The notes under the pieces: model-generated
What the model saw: only the letters and a program-made list of their open reading frames with translations
What the model was told of the DNA's origin: nothing
Databases searched by the model: none
Assembly: GCA_003281635.1 (NCBI GenBank)
Contig: QCBK01000001.1
Coordinates: 1 to 64,000, forward strand
Origin: Prochlorococcus sp. AG-347-G22
GTDB lineage: Bacteria > Cyanobacteriota > Cyanobacteriia > PCC-6307 > Cyanobiaceae
Direction of reading: 5' to 3'
Length of the DNA: 64,000 nt
Shown: positions 1 to 64,000 of the stretch, piece after piece
Numbering within the stretch: position 1 is the stretch's first letter
Layout: the number at the start of each line of letters is the position of its first letter
Made by a program: the position numbers and the translations under genes

Positions 1-76
1 CACAATCAATATTTTTCCATTCTTCATCAAATGACATTGCAAAGCTATCAGCATTATCAAATAGTTTATCTTTCAT
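1..76 (-). CDS. partial CDS (5' end only), hypothetical protein
   Basis: Minus-strand ATG at 76 opens MKDKLFDNADSFAMSFDEEWKNID... and runs off the window edge. Confidence 0.45.
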   Translation of the reverse strand, partial: MKDKLFDNADSFAMSFDEEWKNIDC

Positions 77-306
77 AAAATTTAGAATTTAAATTAAGAA
101 AATTTCAGAAATCCGACCAAATCTGAAGGAGTAATTAGAACAAGCATGTAAAACTATACTCATGACTATTTAAGAAATAAATTTTTATGAGTTTCCTCAT
201 AAATTATACTTTAATGTCATTATTTAAATTTATACATAAGTGCTATCAATCAAAACCTAATTTAATTTGACAGAAGTGTTACAATATTGACATATGCAAA
301 ATATCC

Positions 307-675
307 ATGGAAAATAAAGTAAAGAGAATAGGATATCTCCCCAGAAAAAGAGTACTTGAAATTATTGATGAAATATCCAAGAGCGAATCTATAAGTAGAT
401 CTAAGGTAGTTGGAATATTAGTCGAAGAGGCATTAGATGCCAGAGGAATTGCGAATTTTGGATATAGTAATATCAGTAAATCTAATATATACAAGTCAGA
501 TAATTATAAAGATCTCCAAAATGAGAATACTCAATTAAAGGATGCGGAAGATGAATTTGTTGATGATAGTGGTTACACAGTACCTTCTCATAAAACATTG
601 GATCGTTCAATATCTTCTGCAGATATTGAATTAGCAAATAAAATTAATATTCTTAAGGAATCTGGATTAATATAA
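307..675 (+). CDS. hypothetical protein, N-terminus resembles a ribbon-helix-helix-like segment
   Basis: 122-aa ORF; short basic N-terminus then amphipathic helices. Confidence 0.6.
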   Translation: MENKVKRIGYLPRKRVLEIIDEISKSESISRSKVVGILVEEALDARGIANFGYSNISKSNIYKSDNYKDLQNENTQLKDAEDEFVDDSGYTVPSHKTLDRSISSADIELANKINILKESGLI

Positions 676-789
676 ATACCATTGTTTAATTATTAAATTT
701 TTTTATGCATAAAATTGGATCATTGTTTATTCTTAGTCAAGAAAAATATTCTAAATACATAATTCGAATATTAATTTCTTAATTAAAAA

Positions 790-2109
790 ATGAAAGATAT
801 TAAATGCCCCTCATGCGGGAAAAATTTCCAAATTGATCCTAGTAGCTTTGAAGAAATACTTCATCAGATAAAAGACGAAGAATTTAACAAGCAAATAAGA
901 GAAAGACTAATTTTGGCTGAGGAAGATAATAAAAAAGCTATGGAAATTTTAAAAAGTGAGTTAAAAATACAGTTGATAGAGCAAAATCGTATAAAAGAGT
1001 CTGAGATCCAAAATCTTGAATCTAAATTAAAAATAGCTGAAGAAAAGAAAACAAATGATGTTAATAATTTAAAAAATCAAGCATCAAATAAAATTAATTC
1101 TCTTAATAATGAAGTAATAAAGTTAAGGGATGAAATTAAGAACCAGACTTTAATATCAGAATTATCTTTGAAAAACAAAATTAGTGAAGCTGTTACTAAT
1201 TTAGAGAAAGAGAACTCATCTTTAACAAATTCCATTGAAAAGATGAGGCTTGAACATTCAATTAATGAAAAATTAATTGAAGAAAAGTTTAAAAGCAAAA
1301 TTAGTGAAAGGGACCTGACTATTCAGGAGTTAAGAGAAATGAAATCGAGATTATCTACAAAAATGGTTGGAGAAACCTTAGAAATTCATTGCGAAACCCA
1401 ATTCAATCTGAATCGTGCCTCTGCATTTAAAAACTCTTATTTTGAAAAGGATAATGATGCCACTTCTGGAAGTAAAGGTGACTATATATTTAGAGAATTT
1501 GATAAAAATAGAACTGAAGTCGTATCTATAATGTTTGAGATGAAGAACGAAAGTTTAAATGGAACTAATAAAAGAAAAAACGAAGATTTTTTAAAAGAAT
1601 TAGATAAAGATAGAAGACAAAAATCCTGTGAATACGCAGTGCTCGTTTCGCTTCTAGAACCAGATAGTGAACTCTATAATGCAGGAATAGTAGATGTTTC
1701 ACATAGATTTCCAAAGATGTATGTCATAAGACCACAATTTTTCTTGCCGATTATTTCTCTGCTCAGAAATGCATCTATGGAAACTTTAAAATACAAGTCA
1801 CAAATTGATTTAATGAAACGAGAGAATTATGACATAACTAATTTTGAAAGTACTCTTGAGCAATTTAAGAATGCAGTTGGTAAAAATGTCTCACTTGCTC
1901 AAGATAGATTTAATGATGCAATTTCAGAAATTGATAAATCAATAAGCCATCTGCAAAAAACTAAAGAGGCTTTAATTCTCTCAAAAAAACATCTTTTATC
2001 AGCTGACAGCAAATCTCAAGATTTAACAGTAAAAAAATTAACTAGAAATAACCCAACCATGAAGAAAAAGTTTAATGATTTAAATAATTTCGAAGATGAA
2101 GTGGCATAA
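790..2109 (+). CDS. DUF2130-like protein (N-terminal CPSCG zinc ribbon, coiled coil)
   Basis: 439 aa; MKDIKCPSCGKNFQ start, long coiled coil, GDYIFREFD...VSIMFEMKNE nuclease-like core. Confidence 0.75.
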   Translation: MKDIKCPSCGKNFQIDPSSFEEILHQIKDEEFNKQIRERLILAEEDNKKAMEILKSELKIQLIEQNRIKESEIQNLESKLKIAEEKKTNDVNNLKNQASNKINSLNNEVIKLRDEIKNQTLISELSLKNKISEAVTNLEKENSSLTNSIEKMRLEHSINEKLIEEKFKSKISERDLTIQELREMKSRLSTKMVGETLEIHCETQFNLNRASAFKNSYFEKDNDATSGSKGDYIFREFDKNRTEVVSIMFEMKNESLNGTNKRKNEDFLKELDKDRRQKSCEYAVLVSLLEPDSELYNAGIVDVSHRFPKMYVIRPQFFLPIISLLRNASMETLKYKSQIDLMKRENYDITNFESTLEQFKNAVGKNVSLAQDRFNDAISEIDKSISHLQKTKEALILSKKHLLSADSKSQDLTVKKLTRNNPTMKKKFNDLNNFEDEVA

Positions 2110-2208
2110 TTAACTAAATAATTTTGAAATTAAAAATAGTTAAAAAAATATTTTATTTCTAATGTATAAATATAATAATAATAATAATAAATTTTATAGT
2201 AAAAAATA

Positions 2209-2490
2209 ATGTCTATCAACACCCCGATTTTCACTATTGCCAAAAATCTTAATATCGAAAGTAATAGAGTATTATTAGCCTGCAAGAAACTTGGAATCAA
2301 TGCAAAAGGTGCAACAAAAAGATTAAATGAGGAAGAATTAGAAAAAATTAAAAGTTATTTCGAAACGGGCAAAAATGTTTCAGATGAAGTGATTAATTTA
2401 ACTAAAGCTAAAGCTAAAAGTAGTTCAAGAAAAATAGTAGAAAAAGTAAAGATAAACTATTTTCCAAATAGACTTATTCGTAAATCTTAA
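2209..2490 (+). CDS. small stand-alone IF2-N-like domain protein
   Basis: FTIAKNLNIESNRVLLACKKLGINAKGATKRLNEEELEKIKSYF resembles the IF-2 N-terminal domain; no GTPase follows. Confidence 0.55.
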   Translation: MSINTPIFTIAKNLNIESNRVLLACKKLGINAKGATKRLNEEELEKIKSYFETGKNVSDEVINLTKAKAKSSSRKIVEKVKINYFPNRLIRKS

Positions 2491-2574
2491 ATAAAACTTA
2501 TTTTTTCTAATTACTTAAAACAATAAGCCACAGAAGAAAAAAACAATGATTTATCATAAGTAAAAATACTTAAA

Positions 2575-2988
2575 ATGAGCTTAAGCAAAGTTTTAAATTC
2601 TCTTAATAAATCTTGGGAAAGAGATGATATTCTTTTACAAATAAAGGATGGGTTAGGCACAGATAAAATAGTTAATGATTTTCTTGCTAAAAACGAGATG
2701 CAAATCAAAGAATTAAACTCTTTATTAAGACCAGAAGATATTGATTTATTAAATCAAGTAGAACAACTCTCAACTTGTGAATCTAAATTAATAAATGAGA
2801 TTAAAAACTTAAATTATTTAAAAAATGATGAAAATCATCTCATTATGAATCAGAAAAATATTGAGCAATATAATAGAGTTTCTTTTAACAAAATTAGTTC
2901 ATTCATGATGAATTGGAGTAACAAATTTGTAGTTATTGCTTTATTAGCAATTTCAGCCATAGCTTTATCAAAACAAGCGTGGGCATAA
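2575..2988 (+). CDS. hypothetical protein with C-terminal TM segment
   Basis: 137-aa ORF; hydrophobic C-terminus FVVIALLAISAIALS. Confidence 0.55.
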   Translation: MSLSKVLNSLNKSWERDDILLQIKDGLGTDKIVNDFLAKNEMQIKELNSLLRPEDIDLLNQVEQLSTCESKLINEIKNLNYLKNDENHLIMNQKNIEQYNRVSFNKISSFMMNWSNKFVVIALLAISAIALSKQAWA

Positions 2989-3008
2989 TTAGCTAAATTA
3001 ACTACATT

Positions 3009-4016
3009 GTGAGAGATGTAGTTTTGCGAACTAAACAAGAATATTTAATAAGATATAAAGATGGAAATCTTTATTGTGAACTTGCAGATATTTGGATTGA
3101 TCCCAGCAAGCCAGTTAAAAGGGCATTAATAACTCATGCTCATTTTGATCACTTTACATTTGGCTGTGAAGAATACATATCTACTAAGGAAACTGCGATA
3201 CTTCTTAAGGAAAGAGTTGGAAATAATATCAAAATTAAGACTTTTGAATATGGAGAAGAATTCAAGATAAATGGTATTAATATCTCCTTTCATCCATCCG
3301 GTCACATCCTTGGATCTAGTCAAATAAGGTTTATTTTTGCTGAAGAAAAATGGCTAATTTCTGGTGACTTTAAGCTTCAAAAAGATGATACCTGCAAACA
3401 ATATGAACTAGTAAAAACTGATTATTTAATAAGCGAATGTACTTTTGGTTTGCCAATATTTAAGTGGGATGAATCAAATAAAATAGCAAATGATATTTCA
3501 AAATGGATAACTAATTCACCAGATAAAACTTCTTTACTTTTCTGTTATTCACTTGGAAAAGCTCAGAGATTGTTAAACGAAATTAGTCAAACCAATTTTA
3601 AAGGCAATATTTATACCCATGGCAGTATTCATAAAATGAACAATAGTTATAAAAAACTTGGAATTGATATTAAAGATACTATAAAAATCGAAAATAAAAA
3701 AAAGATCGATGAACTTAAAGGAAGTCTAATATTATTACCACCATCTTTAAGTAAGGGCTCTTATCTAAAAAATTTCAAAAATATTCAAACAGCTTTTGCG
3801 AGTGGATGGATGTCAATAAGAGCTCTAAGAAAAAGATCAGGATATGATAAGGGGTTCCCAATCTCTGATCATGCAGATTGGGATGGAATTCTGGAAGTAG
3901 TAAAAAAGTCTGAAGCAAAAAATGTATTTTTTCATCATGGAGATAGCGAAACTTTAAGTAAATTTTTAGTTGAAAAGGAATCAATAAATGTTCTATTCTT
4001 CGGTAAACAAATATGA
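3009..4016 (+). CDS. ligase-associated MBL-fold DNA exonuclease
   Basis: HAHFDH metallo-beta-lactamase motif, ALITHAHFDHFTFG, FHPSGHILGSSQ, C-terminal SDHADWDG; GTG start; 4-bp overlap with ligase. Confidence 0.85.
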   Translation: MRDVVLRTKQEYLIRYKDGNLYCELADIWIDPSKPVKRALITHAHFDHFTFGCEEYISTKETAILLKERVGNNIKIKTFEYGEEFKINGINISFHPSGHILGSSQIRFIFAEEKWLISGDFKLQKDDTCKQYELVKTDYLISECTFGLPIFKWDESNKIANDISKWITNSPDKTSLLFCYSLGKAQRLLNEISQTNFKGNIYTHGSIHKMNNSYKKLGIDIKDTIKIENKKKIDELKGSLILLPPSLSKGSYLKNFKNIQTAFASGWMSIRALRKRSGYDKGFPISDHADWDGILEVVKKSEAKNVFFHHGDSETLSKFLVEKESINVLFFGKQI

Positions 4017-5653
4017 GCTTAAAAAATTTTTCAGAATTATTTGTAGATTTAGATTCAAATAACAGTACAAATAAAAAAATTGATGTTTTAAAGAATTATT
4101 TTTTATCTAATGATCCAATAGATAATTCATGGGCAATATATTTACTGACTGGAAAAAGTAATAAAAGATTTATTAGTGGAAGATATTTAAAAAATCTTTT
4201 TTCTCAAATATATGAATACCCTGAATGGTTAATTGATACATGTTATCTAAAAGTTGGTGATTCTGCTGAGGTAATAACGTTATTACTTAAAAATAAAAGT
4301 ACTACCAGAAAAAAGAAATTATCAAATATAAGTCTCAATGAATTACTAAGCAAAACAATACCTGATTTATCAAAACTCAATGAGGAGGAGAAAAATTTAC
4401 AAATTAAAAATATTTGGGAAACATTACCTGAAGATAACCATCTAATTTTCAATAAAATTCTTACAGGAACTTTTAGAATAGGAGTCTCTATAGGATTAAT
4501 CACAAAATCAATATCAAAACTAATTAATATTGATGAAGAGATTATTTCCCATAGGTTGATGGGGAATTTTGAGCCTTCAATTGATTCATATGAATTTTTA
4601 ATTAACAAGAATATCAATCTTCAAGAGTTAAATTCCAAACCATTTCCATTTCTTCTAGCAAATACTATTGAAGATAAAATCTTCAAAAATTCAATAAATG
4701 ATTTTCAATTTGAGTGGAAATACGACGGTATAAGGATGCAATTAATTAAAAGATCAGGCAATGTTTCGTTATGGACAAGAGGCCAAGAATTAGTAAATGA
4801 ATCTTTCCCAGAATTAGTAGAGAAAATGTCACATATAAAAGATGATTTTGTTCTTGATGGAGAATTATTAGTTTGGAATTTTAAAGAACAAATTGCCTTT
4901 GATTTTTCTTTACTTCAAAAAAGAATAAATAGAAAGTCCCCTACTAGATCAATCCAAATAAAATATCCAATTATTTTTATTGCTTATGATCTTTTAGAGA
5001 TTAATGGGAGAGATATAAGAGAAATTAAATTAGAAAATAGAAGAATTGAATTAGAAAAATATTTTTCAAAATGGCAAATTAAAACTGAGAATAATATCTC
5101 TGATATTTTCAAAATATGTGATTTAATCTTTCCTAAAGATTGGCCTGATGCTTTAACTTATAAAGAAAAATCTCGAGAAAATAATACTGAAGGATTAATA
5201 ATTAAGAAAAAGAATTCTATATACTCTTCCGGTAGAAAGAAAGGTATTTGGTGGAAATATAAAGTTGATCCAATGCAACTGGATGCAGTTCTAATTTACG
5301 CTAGGGGCGGTAGCGGTAGAAGAGCTGGTCTTTATACAGATTACAGTTTTGCATTATGGAAAGACAAAGAATTAATTAAATTTGCAAGTGCTTATTCTGG
5401 TTTAACGAATATTGAGATTAATGAGCTAGATAAATGGATAAGAAAAAATACAATAGAAAAATTTGGTCCTGTTCGATCTTTAAAACCAGAAATGGTATTC
5501 GAAATATCTTTTGAGAAAATACAAATTTCTAAACGTCATAAGTCAGGCATAGCAGTACGATTTCCAAGAATAACAAAATGGAGAAAAGATAAAAAAATTA
5601 ATGATGCAGATAGCCTAGAGAATGCTTACAAACTAATGAAAAAAATATCTTGA
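4013..5653 (+). CDS. ATP-dependent DNA ligase
   Basis: Adenylation motif EWKYDGIR, LDGELLVW, EGLIIKKK, WWKYK motifs. Confidence 0.9.
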   Translation: MSLKNFSELFVDLDSNNSTNKKIDVLKNYFLSNDPIDNSWAIYLLTGKSNKRFISGRYLKNLFSQIYEYPEWLIDTCYLKVGDSAEVITLLLKNKSTTRKKKLSNISLNELLSKTIPDLSKLNEEEKNLQIKNIWETLPEDNHLIFNKILTGTFRIGVSIGLITKSISKLINIDEEIISHRLMGNFEPSIDSYEFLINKNINLQELNSKPFPFLLANTIEDKIFKNSINDFQFEWKYDGIRMQLIKRSGNVSLWTRGQELVNESFPELVEKMSHIKDDFVLDGELLVWNFKEQIAFDFSLLQKRINRKSPTRSIQIKYPIIFIAYDLLEINGRDIREIKLENRRIELEKYFSKWQIKTENNISDIFKICDLIFPKDWPDALTYKEKSRENNTEGLIIKKKNSIYSSGRKKGIWWKYKVDPMQLDAVLIYARGGSGRRAGLYTDYSFALWKDKELIKFASAYSGLTNIEINELDKWIRKNTIEKFGPVRSLKPEMVFEISFEKIQISKRHKSGIAVRFPRITKWRKDKKINDADSLENAYKLMKKIS

Positions 5654-8136
5654 AAAATATTACGAAAAATAATAAACAAAATAATTTAATTTCTAAAATT
5701 AAACAGTTTTTCTCCACAAATGGATGGGAGCCACTACCCTATCAGATCGAATCTTGGGAAGCATTTTTAAATGGAGAGAGTGGAATAATACAAGTTCCTA
5801 CTGGATGTGGCAAAACTTATGCTGCATTAATGGGACCTCTATCAAAGATAGAAGATACCAAAAACAATAAAAGTGTGAATATATTATTAATAACCCCTTT
5901 AAAAGCACTAAGTAGAGATCTAAAAAATTCCATTCAAATAGCAGCTTTGCATTTCAATAAAGAAATCACTGTTGAAATCAGGAACGGGGATACAACCCCA
6001 TATGAAAAGAAAAAGCAACTAGCTAAACCACCTAATATTCTTATTACCACTCCAGAGTCTTTATCTCTTTTACTTTCTAATAAAAAATCTAATAATCTGT
6101 TCAAGGAGTTGTCATCAATAATTATTGATGAATGGCATGAATTGATGGGCAGTAAAAGAGGAAATCAGTGCGAGTTATCTTTAAGTTGGCTAAGAGGTAA
6201 TATAAAAAATTTACAAATTTGGGCAATGTCTGCAACTATTGGAAATATTGAAGAAGCAGCAAGAGCAATAGTTGGGATGAGCGCAATTAAACCCAAAATT
6301 ATAAGTACAAATATTCAAAAAGAGATCGAAATTATAAGTGTACTACCAGAGAAGGAAACTACCTTTCCATGGAGTGGGCATCTTGGGATTAGAAGTCATT
6401 CTTCACTATTAAAAATCCTAGATAAAAATAAAAGCACCTTATTATTCACCAATACGAGAAATCAATCTGAAAGATGGTATCAGTGTCTTAAATTTTTTCT
6501 GCCAGAGATGGAAGACAAAGTCGCACTTCATCACGGCTCCCTTGATAAAGAGGAGAGAAAAAGAGTTGAAGAAGGGGTTAAAGACGGATTAATAAAATGG
6601 GTAGTCTGCACAAGCTCTTTAGATTTGGGAGTTGACTTCCAACCTGTAGATCAAATAGTTCAAATTGGTAGTGCAAAGAATTTAGCTAGACTTATCCAAA
6701 GAGCAGGAAGAAGTGCTCATAGACCAGGTGGAAAATCAAAAATAATTTTCATGCCTACTAATTCTTTAGAGTTATTAGAGATTAGTGCAATGAGAAGAAT
6801 AATAAAAAGTGGTATATCTGAGGAAATTAGACTTCCTGAATTATCTTATGATGTACTTCTACAACATCTAATAAGTTTGGCATGTGGAAATGGCTTTGAT
6901 CCGAAAATTGAGAAAGAAAGAATTAAAAATTGCTGGAGTTACAGAAACTTAAAAGATCAAGATTGGGATTGGTGTATTGACTTTTTAGAATATGGAGGGA
7001 AATGCCTTAAAGCTTACCCAAAATATCAAAAGATAGTTAAAGAAGAATGGCAAAATAATAATGAAAACTTTAAATATTTTGTAAAAGACAAATCTTTAAT
7101 AAGAATGCATAAGTTCAATATTGGGACGATTACAAGTGACAAATTTGTGAATGTCAAATATATGAAGGGTAAATCTTTGGGTAATTTAGAGGAAAATTTT
7201 GCTTCAAAATTAAATCCCGGAGATACATTTTACTTTGCCGGCAAAATGCTTCAATTTGTAAGAATAAGAGATATGATTTTATATGTTAAAAAATCAACAA
7301 AAAAAAGTTCTCTAATTCCTGCATGGGTTGGAGGTCAAATGGCAATTTCTGATCTACTTTGCGAGAGTTTAAGAAAAGAAATAGGTATATGCAACCAACT
7401 AGAAAATTATGATTTCTTAAATCCTGAACTCAATTCATTGCGCCCAATATTGAAGAAACAAAAAGTTCTTTCAAATATTCCAAAGAAAGATGAATTCCTT
7501 ATAGAAATATATAAAACGAAGGATTTATCAAATCTTTTTGTTTTTACACTTGATGGCAAATTTGTAAATGAAGGAATTGCATTTTTATGGGCTTTGAGAT
7601 TGGCAAAATTAAAACAATCCACATTTAGTATTACTGCTAATGATTTTGGATTCAGCTTAACTACCGCAGAAGATTATGATTTTTCCATAATAAAAAAAGA
7701 AGCTGATTACTTTTTGAATAATAAAAAATTAGAAGAAGATCTAGAAAAAGCTATTAATTTCTCAGAATTAACAAAACGTAGATTTAAAAATATTGCCCAA
7801 ATAAGTGGACTTGTAAATCAAAATAATCCAACCAAAACAAAAACCTCCTCTCAACTTCAAATAAGTTCAAGTCTTTTCTACGATGTCTTTACTAAATATG
7901 AAGAAGGGCATCTTTTGATAAAACAATCGCATCAAGAAGTTAAAGAATATCAATTAGAAAATAAAAGAATCTCTAGATCATTAGAAAGATTAAAAAATTT
8001 AAAAATTTTATTAAACGAGATAAAAACCCCAACTCCTTTTGCATTCCCCCTATTAGTTGAAAGACTTAAAAATACTTTGAGCAATGAACCAATAGAAAAA
8101 AGAATAGAAAAACTTATAAAAAAATATAGTGATTAA
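5650..8136 (+). CDS. ligase-associated Lhr-like DEXH-box helicase
   Basis: VPTGCGKTYAAL Walker A, DEWHEL, SATIGN, QRAGRSAHRPGG; 828 aa. Confidence 0.9.
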   Translation: MKNITKNNKQNNLISKIKQFFSTNGWEPLPYQIESWEAFLNGESGIIQVPTGCGKTYAALMGPLSKIEDTKNNKSVNILLITPLKALSRDLKNSIQIAALHFNKEITVEIRNGDTTPYEKKKQLAKPPNILITTPESLSLLLSNKKSNNLFKELSSIIIDEWHELMGSKRGNQCELSLSWLRGNIKNLQIWAMSATIGNIEEAARAIVGMSAIKPKIISTNIQKEIEIISVLPEKETTFPWSGHLGIRSHSSLLKILDKNKSTLLFTNTRNQSERWYQCLKFFLPEMEDKVALHHGSLDKEERKRVEEGVKDGLIKWVVCTSSLDLGVDFQPVDQIVQIGSAKNLARLIQRAGRSAHRPGGKSKIIFMPTNSLELLEISAMRRIIKSGISEEIRLPELSYDVLLQHLISLACGNGFDPKIEKERIKNCWSYRNLKDQDWDWCIDFLEYGGKCLKAYPKYQKIVKEEWQNNNENFKYFVKDKSLIRMHKFNIGTITSDKFVNVKYMKGKSLGNLEENFASKLNPGDTFYFAGKMLQFVRIRDMILYVKKSTKKSSLIPAWVGGQMAISDLLCESLRKEIGICNQLENYDFLNPELNSLRPILKKQKVLSNIPKKDEFLIEIYKTKDLSNLFVFTLDGKFVNEGIAFLWALRLAKLKQSTFSITANDFGFSLTTAEDYDFSIIKKEADYFLNNKKLEEDLEKAINFSELTKRRFKNIAQISGLVNQNNPTKTKTSSQLQISSSLFYDVFTKYEEGHLLIKQSHQEVKEYQLENKRISRSLERLKNLKILLNEIKTPTPFAFPLLVERLKNTLSNEPIEKRIEKLIKKYSD

Positions 8137-8787
8137 ATGAAAAAAAGTTCTTTTAAATTTAGTTGGGGAGATACATTGTTAGAGATGCTTCCTTCAAGAG
8201 CTTTATTTATACCGGCAACAAAAGAATTGTTAATATGCGATATTCATCTTGGGAAAGCTGAGTATTTTCAGCAGAATGGTATACCTCTCACTAATAATTC
8301 AGATAAAAATAATTTCGCAAGAATTAAAAAAATAGTAAAAAGATATAGTCCTGAAAAGTTAATAATATTGGGAGATTTATTCCACAGCAAATATTCAATA
8401 GATAAAACTCTTCAAAAAAAAGTTGAGGATCTTCCTGAACTACTAAAAACGAATGTTGAACTCATCCTCGGAAATCATGATGTAGGTTGTGACATGAGAA
8501 ATATAAAAATTTTTGACATTAGAAAATCTAAAAATATTACATTTAGCCATGAGCCAGTTAATTTAGAAAACAATAAAACCTTGAATATTTGTGGACATTA
8601 TCATCCAAAAATCTATTTAAAAAGCAATGGAAATAAATTATCTTTTAGGTGTTTCGCAATGGATAAGAATAAAAATACTTTATTCTTGCCTGCATTTGGA
8701 GACTTAACAGGAGGATATCCCTGCAAAAAATCATTCAAAAAATGGGCAATTTTATCTGAAGAAGAAATTATCGAAATAAAATCTTAA
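8137..8787 (+). CDS. pdeM: ligase-associated metallophosphoesterase/endonuclease (PdeM-like)
   Basis: DIHLGK, LGDLFHS, LGNHD and CGHYHP metallophosphoesterase motifs; immediately follows helicase. Confidence 0.85.
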   Translation: MKKSSFKFSWGDTLLEMLPSRALFIPATKELLICDIHLGKAEYFQQNGIPLTNNSDKNNFARIKKIVKRYSPEKLIILGDLFHSKYSIDKTLQKKVEDLPELLKTNVELILGNHDVGCDMRNIKIFDIRKSKNITFSHEPVNLENNKTLNICGHYHPKIYLKSNGNKLSFRCFAMDKNKNTLFLPAFGDLTGGYPCKKSFKKWAILSEEEIIEIKS

Positions 8788-8993
8788 GAAAAATCCTATT
8801 GAAGTGACTTTAATTTTTCATTTAGATATACCAATTTATACTTAAAAGTCTCGATTAGTTTATTTATCAATTAATTTAAAGTTGTTACAAATTTTCTACT
8901 AGTAAAATTAGATAATAAAAAATTTATAGAGCTAATGCCCCTTTCTTTAGCAGACAATTCACGTTATAAAAAAAATAAACACATTTTATAGAA

Positions 8994-9296
8994 ATGAGAA
9001 AATTAATAGCCTTGATTTTATTTCCATTTCTTATCATCCCATTTGGGGCAAAAGCAAATGATAATTTTTCCGTTGAGATAGAGGCACTTACATTAGTAAT
9101 GGAGCAATATAAAGAAGAAACTGAATCAAGTAATGAATTAGACATGGAAAATAAAAAGGCAAGTTACATGGCTCTTAAACAAGACGAATGCAATGCAACT
9201 GTTGAAGTTACAGAAAAAACAGGATTAGAGGTTGTAAATACCGAATCTTTTGATGTAAATGTCTGCTTGAAAGAAATATATAAAGTAATCAACTAA
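8994..9296 (+). CDS. small secreted hypothetical protein
   Basis: Signal peptide MRKLIALILFPFLIIPFGAKA. Confidence 0.55.
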   Translation: MRKLIALILFPFLIIPFGAKANDNFSVEIEALTLVMEQYKEETESSNELDMENKKASYMALKQDECNATVEVTEKTGLEVVNTESFDVNVCLKEIYKVIN

Positions 9297-9479
9297 ATAA
9301 GCAGGTTATAAACATATAGTAAAAACAAGAATTTAAAGAGGTCTTTTACTTAAAGAAGGTAAGACCTCGAGACCTAACAGAAAACTTTGGAACGGGTTCT
9401 GCTTAAACAATTAATAGCCACAATGGAATTGTAGAGGTGTAATTAAAAGTACAAAACCTAAAATTATTTTTATAATTAG

Positions 9480-9626
9480 TTATTTCTTCTTTGATAATGT
9501 TTGTGATTCTTCTCTAGACATTAAAGCTTCGATTTGAGCAAGAACTTTTTGAAGTTCATCCGTTTTTGTAAGAGAGGCTTCTGCTACTTCTCTTAATTTT
9601 TCTAACTGTTCTTTAGTTTTATCCAT
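9480..9626 (-). CDS. small hypothetical protein (48 aa), not in ORF track
   Basis: MDKTKEQLEKLREVAEASLTKTDELQKVLAQIEALMSREESQTLSKKK*; low-complexity helical. Confidence 0.55.
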   Translation of the reverse strand: MDKTKEQLEKLREVAEASLTKTDELQKVLAQIEALMSREESQTLSKKK

Positions 9627-10016
9627 GATAAATAAATTAGAAATTAACCACTTTTAATGGTTTTAATACAGATTTTTCACTCCCACACAGATTTATATTC
9701 CCTCTTTTTTTTATAAAGTCAAATAAATTTCCTTTTATTAAGGTTTTATGAGGACTTCCAATTAATTCTTTATTTATTATTGAAATCATAAGATTGCCTG
9801 AAATAGAAATACTCTTAAATTATGAAGTAAATACGGGCAATCCTATTGTTGCAGTTGTTATGAGAGCCCCTGCGAAAATCAAGAAAGGTAAAAAAGGGTA
9901 GTTTTTCAACGATAAACTTACTAATTCGAAATAACTATATAGGTATTTATACTGTTTGTCTACCCCTAAGCTTTCTTGAAAGTAAAAATATTTCTTTTAA
10001 AGGTAAAAATTAAACA

Positions 10017-10826
10017 TTAACCAAATTTACCAGATATGTATTCCTGAGTAGTTTTTTCTTTTGGAGAGTTAAAAATTTTCTTTGTTGAGTCGAATTCTGC
10101 AAGATAACCAACTTTTCCTCCATCGCCATCTTCATATTCAATAGCATTAAAAAATGCAGTCATATCACTAACTCTTAATGCCTGTTGCATATTATGGGTA
10201 ACGATAATTATTGTGTAATTCTTCTTTAGTTCATGCATAGTCTCTTCTATTTTTAAAGTAGAGATTGGATCTAACGCTGAGCATGGCTCATCCATGAGAA
10301 TTATTTCAGGCTCAATTGCGATAGTTCTAGCGATACATAATCTTTGTTGTTGCCCACCAGATAACGAGTAACCACTATCATTTAATTTATCCTTACATTC
10401 ATCCCATAAAGCAGCTTTTCTAAGTGAACTTTCCACTAATTCATCCATATCTCCAGTAAAGCCATTAATTCTTGCCCCAAATGCAATATTTTCGTAGATA
10501 GATTTCGGGAAAGGATTTGGTTGTTGAAAAACCATGCCAATTCTTCTTCTTACTTCAACTGGGTCTACTCTTTTGTCATAAATATTAGTTCCATCAAAGA
10601 GGACAGTCCCTTTTAATGAGCAATTAGGAATTAGATCGTTCATCCTATTTAAAGATCTAAGAACAGTTGATTTACCGCAACCTGAAGGTCCAATAAGGGA
10701 GGTTATATTTCCTTTTTTAAAATTACAAAAAACATTTCTTACTGCTTCAAAAGTTCCATAGCTAATAGAGACATTCTCAAGAGATAAGATGATATTCTTT
10801 GGTGTTTTTTTATTAGTTTTAATCAT
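10017..10826 (-). CDS. pstB: phosphate ABC transporter ATP-binding protein
   Basis: [34 protein letters not shown]. Confidence 0.95.
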
Positions 10827-11720
10827 TTATACTCTCTTAGTTTTCTCAGTAAAAGCGGCTAATATCCTTGAGAATATATTTACTGATAGTATCGATAAAA
10901 CAAGAATAAAGGAAGCCGCCCAGGCTAATTTATTCTGTGCATCGTATGGTTCTAAAGCAAAGTTATATATCAATACAGCCAAGGAACCCATCTCATAAAA
11001 CAAGTCCCCAAAGCCTGTTATGTAGTAGTAAGAAAATAAAGCCGTAAATATCAAAGGTGCTGTTTCACCTGCAGCTCTTGCGATACCAAGTACAACGCCA
11101 GTAGCAATAGACCTAAAGGCAGAGGGCAAAGTAACTTTCAATATGGTTATATACATACTTGCTCCAACACCAAGAGACGCATATCTTAATTCGTTAGGAA
11201 CTAACTTTAAACCTTCGTCAGTGGTCTTAATCACAGTAGGCAACATCAATATTGAAAGCGCCATCCCTCCAGCTAAACCGCTGTACATACTCCCAAACAG
11301 GATCTTTGTAGAAACAATTAAGGCATAAATAAAGACACCCGCAATTATTGAGGGGACTCCCGCCAGAACATTAACTCCGAATCTAATAAATCTTGAAAAA
11401 GCTCCGCCTTTAGAGTATTCAGCTAGATATATTCCACCACCAACACCTACTGGAATGGCGATAATTGAAGCAATAGTAGTTATTATTAATGTTCCGATCA
11501 ATGCAGGATTAATACCACCTGCATCTAAATCATCTCCTGGGGGATTTGGTTCTAAAGTAAATAGTTCGGGTGTAATTTGGGATCCACCTTTGATGAGAAT
11601 ATAAGTTACCAGAAAAATCAAAGGGAGTATTGCGATCAATGCACAAATTACTGATAAAGAAGTAAAGAATTTATCTCCTATATTTCTTGATAATCTTTTC
11701 TGGTAATAGAGTGAATTCAT
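10827..11720 (-). CDS. pstA: phosphate ABC transporter permease
   Basis: Multi-TM, PstA-like GIARAAGETAPL motif; between pstB and pstC. Confidence 0.93.
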   Translation of the reverse strand: MNSLYYQKRLSRNIGDKFFTSLSVICALIAILPLIFLVTYILIKGGSQITPELFTLEPNPPGDDLDAGGINPALIGTLIITTIASIIAIPVGVGGGIYLAEYSKGGAFSRFIRFGVNVLAGVPSIIAGVFIYALIVSTKILFGSMYSGLAGGMALSILMLPTVIKTTDEGLKLVPNELRYASLGVGASMYITILKVTLPSAFRSIATGVVLGIARAAGETAPLIFTALFSYYYITGFGDLFYEMGSLAVLIYNFALEPYDAQNKLAWAASFILVLSILSVNIFSRILAAFTEKTKRV

Positions 11721-11726
11721 AATTAT

Positions 11727-12674
11727 CTAATATTTGAGACTAAATTTCTTAACTAGCCACTGCGCAAAGATATTTACTACTAAAGAAAGGATCATGAGTA
11801 CAAAAGCCGCATAAAACAGTGATGAGACCTGACTTCCATCAGCCTCACCAAACTGGTTTGCGAGCATGGAGGAAATGGTGTATCCAGGAGATAATAGAGA
11901 CCAACTAAATGCATTTGAATTACCAATAATCATTGTCACAGCCATTGTTTCACCCATTGCCCTACCTAAAGCCAATAGAACACCTGCCATAATTCCTGAT
12001 AATGCTGCCGGCAAAATTACTGAAAATATTGTTTTCCATCTACTTGCTCCAATTCCATAAGCCGCATTTCTTAGCTTTTTAGGAACCTGATTAAGTGAAT
12101 CCCTTGCAATAGAAGTCACTATTGGCAAAAGCATAACTACTAAAATCAATATTGCTAACAAAGAATTCCTGCCTGTAGGTTCTGTACTGAATAAAGGTAT
12201 CCAACCAAAGAAATTATGTAAAAAGACAAAAAAGGTCCTAAAAAAAGGTTCCATTACAAATATTGCCCAAAGTCCCAATACAACTGATGGAATAGCTGCT
12301 AACAATTCAACAAAAGAACCTATTATTTCTCTAAAAACTTTCGGTACAAAGTCCTCAGTAATAAATATTGCAGTTCCAACGCCCAAAGGGATAGTTATTA
12401 ATAACGAAAGAAATGAAGTTACTAATGTGCCATATATTGCGGTAAAAGCTCCATATTCATCTTTTACAGGATTCCATTCAGAGGTTACTAAAAACTTCAA
12501 GCCGTACCTTGAAAAGGATTCAAATGACTGAAAAAAGACTACTAAAATAATTCCTAAAAGTATTATTGCTACGAAACTAGACAAGACTAGAGCAGTATTC
12601 TTAAAGATAATATCTATATTTTTTTCGATACCGAATCTTTTACGATTCTTGAAAAGAGTTAATTTCTCTTCCAT
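11727..12674 (-). CDS. pstC: phosphate ABC transporter permease
   Basis: GRAMGETMAVTMIIGN motif; operonic with pstA/pstB. Confidence 0.93.
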   Translation of the reverse strand: MEEKLTLFKNRKRFGIEKNIDIIFKNTALVLSSFVAIILLGIILVVFFQSFESFSRYGLKFLVTSEWNPVKDEYGAFTAIYGTLVTSFLSLLITIPLGVGTAIFITEDFVPKVFREIIGSFVELLAAIPSVVLGLWAIFVMEPFFRTFFVFLHNFFGWIPLFSTEPTGRNSLLAILILVVMLLPIVTSIARDSLNQVPKKLRNAAYGIGASRWKTIFSVILPAALSGIMAGVLLALGRAMGETMAVTMIIGNSNAFSWSLLSPGYTISSMLANQFGEADGSQVSSLFYAAFVLMILSLVVNIFAQWLVKKFSLKY

Positions 12675-12720
12675 TAAAAAAAGAATATCTCTATAAATCT
12701 ACTACCAAATGTCGTAAAAG

Positions 12721-12739
12721 ACTTTAAGAGGACTTAAAG
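12721..12739 (-). promoter_or_regulatory. candidate Pho box upstream of pstC
   Basis: Minus strand CTTTAAGT-CCT-CTTAAAGT: two CTTWAAGT-like 8-mers with 11-bp periodicity. Confidence 0.4.
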
Positions 12740-12779
12740 GTATATGAAAGTCATGATAATTTGACATCTATTAAAAAAT

Positions 12780-13751
12780 TTAACTACCTATTTTTTCAAC
12801 GGCAGCTCTTGATTTTAAAAGGATATTTCCTTTTAAGGGGATAAATCCAAGGGATGAACCCTTATCTTGATACTCATCACTTAACAATGTATTAAAGGCT
12901 TGTTTGATTGCTTTAGTATTTCTACCATTACCTTTTTCGTAAGCAAGTATCCATGTCAATGAAGCTATAGGGTACGCTCCTTTTGCTGTTGGATTAGGAT
13001 TTTTACCTGCAAGATTTTCATCTAACGTAATACCATTAAGAGCCTTAGCTCCTGCTTCTGCAGATGGTTTTAGAAACTCCCCTGAAAGATTTTGAAGTGC
13101 AGCAGCCTTAACATTACCTTTAATATATGACTGATTTACATACCCAATTGCTCCTGGAGTGTTTTGAATTACACCTGCAACACCAGAATTACCCTTAGCA
13201 CCAATACCTGCTGGCCACTTAACTGATTTACCAGTACCAAGATTCCAAGTTTTAGAAAAAGCCTCCATAGAATTTGTAAAAGCTTTAGTAGTTCCTGAAC
13301 CATCAGAACGATGTGTCCAAGTTAACTTTCCTGATTTACAGCCTAATTCTTTCCAGTTTTTAACCATACCCATTGCAACTCGTACTGCTTGCTCTTGAGT
13401 AAGTTTCAAATCGCAATCATAGTTATAACCAAAGGCAATAGTTCCTCCAACCATAGGAATCTGTACTAAGCCTCTTGATACCTTTTCTATATCCTTAGCC
13501 TTCATAGGATCATCAGAAGCACCAAAATTTACTGTTTCATCTATAAAGGCTTTTCTGCCAGAACCAGAACCTACTGCTTGATAGTTAACTCTTGGTCCAC
13601 CTGATTTGGCTAAGTCAAAAAACCACCTAGTATAAATTTTCGAGGGAAATGTAGCACCTGCTCCGCTCAATCTTTTTGAAGCAATCGCTTCTTGAGAGAG
13701 AACTAATAAGATAGCAGAAGAAAAAACAAGGATTTTTTTAAAAATGCCCAC
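12780..13751 (-). CDS. pstS: periplasmic phosphate-binding protein
   Basis: LSGAGATFPSKIYTRWF..GSGSGRKAF, HRSDGSGTT. Confidence 0.95.
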   Translation of the reverse strand: MGIFKKILVFSSAILLVLSQEAIASKRLSGAGATFPSKIYTRWFFDLAKSGGPRVNYQAVGSGSGRKAFIDETVNFGASDDPMKAKDIEKVSRGLVQIPMVGGTIAFGYNYDCDLKLTQEQAVRVAMGMVKNWKELGCKSGKLTWTHRSDGSGTTKAFTNSMEAFSKTWNLGTGKSVKWPAGIGAKGNSGVAGVIQNTPGAIGYVNQSYIKGNVKAAALQNLSGEFLKPSAEAGAKALNGITLDENLAGKNPNPTAKGAYPIASLTWILAYEKGNGRNTKAIKQAFNTLLSDEYQDKGSSLGFIPLKGNILLKSRAAVEKIGS

Positions 13752-13917
13752 TTTGTAATGAGAAATGAGTCTGTTTAATATAAATTACAACTATGAGGTA
13801 ATTAAAAATTTAAAGATATATAAATCAAATTATTTTGATATATAAAATTATTATGTATATATCGGCATTAAGAGCTTAGCTAGCAATTTAAATTTCAATT
13901 AAATATTGACTCTTTAT

Positions 13918-14286
13918 TTAGAATTTAATTTTTGTTGTTACTCTGTTTTTATTTTGAGATTTGAATTCAAAAATACCTGTATCAGTAAATATGGTCAACT
14001 CATCTCCAGATGTTTCTTCAATTGCAATTCCCTCAGACTCTAAATTTTTTACATATACATTACCTAGAAGTTTTAGAGATTTATCATCCTTGTCAAAAGA
14101 AAGCTTGTCAGAATAAGCCTCAAAATTACCACTATTACTTTTAATGACTACATTTCCCTTAGCCTCTAAATTACCTTCTAAAGTATTTACTTGAGAATCA
14201 GATGTAATTATGTAATTAGTTAATTCCTCAGCAAAAGAAAATTCAGCCAATAGAAATAAAAACGATGCAAAAAGTACGCTTTTCAT
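13918..14286 (-). CDS. LptA/OstA-like periplasmic protein
   Basis: Signal peptide; beta-repeat LEGNLEAKGNVVIKSNSGNFEAYSDKLSFD..KLLGNVYV. Confidence 0.55.
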   Translation of the reverse strand: MKSVLFASFLFLLAEFSFAEELTNYIITSDSQVNTLEGNLEAKGNVVIKSNSGNFEAYSDKLSFDKDDKSLKLLGNVYVKNLESEGIAIEETSGDELTIFTDTGIFEFKSQNKNRVTTKIKF

Positions 14287-14664
14287 TTATTCCCAACCCT
14301 TTTCTGCATTTTGAATAATCCATCGTGCAAGAACCTTATCCTCTCTATCCCTCAATTTATTTTTATAACCTTTCATAAAACCAATCCCATCATTAGCAAT
14401 TTTTGTTATTGAATTTACATCAGCTATTCCTCTTTTTTCAAGGTCGGAAAGTTTTAATGATTTAGATCCTTTGAGAACGACTGATCCTCCTCTTACATGA
14501 CAGCCTGCACAAACATTTCTAAAAATTGTTTCTCCATCTCTAATATCAGAAGCCATTAGATATCTATTATGCAAAGAGGTTTGAAAAATAATTATTAAAG
14601 TTATTACAGGGATTACAAATAGAAATTTAAAAATTTTCATTTGATTTATTCCACCCACAATCAA
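14287..14664 (-). CDS. cytochrome c (c6-like), likely start 14640
   Basis: DGETIFRNVCAGCHVRGG (CxxCH), N-terminal signal; downstream KGYKNKLRDREDKVLARWI. Confidence 0.75.
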   Translation of the reverse strand: MIVGGINQMKIFKFLFVIPVITLIIIFQTSLHNRYLMASDIRDGETIFRNVCAGCHVRGGSVVLKGSKSLKLSDLEKRGIADVNSITKIANDGIGFMKGYKNKLRDREDKVLARWIIQNAEKGWE

Positions 14665-14694
14665 TTTAGCAATTAATACTGAATCTTGATCTAT

Positions 14695-15750
14695 CTACTT
14701 TAATAGCTCTACTGCTACGACAAGATTTCCTAATAATCCGTTCAAAATATTTAATTGTTCTTTACTACCAAATGCTATTAATACCTGACCTGGTTGAAGT
14801 ATGAAATTCCCTCCAGGGTTGGTAAATAATTTTTCGTTCTCTTTAATAGCTAAAATTTTTGCACCACTCTTTTTGCCTATTCCAAGTTCAGAGAGTGATC
14901 TTTTCTCTGCAGTTTCAAAAAGACTAATATCATTACTTAATTCAAATTCTTCAATTTCACATTCGCTTCCTGCAAGCAGATCAAGGAAGTCAATAGCGAT
15001 AGGTCTTAAAGCCATAGATGCCATCGCTCTTCCTGCTGCGATGTAAGGGCTTACAACTATACTTGCTCCAGCCAATCTCAACTTACTTGCAGCTTCTTCA
15101 GTCCCAGCTCTTGCTATTACTCTTATAGAACTTCTTATCCCTTTAGCGCTTAAAACCACATATAAATTTGCAGCATCATTGGGTAAGGTAACAACCAAAC
15201 TTTTGCATTTTTCTAATCCTGCCAATTTTAAAGTCTCATCAAGAGTGGCGTCGGCGCAAAGAACTTCCAAACCATTTTCTTCAGCAATCTTTTTTCTATC
15301 TTCATCGCTCTCAACCACAATAATTGGAATATTTTGTGTTTTTATTTGGTTAGATATTTCCTGACCTACCCTCCCATATCCGCACAAAATTACATGATTT
15401 TCCATTTTTCTAAGAATTCTTTTAAAACGTAATTCGTTTACTCTTTGAAAATAGCCGGATTCGAATAATCTAACAGCTTTTTGAAAGGTAAATTGAATAA
15501 AGATCAATCCGCCAACGATTACTAAAACAGTAACGATTCTGCCTTCAGGACTTAAAGGTTGAACTTCTCCAAAACCAATAGTGGTTATTGTGATCAGAAC
15601 CATCCATAAGCAATCACTCCATTCCCATCCCTCTGTTATTCGATAGCCAATTGCACCTAAAAAAAACAGAAAGAATAAAGAATAAATAAGACCAAACCAA
15701 GGCCTTAAATAGTCTTTAATGAAATAGAACTCAAATAATCTAAGCTTCAT
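14695..15750 (-). CDS. TrkA-N domain potassium channel family protein
   Basis: Pore TTIGFGEVQPLSPEGR, NAD-binding VILCGYGRVGQEI, TrkA-C-like tail. Confidence 0.85.
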   Translation of the reverse strand: MKLRLFEFYFIKDYLRPWFGLIYSLFFLFFLGAIGYRITEGWEWSDCLWMVLITITTIGFGEVQPLSPEGRIVTVLVIVGGLIFIQFTFQKAVRLFESGYFQRVNELRFKRILRKMENHVILCGYGRVGQEISNQIKTQNIPIIVVESDEDRKKIAEENGLEVLCADATLDETLKLAGLEKCKSLVVTLPNDAANLYVVLSAKGIRSSIRVIARAGTEEAASKLRLAGASIVVSPYIAAGRAMASMALRPIAIDFLDLLAGSECEIEEFELSNDISLFETAEKRSLSELGIGKKSGAKILAIKENEKLFTNPGGNFILQPGQVLIAFGSKEQLNILNGLLGNLVVAVELLK

Positions 15751-15933
15751 ATTCCTTATTATCGTTAACTATTCAAAAATTTCAAAAAAATTTTCTATTA
15801 TGTTCCTAAAACTATTTATTTGTTTAAGTGAAATATATATTAAGCAGAATAATAATATTTATTTTCGTGGCTCTATGCATTAAACAAATGATTACTGTCT
15901 CAGGTCTTATTTAATGCTTAATTAAAAATTTAT

Positions 15934-16065
15934 TCAAGGTTTTACCTGTACTGATTCAATTAGAAAATCAGAAGCTGCTTTTAACCAATCAGCGATCGTA
16001 AGTCGAAGATCAGGTTGAGAATATACAAGCGTGACAATAATTCCAACTAAGATTATCTTTACCAT
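15934..16065 (-). CDS. small membrane-anchored hypothetical protein (43 aa), not in ORF track
   Basis: MVKIILVGIIVTLVYSQPDLRLTIADWLKAASDFLIESVQVKP*. Confidence 0.5.
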   Translation of the reverse strand: MVKIILVGIIVTLVYSQPDLRLTIADWLKAASDFLIESVQVKP

Positions 16066-16142
16066 GGCATTTCAAATATTCTTATGAATTAAAGCACACC
16101 TATTTAATAAAAAGAACCTTAAATTTATAAAAAATAGATTTA

Positions 16143-16496
16143 TTAAAATTTTTCTAATTGATTAAACAAGTATTCCACTCTTCTTAGATTAACCCCTAAA
16201 TCTGATTGCCCTAATCTTGCTGCAGATCTTATCTGAATAATTCCTTTTGATCTATCTACATAACTTCTTACATCAAGCTTTAAAATTTCAAGATCGTCAG
16301 GAAATCTAAAAATCAAGCTTCTACAAACACCTCTCCAATAATTCCTTCCACTTTCAATAACTTCTGTTCGAGGTAACCCTTCTGCCAGAGAAACAAGTTG
16401 AATAAACTTCTGATCAACATTTATTAGTTTCTTTTCTATTAAGACACTGTTTAGTGGATTAGTTATTGGAGCAAGACCTTGAATGGAGGAAACCAT
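16143..16496 (-). CDS. DUF1499-like small protein
   Basis: WRGVCRSLIFRFPDDLEILKLDVRSYVDRSKGIIQIRSAARLGQSDLGVNLRRVEYL resembles DUF1499 signature. Confidence 0.6.
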   Translation of the reverse strand: MVSSIQGLAPITNPLNSVLIEKKLINVDQKFIQLVSLAEGLPRTEVIESGRNYWRGVCRSLIFRFPDDLEILKLDVRSYVDRSKGIIQIRSAARLGQSDLGVNLRRVEYLFNQLEKF

Positions 16497-16618
16497 ATTT
16501 TTTTAAGAGTGATGTAGATGTTCTAACCGATTTCACATACAAAGTGAGAGGAAAAAGTAAAGAATTTTCCCATAAATTTGTTCTCTTTATAAAGATTCCT
16601 TATTTTATGATCAAAATT

Positions 16619-16756
16619 CTAAAATTTGAGATTTTTTATTGTTTTTTTTGATAAAGATGGTTGCCTACTTTGTTTACTATTTAGTTTCCTAACCCATAAA
16701 AAAACTCCCACAAACAAAAAAATTTCAACAATAATTCCAACCTTTATTAAACTCAT
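16619..16756 (-). CDS. small membrane hypothetical protein (45 aa), not in ORF track
   Basis: MSLIKVGIIVEIFLFVGVFLWVRKLNSKQSRQ...*; single TM. Confidence 0.4.
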   Translation of the reverse strand: MSLIKVGIIVEIFLFVGVFLWVRKLNSKQSRQPSLSKKTIKNLKF

Positions 16757-16851
16757 TTTTTATCCTCTTTTTTCTTGTTGGTGCCCTCTATGTATTCCAC
16801 AAGAATATTTAATAACCATTTTTAAATGAACTTAACGGTTTCATAATCTAT

Positions 16852-17235
16852 TTATTTGCCTTTTCTCCACATACTCCTACCTTTAATGAGATCCTCTATA
16901 TTTGGCCAAGCTGCTATTAATTCTTTAAGTGCCTTTCTATTAGGAGTATAGAAAACACATGAAAATGCACTAATTAAATAAAGTATGAACCATAACTTAC
17001 TTTCTGAATAAGCTAAAAATAAAGAGAAAAGAAAACTTCCAATAAAGAAAAAGAAAAATGACCTATTTAATATTTCTAATGGAGTTCTATTAAGTCTGTA
17101 GAATTTAATCCTTTTAATATCTTCTTCAGTATCTTTCTGAAATTTACTTTCGTACGAACTAATTATTTCTTCTTCTAGAACTTTTTCGTACTCTAAATTA
17201 TCAATTGGATCGCTTTGACCCTTTTTATTTATCAT
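16852..17235 (-). CDS. hypothetical membrane protein
   Basis: 127-aa ORF with two TM segments. Confidence 0.55.
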   Translation of the reverse strand: MINKKGQSDPIDNLEYEKVLEEEIISSYESKFQKDTEEDIKRIKFYRLNRTPLEILNRSFFFFFIGSFLFSLFLAYSESKLWFILYLISAFSCVFYTPNRKALKELIAAWPNIEDLIKGRSMWRKGK

Positions 17236-17518
17236 TGGTATTTATACAATACAAATATGGTAACTAATTTAAGGTATTTTAAAAAGTATCAAATTTTATC
17301 TGTTAACTGGAGCTATACGAACAGATCATGGTTTTGAAAATACTTCAAGATTGTCCTATTTATAAAAGAAAAATTAGTCAAAATATTCTTTTTGATTTTC
17401 CCAAATCTCTCAGACATGTAAAACAATCACTTCTATAAACTTAATAGCATTAATTAAATAAGGAGGCAATATCAAAATCTAGAGTTAAAATAGTTTAAAG
17501 ATTCTAATAATAATCTAT

Positions 17519-17830
17519 ATGCAAAGGTATTTGATTTCCTACGAATTTACAGATGGCGAGGATCAAGAAGAAGGAGCAGAAATGCTAATTAATTGGTACG
17601 AATCAGGTGGTCCCCAAAACAGACCTGAAAACTATGAGGTTCATTCTTGGATTTTTATGGTTCAAAATGGGATTGGACATTCTGTAGTAAGTGCAGATTC
17701 TCTTGAGACAATTTGGAAGCAATGGCATCCCTGGAGAAGGTTAATGGATATAAGTATTCAACCGTGTATGGATCTTGATGAGACCGTCGGATTATTCAAA
17801 AAACAAAAAATGAATACACGAATAGTCTAA
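17519..17830 (+). CDS. DUF3303-like protein
   Basis: MQRYLISYEF...W...W...PC motif pattern. Confidence 0.6.
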   Translation: MQRYLISYEFTDGEDQEEGAEMLINWYESGGPQNRPENYEVHSWIFMVQNGIGHSVVSADSLETIWKQWHPWRRLMDISIQPCMDLDETVGLFKKQKMNTRIV

Positions 17831-17923
17831 AAGTATTTGACTTCCAAATATAAATTTCTTTTTAGTAGCACCTAATACTACATGCATATTTCACTGCGTT
17901 AAAAAGGATAAGATTAATTTTCC

Positions 17924-18118
17924 ATGATGAATGATTCTTATCACATTTACTTCAAAGGAGAAATTCTTTTCAAGAATTTAAGTAAAGATGAATTTGAATT
18001 TGTTTGGGGAAAACTTTATACATCTTATATAAATGCCCTAAATAAAGAGCTAACCTACGAATTAATTAGCGAAAACAATATGATGGAGCCGGCCTTTAAC
18101 CTTGAGCCATCTTACTAA
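17924..18118 (+). CDS. hypothetical protein
   Basis: 64-aa ORF with good coding character. Confidence 0.5.
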   Translation: MMNDSYHIYFKGEILFKNLSKDEFEFVWGKLYTSYINALNKELTYELISENNMMEPAFNLEPSY

Positions 18119-18138
18119 ATCAAAAACTAGACCCTAGA

Positions 18139-18381
18139 TTATGAATAAAACAAGAAAAGATGTCTATCTTTTATTTTGAGGTACTCTTTCTCTTCTTTAG
18201 TTATATCTAAAGCAATTTTATTTGCCTCAATTTCAACATTCGAACTATAAGTTTCAAAGTTTTCCTCTTTTTTAAACAGAGCAACAATGCCAATATCTGT
18301 TATGAACCAAATAAAATGATCAGTTTCTCCAATTGGCTCTTCTTTTAAAGAATCAATAATCAAATCACAAGTTGAATCCAT
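18139..18381 (-). CDS. hypothetical protein
   Basis: 80-aa ORF. Confidence 0.5.
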   Translation of the reverse strand: MDSTCDLIIDSLKEEPIGETDHFIWFITDIGIVALFKKEENFETYSSNVEIEANKIALDITKEEKEYLKIKDRHLFLFYS

Positions 18382-18402
18382 TTAATTAATCTGAGAGTGG
18401 GT

Positions 18403-18639
18403 TTAATTGCCCCCATTGCAATACCTTACGGCCTCAGAATTCGTGCCACCATCTTCAATTATTTCTGCAACACATTTATTAAAAAGTTTAGATTCCTTTT
18501 TTACTGAACAGAATCCAAAAGCGATTGCAGCTAAAGCTATTGCCGATACGAAACTAGAACCAAGTTGTATAAAACCATAGGCAAACATAATGTTTTTCTT
18601 TCCAGAACATTTTTTTGAATCCTTTTTTTCTTCTGTCAT
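18403..18639 (-). CDS. small Cys-containing membrane protein
   Basis: MTEEKKDSKKCSGKKNIMFAYGFIQLGSSFVSAIALAAIAFGFC... Confidence 0.5.
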   Translation of the reverse strand: MTEEKKDSKKCSGKKNIMFAYGFIQLGSSFVSAIALAAIAFGFCSVKKESKLFNKCVAEIIEDGGTNSEAVRYCNGGN

Positions 18640-18961
18640 TTTAAATATTTAAACTCATACAAACCTATTTGATTAGTTTTAGGTTTGAGAAATATTTGCA
18701 TAGAGAAAACCGAATTAAACAATTTTTAATCAGCTATGACAAAAATTAAAAATTTCAAGTTTAGATTGATTTTTCTTCACTTTAATTTTCAATTTGATAC
18801 ATCATGAAGAAAAAACTTTTTGAATTTTTTATCAACATGCGCCTCTGGTATAGAAAATTCATCTTTTTTAAAAAGTAATGATCCCATAGTTATAACAATA
18901 GATTATGTTACTTTTTAAACTATATTTTATTTTTTTTGATGAAGTATTAATACTTAAAAAG

Positions 18962-19112
18962 TTTTCCAGAAAAGCTTGTTTTGATAATGCTCCCGAAGAG
19001 TTATCCACTTTTTAAGCGTTTTTCAACAGGGTTTTCCACAATATGTTGATTAAATTTGAAATTCTATGTGCAAAATAAAATATTATCTTCTTTTAAGAAA
19101 AAACTATCCACA
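18962..19112 (+). promoter_or_regulatory. cluster of DnaA-box-like 9-mers
   Basis: TTTTCCAGA 18962, TTATCCACT 19001, TTTTCAACA 19020, TTTTCCACA 19032, CTATCCACA 19104, all on + strand. Confidence 0.5.
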
Positions 19113-19298
19113 AATTTTTTTTTGGATCACTATGATCTCAAAGGTCTTTTAAATAATTTTAGAACAAATCTTATGAATCTAAATGAGACAAAAAAGGATT
19201 TAAACCCCGAAATCAGAAAAGAGTTGGAAAAATCTAAGCTCAAAGTTCTTACCAATGAAAATGATTTTTTAGTAAAAAACCTCAAAAAGGCTGGATGA
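19056..19298 (+). CDS. hypothetical protein (TTG start)
   Basis: 80-aa ORF. Confidence 0.4.
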   Translation: MKFYVQNKILSSFKKKLSTNFFLDHYDLKGLLNNFRTNLMNLNETKKDLNPEIRKELEKSKLKVLTNENDFLVKNLKKAG

Positions 19299-19589
19299 TT
19301 TATTAGAGATAAAAAATTTTTTAAACCACAAAATTTTCAAAAATACCTTTCTAGAACGAAATAATGATTTCTTGAATGATCACCCAAAATTTTTTAATTT
19401 GTCAAATATAAAATTTCTATTAAATATAGTAGTGAATACTCGAGATACTATACATATAAAGCAAATCCTAGTTATATTACTTAAATCTCAATAAGAGATC
19501 TGTTCAGAAATATAAACGGAAAATTCCTAGTTTTTTTAATTATATAAACAACCATTTTCCCTGTACTGGAATCCTTTTTCTTTTAAAAG

Positions 19590-19841
19590 ATGAATACCCA
19601 AGAACTAAAAGTCAGTTATAAAAAGCTTTTAAATAAAGCTGCTCAAGCTAACGGTCGTAAAGAAACTGTTTCTTACTTAAACCGTGCTGCTAAAATCAAG
19701 TCAAAACTTTACTTAACTTCTAAAGTAAATTGCTTTAGATGTAATGGAGCAGGTTTTCTAAGAATTTCATTAGATGAAACTAAAACCTGTTTATCTTGTT
19801 ACGGTAAGGGATTCTTAATAAAAGAAAATCAGCAGGTTTAA
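19590..19841 (+). CDS. small DnaJ-type zinc-finger-like protein
   Basis: CFRCNGAGFLRI...CLSCYGKGF: two CxxCxGxG motifs. Confidence 0.65.
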   Translation: MNTQELKVSYKKLLNKAAQANGRKETVSYLNRAAKIKSKLYLTSKVNCFRCNGAGFLRISLDETKTCLSCYGKGFLIKENQQV

Positions 19842-19855
19842 AATTTTTATTCTTC

Positions 19856-20011
19856 ATGAAAGATCTCATTCAAGCTCACAAAAAATTAATTAAAACAGTA
19901 AAAGAGCAAATGGGATTTTCTGATTATGGGATGTATTGGTTGGCTTTCCTAGAAGGGGGTCTAACTATATGGCTGCTTGATAGAATATTTTTTCACTGGT
20001 TAAAGTTTTAA
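19856..20011 (+). CDS. small membrane hypothetical protein (51 aa), not in ORF track
   Basis: MKDLIQAHKKLIKTVKEQMGFSDYGMYWLAFLEGGLTIWLLDRIFFHWLKF*. Confidence 0.5.
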   Translation: MKDLIQAHKKLIKTVKEQMGFSDYGMYWLAFLEGGLTIWLLDRIFFHWLKF

Positions 20012-20102
20012 TTTTCATTTAGGTCAAAAAAATTTCTACAGGTATTAAATAAATTAATTTATCGAAACCATTTCAAAAGTTGTAGGATGGGAAGAAACTA
20101 AT

Positions 20103-20330
20103 ATGCAATTACTGGGATTAATTCTTCTTCTAGCTAGTAGCTGGTATTTGTGGAAATTAACATCAAACTTTCTTGATGAACCAACAAAAAAAGAACTGAC
20201 TAATAGTTTAAATAACCTCAAAAATAAATTCTCTGAGGGAAAACAATATTTCTCTAAAGCGAAAATAAGTAAAGCTTGGGAAAAATACAAAGAAGAAGGT
20301 GGAGCCTTATCTAATAAAGAAAAAAGCTAA
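20103..20330 (+). CDS. small hypothetical protein
   Basis: 75 aa; stop overlaps next ATG (taATGg). Confidence 0.5.
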   Translation: MQLLGLILLLASSWYLWKLTSNFLDEPTKKELTNSLNNLKNKFSEGKQYFSKAKISKAWEKYKEEGGALSNKEKS

Positions 20331-20584
20331 TGGACTTTTTTATTATTACAAGTCTCACTAAAGATATTTCTAGAATTGATCTAATTGGTATTTTGTTTGG
20401 TCATTTAATTTTTGGTGTTGCATTGACACAGCTTTTAGATTGGACTTGGTTAAAGAACCTTATGAGTGAAGAAGATAAAACAAGGATGCTTAAAAGTTAT
20501 ACATGGAAAGACTTATTAGTAGATGGAGCAATAGTTACTGTAGTTCTAGGAATAATCTTTTTAATAATTAGCATTTTTCTATAA
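20330..20584 (+). CDS. small membrane protein
   Basis: 84 aa, two TM segments; 1-bp overlap with upstream gene. Confidence 0.55.
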   Translation: MDFFIITSLTKDISRIDLIGILFGHLIFGVALTQLLDWTWLKNLMSEEDKTRMLKSYTWKDLLVDGAIVTVVLGIIFLIISIFL

Positions 20585-20674
20585 ATGAACGTAACTTACA
20601 TCCTTTTAGTTTTTTTAATGATTTCAATTGTGATTTTCACTCAAATAATCAATTCCTCCGATAAATCAAAATAA
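20585..20674 (+). CDS. micro membrane protein (29 aa), not in ORF track
   Basis: MNVTYILLVFLMISIVIFTQIINSSDKSK*, starts directly after preceding stop. Confidence 0.4.
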   Translation: MNVTYILLVFLMISIVIFTQIINSSDKSK

Positions 20675-20776
20675 ATGAACGAAGTAACTAGCAACTCCTC
20701 AACTGGGTGGTACTTAATCGCTTTGGTAAGCACTTTATCTTTTTTAGCTTTAATTTACTTCGGCCAAAAAAGATAG
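20675..20776 (+). CDS. micro membrane protein (33 aa), not in ORF track
   Basis: MNEVTSNSSTGWYLIALVSTLSFLALIYFGQKR*, starts directly after preceding stop. Confidence 0.4.
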   Translation: MNEVTSNSSTGWYLIALVSTLSFLALIYFGQKR

Positions 20777-20810
20777 AGTAAATTTTGAAAGACTTTTTTA
20801 ATTCATAAAA

Positions 20811-20845
20811 AAAGCTCTGCAAATTCATGAGATGCAGAGCTTTTA
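20811..20845 (+). terminator. Rho-independent terminator
   Basis: AAAGCTCTGCA-aattcatgaga-TGCAGAGCTTTT, 11-bp perfect stem. Confidence 0.75.
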
Positions 20846-21119
20846 AATATTAAGTAAATGATTTATATAAATCTATTGATTATAAAACCTTTTTTCTTAA
20901 TCAAAGAAAAAGAGACCGATGAATGTGATGAAGATACTGAATTCACGGCCCCTTTGATAACCGTATTTTTCGGTAGATACGACAATGAATCACCTCCTTT
21001 ACTAATGTTTTTTTTAAAGATAACTAAAAGAATGAAACAAGGAAAGAAATTCGTTAAAAATTTAAAAGTTTTTTAACAAATTAACGATATAAATCTCTTT
21101 AAAAATAAAAATAAAGATT

Positions 21120-21785
21120 TTACCAAGGCAAAACTTCTCCGTTGGCATGCCAAAACGTACCCGAGTTATTTTTATTTAAAGAATCAATACGTTTTAAAAG
21201 ACCATTTGCTGATTCTTCAGGACTAATTCCATTTCTTGTAAAGCCAGTCATTCTTGTACTCACTAACCCAGGATGCAAAATAGCTACATAAATATCATCT
21301 CTTGATAAATCTATAGAAAGTGATTTTGCTGCCATTGACAAGGCTACCTTAGACATCCTGTAACCATAAGAACTTCCAGATGTATTATCTTCAATAGATC
21401 CCATTCTACTTGTGATAAAAGCAACTTTAGAAGATCTTTTTAAAAGGTGTTTAAGGGATTTGGTCATACATATTGGGCTCAATGCATTAACTTCAAATTG
21501 ACGCAAAATACTTTTCTTTTCTAAGTTTTCGAACGAATTAAATTCATAAATTCCTGCATTATGAATTAAGCAATCTAAATTAACTCCAGAAAGTTTTTCA
21601 CACAAATTTGTTATCGACTCATCTGAAGAAATTTCTATATTCTCTTCAATTCTCACCCCTAAATCTCTAAGTTCTTTTGAAACTTTCCTACACGTTGCAA
21701 TTACATTATCTCCCCTCATATGAATTTGCCTACATAGTTCTAATCCAATTCCCCTATTTGATCCTGTAATTAGATAAGTCGACAT
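21120..21785 (-). CDS. short-chain dehydrogenase/reductase
   Basis: TGSNRGIGLELC, HNAGIY, YGYRMSKVAL. Confidence 0.88.
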   Translation of the reverse strand: MSTYLITGSNRGIGLELCRQIHMRGDNVIATCRKVSKELRDLGVRIEENIEISSDESITNLCEKLSGVNLDCLIHNAGIYEFNSFENLEKKSILRQFEVNALSPICMTKSLKHLLKRSSKVAFITSRMGSIEDNTSGSSYGYRMSKVALSMAAKSLSIDLSRDDIYVAILHPGLVSTRMTGFTRNGISPEESANGLLKRIDSLNKNNSGTFWHANGEVLPW

Positions 21786-21955
21786 CTCTAAACTAAAAAA
21801 AAAATTAACCTAAATCCAAATATAAAATAAAACCAACTAGAAAAAGAAAAAATTTATAAAATTCCTTATTAGATTTTTTAAGGTTATTATAAATTATGAA
21901 ATTAAAAATTTTTATAAAAGAAAGCAAAGATATTTTTATCATCAAAATTTAATGT

Positions 21956-22162
21956 ATGGAAATTTTTAATCAAGAATTTATACAAGAGATTATTAGGTTA
22001 ACTTGGAGAAATCCTGCTTTCATGGCTATAGCTATCGCGTTAGTTTGGCTTATCCCACAATTATTTATCAGAAAAATAATGGCAAAAAAATATGAAAGAA
22101 GAAAAATAGAAATTCAGAAAAATAAAATTCAGAAGCTTTACCCAAATAATACTCCTAAATAA
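21956..22162 (+). CDS. hypothetical membrane protein
   Basis: 68-aa ORF, single TM. Confidence 0.5.
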   Translation: MEIFNQEFIQEIIRLTWRNPAFMAIAIALVWLIPQLFIRKIMAKKYERRKIEIQKNKIQKLYPNNTPK

Positions 22163-22223
22163 GATTTTTATTTATAAGATAATCTAATGAATTAAAAAAA
22201 TACTTTTTGCATCTCAAGGGAAT

Positions 22224-22391
22224 ATGACCTACAAAATAATTAGAATTGATGGTAAAGATGACCAATTAACCGCTCAAAGTTTTGATAAGTATTCAGATGC
22301 ATACGATTTGTTAGAGGAACTATATGGAGATTTATGTTGTTCAGATGCTGATTATGGAGACATAACCTATTACGATATTGTGGAAAAATAA
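22224..22391 (+). CDS. small hypothetical protein (55 aa), not in ORF track
   Basis: MTYKIIRIDGKDDQLTAQSFDKYSDAYDLLEELYGDLCCSDADYGDITYYDIVEK*. Confidence 0.55.
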   Translation: MTYKIIRIDGKDDQLTAQSFDKYSDAYDLLEELYGDLCCSDADYGDITYYDIVEK

Positions 22392-22407
22392 TTTAAAAAA
22401 AATACTA

Positions 22408-22617
22408 ATGGAGAATAAAAAATGGGCTCCCTCCCCAGAAGAAAATTTAGGGCTAATAACAAGTGTATATGAATTCATTAAAGAGGAACTTCTAGAACTT
22501 CAAAAAAAAACTGAATGTCCCGATTCATTTATTTATGATTTTGTTGGCAAGATTCAGAATGAATGGCATCCTGAATCCTGCCACTCCATAGTTAGAAATA
22601 AAAAAAGGAAAAATTAG
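22408..22617 (+). CDS. hypothetical protein; start corrected from 22378
   Basis: MENKKWAPSPEENLGLIT...; first 10 residues of the track ORF overlap the upstream gene. Confidence 0.5.
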   Translation: MENKKWAPSPEENLGLITSVYEFIKEELLELQKKTECPDSFIYDFVGKIQNEWHPESCHSIVRNKKRKN

Positions 22618-22686
22618 AAAATATTAAATCTTCAACGCAAATTTATAAAATTTCTCTAATATGATTTGAATTTAAAATATTAAATC

Positions 22687-22773
22687 ATGATTATTAGAAT
22701 ACTAGGAATTGTACTTATCCTTGGTACGATTGCATATTATGGTTTAGTGTTTACTGGGCAAAACAACCTTTAG
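22687..22773 (+). CDS. micro membrane protein (28 aa), not in ORF track
   Basis: MIIRILGIVLILGTIAYYGLVFTGQNNL*. Confidence 0.4.
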   Translation: MIIRILGIVLILGTIAYYGLVFTGQNNL

Positions 22774-22796
22774 TTTTTAACTTTTAAAAATTCCTC

Positions 22797-23009
22797 ATGA
22801 AATGGCCTCCTACTTTGTGTTGGACAGCACCAAAAACAATTAATGGTAATAGGCATTTTCAAGTTAAAGCTTATGGTGGGAAAAATGACGATAGATGGGT
22901 TGATATTTTCCCTACCAAAAATAAAAAAGATATTAAAAGAATCTCATGGGCAAAACTAAAATCAGAATGGACTACTGGATGGTTAAGGCTCCCAAAAGAT
23001 AAAGATTAA
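22797..23009 (+). CDS. Trp-rich small protein (TIGR02450-like)
   Basis: WPPTLCWTAPKTINGNRHFQVKAYGGKNDDRWVDIFPTKNKK...WAKLKSEWTTGWLRL. Confidence 0.6.
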   Translation: MKWPPTLCWTAPKTINGNRHFQVKAYGGKNDDRWVDIFPTKNKKDIKRISWAKLKSEWTTGWLRLPKDKD

Positions 23010-23090
23010 TTTGTCTATGTAAACAAATATTATTAACCAGAAAACTGTAAAAAATAATACCTAACTCAAAAAAAATAACTTCTAAAATTT

Positions 23091-23282
23091 TTGAAATTGC
23101 TGTTTAATATGAAGTCAGAACCGAAGAAAAAACTCCCTAATAAAAAAGTTATAAGTTCAGCAAAATTCGAAGCTAAAGAACAATTCACAAAATCTGCATT
23201 AGAAAATTTAAAAACAGAAAATGAAAGACTTGTTAATTCACTAAAAAAATCTGGGGAGATTAAAGAATCAAAAAGAAAATAA
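23091..23282 (+). CDS. hypothetical protein
   Basis: 63-aa charged ORF. Confidence 0.4.
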   Translation: MKLLFNMKSEPKKKLPNKKVISSAKFEAKEQFTKSALENLKTENERLVNSLKKSGEIKESKRK

Positions 23283-23333
23283 ACTTACAGTATTTAAAAT
23301 TTTTTATTATTATATACATTTATAGATTGAGAA

Positions 23334-23453
23334 ATGATTGAAAAAATCACTCTTGCAAATTCTCATTTACCTCAACTAATTGGATTCGTTTTAATGTCAA
23401 TTGGTTACACATTAGGCAATAAATTCTATCTTCCGGAAATCAAACAAAAATAA
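23334..23453 (+). CDS. small membrane protein (39 aa), not in ORF track
   Basis: MIEKITLANSHLPQLIGFVLMSIGYTLGNKFYLPEIKQK*. Confidence 0.4.
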   Translation: MIEKITLANSHLPQLIGFVLMSIGYTLGNKFYLPEIKQK

Positions 23454-23804
23454 TAATTTGTATCTATTAAAAATATTTTAAATAAATAACATTGAAAATA
23501 TATTACTTAAAAATTTTTCAATATTTTATCTGATATAAAGTAAAAACTTTAAAGCTAATTCTGTAATTCAATTAAAATTAGCCTTAGTTGCAACTGACAC
23601 ATAAATGTAACAGTAAAGTACTGAAAAATGTGAAATCCAAAGAAAAAGTAAGGATTCATACTAATTTTTTTAAAATATGTTACATTCTTTAATAATTCAA
23701 GTTCAGTTTTCCTCTGTCAATAAAGCAGAAATGAGGAAATGTTTGATGTATACAAATGTCATTTACTCTTTGGCTTACTAATTGAACTCATATGAAATCT
23801 AAAA

Positions 23805-24059
23805 ATGGATGCACTTACTAGTTTTATTGTTGTTATCTTAGCAATTACAATTCAATTCTCTTTATACGCCATCAAAAGGTTGCAGGAACCTTTAGAACCA
23901 AATTATTTGATAGATAAAAATTCGAAAAAAAATAAAAACTATATGGGTAAATTTTGGAAAAATGCCGAAATAACAAATGGGAGATTAGCTATGATTGGTT
24001 TTTTAGCCTTGATAATAAACTACGGTTTTTTTGGGTGGATAATACCTGGTTTTATTTAA
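23805..24059 (+). CDS. hli: high-light-inducible (Hli/SCP) chlorophyll-binding-family protein
   Basis: KFWKNAEITNGRLAMIGFLALIINYGFFG: Hli-type ExxNGRxAMxGF motif. Confidence 0.85.
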   Translation: MDALTSFIVVILAITIQFSLYAIKRLQEPLEPNYLIDKNSKKNKNYMGKFWKNAEITNGRLAMIGFLALIINYGFFGWIIPGFI

Positions 24060-24157
24060 ACTTTCAATACATTAAGGTCTTAAAGAAAAAATAAATCTCT
24101 CGTTCAAAACAAACTCTCCTTTTTAAAAAAAAAATTTTATTATAAATAAAAAAGCAA

Positions 24158-24355
24158 TTGAGTAATTCTGATTTTGATAAAAATGGATTGGACAGTTATG
24201 GAATACATTGGCTTCAATATGCTGCTTTTGCTTTCTCTGGTTTTGCTATATTTACAACCTGGGCATTTTTTTATGATGAAAGATTCCACAACTTTGTAAT
24301 GAATATTTTCAGGGTTATTAATTGCAGTGGGTTCAACTGCAATGGAGCATTTTAA
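24158..24355 (+). CDS. hypothetical membrane protein (TTG start)
   Basis: 65-aa ORF, one TM. Confidence 0.4.
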   Translation: MSNSDFDKNGLDSYGIHWLQYAAFAFSGFAIFTTWAFFYDERFHNFVMNIFRVINCSGFNCNGAF

Positions 24356-24361
24356 AATTCT

Positions 24362-24544
24362 ATGGCTAATCCAGATCAAAAAACAATATTAATTGATAAT
24401 GCTTTTGAGGAAATAAAAAACATTTGTATAAATCTTCAAAAAGATACTAATGCATCTAATTCAGAACTTAAAAGTTTACTAAAACTAATTATTAATGAAT
24501 GGGAGGAAAAAGAAGAACAAAAAACTGGTTTTGGATTCAGGTAA
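24362..24544 (+). CDS. hypothetical protein
   Basis: 60-aa ORF. Confidence 0.4.
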   Translation: MANPDQKTILIDNAFEEIKNICINLQKDTNASNSELKSLLKLIINEWEEKEEQKTGFGFR

Positions 24545-24659
24545 AGTTAGTCACTTTTTAAGAAGAGACTTAGGCCTCAAATCATTTTAATATGAACAGA
24601 TTTTTTTCTTTTAAAATTTAATATTTATAATTTACATTTTTTTAAAAAGAAATTAAAAA

Positions 24660-24689
24660 GGAATGAATCTCAAATAGAAGATTCATTCC
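24660..24689 (-). terminator. terminator (minus strand)
   Basis: GGAATGAATCT-loop-AGATTCATTCC perfect 11-bp stem; on the minus strand followed by TTTTTAATTTCTTTTT. Confidence 0.6.
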
Positions 24690-24839
24690 AGATTCAGCAT
24701 TAGTTTTATCTAGATTTAAATTTTATAATTTAACTCCTCTGGTGGACTGTCAATCATTAGATCCCTCCTATTCAACAAGTTAAACTTACGCCTTACTTAT
24801 TAAGAAAGTAAATCAGTAAAAATGCTGATTTATTATTTT

Positions 24840-24941
24840 CTAAAATGTTTGAATTAAAGATGCCAATTCTGGTGCATCTAATAAAAGTGCAAAAAATGTA
24901 AGCACAACTAATAAAAAAATTGAAAAGTAGAATTGAATCAT
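24840..24941 (-). CDS. micro membrane protein (33 aa), not in ORF track
   Basis: MIQFYFSIFLLVVLTFFALLLDAPELASLIQTF*. Confidence 0.4.
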   Translation of the reverse strand: MIQFYFSIFLLVVLTFFALLLDAPELASLIQTF

Positions 24942-25041
24942 GCTTCAAAATTACTTAAAAAGAATTTTTTAAGTTGTATAAAATAATGCTTTGTTTACAT
25001 AATTAAATATCTCTACCTAGAGAAATTTAATTAGAGAATAA

Positions 25042-25275
25042 TTAAGATGCTTCAGGAGAAAATATCGTCCTATTTTTTTGCCAATACTCACAGCCTTTAA
25101 GTAAATGATCACCCTGTGGTATGCGTTTTTCGTATTTTGGACAGATCAAGACAGTAGCAAAAGTTTCTGTGGTGCTGTAGCGAAAGTGATTGCAAGTAAT
25201 ACAAATCTTTGTTCGTTTTCGTTTTAGAGTAGATTCTTTTAGATATTCCCATTTTGAAGGATTTACCTTGATCAT
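25042..25275 (-). CDS. small Cys-rich (zinc-ribbon-like) hypothetical protein
   Basis: ICITCNHF...LICPKYEKRIPQGDHLLKGCEYW. Confidence 0.55.
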   Translation of the reverse strand: MIKVNPSKWEYLKESTLKRKRTKICITCNHFRYSTTETFATVLICPKYEKRIPQGDHLLKGCEYWQKNRTIFSPEAS

Positions 25276-25277
25276 GA

Positions 25278-25568
25278 TTACTGGAATTTATTAGTAACAA
25301 TTTGCCAACCTCCTGAAATTAATTCATTCCATGTTTCACAAGCACACTCAATAGGATGAAGTCTTGAATTTTTAATTTGGACTGGTTCTCCTAATTCATT
25401 TGCATAGAAAAGATGAGTATATACTTTTAAGTTATTGGATACAGATTTCTTATAACTCTCAAAAAAAATTAATAAACCACTTTTTTTGTTAAACAACCAG
25501 CCAGTTGGGGGGTCAATAAGACTGCCACGATAAAAATAAGTCCGAACATTAGCGACTCCTGAAGTCAT
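25278..25568 (-). CDS. DUF1651-like protein, paralog A
   Basis: GVANVRTYFYRG..PPTGWLFN..SGLLIFF..VYTHLFYANELGEPVQIKNS aligns with ORF 27715..28029. Confidence 0.6.
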   Translation of the reverse strand: MTSGVANVRTYFYRGSLIDPPTGWLFNKKSGLLIFFESYKKSVSNNLKVYTHLFYANELGEPVQIKNSRLHPIECACETWNELISGGWQIVTNKFQ

Positions 25569-25582
25569 AAGTATAATACAGT

Positions 25583-25625
25583 TGTACTATTAATATAAAT
25601 GTACTACTCATAGACGTCAAGTATT
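25583..25625 (-). promoter_or_regulatory. sigma70-type promoter of paralog A
   Basis: Minus strand TTGACG-17 nt-TATATT; TGTACTATTAATATAAATG block shared with 28031-28049. Confidence 0.6.
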
Positions 25626-25760
25626 CCTCTGGTAATTATTTAAATATTAAAATTACTTTCCAGAAATAATCAGCCCTAAACTTCTTATTTGGTAATAGTT
25701 AATACAAGTAACTCCTTGAAAAGGAAAATATCATTTAAAGAGAATCTCCAAAAGAATTCA

Positions 25761-25997
25761 ATGTATCGAAATCCCTTCTATTTAGGATGGAACAAAGGTT
25801 GGTCTTTTTTATTTTTTTTAGAGGGTGGCATTGCAAAAATTGAAGCAAAGGGTTTTGGTATTTCTATTACAACAAAAGTTGAGAAAGGAGAATCACTCCT
25901 AGAATCTGCGGATAGATTAGTCTTGAAAGAGCAAAGAATTAGAAAATCAAGATATTATTCTTGGGTTAAATCTATTAACGAAAAAACAATAAATTAA
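25761..25997 (+). CDS. hypothetical protein; ATG start preferred over TTG 25689
   Basis: MYRNPFYLGWNKGWSFLFFLEGGIAKIEAKGFG... Confidence 0.5.
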   Translation: MYRNPFYLGWNKGWSFLFFLEGGIAKIEAKGFGISITTKVEKGESLLESADRLVLKEQRIRKSRYYSWVKSINEKTIN

Positions 25998-26065
25998 CCA
26001 ATCCTTAAATTTCTAAAGTAATTTGTTGACAGTCAATTTAAAATAGAAACAGTCATTTATTTTTC

Positions 26066-26323
26066 GTGTCCAATAAATTTTATGAATGGTGGAAAAACCA
26101 TAGAAAAGTTGTAACCTACGGGGCTTTTATCATCTTGCTAGGTTTTTATTTATCTCCTGTTGTCAAAGAAGCAAAATACAAAAACCAATGTATTAAGTAC
26201 TCTACTAAAGGAGCTTTAACTAAATTTAATAAGGACGATATAGGAGAAACTTTACTAGAAGAAACAGGTTTGAATATTGATGAACTAGCAAAGATTGAAG
26301 GTTATAAGAATTGCATTAATTAA
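26066..26323 (+). CDS. hypothetical membrane protein (GTG start)
   Basis: 85 aa, one TM segment. Confidence 0.5.
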   Translation: MSNKFYEWWKNHRKVVTYGAFIILLGFYLSPVVKEAKYKNQCIKYSTKGALTKFNKDDIGETLLEETGLNIDELAKIEGYKNCIN

Positions 26324-26355
26324 AAAGTTCGCAAAAATTACGCTGAGTTTTTTAA

Positions 26356-26562
26356 ATGATTAAAGGTATGTTTAAACTTATTTTATTAATATTATTATTT
26401 GGATTTATATCAATAAGTCCAAAAACAAGATATTTGGCTGGCATAACTCTAAAAGAAATTTCTTCATTTCTTTTATGGACTCTTAAATATGAAGATAGAG
26501 AAAAATGGATTATAGATAAACCAAGTTGGATACCTGACCAAAAACTTAATTCATCGTATTAA
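26356..26562 (+). CDS. hypothetical membrane protein
   Basis: 68 aa, abuts the NAD-ligase-like ORF. Confidence 0.5.
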   Translation: MIKGMFKLILLILLFGFISISPKTRYLAGITLKEISSFLLWTLKYEDREKWIIDKPSWIPDQKLNSSY

Positions 26563-27312
26563 ATGAAGACTTATTTAGAAGAACGAATTGAATGGTATGA
26601 CGATAATTATAGAAATGGTAATGCTTTAATCTCTGATAAGCAGTTCGACCAACTTGAAAAAAATTTATTAAGAACAAACCCTAATTGTGATTACTTTAAA
26701 AAGAAAAATAAACTAGTTTTACCTTCATTAGAAAAGGATTCAATAGATGAATTTTTGAGAGGATTATTAGTAGATACCAGATTATTAATTGAACCAAAAA
26801 TTGATGGTTGTGCTGTTGCTTTGCAATATAGGGATGGAACCTTGGAGAAAGCAATTTCAAGAAAAGGGGCAGACGTTACTAGTAAACTTATTAAAGTCCA
26901 AGATATTCCAAATAATCTCCCTCTACGAGGAGCTCTTCAAGTTAGAGGTGAATTGTATGCACCCAACCAAAGTCCAAATATTTCCCAGAGAATCTCTTCA
27001 GGATTTCTAAGAGCTAAAGAAGGATTTTCTGAAAGTCTTAGCTTCTGCGCATTTCAAATACTTAATTCAACACTTAACCAATATGAGTCCAAAAAGAGTC
27101 TTTCAAAGCTTGGCTTCACTATCCCTCAGGATATTTCATGCAACTTTACAAGCCAAGTTGAAGTATTTAGAAAACAATGGCTAGAAGGGAAGCTTTTTAG
27201 TAAATATCCAACAGATGGAATAGTAGTAAAAATAAATTCTAGAAAATTACAATTGATTAGAGAAAAATCAAATTTAGATTATCCTTATTGGCAAGTAGCA
27301 ATAAAACGTTAA
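26563..27312 (+). CDS. truncated NAD+-dependent DNA ligase-like protein (Ia + adenylation domain only)
   Basis: EPKIDGCAVALQYRDG (KxDG), VRGELYAP, YPTDGIVVKIN, YPYWQVAIKR*; ends at motif V with no OB/Zn/HhH/BRCT. Confidence 0.8.
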   Translation: MKTYLEERIEWYDDNYRNGNALISDKQFDQLEKNLLRTNPNCDYFKKKNKLVLPSLEKDSIDEFLRGLLVDTRLLIEPKIDGCAVALQYRDGTLEKAISRKGADVTSKLIKVQDIPNNLPLRGALQVRGELYAPNQSPNISQRISSGFLRAKEGFSESLSFCAFQILNSTLNQYESKKSLSKLGFTIPQDISCNFTSQVEVFRKQWLEGKLFSKYPTDGIVVKINSRKLQLIREKSNLDYPYWQVAIKR

Positions 27313-27425
27313 TGGAATTAATACACCAGATTTTTCCTACTTGGCATATTTACTTGGATGTGTTTTTGGTTGGATTGGCAACTTACGGTTTCCTGAGAAT
27401 TAAGAAAAAAATAAAAACTAAATAA
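27312..27425 (+). CDS. micro membrane protein (37 aa), not in ORF track
   Basis: MELIHQIFPTWHIYLDVFLVGLATYGFLRIKKKIKTK*; overlaps ligase stop (taATG). Confidence 0.4.
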   Translation: MELIHQIFPTWHIYLDVFLVGLATYGFLRIKKKIKTK

Positions 27426-27435
27426 AGTTTTTAAA

Positions 27436-27588
27436 TCATCTGTGGTCCTTAAGCATTGATTTAAGTTGTTCGCTGTCTAATTGTTCAAGATAATTTCTCA
27501 TTGCCAACCAAGATCTTCTGCTTTCTAACTTTCCACTTTGTTTAAATAAATTTGCTGAAACTTGATCTATCAATTCTTTATGAGTCAT
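27436..27588 (-). CDS. hypothetical protein; start corrected from 27624
   Basis: MTHKELIDQVSANLFKQSGKLESRRSWLAMRNYLEQLDSEQLKSMLKDHR*. Confidence 0.5.
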   Translation of the reverse strand: MTHKELIDQVSANLFKQSGKLESRRSWLAMRNYLEQLDSEQLKSMLKDHR

Positions 27589-27718
27589 ATTTATATTCTT
27601 CATCAAGTTCAATGACAACACCATTAAAAAAATCTGCTAATAATTTTGATGGGTCTTGCATAGATATCTTTCTATCTACTTTTGATAATTTCTTTTTGAT
27701 TGGATTTAAGTTAGTCAT
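27578..27718 (-). CDS. small hypothetical protein (46 aa), not in ORF track
   Basis: MTNLNPIKKKLSKVDRKISMQDPSKLLADFFNGVVIELDEEYKYDS*; ATGA overlap with upstream gene. Confidence 0.5.
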   Translation of the reverse strand: MTNLNPIKKKLSKVDRKISMQDPSKLLADFFNGVVIELDEEYKYDS

Positions 27719-28029
27719 ACAGATTCAGGTAATTCAAGTTCTTCAAAAGTCCAACCTTCTAATTGAAGGTCATGCCATTTATCCCAAGCATTATCCAAAT
27801 ACATTTGAGTGGATGATTTAATTGCCATTGGTTCACCAAGATCATTTGCATAATATGTATGAGCAAAAATTCTCATACAATTTCTTGGAGATTTTTTATT
27901 CCTTATAAATAAAATTAATCTGCTGCGGTCTGGGCTAAGCAACCAACCACTTGGGGACTCATTACGATAACCGTAAGAAAAATTAGTCCAAACATTAGCT
28001 CCTCCTAAAGTCATTAATTTGTAATACAT
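27715..28029 (-). CDS. DUF1651-like protein, paralog B
   Basis: GGANVWTNFSYG..SPSGWLLSPDRSRLILF..IFAHTYYANDLGEPMAIKSS. Confidence 0.6.
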   Translation of the reverse strand: MYYKLMTLGGANVWTNFSYGYRNESPSGWLLSPDRSRLILFIRNKKSPRNCMRIFAHTYYANDLGEPMAIKSSTQMYLDNAWDKWHDLQLEGWTFEELELPESV

Positions 28030-28030
28030 G

Positions 28031-28074
28031 TGTACTATTAATATAAATGCATTAGAAATGGATCGTCAAGTATT
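28031..28074 (-). promoter_or_regulatory. sigma70-type promoter of paralog B
   Basis: Minus strand AATACTTGACG-18 nt-TATATTAATAGTACA; same block as 25583-25625. Confidence 0.6.
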
Positions 28075-28140
28075 TTGGCAAATAAATTATTTATACTGAT
28101 AGAGAATAAAAACAGCTCAGTTATTCCAAAAAAAATAAAA

Positions 28141-28181
28141 TACCTACCAAAAGCCTGTTTTAGCAAGCATTTTGATAGGTA
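28141..28181 (-). terminator. terminator of the 6S RNA transcript
   Basis: TACCTAtCAAAA...TTTTGgTAGGTA hairpin followed on minus strand by TTTTATTTTTTTT. Confidence 0.7.
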
Positions 28182-28183
28182 AC

Positions 28184-28357
28184 ACCGGACCCCCGTCAGT
28201 TCTCTGCTGCATCGACCTGGAAATGCCAGAAGAGGATTCAAAGTGGGCTTTCGTTTCCGATTACAAGATCGGTTTACTACCGCATCACGACAGTCTCCTC
28301 ATGTCGAAAGAGAGTCAGATCAGAGCACATAAAGAAGAACTTGACCAAAGATCCAGT
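28184..28357 (-). ncRNA. ssaA: 6S RNA
   Basis: GC-richer non-coding block directly downstream of purK on the same strand; closing helix ACUGGAUC/GGUCCGGU, then GUC(A)AGUUCU/AGAACUGAC, long interrupted hairpin; terminator follows. Confidence 0.75.
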
Positions 28358-28379
28358 AATCTAACTCTAACTTATTTTT

Positions 28380-29570
28380 TTATGCATTTGGAGATGGCCA
28401 AATGTCTCTTACCATAGTTAATAAAATTTGAGCTTCATCATATCTTTCTGAATGCGTTTTACCATTTAATAAAAATGTGATGTGAGCCATTTTTCTTCCC
28501 AGAATTTCGCGAGATTTGCCATAACAATGAATATTAGAACCCTCAATTTCAGATAACATTTTAATTCTGGTTTCCATAGAGATTGGGAAATTCTTTTTTA
28601 ACCCCAGTAGATTTATCATAATTGCACCTTCACAGTTCATTTTAATTTCAGGTGGCATTATCCCAGAAGAAATGCAAACATATTGATCAAACTGACTTGA
28701 AGTGCAAGCTTCAATAGAGAAATGAGCTGAGTTATGTGTTCTAGGAGCTATTTCATTAATTAAAAGACCATTATCTCCATAGAAGAATTCAATAGCTAAA
28801 ACTCCAACGTAATTAAGTTCATTGACTATTGAAGAGAAAATATTTACTGCAAATAAGTTCAAATCATATTCATTTGTTCCAGGTGCAAGAACCCAATCAC
28901 AAACATGGTTTGATTGGAACGTCTCAACTATTGGAAAGAATCTTATCTTACCGGTCCTATCTCTCGAACCAACGAGAGCTAGTTCTTTTTCATACTCTAT
29001 CCATTCTTCTATTAACCATTCATCAGAATTATTCTCTGTTAAAAAAGTATCTAAATCTTCTTTTGTCTTTATTTTTCTGTTACCTTTACCGTCATATCCA
29101 CCTTTATTTGATTTTGCCATTAGAGGAAAATTCCAATTATTGATTTCCTCATCCGTGAGATTTTTAAAATCTTCAATGCTTTTCCATTTTGGACAGGGAA
29201 TATTCATCCTATCTATTAATTTTTTTTGAGAAAACCTATCTACTAATGGCTTAATTGCATTAAGGCTTGGGACAAAAATATCTTTATTGTCAATTAAATT
29301 TAATTTATCAATTTTTATCCATTCATTTTCAAAAATTATTTTTTCACACTCATTAATTAATGATTTATTACCTCTTATCTTTAAAGGATCAGCTTCTATG
29401 ACATGATCTGCTTTTGAACCAGCAGGATCATCACAAGATTTTGTTTGCACACATACTTCTAAATTTCTTTTCTTTGCTGCCTCTGTTAACATCAAAGCCA
29501 GTTGACCACCTCCAATTATTCCCAGAGAATAATTTTTCTTAAAATCGTTTATATTTTTTTTAAAACTCAT
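28380..29570 (-). CDS. purK: 5-(carboxyamino)imidazole ribonucleotide synthase
   Basis: LGIIGGGQLALMLTEAAKK, EFFYG...INEIAPRTHNSAH. Confidence 0.95.
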   Translation of the reverse strand: MSFKKNINDFKKNYSLGIIGGGQLALMLTEAAKKRNLEVCVQTKSCDDPAGSKADHVIEADPLKIRGNKSLINECEKIIFENEWIKIDKLNLIDNKDIFVPSLNAIKPLVDRFSQKKLIDRMNIPCPKWKSIEDFKNLTDEEINNWNFPLMAKSNKGGYDGKGNRKIKTKEDLDTFLTENNSDEWLIEEWIEYEKELALVGSRDRTGKIRFFPIVETFQSNHVCDWVLAPGTNEYDLNLFAVNIFSSIVNELNYVGVLAIEFFYGDNGLLINEIAPRTHNSAHFSIEACTSSQFDQYVCISSGIMPPEIKMNCEGAIMINLLGLKKNFPISMETRIKMLSEIEGSNIHCYGKSREILGRKMAHITFLLNGKTHSERYDEAQILLTMVRDIWPSPNA

Positions 29571-29695
29571 AGCATGATTTTATTACCATTTCTAATTCTT
29601 AACAACTGAATTTTTAAGTATCTAGAGCTTAGATTTTGCTAATATATAAAGTATTTAATACTAAATATCAATAAATTTTAACTAGGTAATCAATT

Positions 29696-30787
29696 GTGAA
29701 TAAGAGAAAAATATTAGTCCCATTAGGTGATAAGTCATACGAAGTAACACTTGAAGCAGGAATACTGAATAATATCAGCGAAGAACTCTTAAGAATTGGA
29801 ATAACAAAGAATAGAAAAATACTTGTGATTTCAAATGAAGAAATATCAAATTTGTATGGAGAAAAATTCTTAAATAATTTAAAAGATAAGCAATACCAGG
29901 CCAAAATGTTCCTTATCAAGGCTGGAGAATCATATAAAAACTTAAAAACCTTAAGTGAAATATATGATGTTGCATTTGAATTTGGCTTAGATAGAAATTC
30001 AATAATTATTGCCCTTGGAGGAGGAATTGTTGGAGATGTAAGTGGTTTTGCAGCTGCTACTTGGCTAAGAGGTATCGAATATATTCAGATTCCAACAACA
30101 TTATTATCAATGGTTGATTCATCTGTGGGAGGAAAAACAGGAGTAAATCATCCAAAAGGTAAGAATTTAATTGGGGCTTTCAATCAACCTAAAGCAGTTT
30201 TTATTGATCCAGAAACTTTAAAAAGTTTGCCCAAAAGAGAATTTAATGCAGGCATGGCCGAAGTAATAAAATACGGAGTAATAAGAGATAAAGAACTTTT
30301 CGAATACTTAGAAATTGAAAAAAACAAGGATGAACTTACAAATCTCAAGAATGAATATCTTATTAAAATAATTAATAGTTCAATAAAAACAAAGTCTTAT
30401 ATTGTTTCTCAAGACGAACATGAAAATGGTCTAAGAGCAATATTGAATTATGGTCATTCTTTTGGTCACGTTATTGAAAATTTATGTGGATACGGCAAAT
30501 TTCTGCATGGTGAGGCAATATCAATTGGTATGAATATTGCGGGGAAAATAGCAATTGAGAAAGGGTTATGGTCTAAAGAAGAATTAGAGAGACAGCAAAA
30601 TCTATTAGAGAGTTATGATCTTCCTACAGAGATCCCCAAAATAAATAAAGAAGATGTTCTTACAATACTTATGGGAGATAAAAAAGTTCGTGATGGCAAA
30701 ATGAGATTTATATTACCGAAAGAAATTGGTGCAGTAGATATATTCGACGACGTAGAGGATTCATTATTTTTAAAGTTTTTTTCTTAA
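29696..30787 (+). CDS. aroB: 3-dehydroquinate synthase
   Basis: [56 protein letters not shown]. Confidence 0.96.
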
Positions 30788-31974
30788 CGCAAACAGGTTG
30801 AATTTATATTCATTTTCATCTCATTAAACTTATTAAAAATAAACCACTTAAAATCGCCTAGACATAAAGGATCTATGAGTCTAAGTAATGCCTCTCTTCT
30901 TAAAAGAGCATTTGATAAATCCTCCTTAAATTCCTTCTGAATTCCATAAAGTCTCTCTGCCAATCCAAGTGCCAACAAAGCCTCACCTTGTTTAGTTATT
31001 CCAACGGTATTAAATCCAAGAGTCTCAGCATCATTAATTAAAGTTTCTACGCACACATGAGATGTTAAATCGCAATTTCCAGGAGAATCTAGGACATTAT
31101 TGATCATTTTTTGATTATCATAAGAAACTATCGTTCCATCAGAATTTTTAGAGGTGTAGTATTTTTTAGCTTCTTTAGCGTAATCAATTATCAATAAAAT
31201 ACCATTGTTAATTTTTCCATAAATAGCTTCTAACCATTTTGAGTTGTCTATATGCCATTCTGTCGTCCATCCTTCAAGAGCATCTTCAGGCGGGATAGTA
31301 ATTCCCAACTCACTTTTAGCACGTTCAATACTTTTTCCCAATTCACTTGTAATTGGCATTTCATCAAAATATAATTTATGAGATTTTTTGTCTACAGAAA
31401 CTGCTTGTCGAAGTAATTTTCCTTTTGAGAAAGTTATTCTCTCTACTGGCAAAGCATCCAAAACCTCATTTGCAAGAACTATTCCATTTATATTATTTTC
31501 CTCTACTTCTTCCAAACCTTTCCATAAAATATCAATGCCCAAGTTTAAATATTCCTCCAATTTATTTTTTTGTTTTTCTATCATCCCTTCATTAGGTTCA
31601 ATAATTACAAAAGAAACTCCTTCCAAAAAACTCTTGTTATTTTCAAAAAAATATTTAATTAATCCACTCATAAAGCTTCCATCTCCAGCTCCAAATTCAA
31701 TTAAAACTAATTTCTGATTAGATAAAAAACTATTTTTAAACTGAATCAACCAATCTTCTATTTGTTTACCAACCAAAAAAGCAAAATCATCAGATAAAGA
31801 GGGTGATGTGACAAAATCTCCACGAACGCCTAACTCGGCTTTACCGCTGCCGTAATAACCATTAATAGGATCATTTAATGCAAAATTCATAAAGTCATAA
31901 AAACTTATAGTCCCACCCATTTTTATTATTTTTTTTACTAACCAATCTGGACTATTCGCGGGAAAGCTATTCAT
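30784..31974 (-). CDS. class I SAM-dependent methyltransferase, NDUFAF7/MidA-like
   Basis: [41 protein letters not shown]. Confidence 0.85.
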
Positions 31975-32005
31975 CGGCGAAAATATAAAAAGACAAAACT
32001 TATTT

Positions 32006-32803
32006 ATGCATTCAAAGATTAACTATTTATTGGGAATATTTCTATCAATATTAGTTTTAATTTCACATAAACCCGTTTTCGCTATAAATAATCCAAATCT
32101 CTTACCAGAAGAAAAAACACCCGTAATTGATTTAGCTAAAACATTAAGCCCTAATCAGAAAAAATCTTTAGAAGAAAAGCTCAACAATCTAGAAATTGAA
32201 AGTGGGTGGAAAATTAAATATTTATCTCAGTTTGAGAGTTCACCTGGTAGTGCAATAAAGGACTATTGGGATTTGGATGAGACAAGTTTGTTAATAGTTG
32301 CTGATCCTAGAGGAGGAAATTTACTGAACTTTAATGTCGGAGAGGCTTATTTTAATTTTATGCCAAGGTTATTTTGGGTTGAACTTCAAACTAGATTTGG
32401 TAATCAATATTATGTGAAAGATCACGGTGAGGATGGCGCAGTATTAGATGCAATTAATTCCGTAAAGATTTGCCTTGAAAGAGGAGGGTGTCAAGTTGTT
32501 CCTGGCCTACCCAAAGAACAGTATATATGGACTTTATGTACATCTATTCTTGGAGGTTTAGTAGCGGGTTTCGCATCTGCACCTCGAAAAGAGGGTCAAG
32601 TTATATCAATTGGATTTTTAGCTCTTCTTTCTCCTTTATGGGGAATGTTATTTGGAATTTTCGGTTTGGCACCCATAATATCCAGAACAAATGATTTATT
32701 ACCATTATTTAAAAATGGTTTAGCTTTTACAGCAGCAGGAATTGCGGGTTATATTTTATCTCAAACATTATTTTCAAGATATGAAAATCCCAAAAATACT
32801 TAA
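32006..32803 (+). CDS. TPM-domain (DUF477, Psb32-like) membrane protein
   Basis: VIDLAKTLSPNQKKSLEEKLNNLEIESGWKIKYLSQFES; TM segments at C-terminus. Confidence 0.75.
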   Translation: MHSKINYLLGIFLSILVLISHKPVFAINNPNLLPEEKTPVIDLAKTLSPNQKKSLEEKLNNLEIESGWKIKYLSQFESSPGSAIKDYWDLDETSLLIVADPRGGNLLNFNVGEAYFNFMPRLFWVELQTRFGNQYYVKDHGEDGAVLDAINSVKICLERGGCQVVPGLPKEQYIWTLCTSILGGLVAGFASAPRKEGQVISIGFLALLSPLWGMLFGIFGLAPIISRTNDLLPLFKNGLAFTAAGIAGYILSQTLFSRYENPKNT

Positions 32804-32826
32804 AATATGATTAAAAATATCTAATT

Positions 32827-33660
32827 CTAAAAGAATTTATCTTCTTCACGAATTTCACCAGACTCTGAATACCATCGGTGAGAAACATGTCTTAATTCCT
32901 TTTTTTCAAATTCAATCCATGAAAAGTTAATTAGTAATTTCCCATCTTCATCAGTTTTATATCTTGGCACTACAGCAGTATTGAAATAAATTGTCCCTTT
33001 GCTATCAATTTTAAACATCTCTCTTAAACCAAGATTTCTTTTAAGCCGATTGTGCATATGACCAAAAATCACAAGATCAACTTTTCTTCTCTTTTGTATT
33101 TGAGAAATGGCCACAGACAAATCTCTATCCCCCCAATCTAAAGTGGGTAACTTCCAATCTTTCCCACAAATGCTTTTAGGCTCCGAGCCTAAACCAGAAG
33201 GGCCTGCATGAGACATAATTATTAAAGGTATATCGTCAATACTCTCTTCTGAACATTTTATGATTTTATTTATTGAATCTTGTTCGGTAATGGGTCCATA
33301 AACCCCTTTAACTTCTTTTGAAAGATAATAGCCGCCTCCAGAACTACATGGTCTAGCAGACAATAAATTTATTTGATTATTAAAAACATTCAAATCCCAT
33401 GCACAATATTTATCACCAAGAACACGTATCTGCTTTAAGAGAGTGTCGCCTGTAGAATCCTTCCCTCTATCATGATTTCCTAAAATCACAAAAGTAGGAA
33501 TTTTGATCTCATTGATTTTTTTAATTATTTTGACACTTCCATCAGAAATATCACCAACAAATAAAACAATATTTGGTTTGATAATCGATAAAATTTTCAA
33601 GTCTAATTCAGACCATTGACCATGACAGTCACCAACAATAGCAATTTTTAAATTTGTCAG
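32827..33660 (-). CDS. metallophosphoesterase; start extended upstream to a non-canonical codon (CTG 33660 or ATT 33663)
   Basis: In-frame upstream sequence encodes LTNLKIAIVGDCHGQWSELDLKIL..., supplying the DxH motif; GNHDR and FGHMHNR downstream. Confidence 0.75.
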   Translation of the reverse strand: MTNLKIAIVGDCHGQWSELDLKILSIIKPNIVLFVGDISDGSVKIIKKINEIKIPTFVILGNHDRGKDSTGDTLLKQIRVLGDKYCAWDLNVFNNQINLLSARPCSSGGGYYLSKEVKGVYGPITEQDSINKIIKCSEESIDDIPLIIMSHAGPSGLGSEPKSICGKDWKLPTLDWGDRDLSVAISQIQKRRKVDLVIFGHMHNRLKRNLGLREMFKIDSKGTIYFNTAVVPRYKTDEDGKLLINFSWIEFEKKELRHVSHRWYSESGEIREEDKFF

Positions 33661-33763
33661 AATTTTTTCTGTTTAAAGGCATATAATCTATTTAGAGATA
33701 TTCTAAATCCTGACCAGTATAACTTCTACTGCAAAACAGAAATCAGTTCAAAACGAAGAGGAT

Positions 33764-34678
33764 TTGATTTCTGAAATAAAGGAGCGTTGCGAAAAAGCTA
33801 ATGCAATTATTCTTGCGCACTATTATCAAGCTCCAGAGATTCAGGAAATTGCAGATTTTATTGGCGATTCATTAGATCTATCTAGAAAAGCTGCAAATAA
33901 TGACGCAGACATAATAATTTTTTGCGGTGTGCACTTTATGGCCGAAACCGCAAAAATACTTAGCCCAAATAAAAAAGTACTTTTGCCAGATATTGACGCA
34001 GGATGCTCATTAGCAGACGATTGTCCCTCAGATAAATTTCAAAAGTTTAGGGAAGAAAATCCAGATCACTATGTCGTAAGTTACATAAATTGTACTGCAG
34101 AAGTAAAAGCTCAAAGTGATCTGATATGTACAAGCAGTAATGCAGTCTCATTAATTAAAAAGATACCTGAAGATAAAAAGATAATATTTGCACCAGATCA
34201 GAACCTTGGTAGATGGGTACAGAAAAATTCAGGAAGAGATCTTAAATTATGGCCTGGCAGCTGCATTGTTCATGAATCGTTTAGTGAAGAAGCACTTCTA
34301 AAATTAAAATATCAAAATCCAGGATCAAAAGTCATTGCTCATCCTGAATGTAGTCAAAATTTACTAATTCTCTCAGACTTTATTGGATCAACAAGTAAGC
34401 TGCTTGATTTCGTAAGTAAAGATCCATCTAAAACTTACATGGTACTTACTGAACCTGGAATAATTCATCAAATGAAAAAGAAAGAACCTAACAAAATTTT
34501 TATTGAAGTCCCAGATGTAGAGGGTTGTAAATGTAACGAGTGTCCATATATGAAATTAAATACTTTAGAAAAAATTCTAGATTGTTTGAAAAACAATTCC
34601 CCGTCTATCGAACTAGATCCAGAAATAATAAGAAGAGCCTATGTGCCAATAAAGAGAATGCTGGATATGAGTAATTAA
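33764..34678 (+). CDS. nadA: quinolinate synthase A
   Basis: AIILAHYYQAPEIQEIADFIGDSLDLSRKA, GVHFMAETAKILSP, CKCNECPYM. Confidence 0.95.
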   Translation: MISEIKERCEKANAIILAHYYQAPEIQEIADFIGDSLDLSRKAANNDADIIIFCGVHFMAETAKILSPNKKVLLPDIDAGCSLADDCPSDKFQKFREENPDHYVVSYINCTAEVKAQSDLICTSSNAVSLIKKIPEDKKIIFAPDQNLGRWVQKNSGRDLKLWPGSCIVHESFSEEALLKLKYQNPGSKVIAHPECSQNLLILSDFIGSTSKLLDFVSKDPSKTYMVLTEPGIIHQMKKKEPNKIFIEVPDVEGCKCNECPYMKLNTLEKILDCLKNNSPSIELDPEIIRRAYVPIKRMLDMSN

Positions 34679-36009
34679 TTTAATGAAAATATTTTATCTT
34701 CCTTATTAATTTTTATGAATGCATTAAGGTTTGTAGTGTCGGGCTTAAATTCGCTTATCTGATTCTTTCTATTAATTATATTTATTAGCTCTTTTTCACC
34801 AGCTCTATATTGTTTATCTTTTCTAGTTCCTATTTCTCTTTGGAGTATAGGATTTATATTCATTTTTACCTCTATGTCTGGAATAATCCCAGATTTGTTA
34901 ATATCAGTTCCGTTCGGAGTTAAATACTTAGCGACTGTAACAGTTAGACCTGAACCATCAACTAATGTTCTCATAGATTGAACCAAACCTTTACCAAACG
35001 TTTTCTTCCCAACTAATTTTCCTCTTTTGTTATCCTTTATTGCACCAGAGACTATTTCACTAGCACTAGCAGAACCCTCATTAACTAAGACAACTAAGGG
35101 CTTTTTTGTTAGAGCTTGACCGTTTCCTTTTTTTGTTTCTTTTAAACCATCTTTACTTACCGTACTTACTATTACTCCTTTGTTAATGAAGTGCCTTGAG
35201 ATATCAATGCTTGATTCTAATAAACCTCCAGGATTACTTCTCAAATCAAGAACATATCCTGCGACTTTTTTTGTTTCTAAATCCTTAATAGCATCTCTAG
35301 TCTCTTTTGATGCATTTGCATTAAATTGTTTAATTCTTACATAGCCAATTGATAAGCCGTTTTTGGTTTGATTGACTTTACTTGATACAGATTTTATTTC
35401 AATTTTTTCTCTTGATAAAATCTTAAAAAAGGATTTAGAACCTCTAAGAATTTCAAGCTTTACTTTAGTACCTCTTTGTCCTCTTATTAATTTCACGGCC
35501 TCCTCAATATTCATACCTTCAGTAGAAATATCATCTATAGATAATATTTTATCTCTAGCTTTAATTCCAGCATCAAATGCAGGGGTGCCCTCTATCGGAG
35601 AAATAATTATTAAATCATCAGATTCTTTATCTTTAACTATTTGGATACCAACTCCAGTTAATTCACCAGAGGTATCTATTCTCATTTGATTAAATTCCTT
35701 AGGTTCTAAAAATCTTGTATAAGAATCATCTAAATTTGAAAGCATATCTCTAATCGCATCATATGCTTCATTACTATCTGAATATGTTTTTGATAAAACT
35801 TCTTTTCTTAGATCAATCCAATTAGACTTTTGAAATTTACCGCTTGAATCGAGAAAATCTCTATATACAATTTGCCAAACATGATCAATTACTTCTTTAT
35901 AACTATTATTTAAAACTGTTGCTTCTGCAAAATTATTTAAAAATAGACCAGGAAAGGTTGTCGAAAATAGAATTATTAATTTTTTTTTAAGCAATTTTCT
36001 TATCTTCAA
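34675..36009 (-). CDS. ctpA: C-terminal processing peptidase, S41 family
   Basis: PDZ domain, VVLVNEGSASASEIVSGAIKDNKRGKLVGKKTFGKGLVQ. Confidence 0.92.
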   Translation of the reverse strand: MKIRKLLKKKLIILFSTTFPGLFLNNFAEATVLNNSYKEVIDHVWQIVYRDFLDSSGKFQKSNWIDLRKEVLSKTYSDSNEAYDAIRDMLSNLDDSYTRFLEPKEFNQMRIDTSGELTGVGIQIVKDKESDDLIIISPIEGTPAFDAGIKARDKILSIDDISTEGMNIEEAVKLIRGQRGTKVKLEILRGSKSFFKILSREKIEIKSVSSKVNQTKNGLSIGYVRIKQFNANASKETRDAIKDLETKKVAGYVLDLRSNPGGLLESSIDISRHFINKGVIVSTVSKDGLKETKKGNGQALTKKPLVVLVNEGSASASEIVSGAIKDNKRGKLVGKKTFGKGLVQSMRTLVDGSGLTVTVAKYLTPNGTDINKSGIIPDIEVKMNINPILQREIGTRKDKQYRAGEKELINIINRKNQISEFKPDTTNLNAFIKINKEDKIFSLN

Positions 36010-36071
36010 AGAAGTCGATATTTTTAATTATAAAAAGATTTTATTTATAATTTCAAAAATTTGACAAATCC

Positions 36072-37289
36072 TTAAGGATCAATCCACTTCCCATCATCCT
36101 TAATAAGTTGGATTAAAGCATTAACCCCCTCATCTTCAGGTACTCTTTTTATCTCTTCTTTCCTTCTATATAAAGCAATAGTTCCTTTGCCTTTACCAAC
36201 ATAACCATAATCAGCGTCTGCCATTTCACCTGGTCCATTTACTATACATCCCATTATTGCTATATCTAAACCAGTTAAATGTGAAGTGGCGTTCCTAACT
36301 TTATCTACAACTTCTTCTAGATTGAAAAGTGTTCTACCACAACTAGGGCAACTGATATATTCAACCATTGTTTTTCTTAGTCCTAAAGATTGCAAAATTG
36401 AGTAGCAAACTGGTATTTCCTTTTCTGGAGCTTCTGTTAAAGAAACCCTGATGGTATCTCCTAATCCCTCTGCTAAAAGCGTTCCAATCCCAGCAGTACT
36501 TTTAATCCTTCCATAATCACCATCTCCAGCTTCGGTCACTCCCAAATGTAAGGGATAGTTATATCCTTCTGAGTCAAGCCTATCTGCAATCATTCTGTAA
36601 GCTGCCATCATGACTGGAGCCCTAGAAGCTTTCATAGAGATAATTATATTATGAAAATCAAGCTCATCACAAATTTTGACGAACTCCATCGCAGATTCTG
36701 TCATTCCTAATGGCGTATCTCCATAAGTAAAAAGCATCCTCTCAGATAGAGATCCATGATTAACTCCAATCCTTAGAGCTTTGTTTTTAGCCTTTAAAAC
36801 TTCAACTAAGGGGGTAAATCTTTTAAGTATTGTTTGCTTAATAGTTTCAAACTCCTCATCTGTATATTCAGTTCTTGTAGGGTCTGATTTTTCAAAAACA
36901 AACAATCCAGGATTAATTCTTACTTTATCAACATGTTTTGCAACTTCCATTGCAATTTTCATACCATTATGGTGAACATCCGCCACCAAGGGGGTTTTGA
37001 TATTATTTTCTAATAATTTTGCCTTTATATCTCCTACTGCTTTGGCATGTGCTAAGGAAGGGACAGTTAACCTTACTATTTCACAACCCACATCATGAAG
37101 TCTTTTGATAGCTAAGTAAGCATTTTCGACATCCATAGTATCTTCATTTATCATCGATTGAACTCTTACTGGATAATCACTTCCAATAGCTACATCACCC
37201 ACCATTACTGTTCTAGTTATCCTTCTCTCAATATGAGTTGAATATCTTTTGGAGAGACTATTAACCTCTTTTGATTGAGTTAATGACAT
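36072..37289 (-). CDS. ispG: 4-hydroxy-3-methylbut-2-enyl-diphosphate synthase
   Basis: [48 protein letters not shown]. Confidence 0.96.
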
Positions 37290-37324
37290 TAAAATTCTTG
37301 ATATTCAAAAAGGATTTCACTAAA

Positions 37325-37873
37325 TTATACGGCATATAGTTTACTACTTACATTCTCTAGATCTTTCAAAGTTAGATGATAAGGTTTATTGATTTCTTTT
37401 GAAGGAAATCTCAACAAATAAGATGGATGAAAAATTACCATAATTTCTCTCCCATCTTTTTTAATCCATTGACCTCTTAAATTACTTATAGAATCTTTAA
37501 CTTCCAAAATAGCTCGCATAGCAGTAGAACCAGTAAGTAATATAAATCTTGGATCAACTAGCTTTATTTGCTGTAATAACCAAGGTTTATGAATATTAAT
37601 TTCTCTAGCAGTGGGTTTTCTATTATTTGGTGGACGACATTTAATTACATTACAAAAATAAACATCCTTCTTATAGTTAATCCCAGCTTGTATTAATAAT
37701 TCGTTCAATAACTTACCAGATTTACCTACATAAGGTTTTCCTTCTAAATCTTCCTGTGCTCCAGGAGCCTCACCAATTATTAACAGATCTGCAAATACAC
37801 TTCCTCTCCCAATTACTAACCTTTTCACCGAAAATAAAACTTTAAATACTTTAATCTTAAGAACTAAAAACAT
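37325..37873 (-). CDS. family-4-like uracil-DNA glycosylase, Fe-S ligand positions altered
   Basis: LLIIGEAPGAQEDLEGKPYVGKSGKLL, KCRPPNNRKPT, HPSYLLR; lacks N-terminal CxxC. Confidence 0.85.
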   Translation of the reverse strand: MFLVLKIKVFKVLFSVKRLVIGRGSVFADLLIIGEAPGAQEDLEGKPYVGKSGKLLNELLIQAGINYKKDVYFCNVIKCRPPNNRKPTAREINIHKPWLLQQIKLVDPRFILLTGSTAMRAILEVKDSISNLRGQWIKKDGREIMVIFHPSYLLRFPSKEINKPYHLTLKDLENVSSKLYAV

Positions 37874-37971
37874 GAAAATAAAATAGATTAAGAAAATGAA
37901 CTAAATTAAACCATTGTGTGATAGTTTTATTTATTCTTAATTTATGCACTTGTCATTATTAAAAGTCATAT

Positions 37972-39168
37972 TTGAAAAGTCATAAGTCAATGAGTCAAGT
38001 TAATTTATCTGAACGGGCACTTTCAATTGAGCCTTCTCTTACATTGCAGATAAGTGCTAAAGCAAATCAATTATCTGCAGAAGGAGTAGATATTTGCAAT
38101 TTAAGTGCAGGAGAACCTGATTTTGATGCCCCAAAAGAAGTTATAGAGGCTACAAGTAAAGCAATATTTGATGGATTCACAAAGTACGGGCCCGCAGCGG
38201 GGAATTTAGATCTCCGAAAAGCAATCGCAAATAAACTTCAAATTCAAAACGATTTAAATTATGAATTTGATAATGTAATGGTCACAAATGGTGCTAAACA
38301 AGCAATATATAATCTTTTCCAAGTATTGTTAAATACTGGAGACGAAGTTATTATTCCTTCTCCATATTGGTTAAGTTATCCCCAGATGGTTAGATTGGCG
38401 GGTGGGAAGCCAATTTTTACAAATTCTTCTGCAGAAGATGGATTCAAAATAAATATAGAAGATTTGAAGTCTAAAATCTCTCCAAAAACTAAATTTATAA
38501 TTATCAATTCTCCTAATAATCCTACTGGAAGAGTTATGTCAAAAGAAGAATTATTACAAATTGCCGATTTAGCTAGAGAAAATCCAAATATCAATATTCT
38601 TTCTGACGAGATTTACGAACTAATCCTTAAAAAGGAATTTAAACACTACAGTTTATCTTCATTAGCAAATGACTTAAAAGATAGGATTTTTATAATAAAT
38701 GGGTTTGCGAAAGGTTGGGCTATGACTGGCTGGAGGATAGGTTATTTAGTTGGTCCCAAAGATGTAATCAAAGCATCCTCAGCATTACAAAGTCAAAGTA
38801 CAAGTAATGTTTGCTCTTTTGTTCAAAAAGGTGCTTTAGAGGCTTTAAAAATTAATAATGAGTTTTTCTCAATGATAAATAGCCATTATGATCAAAGAAG
38901 AAGACTTCTCTATGAGGGCCTTAATAATATAAATGGGACTTATATTGAAGAACCTAACGGAGCATTTTATGCATTTCCAAAATTACCTAATTCCTCAATT
39001 ACTTCTGTTGATTTCTGCAGTAAAGCTCTTCAAGATTACGGATTAGTTGTTGTACCTGGAAAAGCTTTTGGGGCTGATCAATGTATAAGAATATCTTGTG
39101 CAGCTTCAGAAATTAAAATAAAAGATGGACTACAAAGACTTGAAAAAGCAATCTCTGAATACTATTAA
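37972..39168 (+). CDS. aspC: pyridoxal-phosphate aspartate aminotransferase family
   Basis: SAGEPDFDAPKEV, NSPNNPTGRV, SDEIYE, GFAKGWAMTGWRIGY. Confidence 0.92.
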   Translation: MKSHKSMSQVNLSERALSIEPSLTLQISAKANQLSAEGVDICNLSAGEPDFDAPKEVIEATSKAIFDGFTKYGPAAGNLDLRKAIANKLQIQNDLNYEFDNVMVTNGAKQAIYNLFQVLLNTGDEVIIPSPYWLSYPQMVRLAGGKPIFTNSSAEDGFKINIEDLKSKISPKTKFIIINSPNNPTGRVMSKEELLQIADLARENPNINILSDEIYELILKKEFKHYSLSSLANDLKDRIFIINGFAKGWAMTGWRIGYLVGPKDVIKASSALQSQSTSNVCSFVQKGALEALKINNEFFSMINSHYDQRRRLLYEGLNNINGTYIEEPNGAFYAFPKLPNSSITSVDFCSKALQDYGLVVVPGKAFGADQCIRISCAASEIKIKDGLQRLEKAISEYY

Positions 39169-39182
39169 TTTAAAGTAAAGTT

Positions 39183-40076
39183 ATGTTTAATTTAAAAAAT
39201 TTCCTAATAAGTTCATCTATTTTATTTTCTATTTTTTCATCACCTGTATTTTCAAATCCCAAAGTTTTAAAAGTTGGAGCAATACCTGATCAAAACCAAG
39301 ATGTTTTGGACAAAAGATTTAATTTATTTTCAAAAGAATTATCCAAACAACTTGATGTAGAAGTTAAATACATTCCTGTTATTAATTATGTTGCCACAGT
39401 AACTGGATTTAGAACTAAAGATTTAGATTTAGTTTGGTTTGGCGGTTTATCAGGAGTTCAAGCAAGGCTACAAACTCCTAATTCTATTGTCTTAGCTCAA
39501 AGAGATATCGATAAGGAATTTAAAAGTGTTTTTATAGTAAACAAAAATTTAAAACTTAACCCAATTTCAAACATTAAAGGACTTAAAAAACTAAAGAATT
39601 TAAGATTTACTTTTGGCTCTGAAAACTCAACTTCTGGAAGATTAATGCCAGAATATTTTTTAAATCAAGCAGGGGTAGAAATTAAAGACTTTAAAGGGAA
39701 AAAAGCAGGTTTTAGTGGGAGTCATGATGCCACTTTAGCTTTAGTTAATAGTGGGGCATTTGATGCTGGAGCTTTAAATAAACAAGTTTGGGAAAACAAT
39801 CTTAACAATAATCCCCAAAGAACAAGTAATTTAGAATTATTCTGGATCACCCCAGAATATGTTGACTATCATTGGATTGCACAAGGGAGTCTTGAAAATA
39901 GATTCGGGGAAGGGTTTACAAACAAACTTAAATCAGTAATTCTAAATTTAGACATAAAGCAAAAATCACATAAACAGATATTAGATATGTTCAATGCCAA
40001 AAGATTTATAAGTGTAGAAGCAGAACAATATAAAAATATAGAGGTCATCGGGAGGAAATTAAATAAAATTAGATGA
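39183..40076 (+). CDS. phnD: phosphonate/phosphite ABC transporter substrate-binding protein
   Basis: Signal peptide; LKVGAIPDQN, FTFGSENSTSGRLMPEYFL, SGSHDATLALV. Confidence 0.85.
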   Translation: MFNLKNFLISSSILFSIFSSPVFSNPKVLKVGAIPDQNQDVLDKRFNLFSKELSKQLDVEVKYIPVINYVATVTGFRTKDLDLVWFGGLSGVQARLQTPNSIVLAQRDIDKEFKSVFIVNKNLKLNPISNIKGLKKLKNLRFTFGSENSTSGRLMPEYFLNQAGVEIKDFKGKKAGFSGSHDATLALVNSGAFDAGALNKQVWENNLNNNPQRTSNLELFWITPEYVDYHWIAQGSLENRFGEGFTNKLKSVILNLDIKQKSHKQILDMFNAKRFISVEAEQYKNIEVIGRKLNKIR

Positions 40077-40813
40077 ATAATACTCTCTTAGAATTAAAAA
40101 ATATATCTTATAAATACAAAAATAATCTGATTCTAAATAAAGTAAATTTAAAAATAAATTCAGGGGACAAAATTGCACTTTTAGGTAAAAGCGGTTCAGG
40201 AAAAACCACACTTATATCAGTTCTTAATGGCACTATCAAGCCAACTGACGGTGAGGTTAAATTATTCAATAAAAGTTTCGAGGAATTAGATAGAAAGCAG
40301 AAAAGTAAGATAACAACTATTTGGCAAGATTTAAGATTAATAGAAGATCTATCTGCAGAACAAAATGTTAATTGTGGATTACTAGCGGAAAACAATTTTT
40401 ATTTCGCTTTTAAAAATTTACTAAATATAAGTTCTTTTAAGAAGGCGCATAAATATATGAAATTATGTAGACTTCATAATTCTATTTATGACAAAAAAAT
40501 CAGAAAACTATCTGGGGGGCAAAAACAAAGGGTGGCTATAGCTAGATCATTAATTCAAGAATCAAATATTTTACTTGCAGATGAGCCTTTTAATAATCTA
40601 GATCCCAAATTGATAACAACAATTAAAAACCTAATGCTAGAAAGTGTTGATAAAAATGATACAAAAAAATCCGCAAAGACGGTATTTGTTGCATTACATC
40701 GATTAGATTTGCTTAACGATTTCGATAAAGTTATTGGAATAAGGGATGGTAAAATTTTTTTCAATATCAAAAGAAATAAATTAAAGAAGATTCATTTAGA
40801 GAAAATATATTAA
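40073..40813 (+). CDS. phnC: phosphonate/phosphite ABC transporter ATP-binding protein
   Basis: [37 protein letters not shown]. Confidence 0.85.
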   Translation: MNNTLLELKNISYKYKNNLILNKVNLKINSGDKIALLGKSGSGKTTLISVLNGTIKPTDGEVKLFNKSFEELDRKQKSKITTIWQDLRLIEDLSAEQNVNCGLLAENNFYFAFKNLLNISSFKKAHKYMKLCRLHNSIYDKKIRKLSGGQKQRVAIARSLIQESNILLADEPFNNLDPKLITTIKNLMLESVDKNDTKKSAKTVFVALHRLDLLNDFDKVIGIRDGKIFFNIKRNKLKKIHLEKIY

Positions 40814-40817
40814 TTAG

Positions 40818-42320
40818 TTGAACAAATTAAAATTAAACCATACCTCATTATCTTTTCTTCCACTTTTGGTATGCATACCTCTAGGGTATCAATTAATAAA
40901 CAATATTCATTTTGGAGGATTTAAATTATTCCAAGAATTCTTAATTTCTGCATTTAATCCCAAGATCGATAATGAAATTATTATTACCGCAATTAAGCGA
41001 TTAAATGAAACTATTTTAATTGGTTTTTTTAGTTGGTTAGTAAGTATTATTTTTGGAGCAATTTTTGGAATAATTTCCTCAAATATTTTTTATAAAATCT
41101 TTAATATTCCAAATTTTTTCAACCACATAATAAGGTTTTGTCTAACAATAATTAGATCTATACACGAAGTGGTTTGGGGAATAATATTAATGCAAATATA
41201 TGGAATAAATTTTTCGATAGGAATAATAGCTATATGTATACCTTATATTGCTGTAAATTCAAAAGTTTTTGCTGAACAATTAGAAACTATTGACTACAAA
41301 AGTTTTGAATCTATAAATCAAATAAATGCACCTAAATTTTCTTCTTTACTAACTTTAATATGGAATCCAATAATAAATACATTTAAAAACTTTGGTTTAT
41401 ATCGATTAGAGTGTGCAATAAGAAGTACTGTGATTTTAGGACTTTTTGGGATTGGAGGAATAGGTACCAGTATTTTTTTATCTTTCCAAACTTTGAATTT
41501 TAGAGAGTTATGGACTTATTTATGGTCCTTAGCGATTTTGATAATTCTTTCTGGATTAATATTCAAAAAAATAAAATTTAATACTACAAATAAAATCCTA
41601 TCTATTTTTTTTATTGCAGTTTTTTTCATAACAATTTTATTTTCTTTTTTATATTTTCTATATTTTATTTTTAATAATAATTTTGAAAATCTTAATTCCG
41701 TTAGTTCTCTATTTAAATCAAGCTCAGATTTAGGATTATTTGATTTCTTAAAACTTATTTTAGAAACAATAAATTTAAGTCTTTTATCAACAGGAATCGC
41801 AATTAGTTTACCTCCATTAGTAATAGGAATTTTTAACAACAATAGTTCTAAAATTTTTATAAAAATTTTTGCATTTTTATTACGCTTAATACCTACACCT
41901 GTAATACTTCTAACTCTATTAACTTTTAATAATCCTTCTTTATCTTTAGCAGCTTTAACATTAGGTCTTCACAACGCTGGGATTACTAGCAAATTACTTT
42001 TTACAAATCTAGATAACCAAGACAAGAGAAATTATATTGCAATGAAATCTCTAGGAATCTCAAAAAAGACTAGTTGGCTTTTAGGTTTATTTTCTCAACA
42101 AGCAAAAAGTTACTTAGCATATTGCGCTTATAGATCTGACATCATTATTAGAGAAACTGCAATTGTTGGGATTATTGGGAGTGTTGGTCTAGGTTGGCAG
42201 TTGCAAGAATCACTTAGTTCCTTCGCATGGCAAGAAGTCACCGTAGTTTTGATAGCTTATAGCTCCATCGCAATAGTTGGCGAATTAATAAATGGTAAAA
42301 TCAAAAATAGTTTAACTTGA
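40818..42320 (+). CDS. phnE: phosphonate/phosphite ABC transporter permease, tandem-fused
   Basis: 500 aa; two PhnE-like halves, each with an IRSxHEVVWG/RLIPTPVI + LGxxxxG... EAA-type region; TTG start. Confidence 0.75.
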   Translation: MNKLKLNHTSLSFLPLLVCIPLGYQLINNIHFGGFKLFQEFLISAFNPKIDNEIIITAIKRLNETILIGFFSWLVSIIFGAIFGIISSNIFYKIFNIPNFFNHIIRFCLTIIRSIHEVVWGIILMQIYGINFSIGIIAICIPYIAVNSKVFAEQLETIDYKSFESINQINAPKFSSLLTLIWNPIINTFKNFGLYRLECAIRSTVILGLFGIGGIGTSIFLSFQTLNFRELWTYLWSLAILIILSGLIFKKIKFNTTNKILSIFFIAVFFITILFSFLYFLYFIFNNNFENLNSVSSLFKSSSDLGLFDFLKLILETINLSLLSTGIAISLPPLVIGIFNNNSSKIFIKIFAFLLRLIPTPVILLTLLTFNNPSLSLAALTLGLHNAGITSKLLFTNLDNQDKRNYIAMKSLGISKKTSWLLGLFSQQAKSYLAYCAYRSDIIIRETAIVGIIGSVGLGWQLQESLSSFAWQEVTVVLIAYSSIAIVGELINGKIKNSLT

Positions 42321-42369
42321 TTTGTGAAAATAATTTGTTAAGTCAAGTAATTATTTTTTTCCGGTTATA

Positions 42370-43014
42370 GTGATTAGTTTACCCAAACAGCTTGTTGTAA
42401 TTGGAGATAGCTCAGTTTATGGATGGGGAGATAATGAGGGTGGTGGATGGTGTGAGAGGCTTAGAAAAGATTGGGGTAATAACCAAAATGGGGCAGTTAT
42501 TTATCAACTTGGCGTTAGGGGAGATGGGATAGAAAAAGTTTCATCTAGATGGGAAAAAGAATGGTCATCTAGAGGAGAAACGAGAAGAAATAAACCTAAA
42601 GCAATCCTACTAAATGTAGGTCTTAACGACACTGCAGCAATTGGTCAGATAAATGGAAGACATCAATTAGATATAGATGGATTTGAATATGGATTAGAGA
42701 GGCTAATTAATGAAATGAACTCTCAAACAAATGTATTTGTTATTGGTTTGACACCAGTTGACGAAAGCAAAATGCCGTTCGCAGGATGTCTATGGTACTC
42801 AAATGATTTTTGTAATTCTTATGAAAGGAGAATGGAGGAAGTATGCCTCAATCAGAATGTCCCATTTCTTCCTACTTTTAGAGAAATGTACTCTGATAAA
42901 AGGAGTAAAAATTGGATTACGCATGATGGGATTCATCTAAATTCCGCAGGTCATTTCTGGCTTTTCCAAAGACTTAAAAGCTGGGAGATTCTTACAAAAT
43001 GGAAGGAATCTTAG
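42370..43014 (+). CDS. SGNH/GDSL-family hydrolase
   Basis: VIGDSSVYGWGD (block I), GLNDTA, HDGIHLNSAGH; GTG start. Confidence 0.85.
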   Translation: MISLPKQLVVIGDSSVYGWGDNEGGGWCERLRKDWGNNQNGAVIYQLGVRGDGIEKVSSRWEKEWSSRGETRRNKPKAILLNVGLNDTAAIGQINGRHQLDIDGFEYGLERLINEMNSQTNVFVIGLTPVDESKMPFAGCLWYSNDFCNSYERRMEEVCLNQNVPFLPTFREMYSDKRSKNWITHDGIHLNSAGHFWLFQRLKSWEILTKWKES

Positions 43015-43030
43015 GTCTTTCCAAATATTA

Positions 43031-43774
43031 TTAATTTAAAAAATATGAATATAAAATAAGAGCAAAGATAGCAAAAAAAGAAGCAATACTTGTCTGAATA
43101 GCATTTACCAATTCATTACTTAATTTATATTTGTTTTGAAATTTAGCACCAATAATACTCTCAGAAAGTGTTGCTAAGAATCCAGAAACTACAACAACTA
43201 TAAAATGATATTTTGTAGAAATAATTGATAGACGAAACATTATAAAAGCCATAAATATTGATCCCAAAACACTAGCTAATGTTCCTTCTATACTTATCCC
43301 TCCTTCAGTTCCCCTCTCCACCTTTTTAAGTGAAGTAATTAAGTATGTGTCTTTACCAAATCTTTTTCCAATTTCGCTACCGAAAGTATCCGCCAACTTT
43401 GCAGCAAAACTTGCAGCAAAACCTACTTTAAACATCACTACATTGGCAGCATTAAATTTGGTCATAATGGCAAGAAATAATCCTGTAGCTGCTGAGCCCC
43501 ATACATTCTCAGGACCCCTTCTCCCGCCTCTTTTTTCAGCAATTCCTTGTGCTTTTTTAAATTTAAAACCTATTTTGGTAACGAGGGATCCAAATATTAA
43601 ATAAATTACAACTGATATCCATCCCTGCCAAGACAAACATCCCCACAAAATTGTGCCTAAGATGCCTGCACTTACCCAACCACTTTTCGTCATCAAAGGA
43701 ATCCTGGAAAATATATAAATCAAAATAAAATTAATGCAAAAACCTATAAAAAATTGATTTCTAATTAAATCCAT
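43031..43774 (-). CDS. DUF92 family membrane protein (TIGR00297; phytyl-phosphate kinase-like)
   Basis: RGGRRGPENVWGSAATGLFLAI, AAKLADTFGSEIGKRFG. Confidence 0.8.
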   Translation of the reverse strand: MDLIRNQFFIGFCINFILIYIFSRIPLMTKSGWVSAGILGTILWGCLSWQGWISVVIYLIFGSLVTKIGFKFKKAQGIAEKRGGRRGPENVWGSAATGLFLAIMTKFNAANVVMFKVGFAASFAAKLADTFGSEIGKRFGKDTYLITSLKKVERGTEGGISIEGTLASVLGSIFMAFIMFRLSIISTKYHFIVVVVSGFLATLSESIIGAKFQNKYKLSNELVNAIQTSIASFFAIFALILYSYFLN

Positions 43775-43780
43775 ATTTAT

Positions 43781-44554
43781 CTAATTCTTTAATTTCAAAT
43801 CAATTCTCCACTGATTTAGAATTGATGATGCGTTAATACTAGCCGTTGAAGTTCTCAATATAGTGTCGGAAAGCTTAACAAAGGTAATATTTTTTTTTTT
43901 AAAAAAATCAATTTCTTTAGCAGACCAACCTCCTTCAGGACCAATTACATTCCAAAAAATACCTCCTTTTTTATTTCCAAATTCTTGTTGTTTTCTTAAC
44001 CATTGATTTAAGTCATATAGTGTTTCTTCTCTAGTTATGGAAATTGAAACTCTTTCTTGATTATCTCTGCTTTTTAGCCATTCAATAATATCCATTCCAT
44101 TTAAAATAGATGGTTTCCATAATCTCTCACTTTGCTCAACAGCTTCATTGATAATTAAATTCCATCTCAAAAGTTTTCTAGAAAAATTTAAATTTTTGTT
44201 TACCTGTCTTTCTGAAAATAATGGTTGTATATAATCAATTCCTATTTCAGTACACATTTTTAAAATATCCTCAAAACCACTTTTTGGTATAACAACAGCT
44301 ATTCCTAATAAGTGAATTTCTTGTTCTTGAAATAAGTAAGGTTTTTTTGATTTAATTATTTCTAAGCAATCATTTTTAACTTTTATAGCTTTCCATAATG
44401 AACCCTCTCCGTTAGCTATAAATATTTTTTTACCATTTTTTATCCTCATTACTTTATTTAAATAATGAGCCTCTTCTTTAGAAAGTTCTAAATTATTGTT
44501 CTTAATATTTTCAATTCTTTCATGGGAAATAATTAATCTTGTTAAGTCTTCCAT
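43781..44554 (-). CDS. rsmE: 16S rRNA (uracil1498-N3)-methyltransferase
   Basis: NEAVEQSERLWKP, IGPEGGWSAKEIDFF, SDTILRTSTASI. Confidence 0.92.
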   Translation of the reverse strand: MEDLTRLIISHERIENIKNNNLELSKEEAHYLNKVMRIKNGKKIFIANGEGSLWKAIKVKNDCLEIIKSKKPYLFQEQEIHLLGIAVVIPKSGFEDILKMCTEIGIDYIQPLFSERQVNKNLNFSRKLLRWNLIINEAVEQSERLWKPSILNGMDIIEWLKSRDNQERVSISITREETLYDLNQWLRKQQEFGNKKGGIFWNVIGPEGGWSAKEIDFFKKKNITFVKLSDTILRTSTASINASSILNQWRIDLKLKN

Positions 44555-44563
44555 CTAAAACAC

Positions 44564-45007
44564 TTAATCTTTGAAAACTAAATCTTCATGTTCTTCAACT
44601 GACCAATCATTATTTTCACCCCCAATAATTAACTCTTCAATTTTTACATAATTATTTGATATCTCATTCAAAGAATTAATTAATATATCTATTGAAATGG
44701 AGTCTGAAGTTCCAAAATCAACCCAACATCTTCCCCAAAGATTTTGATATTCCATAATTCCTAAATTATGCATTAAGGCTGGAAGAGATGCATTTTTTTG
44801 GTCATTATCATAGGACATCCAACTTAGATCGGAACCCTCTTCATGAGTTTGCAAATTTTCAGAATTAAATCCACCTAACCTTCCTAAAACGTACCAACTA
44901 TCAAAAACACCATCTAAATAATTTTTTTCGTCTTGAGTTGGTGATTCTGAAAACCTGATCCATATCCAACAATTAAAAGGATCAACTTCCCTAAAAATAA
45001 TATTCAT
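44564..45007 (-). CDS. DUF3531-family protein
   Basis: REVDPFNCWIWIRF...DSWYVLGRLGGFN...LPALMHNLG...WGRCWVDFGTSD. Confidence 0.75.
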   Translation of the reverse strand: MNIIFREVDPFNCWIWIRFSESPTQDEKNYLDGVFDSWYVLGRLGGFNSENLQTHEEGSDLSWMSYDNDQKNASLPALMHNLGIMEYQNLWGRCWVDFGTSDSISIDILINSLNEISNNYVKIEELIIGGENNDWSVEEHEDLVFKD

Positions 45008-45090
45008 ATTGATTAATATCTTTTTAGATCTACAGCTATTATAAGTAAGTTATTACTAGATTCAAATTCATACCTATAACTTAATTAATA

Positions 45091-45738
45091 ATGCTTGATT
45101 TAAAAGAAATATCTTATCAACCCCAAACTGGTGAAAGAAAAATAATAGACAATTTAAATTTAAAAGTTCATGAAAATGAAATCATTTTAATTTGCGGCAA
45201 TAGTGGTTCTGGGAAAACAACACTACTCGAAATAATAAGCGGATTAACAAATCCGCAAAAGGGGAAAATTACTTGGAAGAATAAAATTTTGTCTTCTAGA
45301 CAAAGAAGATGGTTTTGTGGAGTAGTGTTCCAATTTCCTGAAAGATATTTTATAGGTACTACCATTGGTAAAGAATTAAAAATAGGCCATAAATCTATAA
45401 GAGAAAAAAATATAGAAATAGTTTTAAATAAAGTTGGTTTAAAAAAAATTAATCTGACTCAACCACCAGAACAGCTTAGTGGCGGACAACAAAGGCGGTT
45501 AGCTGTAGCAGTTCAACTACTTAGAAACCCCTCAATTCTTTTACTTGATGAACCAACTGCTGGATTAGACTATTCAATGAGAAATGATGTGAAGAATTTA
45601 ATTCTTGATTTAAAAAATAAAAATACAATTATTATTGTTACTCATGAACCTGCCTTATTTGAGGAAATTCCTTCTAGGATATTATTCTTGGAAAAAGGGA
45701 AAATCAAAAATTTCATGAAAGAAAATCATGCAGGATAG
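45091..45738 (+). CDS. single-gene ABC transporter ATP-binding protein
   Basis: [49 protein letters not shown]. Confidence 0.85.
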
Positions 45739-46630
45739 GATAGTACGGGCTACTGCAGCCAATGGAGGGATAAGATTAGTTGCGGTCTTAACAACAGAAT
45801 CTTCTTTAGAAGCAAAAAAAAGACACGGCCTTTCTTATTTAACCACCTGTATCTTAGGCAGAGCATTTAGTGCTTCACTGCTTTTAGCAAGCTCGATGAA
45901 GATAATGCATGGGAGAGTTACTTTAAGAGTTAGATCTGACGGACCTTTAAAAGGATTACTAGTTGATGCTGGTAGAGATGGGAAAGTTAGGGGTTATGTA
46001 GGGAATCCTAATTTAGAATTAGATCTAGTCAAAATGAGCAATAATAAATATTCTTTTGATTTTACAAAAGCTTTAGGTACAGGATATCTAAATGTTTCTA
46101 GAGATAGTGGGTTTGGAGAACCCTTTACAAGCACTGTTGAATTAGTAAATGGAAATATTGCTGAAGACTTAGCTTCATATTTATATCATTCAGAGCAAAC
46201 TCCCTCTGCTGTATTTATTGGAGAAAAAATTCAAAATAAAAGTGTTATTTGTAGTGGTGGATTATTAGCTCAAGTTCTACCTAAAAAAGATACTGACCCT
46301 CTACTTGTCTCACTACTTGAAGAAAGGTGTAAAGAAATTAATTCTTTCAGCCAAGACCTATTTAAGTCAAAAGATAATCTTCTTTCGTTAATTAGAAGTA
46401 TATTTCCCGATATTGACGATAAATCAATCTCTGAAAAAGCTCGTTCCCAAGAAGTGAGTTTTAAATGCAAGTGTTCCAAACAAAGAAGTTTAAATGCGAT
46501 GAAAATGCTTGATAAGAGCGAGTTAGAGGATATTCTCAAGAAAGATGGCAAAGCAGAGTTGGTTTGTGAATTCTGTAAGAATAAATATCTTATAAATTAT
46601 GAAGAAATTAAATCGATGATAGAAAATTAA
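45728..46630 (+). CDS. hslO: Hsp33 redox chaperone
   Basis: [22 protein letters not shown]...CEFCKNKY redox-zinc motif. Confidence 0.95.
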
Positions 46631-47305
46631 TCATAAAAAAATTACACCTAGCCATAAAATAACCATTGCTGGAATACTTTGAATTTTCTGTATTGGTAAA
46701 GAGTTGTTTGATACTTCCTGAATGAAGGAATTATTTTCAAGCAATCCACCAAATATTAATCCTATCGAGAGGAAGGTAACACTCCAACCCAGAGAACCTA
46801 TAAATTTTTTCCCAGATTTAATTTGAGTATAGGTAAGTATAAGTGTTGAGATAGAGAGTAAAAGTCTATTATTAGAGTCTGGACTGATAAATAACAAAAT
46901 TAAAAATAATAGTCCAACAGATATTTTTATTGAAAGATTATCAAATGAGGGGGCGGTTATTTTTGGCAGACTATACTGACTTGAGTTCTTAGAGTTATTA
47001 TTTAAATTTTTTATCTTAGAAAGCAGTGGGAAATTATTATCGGTAAATTGATTAATTTGTTTTTCTTTTTTTGAGGCACTCACAGCTTCATAGCTTACAT
47101 TTCCTGATTGCCTAGCTTTCAAACTCCCCATGAGTAATTGATCAAAGGAAGATTCTATTTTCGCTTTTAAAATTAAATCTTCTCCAGCCTCTTCAACTTT
47201 AATATCTCTAGCCTTCTGAATATCCTCAAAAGCAGCACCTTCATTTACACCTAAAATTTCATAAGGTGATTTTTCGTTATTGTTTTTACTACTGTTTGAA
47301 TCCAA
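46631..47305 (-). CDS. CPP1-like (chaperone-like protein of POR1) membrane protein
   Basis: J-like N-terminus SPYEILGVNEGAAFEDIQKARD, FDQLLMGSLKARQSG, C-terminal TM segments. Confidence 0.8.
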   Translation of the reverse strand: MDSNSSKNNNEKSPYEILGVNEGAAFEDIQKARDIKVEEAGEDLILKAKIESSFDQLLMGSLKARQSGNVSYEAVSASKKEKQINQFTDNNFPLLSKIKNLNNNSKNSSQYSLPKITAPSFDNLSIKISVGLLFLILLFISPDSNNRLLLSISTLILTYTQIKSGKKFIGSLGWSVTFLSIGLIFGGLLENNSFIQEVSNNSLPIQKIQSIPAMVILWLGVIFL

Positions 47306-47356
47306 AATTTTTTACTAATGTTAACAGATTAGCTAATTTTATAATCCATTAAGACT

Positions 47357-48994
47357 TTATAAAACAATTGGTTCGACTCCACTAACAACGGGAGCCACTT
47401 TTTTTAAAGTTAATTGATTATTGTCTTCAACAAATTGATTTAGATTCCACTCATTTTTGAACAGAATAACTGGCCTATTCCAACAATCTTTAACTATTTT
47501 ACAATTGAATATTCTGCCTATATTTTCAATGGCTGGCCATCCATCAGAAATCCATCTAGCCAATTGATATGGCATTGCTTCAAGATTTGCATCTACACCA
47601 TATTCACTTTTTAATCTGTGAGTGACTACCTCCAACTGCAATTGACCAACAGCTGCGAGTATGGGGTCTCTTTTGCTCTCATCAAAGTCATAAAGAATTT
47701 GAACAGCACCTTCTTCTCGAAGTTCATTAACACCCTTTCTAAAATTTTTAAATGCTGAGGGATTTGGATTTCTTAGCCAGCTGAATATTTCAGGACTAAA
47801 GGATGGTATGCCCTCATATTCCAAATGAGCACCAGTATAAAGAGTATCTCCAATAGAAAACATACCTGGATTATTTAAACCAATCACATCTCCAGGATAT
47901 GCATCATCAACTACTTCTCTATCTTGCCCAAATATTTTTTGTGGTCTTGATAATCTGATTGTTTTCCCAGTTCTGGAATGTTTAACTGACATATCCTTTT
48001 CAAATTTGCCACTACAAACTCTTATAAAAGCAACCCTATCTCTGTGCTTTGGATCCATATTTGCCTGAAGCTTAAAAACAAACCCACTAAATTCATCACT
48101 TGCAGGTTCAATATCCCCTTTATTACTATTTCTTGAAGTTGGTTTTTGTGCCATTTTTAAAAAACTATCTAAAAATGGTCTTACACCAAAATTAGTCATG
48201 GCAGATCCAAAGAAAACTGGGGTTAAAGAGCCATTAAAAACTTTTTCTTTTTCAAATTTCGATCCTGCCTCATCAAGAACCTCCAATTCTTCAAGTGAGT
48301 TTTCGAGTAAATCTCTCTCTACATATTTTGATAACTCTTTATCTTCAAGACTTAATCTTTTCTCATTCGATTGTTTTCCTCTCACGGCTTTATCAAATAA
48401 AATCACCTCTCTCGAAAATCTATCAATAACCCCTCTAAATTCCTCGCCACTCCCAATTGGCCAGTTAATAGGTAAAGTATTTAACCCAAGTTCTGATTCA
48501 ATTTCATCAAGTAAAGAAAATGGCTCTCTTCCAGGTCTATCCATTTTATTTATGAAAGTAAATATTGGTATTTTTCGCATCTTGCAAACTTCAAACAATT
48601 TTCTAGTTTGAGGTTCTAGTCCTTTAGCCGCATCTTCCAACATAACTGCATTATCAGCAGCAGCTAATGTTCTATAAGTATCTTCAGAGAAATCTTGGTG
48701 TCCTGGAGTATCTAATAGATTGACTACTGATCTTTCATATTCAAATTGCAATACAGTTGATGTAATAGAAATTCCTCTTTGTTTCTCAAGTTCCATCCAG
48801 TCTGAGGTAGCTTTTCTCTGATTACCCCTAGCTTTTACTGCTCCTGCCTGTTGAATGGCACCTCCATACAAAAGAAGTTTCTCAGTAAGAGTTGTTTTCC
48901 CAGCATCTGGATGTGAAATAATAGCAAAATTTCTTCTTTTATTTACCGCATCCAGTATTTCTTGATTATTTAGAATTTTAGTATCTAAGCTCAT
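47357..48994 (-). CDS. prfC: peptide chain release factor 3
   Basis: [44 protein letters not shown]. Confidence 0.96.
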
Positions 48995-49025
48995 TTATAT
49001 AATATAAGCGTCTTTCAATCAGTTC

Positions 49026-49721
49026 TTAAACATTACCATAGACTATTAAATAATTATCACCTTCTTCAAACACATCTAAAGAGGATAGATCATTCTCTAA
49101 AGTGAAATTTTTTAACTCTTTAAAAGTATAAGAAGCTCTTAAGGATGCATAATAATCATTTGTTAAAATCTCATTATATTTTTTTGAACATTGTGCTTTG
49201 AGTTCTAAAGCAGAATTCTCATCTAATGGCCTTTTTAAATCCTTATGAAAATTTACAGTGATACTACTAGACAAACTTCTTATGGTGTTGAAAAAATCTT
49301 CAATATTAGTAATGTGATGAATCAAACTGTTGCTTACAAGCAAACTAATTCTTTTTTTAAGAAAGAAATTATTTGATTTAATTTCTTTGATGTCAGAACA
49401 AATGTAGCGCAAATTTTTTAATTTTTTTTGATTAGTAGAAATACTTTTATTATATTCTGCTCTCAAAATCATCTCTTTAGAACCATCTATTCCAACTACT
49501 TCAGTATCAGGCCATTTTATTGCTAACTTCTCCGAAATATTTCCTGGGCCGCATCCTAAATCAACTATTAAATCTTTTTCACCTAAAGAAATATTTTTTC
49601 TCAAAAGATAATAATTTATTTGATTTATTAGATTAACTTCCCCTTCTGAAAAATCAGCTTCGTCATAAGAAATGACCTGCTCTTTTTCTACCATTAATTC
49701 AGGTTCAGGGATTCTTTCCAT
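49026..49721 (-). CDS. class I SAM-dependent methyltransferase
   Basis: LIVDLGCGPGNISEKLA, VVGIDGSKEMI. Confidence 0.85.
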   Translation of the reverse strand: MERIPEPELMVEKEQVISYDEADFSEGEVNLINQINYYLLRKNISLGEKDLIVDLGCGPGNISEKLAIKWPDTEVVGIDGSKEMILRAEYNKSISTNQKKLKNLRYICSDIKEIKSNNFFLKKRISLLVSNSLIHHITNIEDFFNTIRSLSSSITVNFHKDLKRPLDENSALELKAQCSKKYNEILTNDYYASLRASYTFKELKNFTLENDLSSLDVFEEGDNYLIVYGNV

Positions 49722-49856
49722 ATCCTTTCTTGAAACAAAGATTTCATATTAAACATAATTCTACACAAACCGTTAAATAGTGGTAAGAATGGTTGCAGAC
49801 GCCACAGGTAGAGTTATTCTTCCAGTACGGGTTATTTACATACGTTTTTTTTTATC

Positions 49857-52190
49857 GTGACTATTGCACCAAATAAAGCTTCTTCACAGAGCAATTCCAA
49901 TAATCTTAAAAAAGATGATTTTCCAAAGACTGCGCCAGCTGCTTATCCAGTTTTTTTCAGATCTTACAGTAGAAAAACTTCATCTGGCAAAAGGGAGAAC
50001 TGGGGCGAAGTAGGCGAAAGGAATTTATCGGGATTAAAAGAATTAGGAAAACTTTCTGATGAAGAATTGATCCTAATGAGAGAGATGCAAAGTAACCAAA
50101 AAGCCCAACCCTCAGGAAGATGGTTATGGATAGGAGGAACGCCTTGGATTAATAAGAACCAAAATTTCTCAGGAGCATACAATTGTACCTCAACAAACTT
50201 AATTGATTGGGAAGCCTTCGCATTAATGATGGACTTAGCAATGATGGGGTGTGGAACAGGTGCAATAATTGAACCTCATTTTATAAATAATCTTCCTACG
50301 GTAATTAACAAAATAAATATTAAATCAGTCAGTGAAGTTGGAATAACTCCTAAAGATCAAAGAGAAGAAAAGTCATCACTAGAAATCAAAGGAAAAGATC
50401 TTCACATCAAAGTTGGAGATAGCAGAAGAGGCTGGGTTGATAGCTACAAATATCTTCTTGAGGCATCAAGTAATGAAAATCTTGAAAGAGAAATTGATGT
50501 TTATATAGATTTGGAAGATATTAGACCTGCTGGAGAATCATTAAAAGGTTTTGGTGGGATGGCAAATCCTATTAAATTGAAAGATCTCTACTCCAGAGTC
50601 GCCTCGCTTCTTGGGAAGGCCATAGGCAGGAAATTAAGTACAGTAGAGTGTTGTTTATTAATTGATGAAGCTGCCGTAACTATAGTTGCTGGAAATATAA
50701 GAAGAAGTGCTGGAATGAGACAATTTGCTTCAGATGATAAGGAGGCAGCATCTGCAAAAGAGAATCTATGGAGTCAAGATGTAAATGGTAATTGGAGAAT
50801 AGATCCTGAAAAAGATGCCCTCAGGATGGCTAATCATACCAGGGTATACCATACAAAACCCTCATACCAAACTGTTTTGGATGCCGTAACAAAACAATTC
50901 CATTCAGGTGAGGGAGCTATTCAATTTGCCCCAGAAGCAATCGCAAGGTCAAATGCAGATATTCTCAAAGATGATGAATTGAGAAAGGAATTTATTGAAA
51001 TCTACTCAGAACAAGGTAAGGATGAAGCAAGAAATTGGATAAATAGTAGTTATGGCCCATTCTCTGAAGAAGAGCTTGATCACAGGATGAGCAGATATGG
51101 ACTTAACCCCTGTGGGGAGATCTTGGGAAATGATTTTCACTGCAATTTAGCTGAAGTTCATTTAAATCAGATTGATCCAGGGGATTTTGAAGAGCAAAAA
51201 AAAGCTTTTAAAGCAGCAGCTCTTTCTGTAGCATGCTTACTTAATCATGAATTTGAAGTTGAGCGTTACAGAAAAAGTAGAGAATATGACCCTATTGTCG
51301 GTGTAAGTTTCACTGGACTATTTGATTTTTGTGTTCATGCTTTTGGTACGCCATGGTTGAAGTGGTGGGAAGCAGGAAGACCAAATAGCGAAGAAGGAAA
51401 GGCTTTCAAGGAAAAAGAAGCTAAATTCCTTGATTCCTGGAGAAAAATAGTAAAAGAAACTGTCTGGGAATATTGTGATAAACATAATCTAAGAAGACCA
51501 AATCGATGTACAACTGTTCAGCCAGCTGGTACTAAAAGTCTTTTAACAGGGGCAGCTCCAGGTTGGCATCCGCCAAAAGCTCAAAGATTTATTAGAAGAA
51601 TAACTTTCAGGAAAAATGATCCAATTGCTTTAGCATGCATGGATTATGGTTACTCAGTTGTTCCATCTCAATCTGATAAAGATGAGAATGGATGCTTACT
51701 TGATAATCCATTTGATCCAAGATGTACAGAATGGTTGGTTGAAATCCCTACAGAAGTTAGCTGGGCAAATATAGAGGGCGCAGATCAAATAGACATCAAT
51801 AATTTCTCAGCATTAGCCCAATTTGACTTTTATATGCAGGTGCAGAAATTTTACACAGAGCATAACACCTCTGCAACTGTAGAATTTAGAGAAGATGAAA
51901 TCGAGGATCTAGCGAAAGCTATTCATAATGCAATTGATAATAATGAAGGATATATTTCAGCAGCATTACTAGCTCGATTTAGTGCCAACGCAACTTTCCC
52001 GAGATTGCCTTTTGAACCCATAAATAAAGACGAATATACATCATTACAAAATAAAGTAATAGAGAGGAAAGTTAATAACGATTTCTTTGATGCTCTTAAT
52101 AAATATGATGTTGGAGAACTATCTGAAGCTGGGCCAGCTGGGTGCGATTCAGATAAGTGCTTGCTTCCTCTGACTAAACCGAAAGAATAA
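49857..52190 (+). CDS. nrdJ: adenosylcobalamin-dependent (class II) ribonucleoside-triphosphate reductase
   Basis: 777 aa; MMDLAMMGCGTGAIIE, NPCGEILGNDFHCNLAEVHLN, TVQPAGTKSLLTGAAPGWHPP; GTG start. Confidence 0.93.
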   Translation: MTIAPNKASSQSNSNNLKKDDFPKTAPAAYPVFFRSYSRKTSSGKRENWGEVGERNLSGLKELGKLSDEELILMREMQSNQKAQPSGRWLWIGGTPWINKNQNFSGAYNCTSTNLIDWEAFALMMDLAMMGCGTGAIIEPHFINNLPTVINKINIKSVSEVGITPKDQREEKSSLEIKGKDLHIKVGDSRRGWVDSYKYLLEASSNENLEREIDVYIDLEDIRPAGESLKGFGGMANPIKLKDLYSRVASLLGKAIGRKLSTVECCLLIDEAAVTIVAGNIRRSAGMRQFASDDKEAASAKENLWSQDVNGNWRIDPEKDALRMANHTRVYHTKPSYQTVLDAVTKQFHSGEGAIQFAPEAIARSNADILKDDELRKEFIEIYSEQGKDEARNWINSSYGPFSEEELDHRMSRYGLNPCGEILGNDFHCNLAEVHLNQIDPGDFEEQKKAFKAAALSVACLLNHEFEVERYRKSREYDPIVGVSFTGLFDFCVHAFGTPWLKWWEAGRPNSEEGKAFKEKEAKFLDSWRKIVKETVWEYCDKHNLRRPNRCTTVQPAGTKSLLTGAAPGWHPPKAQRFIRRITFRKNDPIALACMDYGYSVVPSQSDKDENGCLLDNPFDPRCTEWLVEIPTEVSWANIEGADQIDINNFSALAQFDFYMQVQKFYTEHNTSATVEFREDEIEDLAKAIHNAIDNNEGYISAALLARFSANATFPRLPFEPINKDEYTSLQNKVIERKVNNDFFDALNKYDVGELSEAGPAGCDSDKCLLPLTKPKE

Positions 52191-52278
52191 GTTTTAAATT
52201 ATTTGTAAATAAAATATATAAATTAGTTTTTAAAAATATAATTTATGGCTACCTCTTAAATAGGGACATAAATTTTTT

Positions 52279-52545
52279 ATGACATTAAGCTTAAATATTG
52301 GAAACTTATTTAATGATTCTTCTAGTCATGCTTTAGTTGATGAGCTAAGAAAAAGGACCTCAGAAGAAGAAATATTAGACTTTGAAGAAAAATTTAACTC
52401 CAAAAATGAAAAAAATCTACACATCTATATATGTAGATTTCTAAAAAATAGATCAATATCTAGGGGACTTGCCTCTAAATGGCTCGTAACAATGATCAAA
52501 AACAAAGAATCAAAAATTGATGCTTTGCAAAAATTAAATAATTAA
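52279..52545 (+). CDS. hypothetical protein
   Basis: 88-aa ORF. Confidence 0.55.
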   Translation: MTLSLNIGNLFNDSSSHALVDELRKRTSEEEILDFEEKFNSKNEKNLHIYICRFLKNRSISRGLASKWLVTMIKNKESKIDALQKLNN

Positions 52546-52736
52546 GTAAGCCCTGAAAGTTTCCACAGAGCAATTCCAAAAATTGAGAACCCCATAATAA
52601 AAGTAAAAGCCAAAGCATTTACTAATTGAACCTTATCATTCATTCTGTTTGCGAATGGTAGTAATTGAGCAAATAATGGAGTCTCTTCAACTATTGCAGA
52701 TTTTTTTACTGTAGGTTTTTTGCTTCTAGAAAACAT
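52542..52736 (-). CDS. small membrane protein
   Basis: 64 aa; C-terminal TM LVNALAFTFIMGFSIFGIALWKLSGL. Confidence 0.55.
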   Translation of the reverse strand: MFSRSKKPTVKKSAIVEETPLFAQLLPFANRMNDKVQLVNALAFTFIMGFSIFGIALWKLSGLT

Positions 52737-52945
52737 AAAACAAATTTTATAATCCTAAGAATTTTACATTTAAAAGTTCATTAAATAAAAAATACTTGTC
52801 AAAAACGAACAAAATGTAACCTGTAGGTAAATACATAGGCATAATGTATAAATATTTTTAGCAGAAACATAATCTATAATTGATATATTAAGTTTATTTG
52901 TTAAAGAGCTAGACAAATAATTTTCTTGGATGTTATTATAAATTT

Positions 52946-53042
52946 GTAGCAACCGCTACCAAAACGTTCAACTTGCCTTTAGCAAGCCGCAAATCGACTT
53001 AAGCCAAGGAACGGGGACTTAAGCGAAACCGGAGCACAAAAA
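52946..53042 (+). promoter_or_regulatory. structured 5' leader (three consecutive hairpins)
   Basis: GTAGC-AACC-GCTAC; CTTGC-CTTTA-GCAAG; CTTAAG-CCAAGGAACGGGGA-CTTAAG upstream of the ATG at 53043. Confidence 0.55.
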
Positions 53043-53144
53043 ATGACTCTAATTTACAGAGGACAAAAGTACGTCCAGAACAAAGAAGCAGCTAAGAAGC
53101 AGCATAATGAACTAACTTACAGAGGTAAAGCTTATACAAGCTAG
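53043..53144 (+). CDS. DUF4278-like micro protein (33 aa), not in ORF track
   Basis: MTLIYRGQKYVQNKEAAKKQHNELTYRGKAYTS*; two YRGxxY motifs. Confidence 0.6.
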   Translation: MTLIYRGQKYVQNKEAAKKQHNELTYRGKAYTS

Positions 53145-53165
53145 TTTGTTCAACCATTAAGGAGA

Positions 53166-53190
53166 AAAAGCCACTTAAAGTGGCTTTTTT
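53166..53190 (+). terminator. Rho-independent terminator
   Basis: AAAAGCCACTT-AA-AGTGGCTTTTTT. Confidence 0.8.
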
Positions 53191-53279
53191 ATTGTCTATT
53201 TTTGGATTAACAAATAACTTAATACTTCTCATAAGCATTAAAATATTATGATTCAATTGCATTTAAAGATTTGATAACC

Positions 53280-53429
53280 ATGGCAGACCAGAAACCTTTA
53301 TTTAAAGCACCTTATGACATAAAAGATGTAAGTGCACTTTTCGCTATAGTTGCCTTCGTATTAATAATTGCTGCCATAGTTGGTAATAACTTATTTGGTT
53401 TGTTTCAGGAAAATGTAAATTTCGGATAG
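53280..53429 (+). CDS. small membrane protein (49 aa), not in ORF track
   Basis: MADQKPLFKAPYDIKDVSALFAIVAFVLIIAAIVGNNLFGLFQENVNFG*. Confidence 0.55.
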   Translation: MADQKPLFKAPYDIKDVSALFAIVAFVLIIAAIVGNNLFGLFQENVNFG

Positions 53430-53499
53430 TGGCACTAGTAAGCGTTTAATTTTTATTTAACAAGCTCAATTAGATAAGCGGTATTCTTACAAATTTTTT

Positions 53500-53628
53500 T
53501 CACTCTTTAGCAGCATCTGAATTCCTTTCAGCTTCAAGTGCTTCCATACCTATGACTTTTATAAGTAAATGAGATTTATTCTCGCCAGCTTGTACGAACT
53601 CATATTCTGAAACAACTTCTTGACTCAT
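53500..53628 (-). CDS. small hypothetical protein (42 aa), not in ORF track
   Basis: MSQEVVSEYEFVQAGENKSHLLIKVIGMEALEAERNSDAAKE*. Confidence 0.5.
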   Translation of the reverse strand: MSQEVVSEYEFVQAGENKSHLLIKVIGMEALEAERNSDAAKE

Positions 53629-53710
53629 TGCAGTTATAAATAAAGAACATCAGTTTTGAATTCTTCAAATATGCCGCTAAAAGTTTAAATAATGAGTGTG
53701 TTTATAAAAA

Positions 53711-53726
53711 AGGGGCTAATAGCCCC
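53711..53726 (-). terminator. terminator (minus strand)
   Basis: GGGGCT-ATT-AGCCCC then TTTTTT on the minus strand. Confidence 0.6.
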
Positions 53727-53757
53727 ACATAATAAATCGAGTTTAAATTAGTAACTA

Positions 53758-53904
53758 TTAGTAGATTTTGGCGCCTATTGAACCAGCTTCTTCATCAGTA
53801 AATAACGATTCGGCCTCTCAATTAATGAATTCACTCCATTAAGCTGCATGCTGAAATGTCCCTTTTGAATCTCTGTATTTATCACTAGATCTACGGATAG
53901 TCAT
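53758..53904 (-). pseudogene. degenerate small gene with two in-frame stops
   Basis: MTIRRSSDKYRDSKGTFQHAA*WSEFIN*EAESLFTDEEAGSIGAKIY*, single continuous frame broken by TAA and TGA. Confidence 0.5.
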
Positions 53905-54008
53905 GGTAATAGATTTCACATCTAATTTGGCTTAGGGTTTCGAACTTTTTCAAAAAATAAACCACCTTTTGTTGTAATTAAAAGGCTAAAAATTTAATAC
54001 TCTTTCTT

Positions 54009-54050
54009 GGAGTGGTGTTGGAGTAGTTTAAAGCTTTAGTCTTGAGAGTA
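54009..54050 (+). pseudogene. degenerate tRNA-Ser(UGA) 5'-half remnant
   Basis: ggagtggtgttggagtagtttaaagctttagtcttgagagta vs tRNA ggaggggtggtcgagtggtttaaggctctagtcttgaaaacta. Confidence 0.65.
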
Positions 54051-54129
54051 AAAACAAGCGACTTATTGTAAGCGATCTGAGTAATATTTAAGCTTTGGAC
54101 TATTTTTTGGAGCTAATTATTCATTTAAA

Positions 54130-54858
54130 TTAATCCTTAATCATTTTATTTGAAGAAAAATTCACAAGCCATATAAAAGCGACAGCTAACGTAGAGACTT
54201 CTCCAAATTCTTCTAAGGTAAATAAAGAAAAACTTAAAATTTTTAAAAATGTATTGTCTCCTAATAAATACAATAAATTATTAAACTCATCAATAATTAG
54301 TCCGAAAAAGCCTAAACATATAAAAAAAACTGAATTTACTTTCAGGAACTCTTTAGATTCGGGATTCGAATTTCTTGAAAATATGATAAATATTATTATT
54401 ATTAAAAATAAAATAAATCCCCAATATAAGAACTCTTCAAACCCTGGAGATAACAATATTTCATCTTTTAAACTGTATTTTGTTTTTAAGTAATTGCTGA
54501 AATTTGAAACTAGATGATCATGTATTCTAAAAAAATCATCTAAAAATAAAAATAAATAAATAATAGGGATCGGCCTTGCAAATCTAAATTTTGACTTTGT
54601 TGTTATTTTCAAAGCAATAATGGAGCACCATAATAAAAGTGTGTACTGAAAAAACTCAAAGTAACTATTATCAAAAAGAGGTGAATACAAATTTTTTACT
54701 AAAATATATGCATCTAAATTTGTTATCCCAAATTCCAAACTTGACAATCTCCAACAAATAAAATAAAAAAATATTGTTGCAAAAACGCAAATTTTTAAAT
54801 TTAAAACAATTTCATTTTTTGAGTTACTAAAAAAATACTTTTTTAAAAAATTGAACAC
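54130..54858 (-). CDS. hypothetical multi-TM membrane protein
   Basis: 242 aa with ~6 hydrophobic segments. Confidence 0.6.
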   Translation of the reverse strand: MFNFLKKYFFSNSKNEIVLNLKICVFATIFFYFICWRLSSLEFGITNLDAYILVKNLYSPLFDNSYFEFFQYTLLLWCSIIALKITTKSKFRFARPIPIIYLFLFLDDFFRIHDHLVSNFSNYLKTKYSLKDEILLSPGFEEFLYWGFILFLIIIIFIIFSRNSNPESKEFLKVNSVFFICLGFFGLIIDEFNNLLYLLGDNTFLKILSFSLFTLEEFGEVSTLAVAFIWLVNFSSNKMIKD

Positions 54859-54993
54859 GATTTATTTAGAAATAATAAATTTAGAAAATATTTTCCAAGA
54901 ATAAGTATTTATATTTTTTAAGGAGAAGTTACTGCGAGAAATGTAACTTTTTTTATTATGTTTAAAAAATTAAAAATAATATTTTTCTAGAAA

Positions 54994-55031
54994 GGTTGTC
55001 GAGATCTTTAAGGCTCTAGTCTTGAAAAATA
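54994..55031 (+). pseudogene. degenerate tRNA-Ser(UGA) 5'-half remnant
   Basis: ggttgtcgagatctttaaggctctagtcttgaaaaata; 22-nt perfect match TTTAAGGCTCTAGTCTTGAAAA to the tRNA at 62535. Confidence 0.85.
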
Positions 55032-55395
55032 ATTTGTGTTGAAGTTATATCAGTAGTTTAGAGAATGAGTTGTCATCTGGTTACGAATTCTTGTCTATTG
55101 TTGTCAGGATTAGAGATTTATCAAAAATATTTTTTTGTTGACTTTTCTTGGAATGTCAACAATATATCGATCTCATAATTTTTTAAAGTGCTGATTTGGT
55201 GGTTTTGAGATACCTAAAACTTATCATCATATTCGCTCGTTTAAGGTACTTAAATAAAAGTAATTGGGCATATTAATGAGTTAATTGATTGAGAATGAGA
55301 ATAACGTTCCAAGAGAGTTTTCTTAATTATCAGGAGCTAAAATCTTTTGTCATAAGAGATAAACCCCTTAAGGAAAAGAAGTTTTTTATACTTTC

Positions 55396-55911
55396 TTACA
55401 AAGTCAACTGAGAATCTACTGGGAATGTTAATTTTTTTCTTGCATTTAACCCTGCTAATTCCACGACGACAGATAGTCCCGTAACTTCCTTTTTTTGCTC
55501 CTTGATTATTTCAGCGACACATAAGACAGTGCCACCAGTTGCCAAAAGATCATCCACTATCAGGTATGAATTGTATTTTTTTAATGATTCTTTTTGAATT
55601 GATAATGAATTTTCGCCATACTCTAATAAATAAGATTTTGAGATTAGATCACCAGGTAATTTACCAGGTTTACGAGCAACTATCATTGGTTTGGATGTAA
55701 AAAACGATAATGCCGTCCCAAATATAAATCCCCTAGCGTCTATTGAAATAATTGCTTCTGCTTCTAAGCACATTTGATTCTTGGACATTTTTTTTATTAA
55801 TTCAGAAAAATCTTCTGGCCTTTGAAGAATTGGAAGAATATCTTTGAAGATTATTCCTTTTTTTGGAAAATCAGGATAATCTCTGATTAATTTTTTTAAA
55901 TTTGTTGTCAA
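55396..55911 (-). CDS. apt: adenine phosphoribosyltransferase
   Basis: DYPDFPKKGIIFKDILPIL, ARGFIFGTAL, VARKPGKLPG, YLIVDDLLATGGT. Confidence 0.95.
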   Translation of the reverse strand: MTTNLKKLIRDYPDFPKKGIIFKDILPILQRPEDFSELIKKMSKNQMCLEAEAIISIDARGFIFGTALSFFTSKPMIVARKPGKLPGDLISKSYLLEYGENSLSIQKESLKKYNSYLIVDDLLATGGTVLCVAEIIKEQKKEVTGLSVVVELAGLNARKKLTFPVDSQLTL

Positions 55912-55949
55912 TGGATTTAGCTATAATGGAATGAACTTTCTTAACTATA

Positions 55950-56735
55950 TTGCTTAAGTCATCTGTTAAACCAACTCATATAGGTATTTTGTGTGCAATG
56001 CCTGAAGAAATAGGTTCTACATTAAAAAACTTAAAAAACATATCAGAAACAATTTATGGAGATTTAAAGATATTTTCAGGGGAATGGAGTGAAGATGGAT
56101 CAGAGGAGGTTTCTTATTTTGTTTCAGTGGCTTGGAGTGGTTGGGGAAAAGTTTGCGCCGCTAGAGCAGCAACAAGAATTATTGGAAAATCATACAAAAA
56201 TAGTAAAATTAAATTACTCCTTTTTACTGGTGTTGCTGGTTCAGGAAATTTAAATTTAAATCAATGGGATATTGTTATACCTTCTGAATTAATTCAGCAT
56301 GATATGGATGCGAGGCCTCTTTTTCCAAAATATGTAATACCTGTTTTGAAAAGAGCTAAGATTTATGCGCAAGACTCCTTGGTTAGCTGGGCCACACAAA
56401 CTTTAAGAAATTCAATTTCAGGTAGGTTTGGCAAAGTTGAGAATGGTTTAGTAGCAACCGCAGATAAGTTTATAGCTGATAAAAATTTACTAGATGAGCT
56501 TAAAATAGATCTTCCGGATCTAAAGGCAGTGGAAATGGAAGGTGCGGCAGTCGCGCAAATAGCATGTCAGGAAAATATACCTTGGTTAATAATAAGGGTT
56601 ATTTCTGATTCCGCTGATAGTAGTGCCGCACAAAACTTTTCAGCATTTTTAACAGAATATGAGAGGGATTCTTGGGAATTAATAAAGCTACTTTTGATAA
56701 ACTTTAAAAATTCCCCTATTTTATTTAGTGACTAA
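55950..56735 (+). CDS. 5'-methylthioadenosine/S-adenosylhomocysteine nucleosidase-like
   Basis: IGILCAMPEEIGSTL, FTGVAGSGNLNLNQWDIVIPSELIQHDMDARP, KAVEMEGAAVAQIACQ, IRVISDSAD. Confidence 0.88.
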   Translation: MLKSSVKPTHIGILCAMPEEIGSTLKNLKNISETIYGDLKIFSGEWSEDGSEEVSYFVSVAWSGWGKVCAARAATRIIGKSYKNSKIKLLLFTGVAGSGNLNLNQWDIVIPSELIQHDMDARPLFPKYVIPVLKRAKIYAQDSLVSWATQTLRNSISGRFGKVENGLVATADKFIADKNLLDELKIDLPDLKAVEMEGAAVAQIACQENIPWLIIRVISDSADSSAAQNFSAFLTEYERDSWELIKLLLINFKNSPILFSD

Positions 56736-56875
56736 TTTTTTATTAATATTTGTTTTTATTTTTTTTAATAATTTTTCCTCTATTTTTAATTAGTAAAACA
56801 AGTTAGCCCTATCATAAAAAGACTTCACAAGCAAAGTATGGTAATATTTGTCTAATTGTCTGGGAGAATTATTAA

Positions 56876-58042
56876 GTGAGAAGGACTTCTGATGTTAATA
56901 AAGATATTAAAGTTTTCAGTCAGAAATTTGAATCAAAGGAGTATGAAATTCCAAAGAATATTTCATTACCTTTTTCTAATGTAGTTGAATTAAATAGAAA
57001 ATACTTACTCGATGAATTTAAACTTGATGAATTAATTTTTGCAGTAACTGATAAATGTCCATTCCGATGCAAAACATGCTTTTATGCAAATACAATGGAT
57101 GCAAAAAAAGAAGAGGATGTTTATGGCATGAGTTTATTTGAGATTGAAAAAATTTCAAATTCATTAGGTAACTTTAGTAAGCTATTACTCACAGGAGGAG
57201 AGCCATTTCTTAGGAGAGATATTGCTGAATTATGTGGTATTTTTTATCACAACAATAATGTAAGGCACATTCACCTTCCAACAAATGCTTTGCACACAAA
57301 TAAAATCAAGGAAAGCGTAGAAAAAATTCTTAAATATTGTCCTGTCATTAATCTTACGGTCAGTATTTCAATAGATGGACTTCATGAAACGCACACTGAA
57401 ATAAGAGGCGTCAAAGAATCTTTTGGGAAGTTGATAGAAACTGCTCATGCTCTTGGAGAGTTAAGAGATAAATATGATAATTTACGATTGAATATTATTA
57501 CTGTCGTTAATAATCTAAATTTAACTGAAATAACTGATTTAGCTGAATTTGTAAAAAAGGAACTCCCAGTCGACTCTCACTCTCCAATACCTGTAAGAGG
57601 CAATCCTTATGATGAATATATGAGACCGCCCACCAAAGAGGAATGGGACAAACTTTCCAAAGAATTACTTGATTTGCAAGATTTCTGGAACAGTAAAAGA
57701 GATGAAAATGTCCTAAAAAAGAAACTCAGAACAAATACAGAAAAACATTTATATAAAGTTATTGGTAATGTATTAGCCGATGAAGGTTTACCTTTTGAAT
57801 GCAAAGCAGGAAAAACTATTGGCGTTTTAGAAGCAAACGGCGACGTAAGACTTTGTGAACTAAAAGAAGTTGTTGGAAATGTTAAAAATTTTGACTACGA
57901 CTTTAAAAAAGTTTGGTTCTCAGAAAGAGCCGAAAAGATTCGCAAAACAGTTCCGGGATGTTCTTGTACTCATCCATGCTTTATAAATAATAGTAGAAAA
58001 ATAGGTTTGGTTCCAAATTTAAAGACAGCTTTGGGCGGATAA
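56876..58042 (+). CDS. radical SAM protein with SPASM-like C-terminus (GTG start)
   Basis: CPFRCKTCFYAN (CxxxCxxC), LLTGGEPFLRRDI, C-terminal FECKAGK...RLCELKE...CSCTHPCF cysteines. Confidence 0.9.
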   Translation: MRRTSDVNKDIKVFSQKFESKEYEIPKNISLPFSNVVELNRKYLLDEFKLDELIFAVTDKCPFRCKTCFYANTMDAKKEEDVYGMSLFEIEKISNSLGNFSKLLLTGGEPFLRRDIAELCGIFYHNNNVRHIHLPTNALHTNKIKESVEKILKYCPVINLTVSISIDGLHETHTEIRGVKESFGKLIETAHALGELRDKYDNLRLNIITVVNNLNLTEITDLAEFVKKELPVDSHSPIPVRGNPYDEYMRPPTKEEWDKLSKELLDLQDFWNSKRDENVLKKKLRTNTEKHLYKVIGNVLADEGLPFECKAGKTIGVLEANGDVRLCELKEVVGNVKNFDYDFKKVWFSERAEKIRKTVPGCSCTHPCFINNSRKIGLVPNLKTALGG

Positions 58043-58051
58043 CTAAGAGAT

Positions 58052-58915
58052 ATGCTTGTCTCAATTATTCTTGTAATAAAAAATGAGGCCATATATATCC
58101 AAAAATGTATTGAGTCATTACTTAAACAAAGCCACAAAGAATTTGAAATAATAATATTGGATGATCAATCAACTGATGGGACTTTAGATATAATCAATTC
58201 GTTTAAAAACACTAAAATTAAAATTTTTACCACCAAACGAACCCACATAAAAGGTCATGCTAATAGGAGGAATTATGCTTTATCTAAAGCGAAAGGAGAG
58301 TTTATATTCTTTACCGATGGAGATTGCTTAACCCATTACAACTGGATAAAAGAGGGTCTCAAGGTATTTCAGAAAAAAAACTGTTTAGGAGTTGAAGGGA
58401 AAACAATTTACGAAGCAAAAAAAGGCATTACCGTTGCTGATTATGTCACTCAAAGATTATCACCTGGAGGATTTATGACATGTAATGTTGCTTATCGAAA
58501 GAGTGCAATACTTAATGCAGGAAAATTTGACCCTAAGTTCAAAGAAACCTATGAAGATAGAGATCTTGGAATTAAAATTTCCAAAATTGGAAAAATTATT
58601 TTCGAGGACAATATGTTAGTTTTTCATCAACAAAAAAAAGTAACTATCAAAACACTTTTTAACAGAGCAAAAAGAGCAGGGGATATGGTCTATTTTGATC
58701 TCAAACATGGAAGAAAAGCTAGTGAATACATTTCTGGAAGAATTATCTACCCAGAACATTTAGTTATTATTTTTATCCCACCACTAATCTTTTTATCATC
58801 CCGTATTACTTCACTTTTTGATATTTGCATCGCAATTTGTAAATATTTCAGTTTTATTTATGAAAGAATACTTATTTGGAGAAATGCAATTAGGTATAAA
58901 ATTTTTCTGATATAA
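58052..58915 (+). CDS. family 2 glycosyltransferase
   Basis: VSIILVIKNEAIYIQKCIESLLKQSHKEFEIIILDDQSTDGT, FFTDGDC, EDRDLGIKI. Confidence 0.88.
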   Translation: MLVSIILVIKNEAIYIQKCIESLLKQSHKEFEIIILDDQSTDGTLDIINSFKNTKIKIFTTKRTHIKGHANRRNYALSKAKGEFIFFTDGDCLTHYNWIKEGLKVFQKKNCLGVEGKTIYEAKKGITVADYVTQRLSPGGFMTCNVAYRKSAILNAGKFDPKFKETYEDRDLGIKISKIGKIIFEDNMLVFHQQKKVTIKTLFNRAKRAGDMVYFDLKHGRKASEYISGRIIYPEHLVIIFIPPLIFLSSRITSLFDICIAICKYFSFIYERILIWRNAIRYKIFLI

Positions 58916-58925
58916 AACAATAAAT

Positions 58926-59762
58926 TTGACTAATATCAACAAAATACTGCTTATTGATGTGGGTGGATCAAATATTGATATATATGAATATCTACCTTAT
59001 AGAAAAATACATAAATTGATTAATCAAATAAACACAAGAAATATTGATATTAATCAATGGGTGAATTCTTTAGGAATTGAAATTTACAACGATTATCAAA
59101 AAATCATACTTGGACTCCCTGGGGAAGTTAATAAAAAAGATAATGAGGTTTATTGCCCTCCACTAGGAAAAAAAATAAAAATTAAATCAATAAATGATAA
59201 TTCTTTAGAGACTGTAAATGATATGTTTATTCAACCTTTTTTAATTGACTTTGATAAATCAAAAAAGAATACACGCAGAATAATATTGAATAGTGGAACT
59301 TCAGTTGGTCTCTGTATTGTTGATAGTAACTTTTTTGTAAATCATGATCTTTCATATATTAAATCATTCGAATTTGCTCATGAGTTATTGAATGAAAGTG
59401 GCAAATCCCAACCACTATATGATCTAATTTCTCAAAATTCTAGATTCCATTGTAAAAAATTTTGTTCCATATATTCAGTTGGAGGATTTGCAGCAGCTCA
59501 TGGTATGAAAGTCGAAATCACAAAAGAAGAAATGCTCAGAATTAACAAAACTGAATTCATTAAATACATTAAAGATGAAAAAATGGACGCTAAAATTACA
59601 TCTCAGTGGATTTCATCATTAGAAAGAGATTTAGAGTATTTCTTAAGTAAAAAATATAAGTTCAATTCTAAACCTTCTTCAATAATTAGAGGAGGTCTTA
59701 TTGCTGCATTAAGTTCGAGTCCCCAAAAGAAATTCCTTAATTCATTCAACGTTGATATTTGA
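58926..59762 (+). CDS. ASKHA-fold sugar-kinase/ROK-like protein (TTG start)
   Basis: LLIDVGGSNIDIYEY, ILGLPGEVN, ILNSGTSVGL, IRGGLIAAL. Confidence 0.55.
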   Translation: MTNINKILLIDVGGSNIDIYEYLPYRKIHKLINQINTRNIDINQWVNSLGIEIYNDYQKIILGLPGEVNKKDNEVYCPPLGKKIKIKSINDNSLETVNDMFIQPFLIDFDKSKKNTRRIILNSGTSVGLCIVDSNFFVNHDLSYIKSFEFAHELLNESGKSQPLYDLISQNSRFHCKKFCSIYSVGGFAAAHGMKVEITKEEMLRINKTEFIKYIKDEKMDAKITSQWISSLERDLEYFLSKKYKFNSKPSSIIRGGLIAALSSSPQKKFLNSFNVDI

Positions 59763-59905
59763 TATTTAAAAATTAAACCGTCATGATAATTTTGTATATG
59801 GTTTCATAAGTCATCTTAACAAGTAAATAATTACACCAACAAATGTGAAAATCATTAATTAATTAATTAATTTACTTTACTATAAAATAATTTTCCAATG
59901 ATTTA

Positions 59906-61219
59906 TTATCCATTCACTCCTGTTAAAAAACTTACTCTTATATTTGTGATTACTACTCCAAATACTATGGTAAAAAATAAAATATGAGAATATAAGTGAT
60001 TTTTTTTTAACCAACTAAATTGAAAGAATATGGAAATAATACCAATGCTAAAAATGGGCGCAAAAAATATAGAGTGACCTTGAAGATGAGCTGCTAGAGC
60101 CTGTTGAAAAATAGAAATAAAAACTATGAATGTTATGAATAAGGGAACCAATATCCATCTAGAATAAACTTCTTTACGTGCGAATAAAGAGTATGAAATA
60201 ATAGCTATGATTGAAATTGTAGAAAAGCTAATAATAGAAAATATACAATTATAAGTAAAAATTTGCACAAAGTTAATATCAGCCAAATCAACATTAAATG
60301 ACGCAGGCTGTAGGCAGAATGAAATTCTATTTCCACCTATAAATTGTAATGCTGATATCCATCCTCCATGATGCCAATTCAATGCATTATTAATTCCAAC
60401 CCTAAACAAAAAACTACTATTAGATAATTGGTATCCATTAATTCTTAAAAATATATTTTGTATTAAATTTATTAAAGGAGCAAAGAAAAAGACAATAATA
60501 AAAATTTTTGATTTAATTTTACTTCTAAAACCTGGTGGAAAAATGAGTATTAAATTTTTATTTTTATTAAAGATAAATACATAGATATAAATTAATAAAT
60601 ATAAAAATCCTAAAAGTGCAGACCAATGGTATTGCCAAAGAAGACCATAAGTTAATACAGCTAATCCAATCCTATATTTAGAACTATAAAATAACAGATA
60701 AGAGATAAATAAAAATAATAAAAAATAAGTATCTTGCCAGGAAGCAAGTAACATTCTATACGTATAAGGAGATGTTGAAAATATGATAAAAGATGAGACG
60801 CCAATTATGTTACTAGATAAATTTTTGTACTTTTCAAATAATTTCAAAGAAATCTCTGCGACAGAAAATGAAAGTAAAAATATAATTAATTTGTCTACAT
60901 GGGGAGCTACTTTTGAAAATAATTGCTCTCCCCCTATTTTCATTAATGCATAATAGTGAATATATTCATGAGCTTGTACAGCATATATCTCTTTTTCAGA
61001 AAAATCTAAAGGGAGCCAACTAGTTAATCCGTATTTTAATAAAGCAGGATTATCTAACATATGTGCAATAGCATTTCTTACTCTTTCTTCTTGAAATGGC
61101 AGCCAATCTATTCCTCGCAATGATGCTTGACTCATAAAAGATAGATAACATAACCAAATAGAAAAATAACAAAATATTCTTAATCTATAATCAGATTTTA
61201 AAAAATTTATAAATCTCAT
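59906..61219 (-). CDS. polytopic membrane protein (GT39/oligosaccharyltransferase-like architecture)
   Basis: 437 aa, ~10 TM segments. Confidence 0.55.
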   Translation of the reverse strand: MRFINFLKSDYRLRIFCYFSIWLCYLSFMSQASLRGIDWLPFQEERVRNAIAHMLDNPALLKYGLTSWLPLDFSEKEIYAVQAHEYIHYYALMKIGGEQLFSKVAPHVDKLIIFLLSFSVAEISLKLFEKYKNLSSNIIGVSSFIIFSTSPYTYRMLLASWQDTYFLLFLFISYLLFYSSKYRIGLAVLTYGLLWQYHWSALLGFLYLLIYIYVFIFNKNKNLILIFPPGFRSKIKSKIFIIVFFFAPLINLIQNIFLRINGYQLSNSSFLFRVGINNALNWHHGGWISALQFIGGNRISFCLQPASFNVDLADINFVQIFTYNCIFSIISFSTISIIAIISYSLFARKEVYSRWILVPLFITFIVFISIFQQALAAHLQGHSIFFAPIFSIGIISIFFQFSWLKKNHLYSHILFFTIVFGVVITNIRVSFLTGVNG

Positions 61220-61302
61220 GAATTAGTGATTATATTTACTTAAAGATTTGATTTAAATTTAAATAAATAACTTAATGATTTCTTTTAAGATTATAAATTA
61301 TC

Positions 61303-62265
61303 CTAACTATCAAAACCTACTTTTTCATCTAATAAATACAAAGGTCTGTCCTTATTTTCTAGATAATTTCTTCCTATATATTCTCCTATAATTCCTAAAC
61401 AAAATAATTGAACACTACTTGTCATGAGAATTGCAAGTGTAACAGTAGCCCAACCTGGTACCCAAGTTGAAGTTAAAAACCTGATAAGTAAGACATATAA
61501 AATTCCCAAAGTTGCAACACATGCTGCTATCAAGCCAAAATAAGTAGCTAACCTTAATGGTGTTTTTGAAAAAGCAGTTAAACCATCCAAGGCAAGATTA
61601 ATCATTTTTCTTAAGGAATATTTTGTTTTACCTGCAAATCTCTCATCTCTTTCATAAGCAATATATGTTTGACGAAAACCTGTCCAGCTAATTAATCCTC
61701 TAATATATCTACTCTTCTCTGGCATTAGTTTTAAAGCGTTTACTATTCTACGATCAATTAATCTAAAATCTCCAGTGTCGAGAGGAATATCAAAATCTGA
61801 TAAATATCGCACTAATTTATAGAAAAATTTAGCACTGATTCTTTTAAAAACACTTTCAGATCTTCTACTTTCTCTCTTACCATAAATAACTTCATACCCT
61901 TCCTCCCAGAGCTTAATCATTTTATTTGCAATCTCAGGAGGATCTTGTAAATCTGCGTCAATAATGATAACAGCATTTCCATATGCAAAGTTTAATCCTG
62001 CCTGAAGAGCTGCTTGATGTCCAAAATTTCGTGAAAGAACTAATAATTTAATTCTGGAATCTTTTGAAGCAATAGATTTAATAATATCTTTAGTTTGATC
62101 AGTACTGCCATCATCTATAAAAATAATTTCATGTTTATATATTGAATTACTTTTTGCAATTACTTCCTTAATCCTCTTTATAGTTACTTCTACAACGTCT
62201 GCTTCGTTGAAGCATGGAATCACCCACGAAATCAAAGCATTGTTTTCAAGACTAGAAATTTCCAA
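61303..62265 (-). CDS. polyprenyl-phosphate glycosyltransferase (GtrB/DPM1-like GT2)
   Basis: SWVIPCFNEADVVE, IFIDDGSTDQT, LSRNFGHQAALQAGL, DADLQDPPE, two C-terminal TM segments. Confidence 0.92.
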   Translation of the reverse strand: MEISSLENNALISWVIPCFNEADVVEVTIKRIKEVIAKSNSIYKHEIIFIDDGSTDQTKDIIKSIASKDSRIKLLVLSRNFGHQAALQAGLNFAYGNAVIIIDADLQDPPEIANKMIKLWEEGYEVIYGKRESRRSESVFKRISAKFFYKLVRYLSDFDIPLDTGDFRLIDRRIVNALKLMPEKSRYIRGLISWTGFRQTYIAYERDERFAGKTKYSLRKMINLALDGLTAFSKTPLRLATYFGLIAACVATLGILYVLLIRFLTSTWVPGWATVTLAILMTSSVQLFCLGIIGEYIGRNYLENKDRPLYLLDEKVGFDS

Positions 62266-62534
62266 AAATGAGATAAAATGTATAACTAAATAATAGCGGA
62301 AAGAGAAGGTGTGAACATTAATGACATTTTATGACCTAAACAGATTTCAAGTGCGGCAAGTGATATTTGAACTACTTTAGTTAGTTATTTAAATATTATT
62401 TTTTATTGAACATTTTCATAAAATTCCTCTCTCAGACTAGTTTCTTGAAATAAATTTTTAATCTTTGTATTTATAGACTATGACTAATTTCTTATGTTAT
62501 AGTTTTTAAGTTCAACAAAACTGAATAGCCCTTT

Positions 62535-62621
62535 GGAGGGGTGGTCGAGTGGTTTAAGGCTCTAGTCTTGAAAACTAGCGTATCTGCAAGGGTACCGTGG
62601 GTTCGAATCCCACCCCCTCCG
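62535..62621 (+). tRNA. tRNA-Ser (anticodon UGA)
   Basis: Acceptor GGAGGGG/CCCCTCC+G, anticodon stem-loop CTAGT-CTTGAAA-ACTAG, long variable arm, T-loop GGTTCGAATCC. Confidence 0.97.
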
Positions 62622-62694
62622 TTTAAATAAAAAGAACCGAATAATATAAACGCCTTTTTGAAACGTTATTGTTAAGATAAGTCTTATTTAGATT

Positions 62695-62895
62695 ATGAGT
62701 AAAGGATTTGCCACAGATAATTTAATATCCAAAAAATCGAAAAAAAAAGTTATTTCAAATGAACCGAAAGGAAGATTAATATCTTGGTCTCCTTGGCCCC
62801 CTGCTGATTTTCAAACACGATATCCTGCTTTCCCTTTTGTCCTTACAATATTGATTATAGTTATTGGCCAATGGTACCTTTCTCTAATCAGGTGA
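62695..62895 (+). CDS. small membrane hypothetical protein
   Basis: 66 aa; C-terminal TM FPFVLTILIIVIGQWYLSLI. Confidence 0.5.
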   Translation: MSKGFATDNLISKKSKKKVISNEPKGRLISWSPWPPADFQTRYPAFPFVLTILIIVIGQWYLSLIR

Positions 62896-62948
62896 ACCGA
62901 AACTATTTTTTAATTTAAATTAAGATAAATTTAGTTTGAGAATTAATT

Positions 62949-63533
62949 TTGTTTTTTTCAATTTTATTATTTGCCCACTTTCAAGCGGCAATCATCCCAA
63001 TATTATTAGGTATTAGATCGATTAATAAATTTAAACATATAAGCAAGAACAAATTGATACCTTTCGGATTTATTTTTTTAGGATTTGCTTCGATTTCTGA
63101 AATGATAGATCATACTCAAACATCTTGGATTTATGTAGATCACTCCTCTTTCTTTAATTGGTTATTTTATTCTTTCCTATCTTTAGGTCTAACATGTTTA
63201 TCAATATCAGTTATAAAAAATAAATTTATTCAAAAAACTAATTTTTGCATTTCTTTATGTTCAATAATCTCATATTTTTTATTTGATAAATCTATTGCTC
63301 TTCTTTTTCAAGTAATAATAAGTATCCTTCTAATTATTAATTGGCAAAGAGTTTTTAAAGATTGGCTTTTTATCCTTTACCCAATATTTGGTATTTTTTT
63401 TACGACTTTCTTTGGAACAAGGCTCTCAATTAGTGGCGATCAATTTTGGCATGTTTTAATAGGCCCATCTGGAACAATTAGCGTTCTAACCTTTTATTTA
63501 GTATTAAAGAGATCGGGCAAAAAATTTACTTAA
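62949..63533 (+). CDS. hypothetical multi-TM membrane protein (TTG start)
   Basis: 194 aa with ~6 TM segments. Confidence 0.55.
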   Translation: MFFSILLFAHFQAAIIPILLGIRSINKFKHISKNKLIPFGFIFLGFASISEMIDHTQTSWIYVDHSSFFNWLFYSFLSLGLTCLSISVIKNKFIQKTNFCISLCSIISYFLFDKSIALLFQVIISILLIINWQRVFKDWLFILYPIFGIFFTTFFGTRLSISGDQFWHVLIGPSGTISVLTFYLVLKRSGKKFT

Positions 63534-63540
63534 GACTCTT

Positions 63541-63870
63541 ATGAAAATATTTGTATTTACAAGTTTTATAGTGTGCTTAGTCACAATAATCTCTCCAGTA
63601 AGAATCCTTGCTGATACGGCACTTGATGTGTACATGAATGATTTTTATTCTAAATCGAATGAAGCTAGCCAGATTCTTAAAGAAATCGAAAATAGTCTAA
63701 AAGAGGGATCAAGAAAAAAAGTATGCTCTAGGCAAAGAGAAGCAGCAAGATTAGGCCTATTAGCTAATAAATCATTAATTAAAGCCTTTGAAATAGAGGG
63801 AGCTAATCCGCCAATGCAAGCAATAAAAGCAAGTCAACAAAGATGGGAATCTATTCTGAATGAGTGCTGA
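63541..63870 (+). CDS. secreted hypothetical protein
   Basis: 109 aa; signal peptide MKIFVFTSFIVCLVTIISPVRILA. Confidence 0.55.
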   Translation: MKIFVFTSFIVCLVTIISPVRILADTALDVYMNDFYSKSNEASQILKEIENSLKEGSRKKVCSRQREAARLGLLANKSLIKAFEIEGANPPMQAIKASQQRWESILNEC

Positions 63871-64000
63871 AGAAAGTAAGTAAATCTATAAATCTTTTTA
63901 AATTTGCATTCTTACAGATTTACTAATTAAGGGAATTTCAGGTTCAACTCCATAAATACATTTAGAAATCGAATAAATAAAAATAGATAGTGTAAATATA

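Follow-up and report, generated by a model that had tools for sequence, protein, structure and literature searches.

In the window, the 64,000-nucleotide stretch of DNA analysed here, at least three units lie stacked and decayed upstream of tRNA-Ser(UGA); they measure 124 bp, 1 kb and, for the one that carries cargo, 7.5 kb. We read them, with a probability of about 0.86, as a chronologically ordered stack of integrative elements that entered at this tRNA gene. The reading draws on displaced 5′ halves of the tRNA in the window and on empty sites, fragment boundaries and tRNA-adjacent recombinases in relatives.

Displaced 5′ halves in the window

The single tRNA gene in the window, tRNA-Ser(UGA), was placed at 62534–62622 by ARAGORN and at 62535–62621 on the forward strand by Rfam, the latter exactly as in the first-pass annotation. 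That annotation had also reported two partial copies upstream on the same strand, both limited to the 5′ half, the second with a 22-nt perfect match. We scanned both strands of the window without gaps using the first 43 nt of the tRNA and recovered both copies, frag1 and frag2 (Table 1). The third-ranked site matched at 23/43, and in 100 Markov shuffles the top chance match was 22–26/43, with none above 26/43. Both copies are therefore real and the 22-nt run is confirmed, but frag2 starts at 54989, not at 54994. Whole-genome BLAST recovered frag2 (E=6.7e-7); frag1 fell below its cut-off and was detected by the window scan alone. No copy of the 3′ half was found in the window (best 23/44), in agreement with the claim of 5′ halves only. 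The arrangement of 5′ fragments upstream of an intact tDNA on the same strand is the one that Islander looks for. The left fragment is more decayed than the right one; decay is also stronger on the left in six relatives that have at least two such fragments.

Architecture of the block

The 70 bp preceding each tRNA or fragment sort into five end classes, U, A, B, C and D. In the window, a class A end precedes frag1, a second class A end precedes frag2 and a class U end precedes the tRNA; these three ends therefore record at least three entries. The first-pass annotation had proposed two successive events and an ~8.6-kb accessory block bracketed by tRNA copies. Its serial entries and the accessory nature of the block stand, but the events number at least three, since frag1 is preceded by an extra unit (unit 1), with which the block opens at 53885.

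Together with its fragment, unit 1 is about 77–82% identical to units in L040, L046, L061, L070 and others, and it ends in an extended −10 promoter (TGTTGTAAT; distance to frag1, 39 nt). The displaced 5′ half expected on its left is missing: compared with L050, the junction lacks about 390 bp in which that half should lie, and the homology of the left flank to L042, L050, L063 and L119 ends at 53887, inside the DUF3303 gene. We conclude that the oldest fragment, once located left of unit 1, was lost in a deletion at this gene. The proposal that the leftmost copy is the original 5′ half has to be dropped, as frag1 carries an element-supplied class A promoter and the original disappeared in the deletion. 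A third, very decayed fragment considered at 53843–53886 was rejected because it is the DUF3303 remnant shared with relatives. A deletion made by the recombinase at a pseudo-core in the DUF3303 gene (GTCTTTAAAACTA, L063) was set aside as only suggestive: 10–12 of 16 positions match, no better than the top chance match in 900 bp save for the exact position.

Scored against known element ends, the left end of unit 2 reaches 24, equal to the null maximum, a weak resemblance that counts against the preferred reading; that of unit 3, immediately after frag2, is element-like, with 27 against a null maximum of 22. The tRNA is now served by the promoter TGTTATAGT, 40 nt upstream of it. The block holds no tyrosine recombinase, as the first-pass annotation had said of an integrase, and thus lacks the integrase by which Islander recognises islands; the sole recombinase in the draft genome (85% complete) is a 389-aa core one that nearly every relative carries.

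Table 1. Features of the stack and its surroundings; positions refer to the window unless a locus is named.
Feature	Position	Strand	Remarks
Left flank, ending in truncated DUF3303 remnant	53431-53887		82-83% to L042, L050, L063, L119
DUF3303 gene remnant, truncated	about 53743-53886	-	common to relatives
Unit 1, non-coding, class A, 124 bp	53885-54008	+	ends in extended -10 promoter
frag1, displaced tRNA-Ser(UGA) 5′ half	54009-54051	+	33/43 identical; oldest surviving scar
Unit 2, ~1 kb, class A right end	54009-54988	+	opens with frag1; one gene
Unit 2 gene, 242-aa membrane-like protein	54130-54858	-	only gene of unit 2
frag2, displaced tRNA-Ser(UGA) 5′ half	54989-55031	+	35/43 identical; 22-nt perfect run
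Unit 3, 7.5-kb cargo unit	54989-62534	+	opens with frag2; without recombinase
apt/nucleosidase/hyp278/radical SAM group	55396-59762; L169 7163-10799; L237 5507-8918		recurrence
Class U right end with present tRNA promoter	62418-62534	+	96-97% to L044/L057/L058/L066
tRNA-Ser(UGA), intact	62535-62621	+	ARAGORN, Rfam; sole copy in assembly

The tRNA-Ser(UGA) site in relatives

The synteny comparison suggested by the first-pass annotation turned up an empty site, which Islander also looks for, in at least six relatives (L034, L043, L044, L057, L058 and L066). Here about 208–229 bp separate the end of a small core gene (window 53281–53430) from the tRNA, and the following core gene begins ~160 bp past the tRNA. 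Gene content shared with relatives, named at the first pass as evidence against insertion, was not found: the window cargo is absent from this site in every relative examined.

We then considered 43 relatives with an intact tRNA-Ser(UGA), picked regardless of fragments. A displaced 5′ half lies upstream of the tRNA in 22 of them and a displaced 3′ half downstream in 10, with both present in 5. The comparison with Prochlorococcus tRNA-Ser(UGA) genes, also suggested at the first pass, gave near-perfect displaced 5′ halves; copies of 98–100% identity lie 6.6–9.1 kb upstream, at the far ends of the elements, in L040, L054, L208, L209, L210, L215 and L223. When 32 displaced 5′ halves are stacked on the tRNA, identity extends through base 39 and drops at base 40, and ten displaced 3′ halves are identical from base 33 on, with a drop before base 33. 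The two limits overlap in CTTGAAA (bases 33–39), which is exactly the 7-nt anticodon loop and is bordered on both sides by the palindromic anticodon stem. The same overlap-plus-core layout is on record for tyrosine recombinases that act at tRNA genes (PMC8371274). The core boundaries, the empty sites and the recombinases upstream of the tRNA together support the earlier proposal of crossover in the anticodon loop by elements that carry a replacement 5′ half.

Two accounts without integration were weighed against these data. Tandem partial duplication by replication slippage would fit the regular 165-bp spacing seen across many relatives; we consider it highly improbable, as each fragment is preceded by another class of sequence than the tRNA is, 3′-half copies occur downstream of the tRNA only and the breakpoints fall on the anticodon loop. 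The least probable account takes the fragments for 5′ tRNA pieces kept for a function, or for conserved intergenic elements, in either case unrelated to insertion. A 5′ half about 165 bp upstream does recur in many relatives, but it is absent from the empty-site genomes, L049 equals an empty site with a precise ~166-bp insertion (−166..0), and the window copies are decayed and match no Rfam family. We thus retain serial integration as the preferred reading.

Some further features of the site were recorded. The class A unit, with ~165 bp from fragment to tRNA, is present in L049, L046, L050, L061, L069 and others, without an upstream recombinase. A second anticodon-core-like sequence lies ~120–130 bp past the displaced 5′ half in L040 (−8550), L054 (−6529) and L210 (−8658). 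Downstream insertions of 0.6–3.4 kb, each ending in a displaced 3′ half, occur in L206, L210, L213, L041, L047, L052, L056 and L062–L065, and none carries this tRNA-Ser recombinase family.

A recombinase family beside the tRNA

Tyrosine recombinases next to this tRNA in other strains, which the first-pass annotation had advised looking for, lie directly upstream of it. The family was traced from G032, where tRNA-Ser has, 1.2 kb upstream, an ORF that encodes a divergent tyrosine recombinase, and an alignment of seven recombinases (A1) was searched over 200 Prochlorococcus genomes. Wherever a recombinase locus has a tRNA in reach on its contig, that tRNA is tRNA-Ser(UGA) (27/27). The gene is upstream and divergent in 26 of the 27, typically ~190–220 bp from the tRNA; 20 of the loci were not preselected by tRNA position, and all 20 agree. 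The recombinases of relatives score below the Pfam cut-off. Their catalytic residues R247, R340/H341, G362-H363 and Y372 are invariant in the seven aligned sequences, which thus have the R...R/H...H...Y signature of lambda-type tyrosine recombinases. The recombinase had no match in a phage collection, and a single-protein scan of genome contigs yielded one named relative, Prochlorococcus sp. AG-355-J09.

In the lone downstream case, L119 (IMGVR_UViG_2667527299_000001, IMG/VR), recombinase and tRNA share a strand and are 184 bp apart. The L040 element is satellite-like, with a Prim-Pol, a VapE-like helicase, a small-terminase-like gene and a second recombinase, and a small serine recombinase lies downstream of the tRNA. 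The L119 element is also satellite-like and related to that of L040, on the opposite (3′) side of tRNA-Ser(UGA). Type I restriction-modification genes are carried by the L051 element, and genes that read by eye as phosphate/arsenate functions by that of L036. Recombinase plus tRNA is present twice, as identical copies in inverted orientation, on a single 18-kb contig of L216 (G134:C15); this probably reflects an artefact of assembly or amplification.

The recombinase tree splits cleanly by end class U, C and D. Class U ends accompany 16 recombinases, so that a reading of the class U flank as ancestral only, which would contradict the model, was rejected: it is an element end too. Class A ends are never found beside an upstream recombinase, and units 1 and 2 would therefore need movement in trans, a point against the preferred reading. 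L215 is an intact two-element stack. Its recombinase 1, of type D, is ~214 bp away from a displaced 5′ half that is preceded by a class D end; for recombinase 2, of type U, the distance is 210 bp and the neighbour is the tRNA, preceded by a class U end. At most loci the right end contains an extended −10, TGnTATAAT, ~36–41 nt before the tRNA. Since this promoter sits in the right end of the element, each entry would replace the promoter of the tRNA.

Proposed mechanism

We propose that intact elements carry a divergent tyrosine recombinase which exchanges strands at a 7-bp core of the same sequence as the anticodon loop. In the circular element, the promoter, 5′ half and core would adjoin the element's own recombinase gene. 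After integration, the promoter and 5′ half of the element would be joined to the resident 3′ half, and the tRNA would thus stay whole under a new promoter, while the resident 5′ half would end up at the outer left border of the element. With repeated entry, dead 5′ halves would line up from old on the left to young on the right, and the window units would since have lost their recombinase. Both the biochemical activity of the recombinase and the movement of the elements we infer, the latter from synteny.

More tentatively, and with rather less than even confidence, we suggest that one recombinase family dedicated to tRNA-Ser(UGA) may support autonomous satellites, cargo elements and non-autonomous units, with repeated replacement of the tRNA promoter. 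On the same tentative footing, the non-autonomous units, down to ~165 bp, might consist of no more than a promoter and an attachment site and be mobilised in trans, on either side of the tRNA. A possible test of whether attachment sites alone move in trans is offered by the 124-bp (165-bp spaced) units.

Relation to known systems

Anticodon-loop integration and islands marked by tRNA fragments are textbook phenomena. In Prochlorococcus, tycheposons, reportedly described by Hackl et al. in 2023 and taken up in PMC10872708 and PMC10187409, are said to be tRNA-targeted elements with a divergent tyrosine recombinase, satellite-like or cargo-bearing, and to remodel genomic islands. Likened by description, the tRNA-Ser(UGA) elements are tycheposon-like and would probably belong there: they share integration at a Prochlorococcus tRNA gene. 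Unlike tycheposons, the window units carry cargo only, with neither a recombinase nor hallmark genes.

Integrative elements that target tRNA genes are already known, and the uncommon feature here is the 5′ polarity. In the Islander survey, a 5′ fragment was left by 159 of 3919 islands (4%) and just 4 tandems had three or more members; the islands resemble ours in having an intact tRNA with a displaced end fragment, an anticodon-centred site and tandem arrays, but the window stack would fail the survey's integrase filter (PMC4383910). Integration that replaces the 5′ half is described as rare in bacteria, and the pTN3-like integrases, with which the stack shares an element-side promoter that drives the rebuilt tRNA, are different, archaeal enzymes for which no such stacks are described (PMC8371274). 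The picocyanobacterial integrase cluster158946 acts at other tRNAs, tRNA-Phe and tRNA-Cys; set side by side from its description, it is similar in that the integrase is typically upstream of the tRNA, with variable islands and often near a small serine recombinase (PMC10187409). Given a 5′-replacing polarity that is uncommon in the published survey, mobile elements would set the promoter of a tRNA that is single-copy in the assembly. The fragments provide a base-resolved, time-ordered record of integration at one tRNA gene across Prochlorococcus.

Cargo of unit 3

Unit 3 encodes an adenine phosphoribosyltransferase (apt), a nucleosidase for MTA/SAH, one radical SAM protein, a pair of family-2 glycosyltransferases and proteins of 278 and 437 aa of unknown function. 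A plausible logic for this cargo would be the recycling of 5′-deoxyadenosine produced by radical SAM enzymes. The radical SAM protein has distant matches alone, in 3/199 other Prochlorococcus genomes; the 242-aa protein of unit 2 also has matches in 3/199, and the 278-aa protein was found in 1/98 relatives.

Because no recombinase remains in the window, recombinase-driven entry of the 7.5-kb cargo unit is a step that we infer. Glycan islands are often exchanged in Prochlorococcus, and an unlikely alternative is that units 1 and 2 are true integration scars whereas homologous recombination brought in the unit 3 cargo, through crossovers close to frag2 and within the common class U, tRNA and right-flank sequence. 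The class U end is 96–97% identical to empty-site relatives, with similarity breaking off abruptly upstream of 62418, which would allow the tRNA end to have been rebuilt by homologous exchange. This exchange would also fit the missing recombinase and the recurrence of apt, nucleosidase, hyp278 and radical SAM homologues together (45–66% identity; radical SAM 30%) in a glycan island of G014 where there is no tRNA. Against it, the left boundary of unit 3 falls precisely on a displaced 5′ half, behind which comes an element-like left end, the unit ends in the class seen with 16 recombinases, and in G231 a radical SAM and glycosyltransferase cargo lies directly upstream of tRNA-Ser(UGA). We favour entry of unit 3 as an integrative element.

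Related genes were noted elsewhere. In G008, apt and a radical SAM gene lie within 3 kb of each other. The divergent apt copy of the block is the sole apt in the draft genome of the window (G000), and two relatives, L170 and L171, have apt close to tRNA-Pro, at no more than about 0.6 kb.
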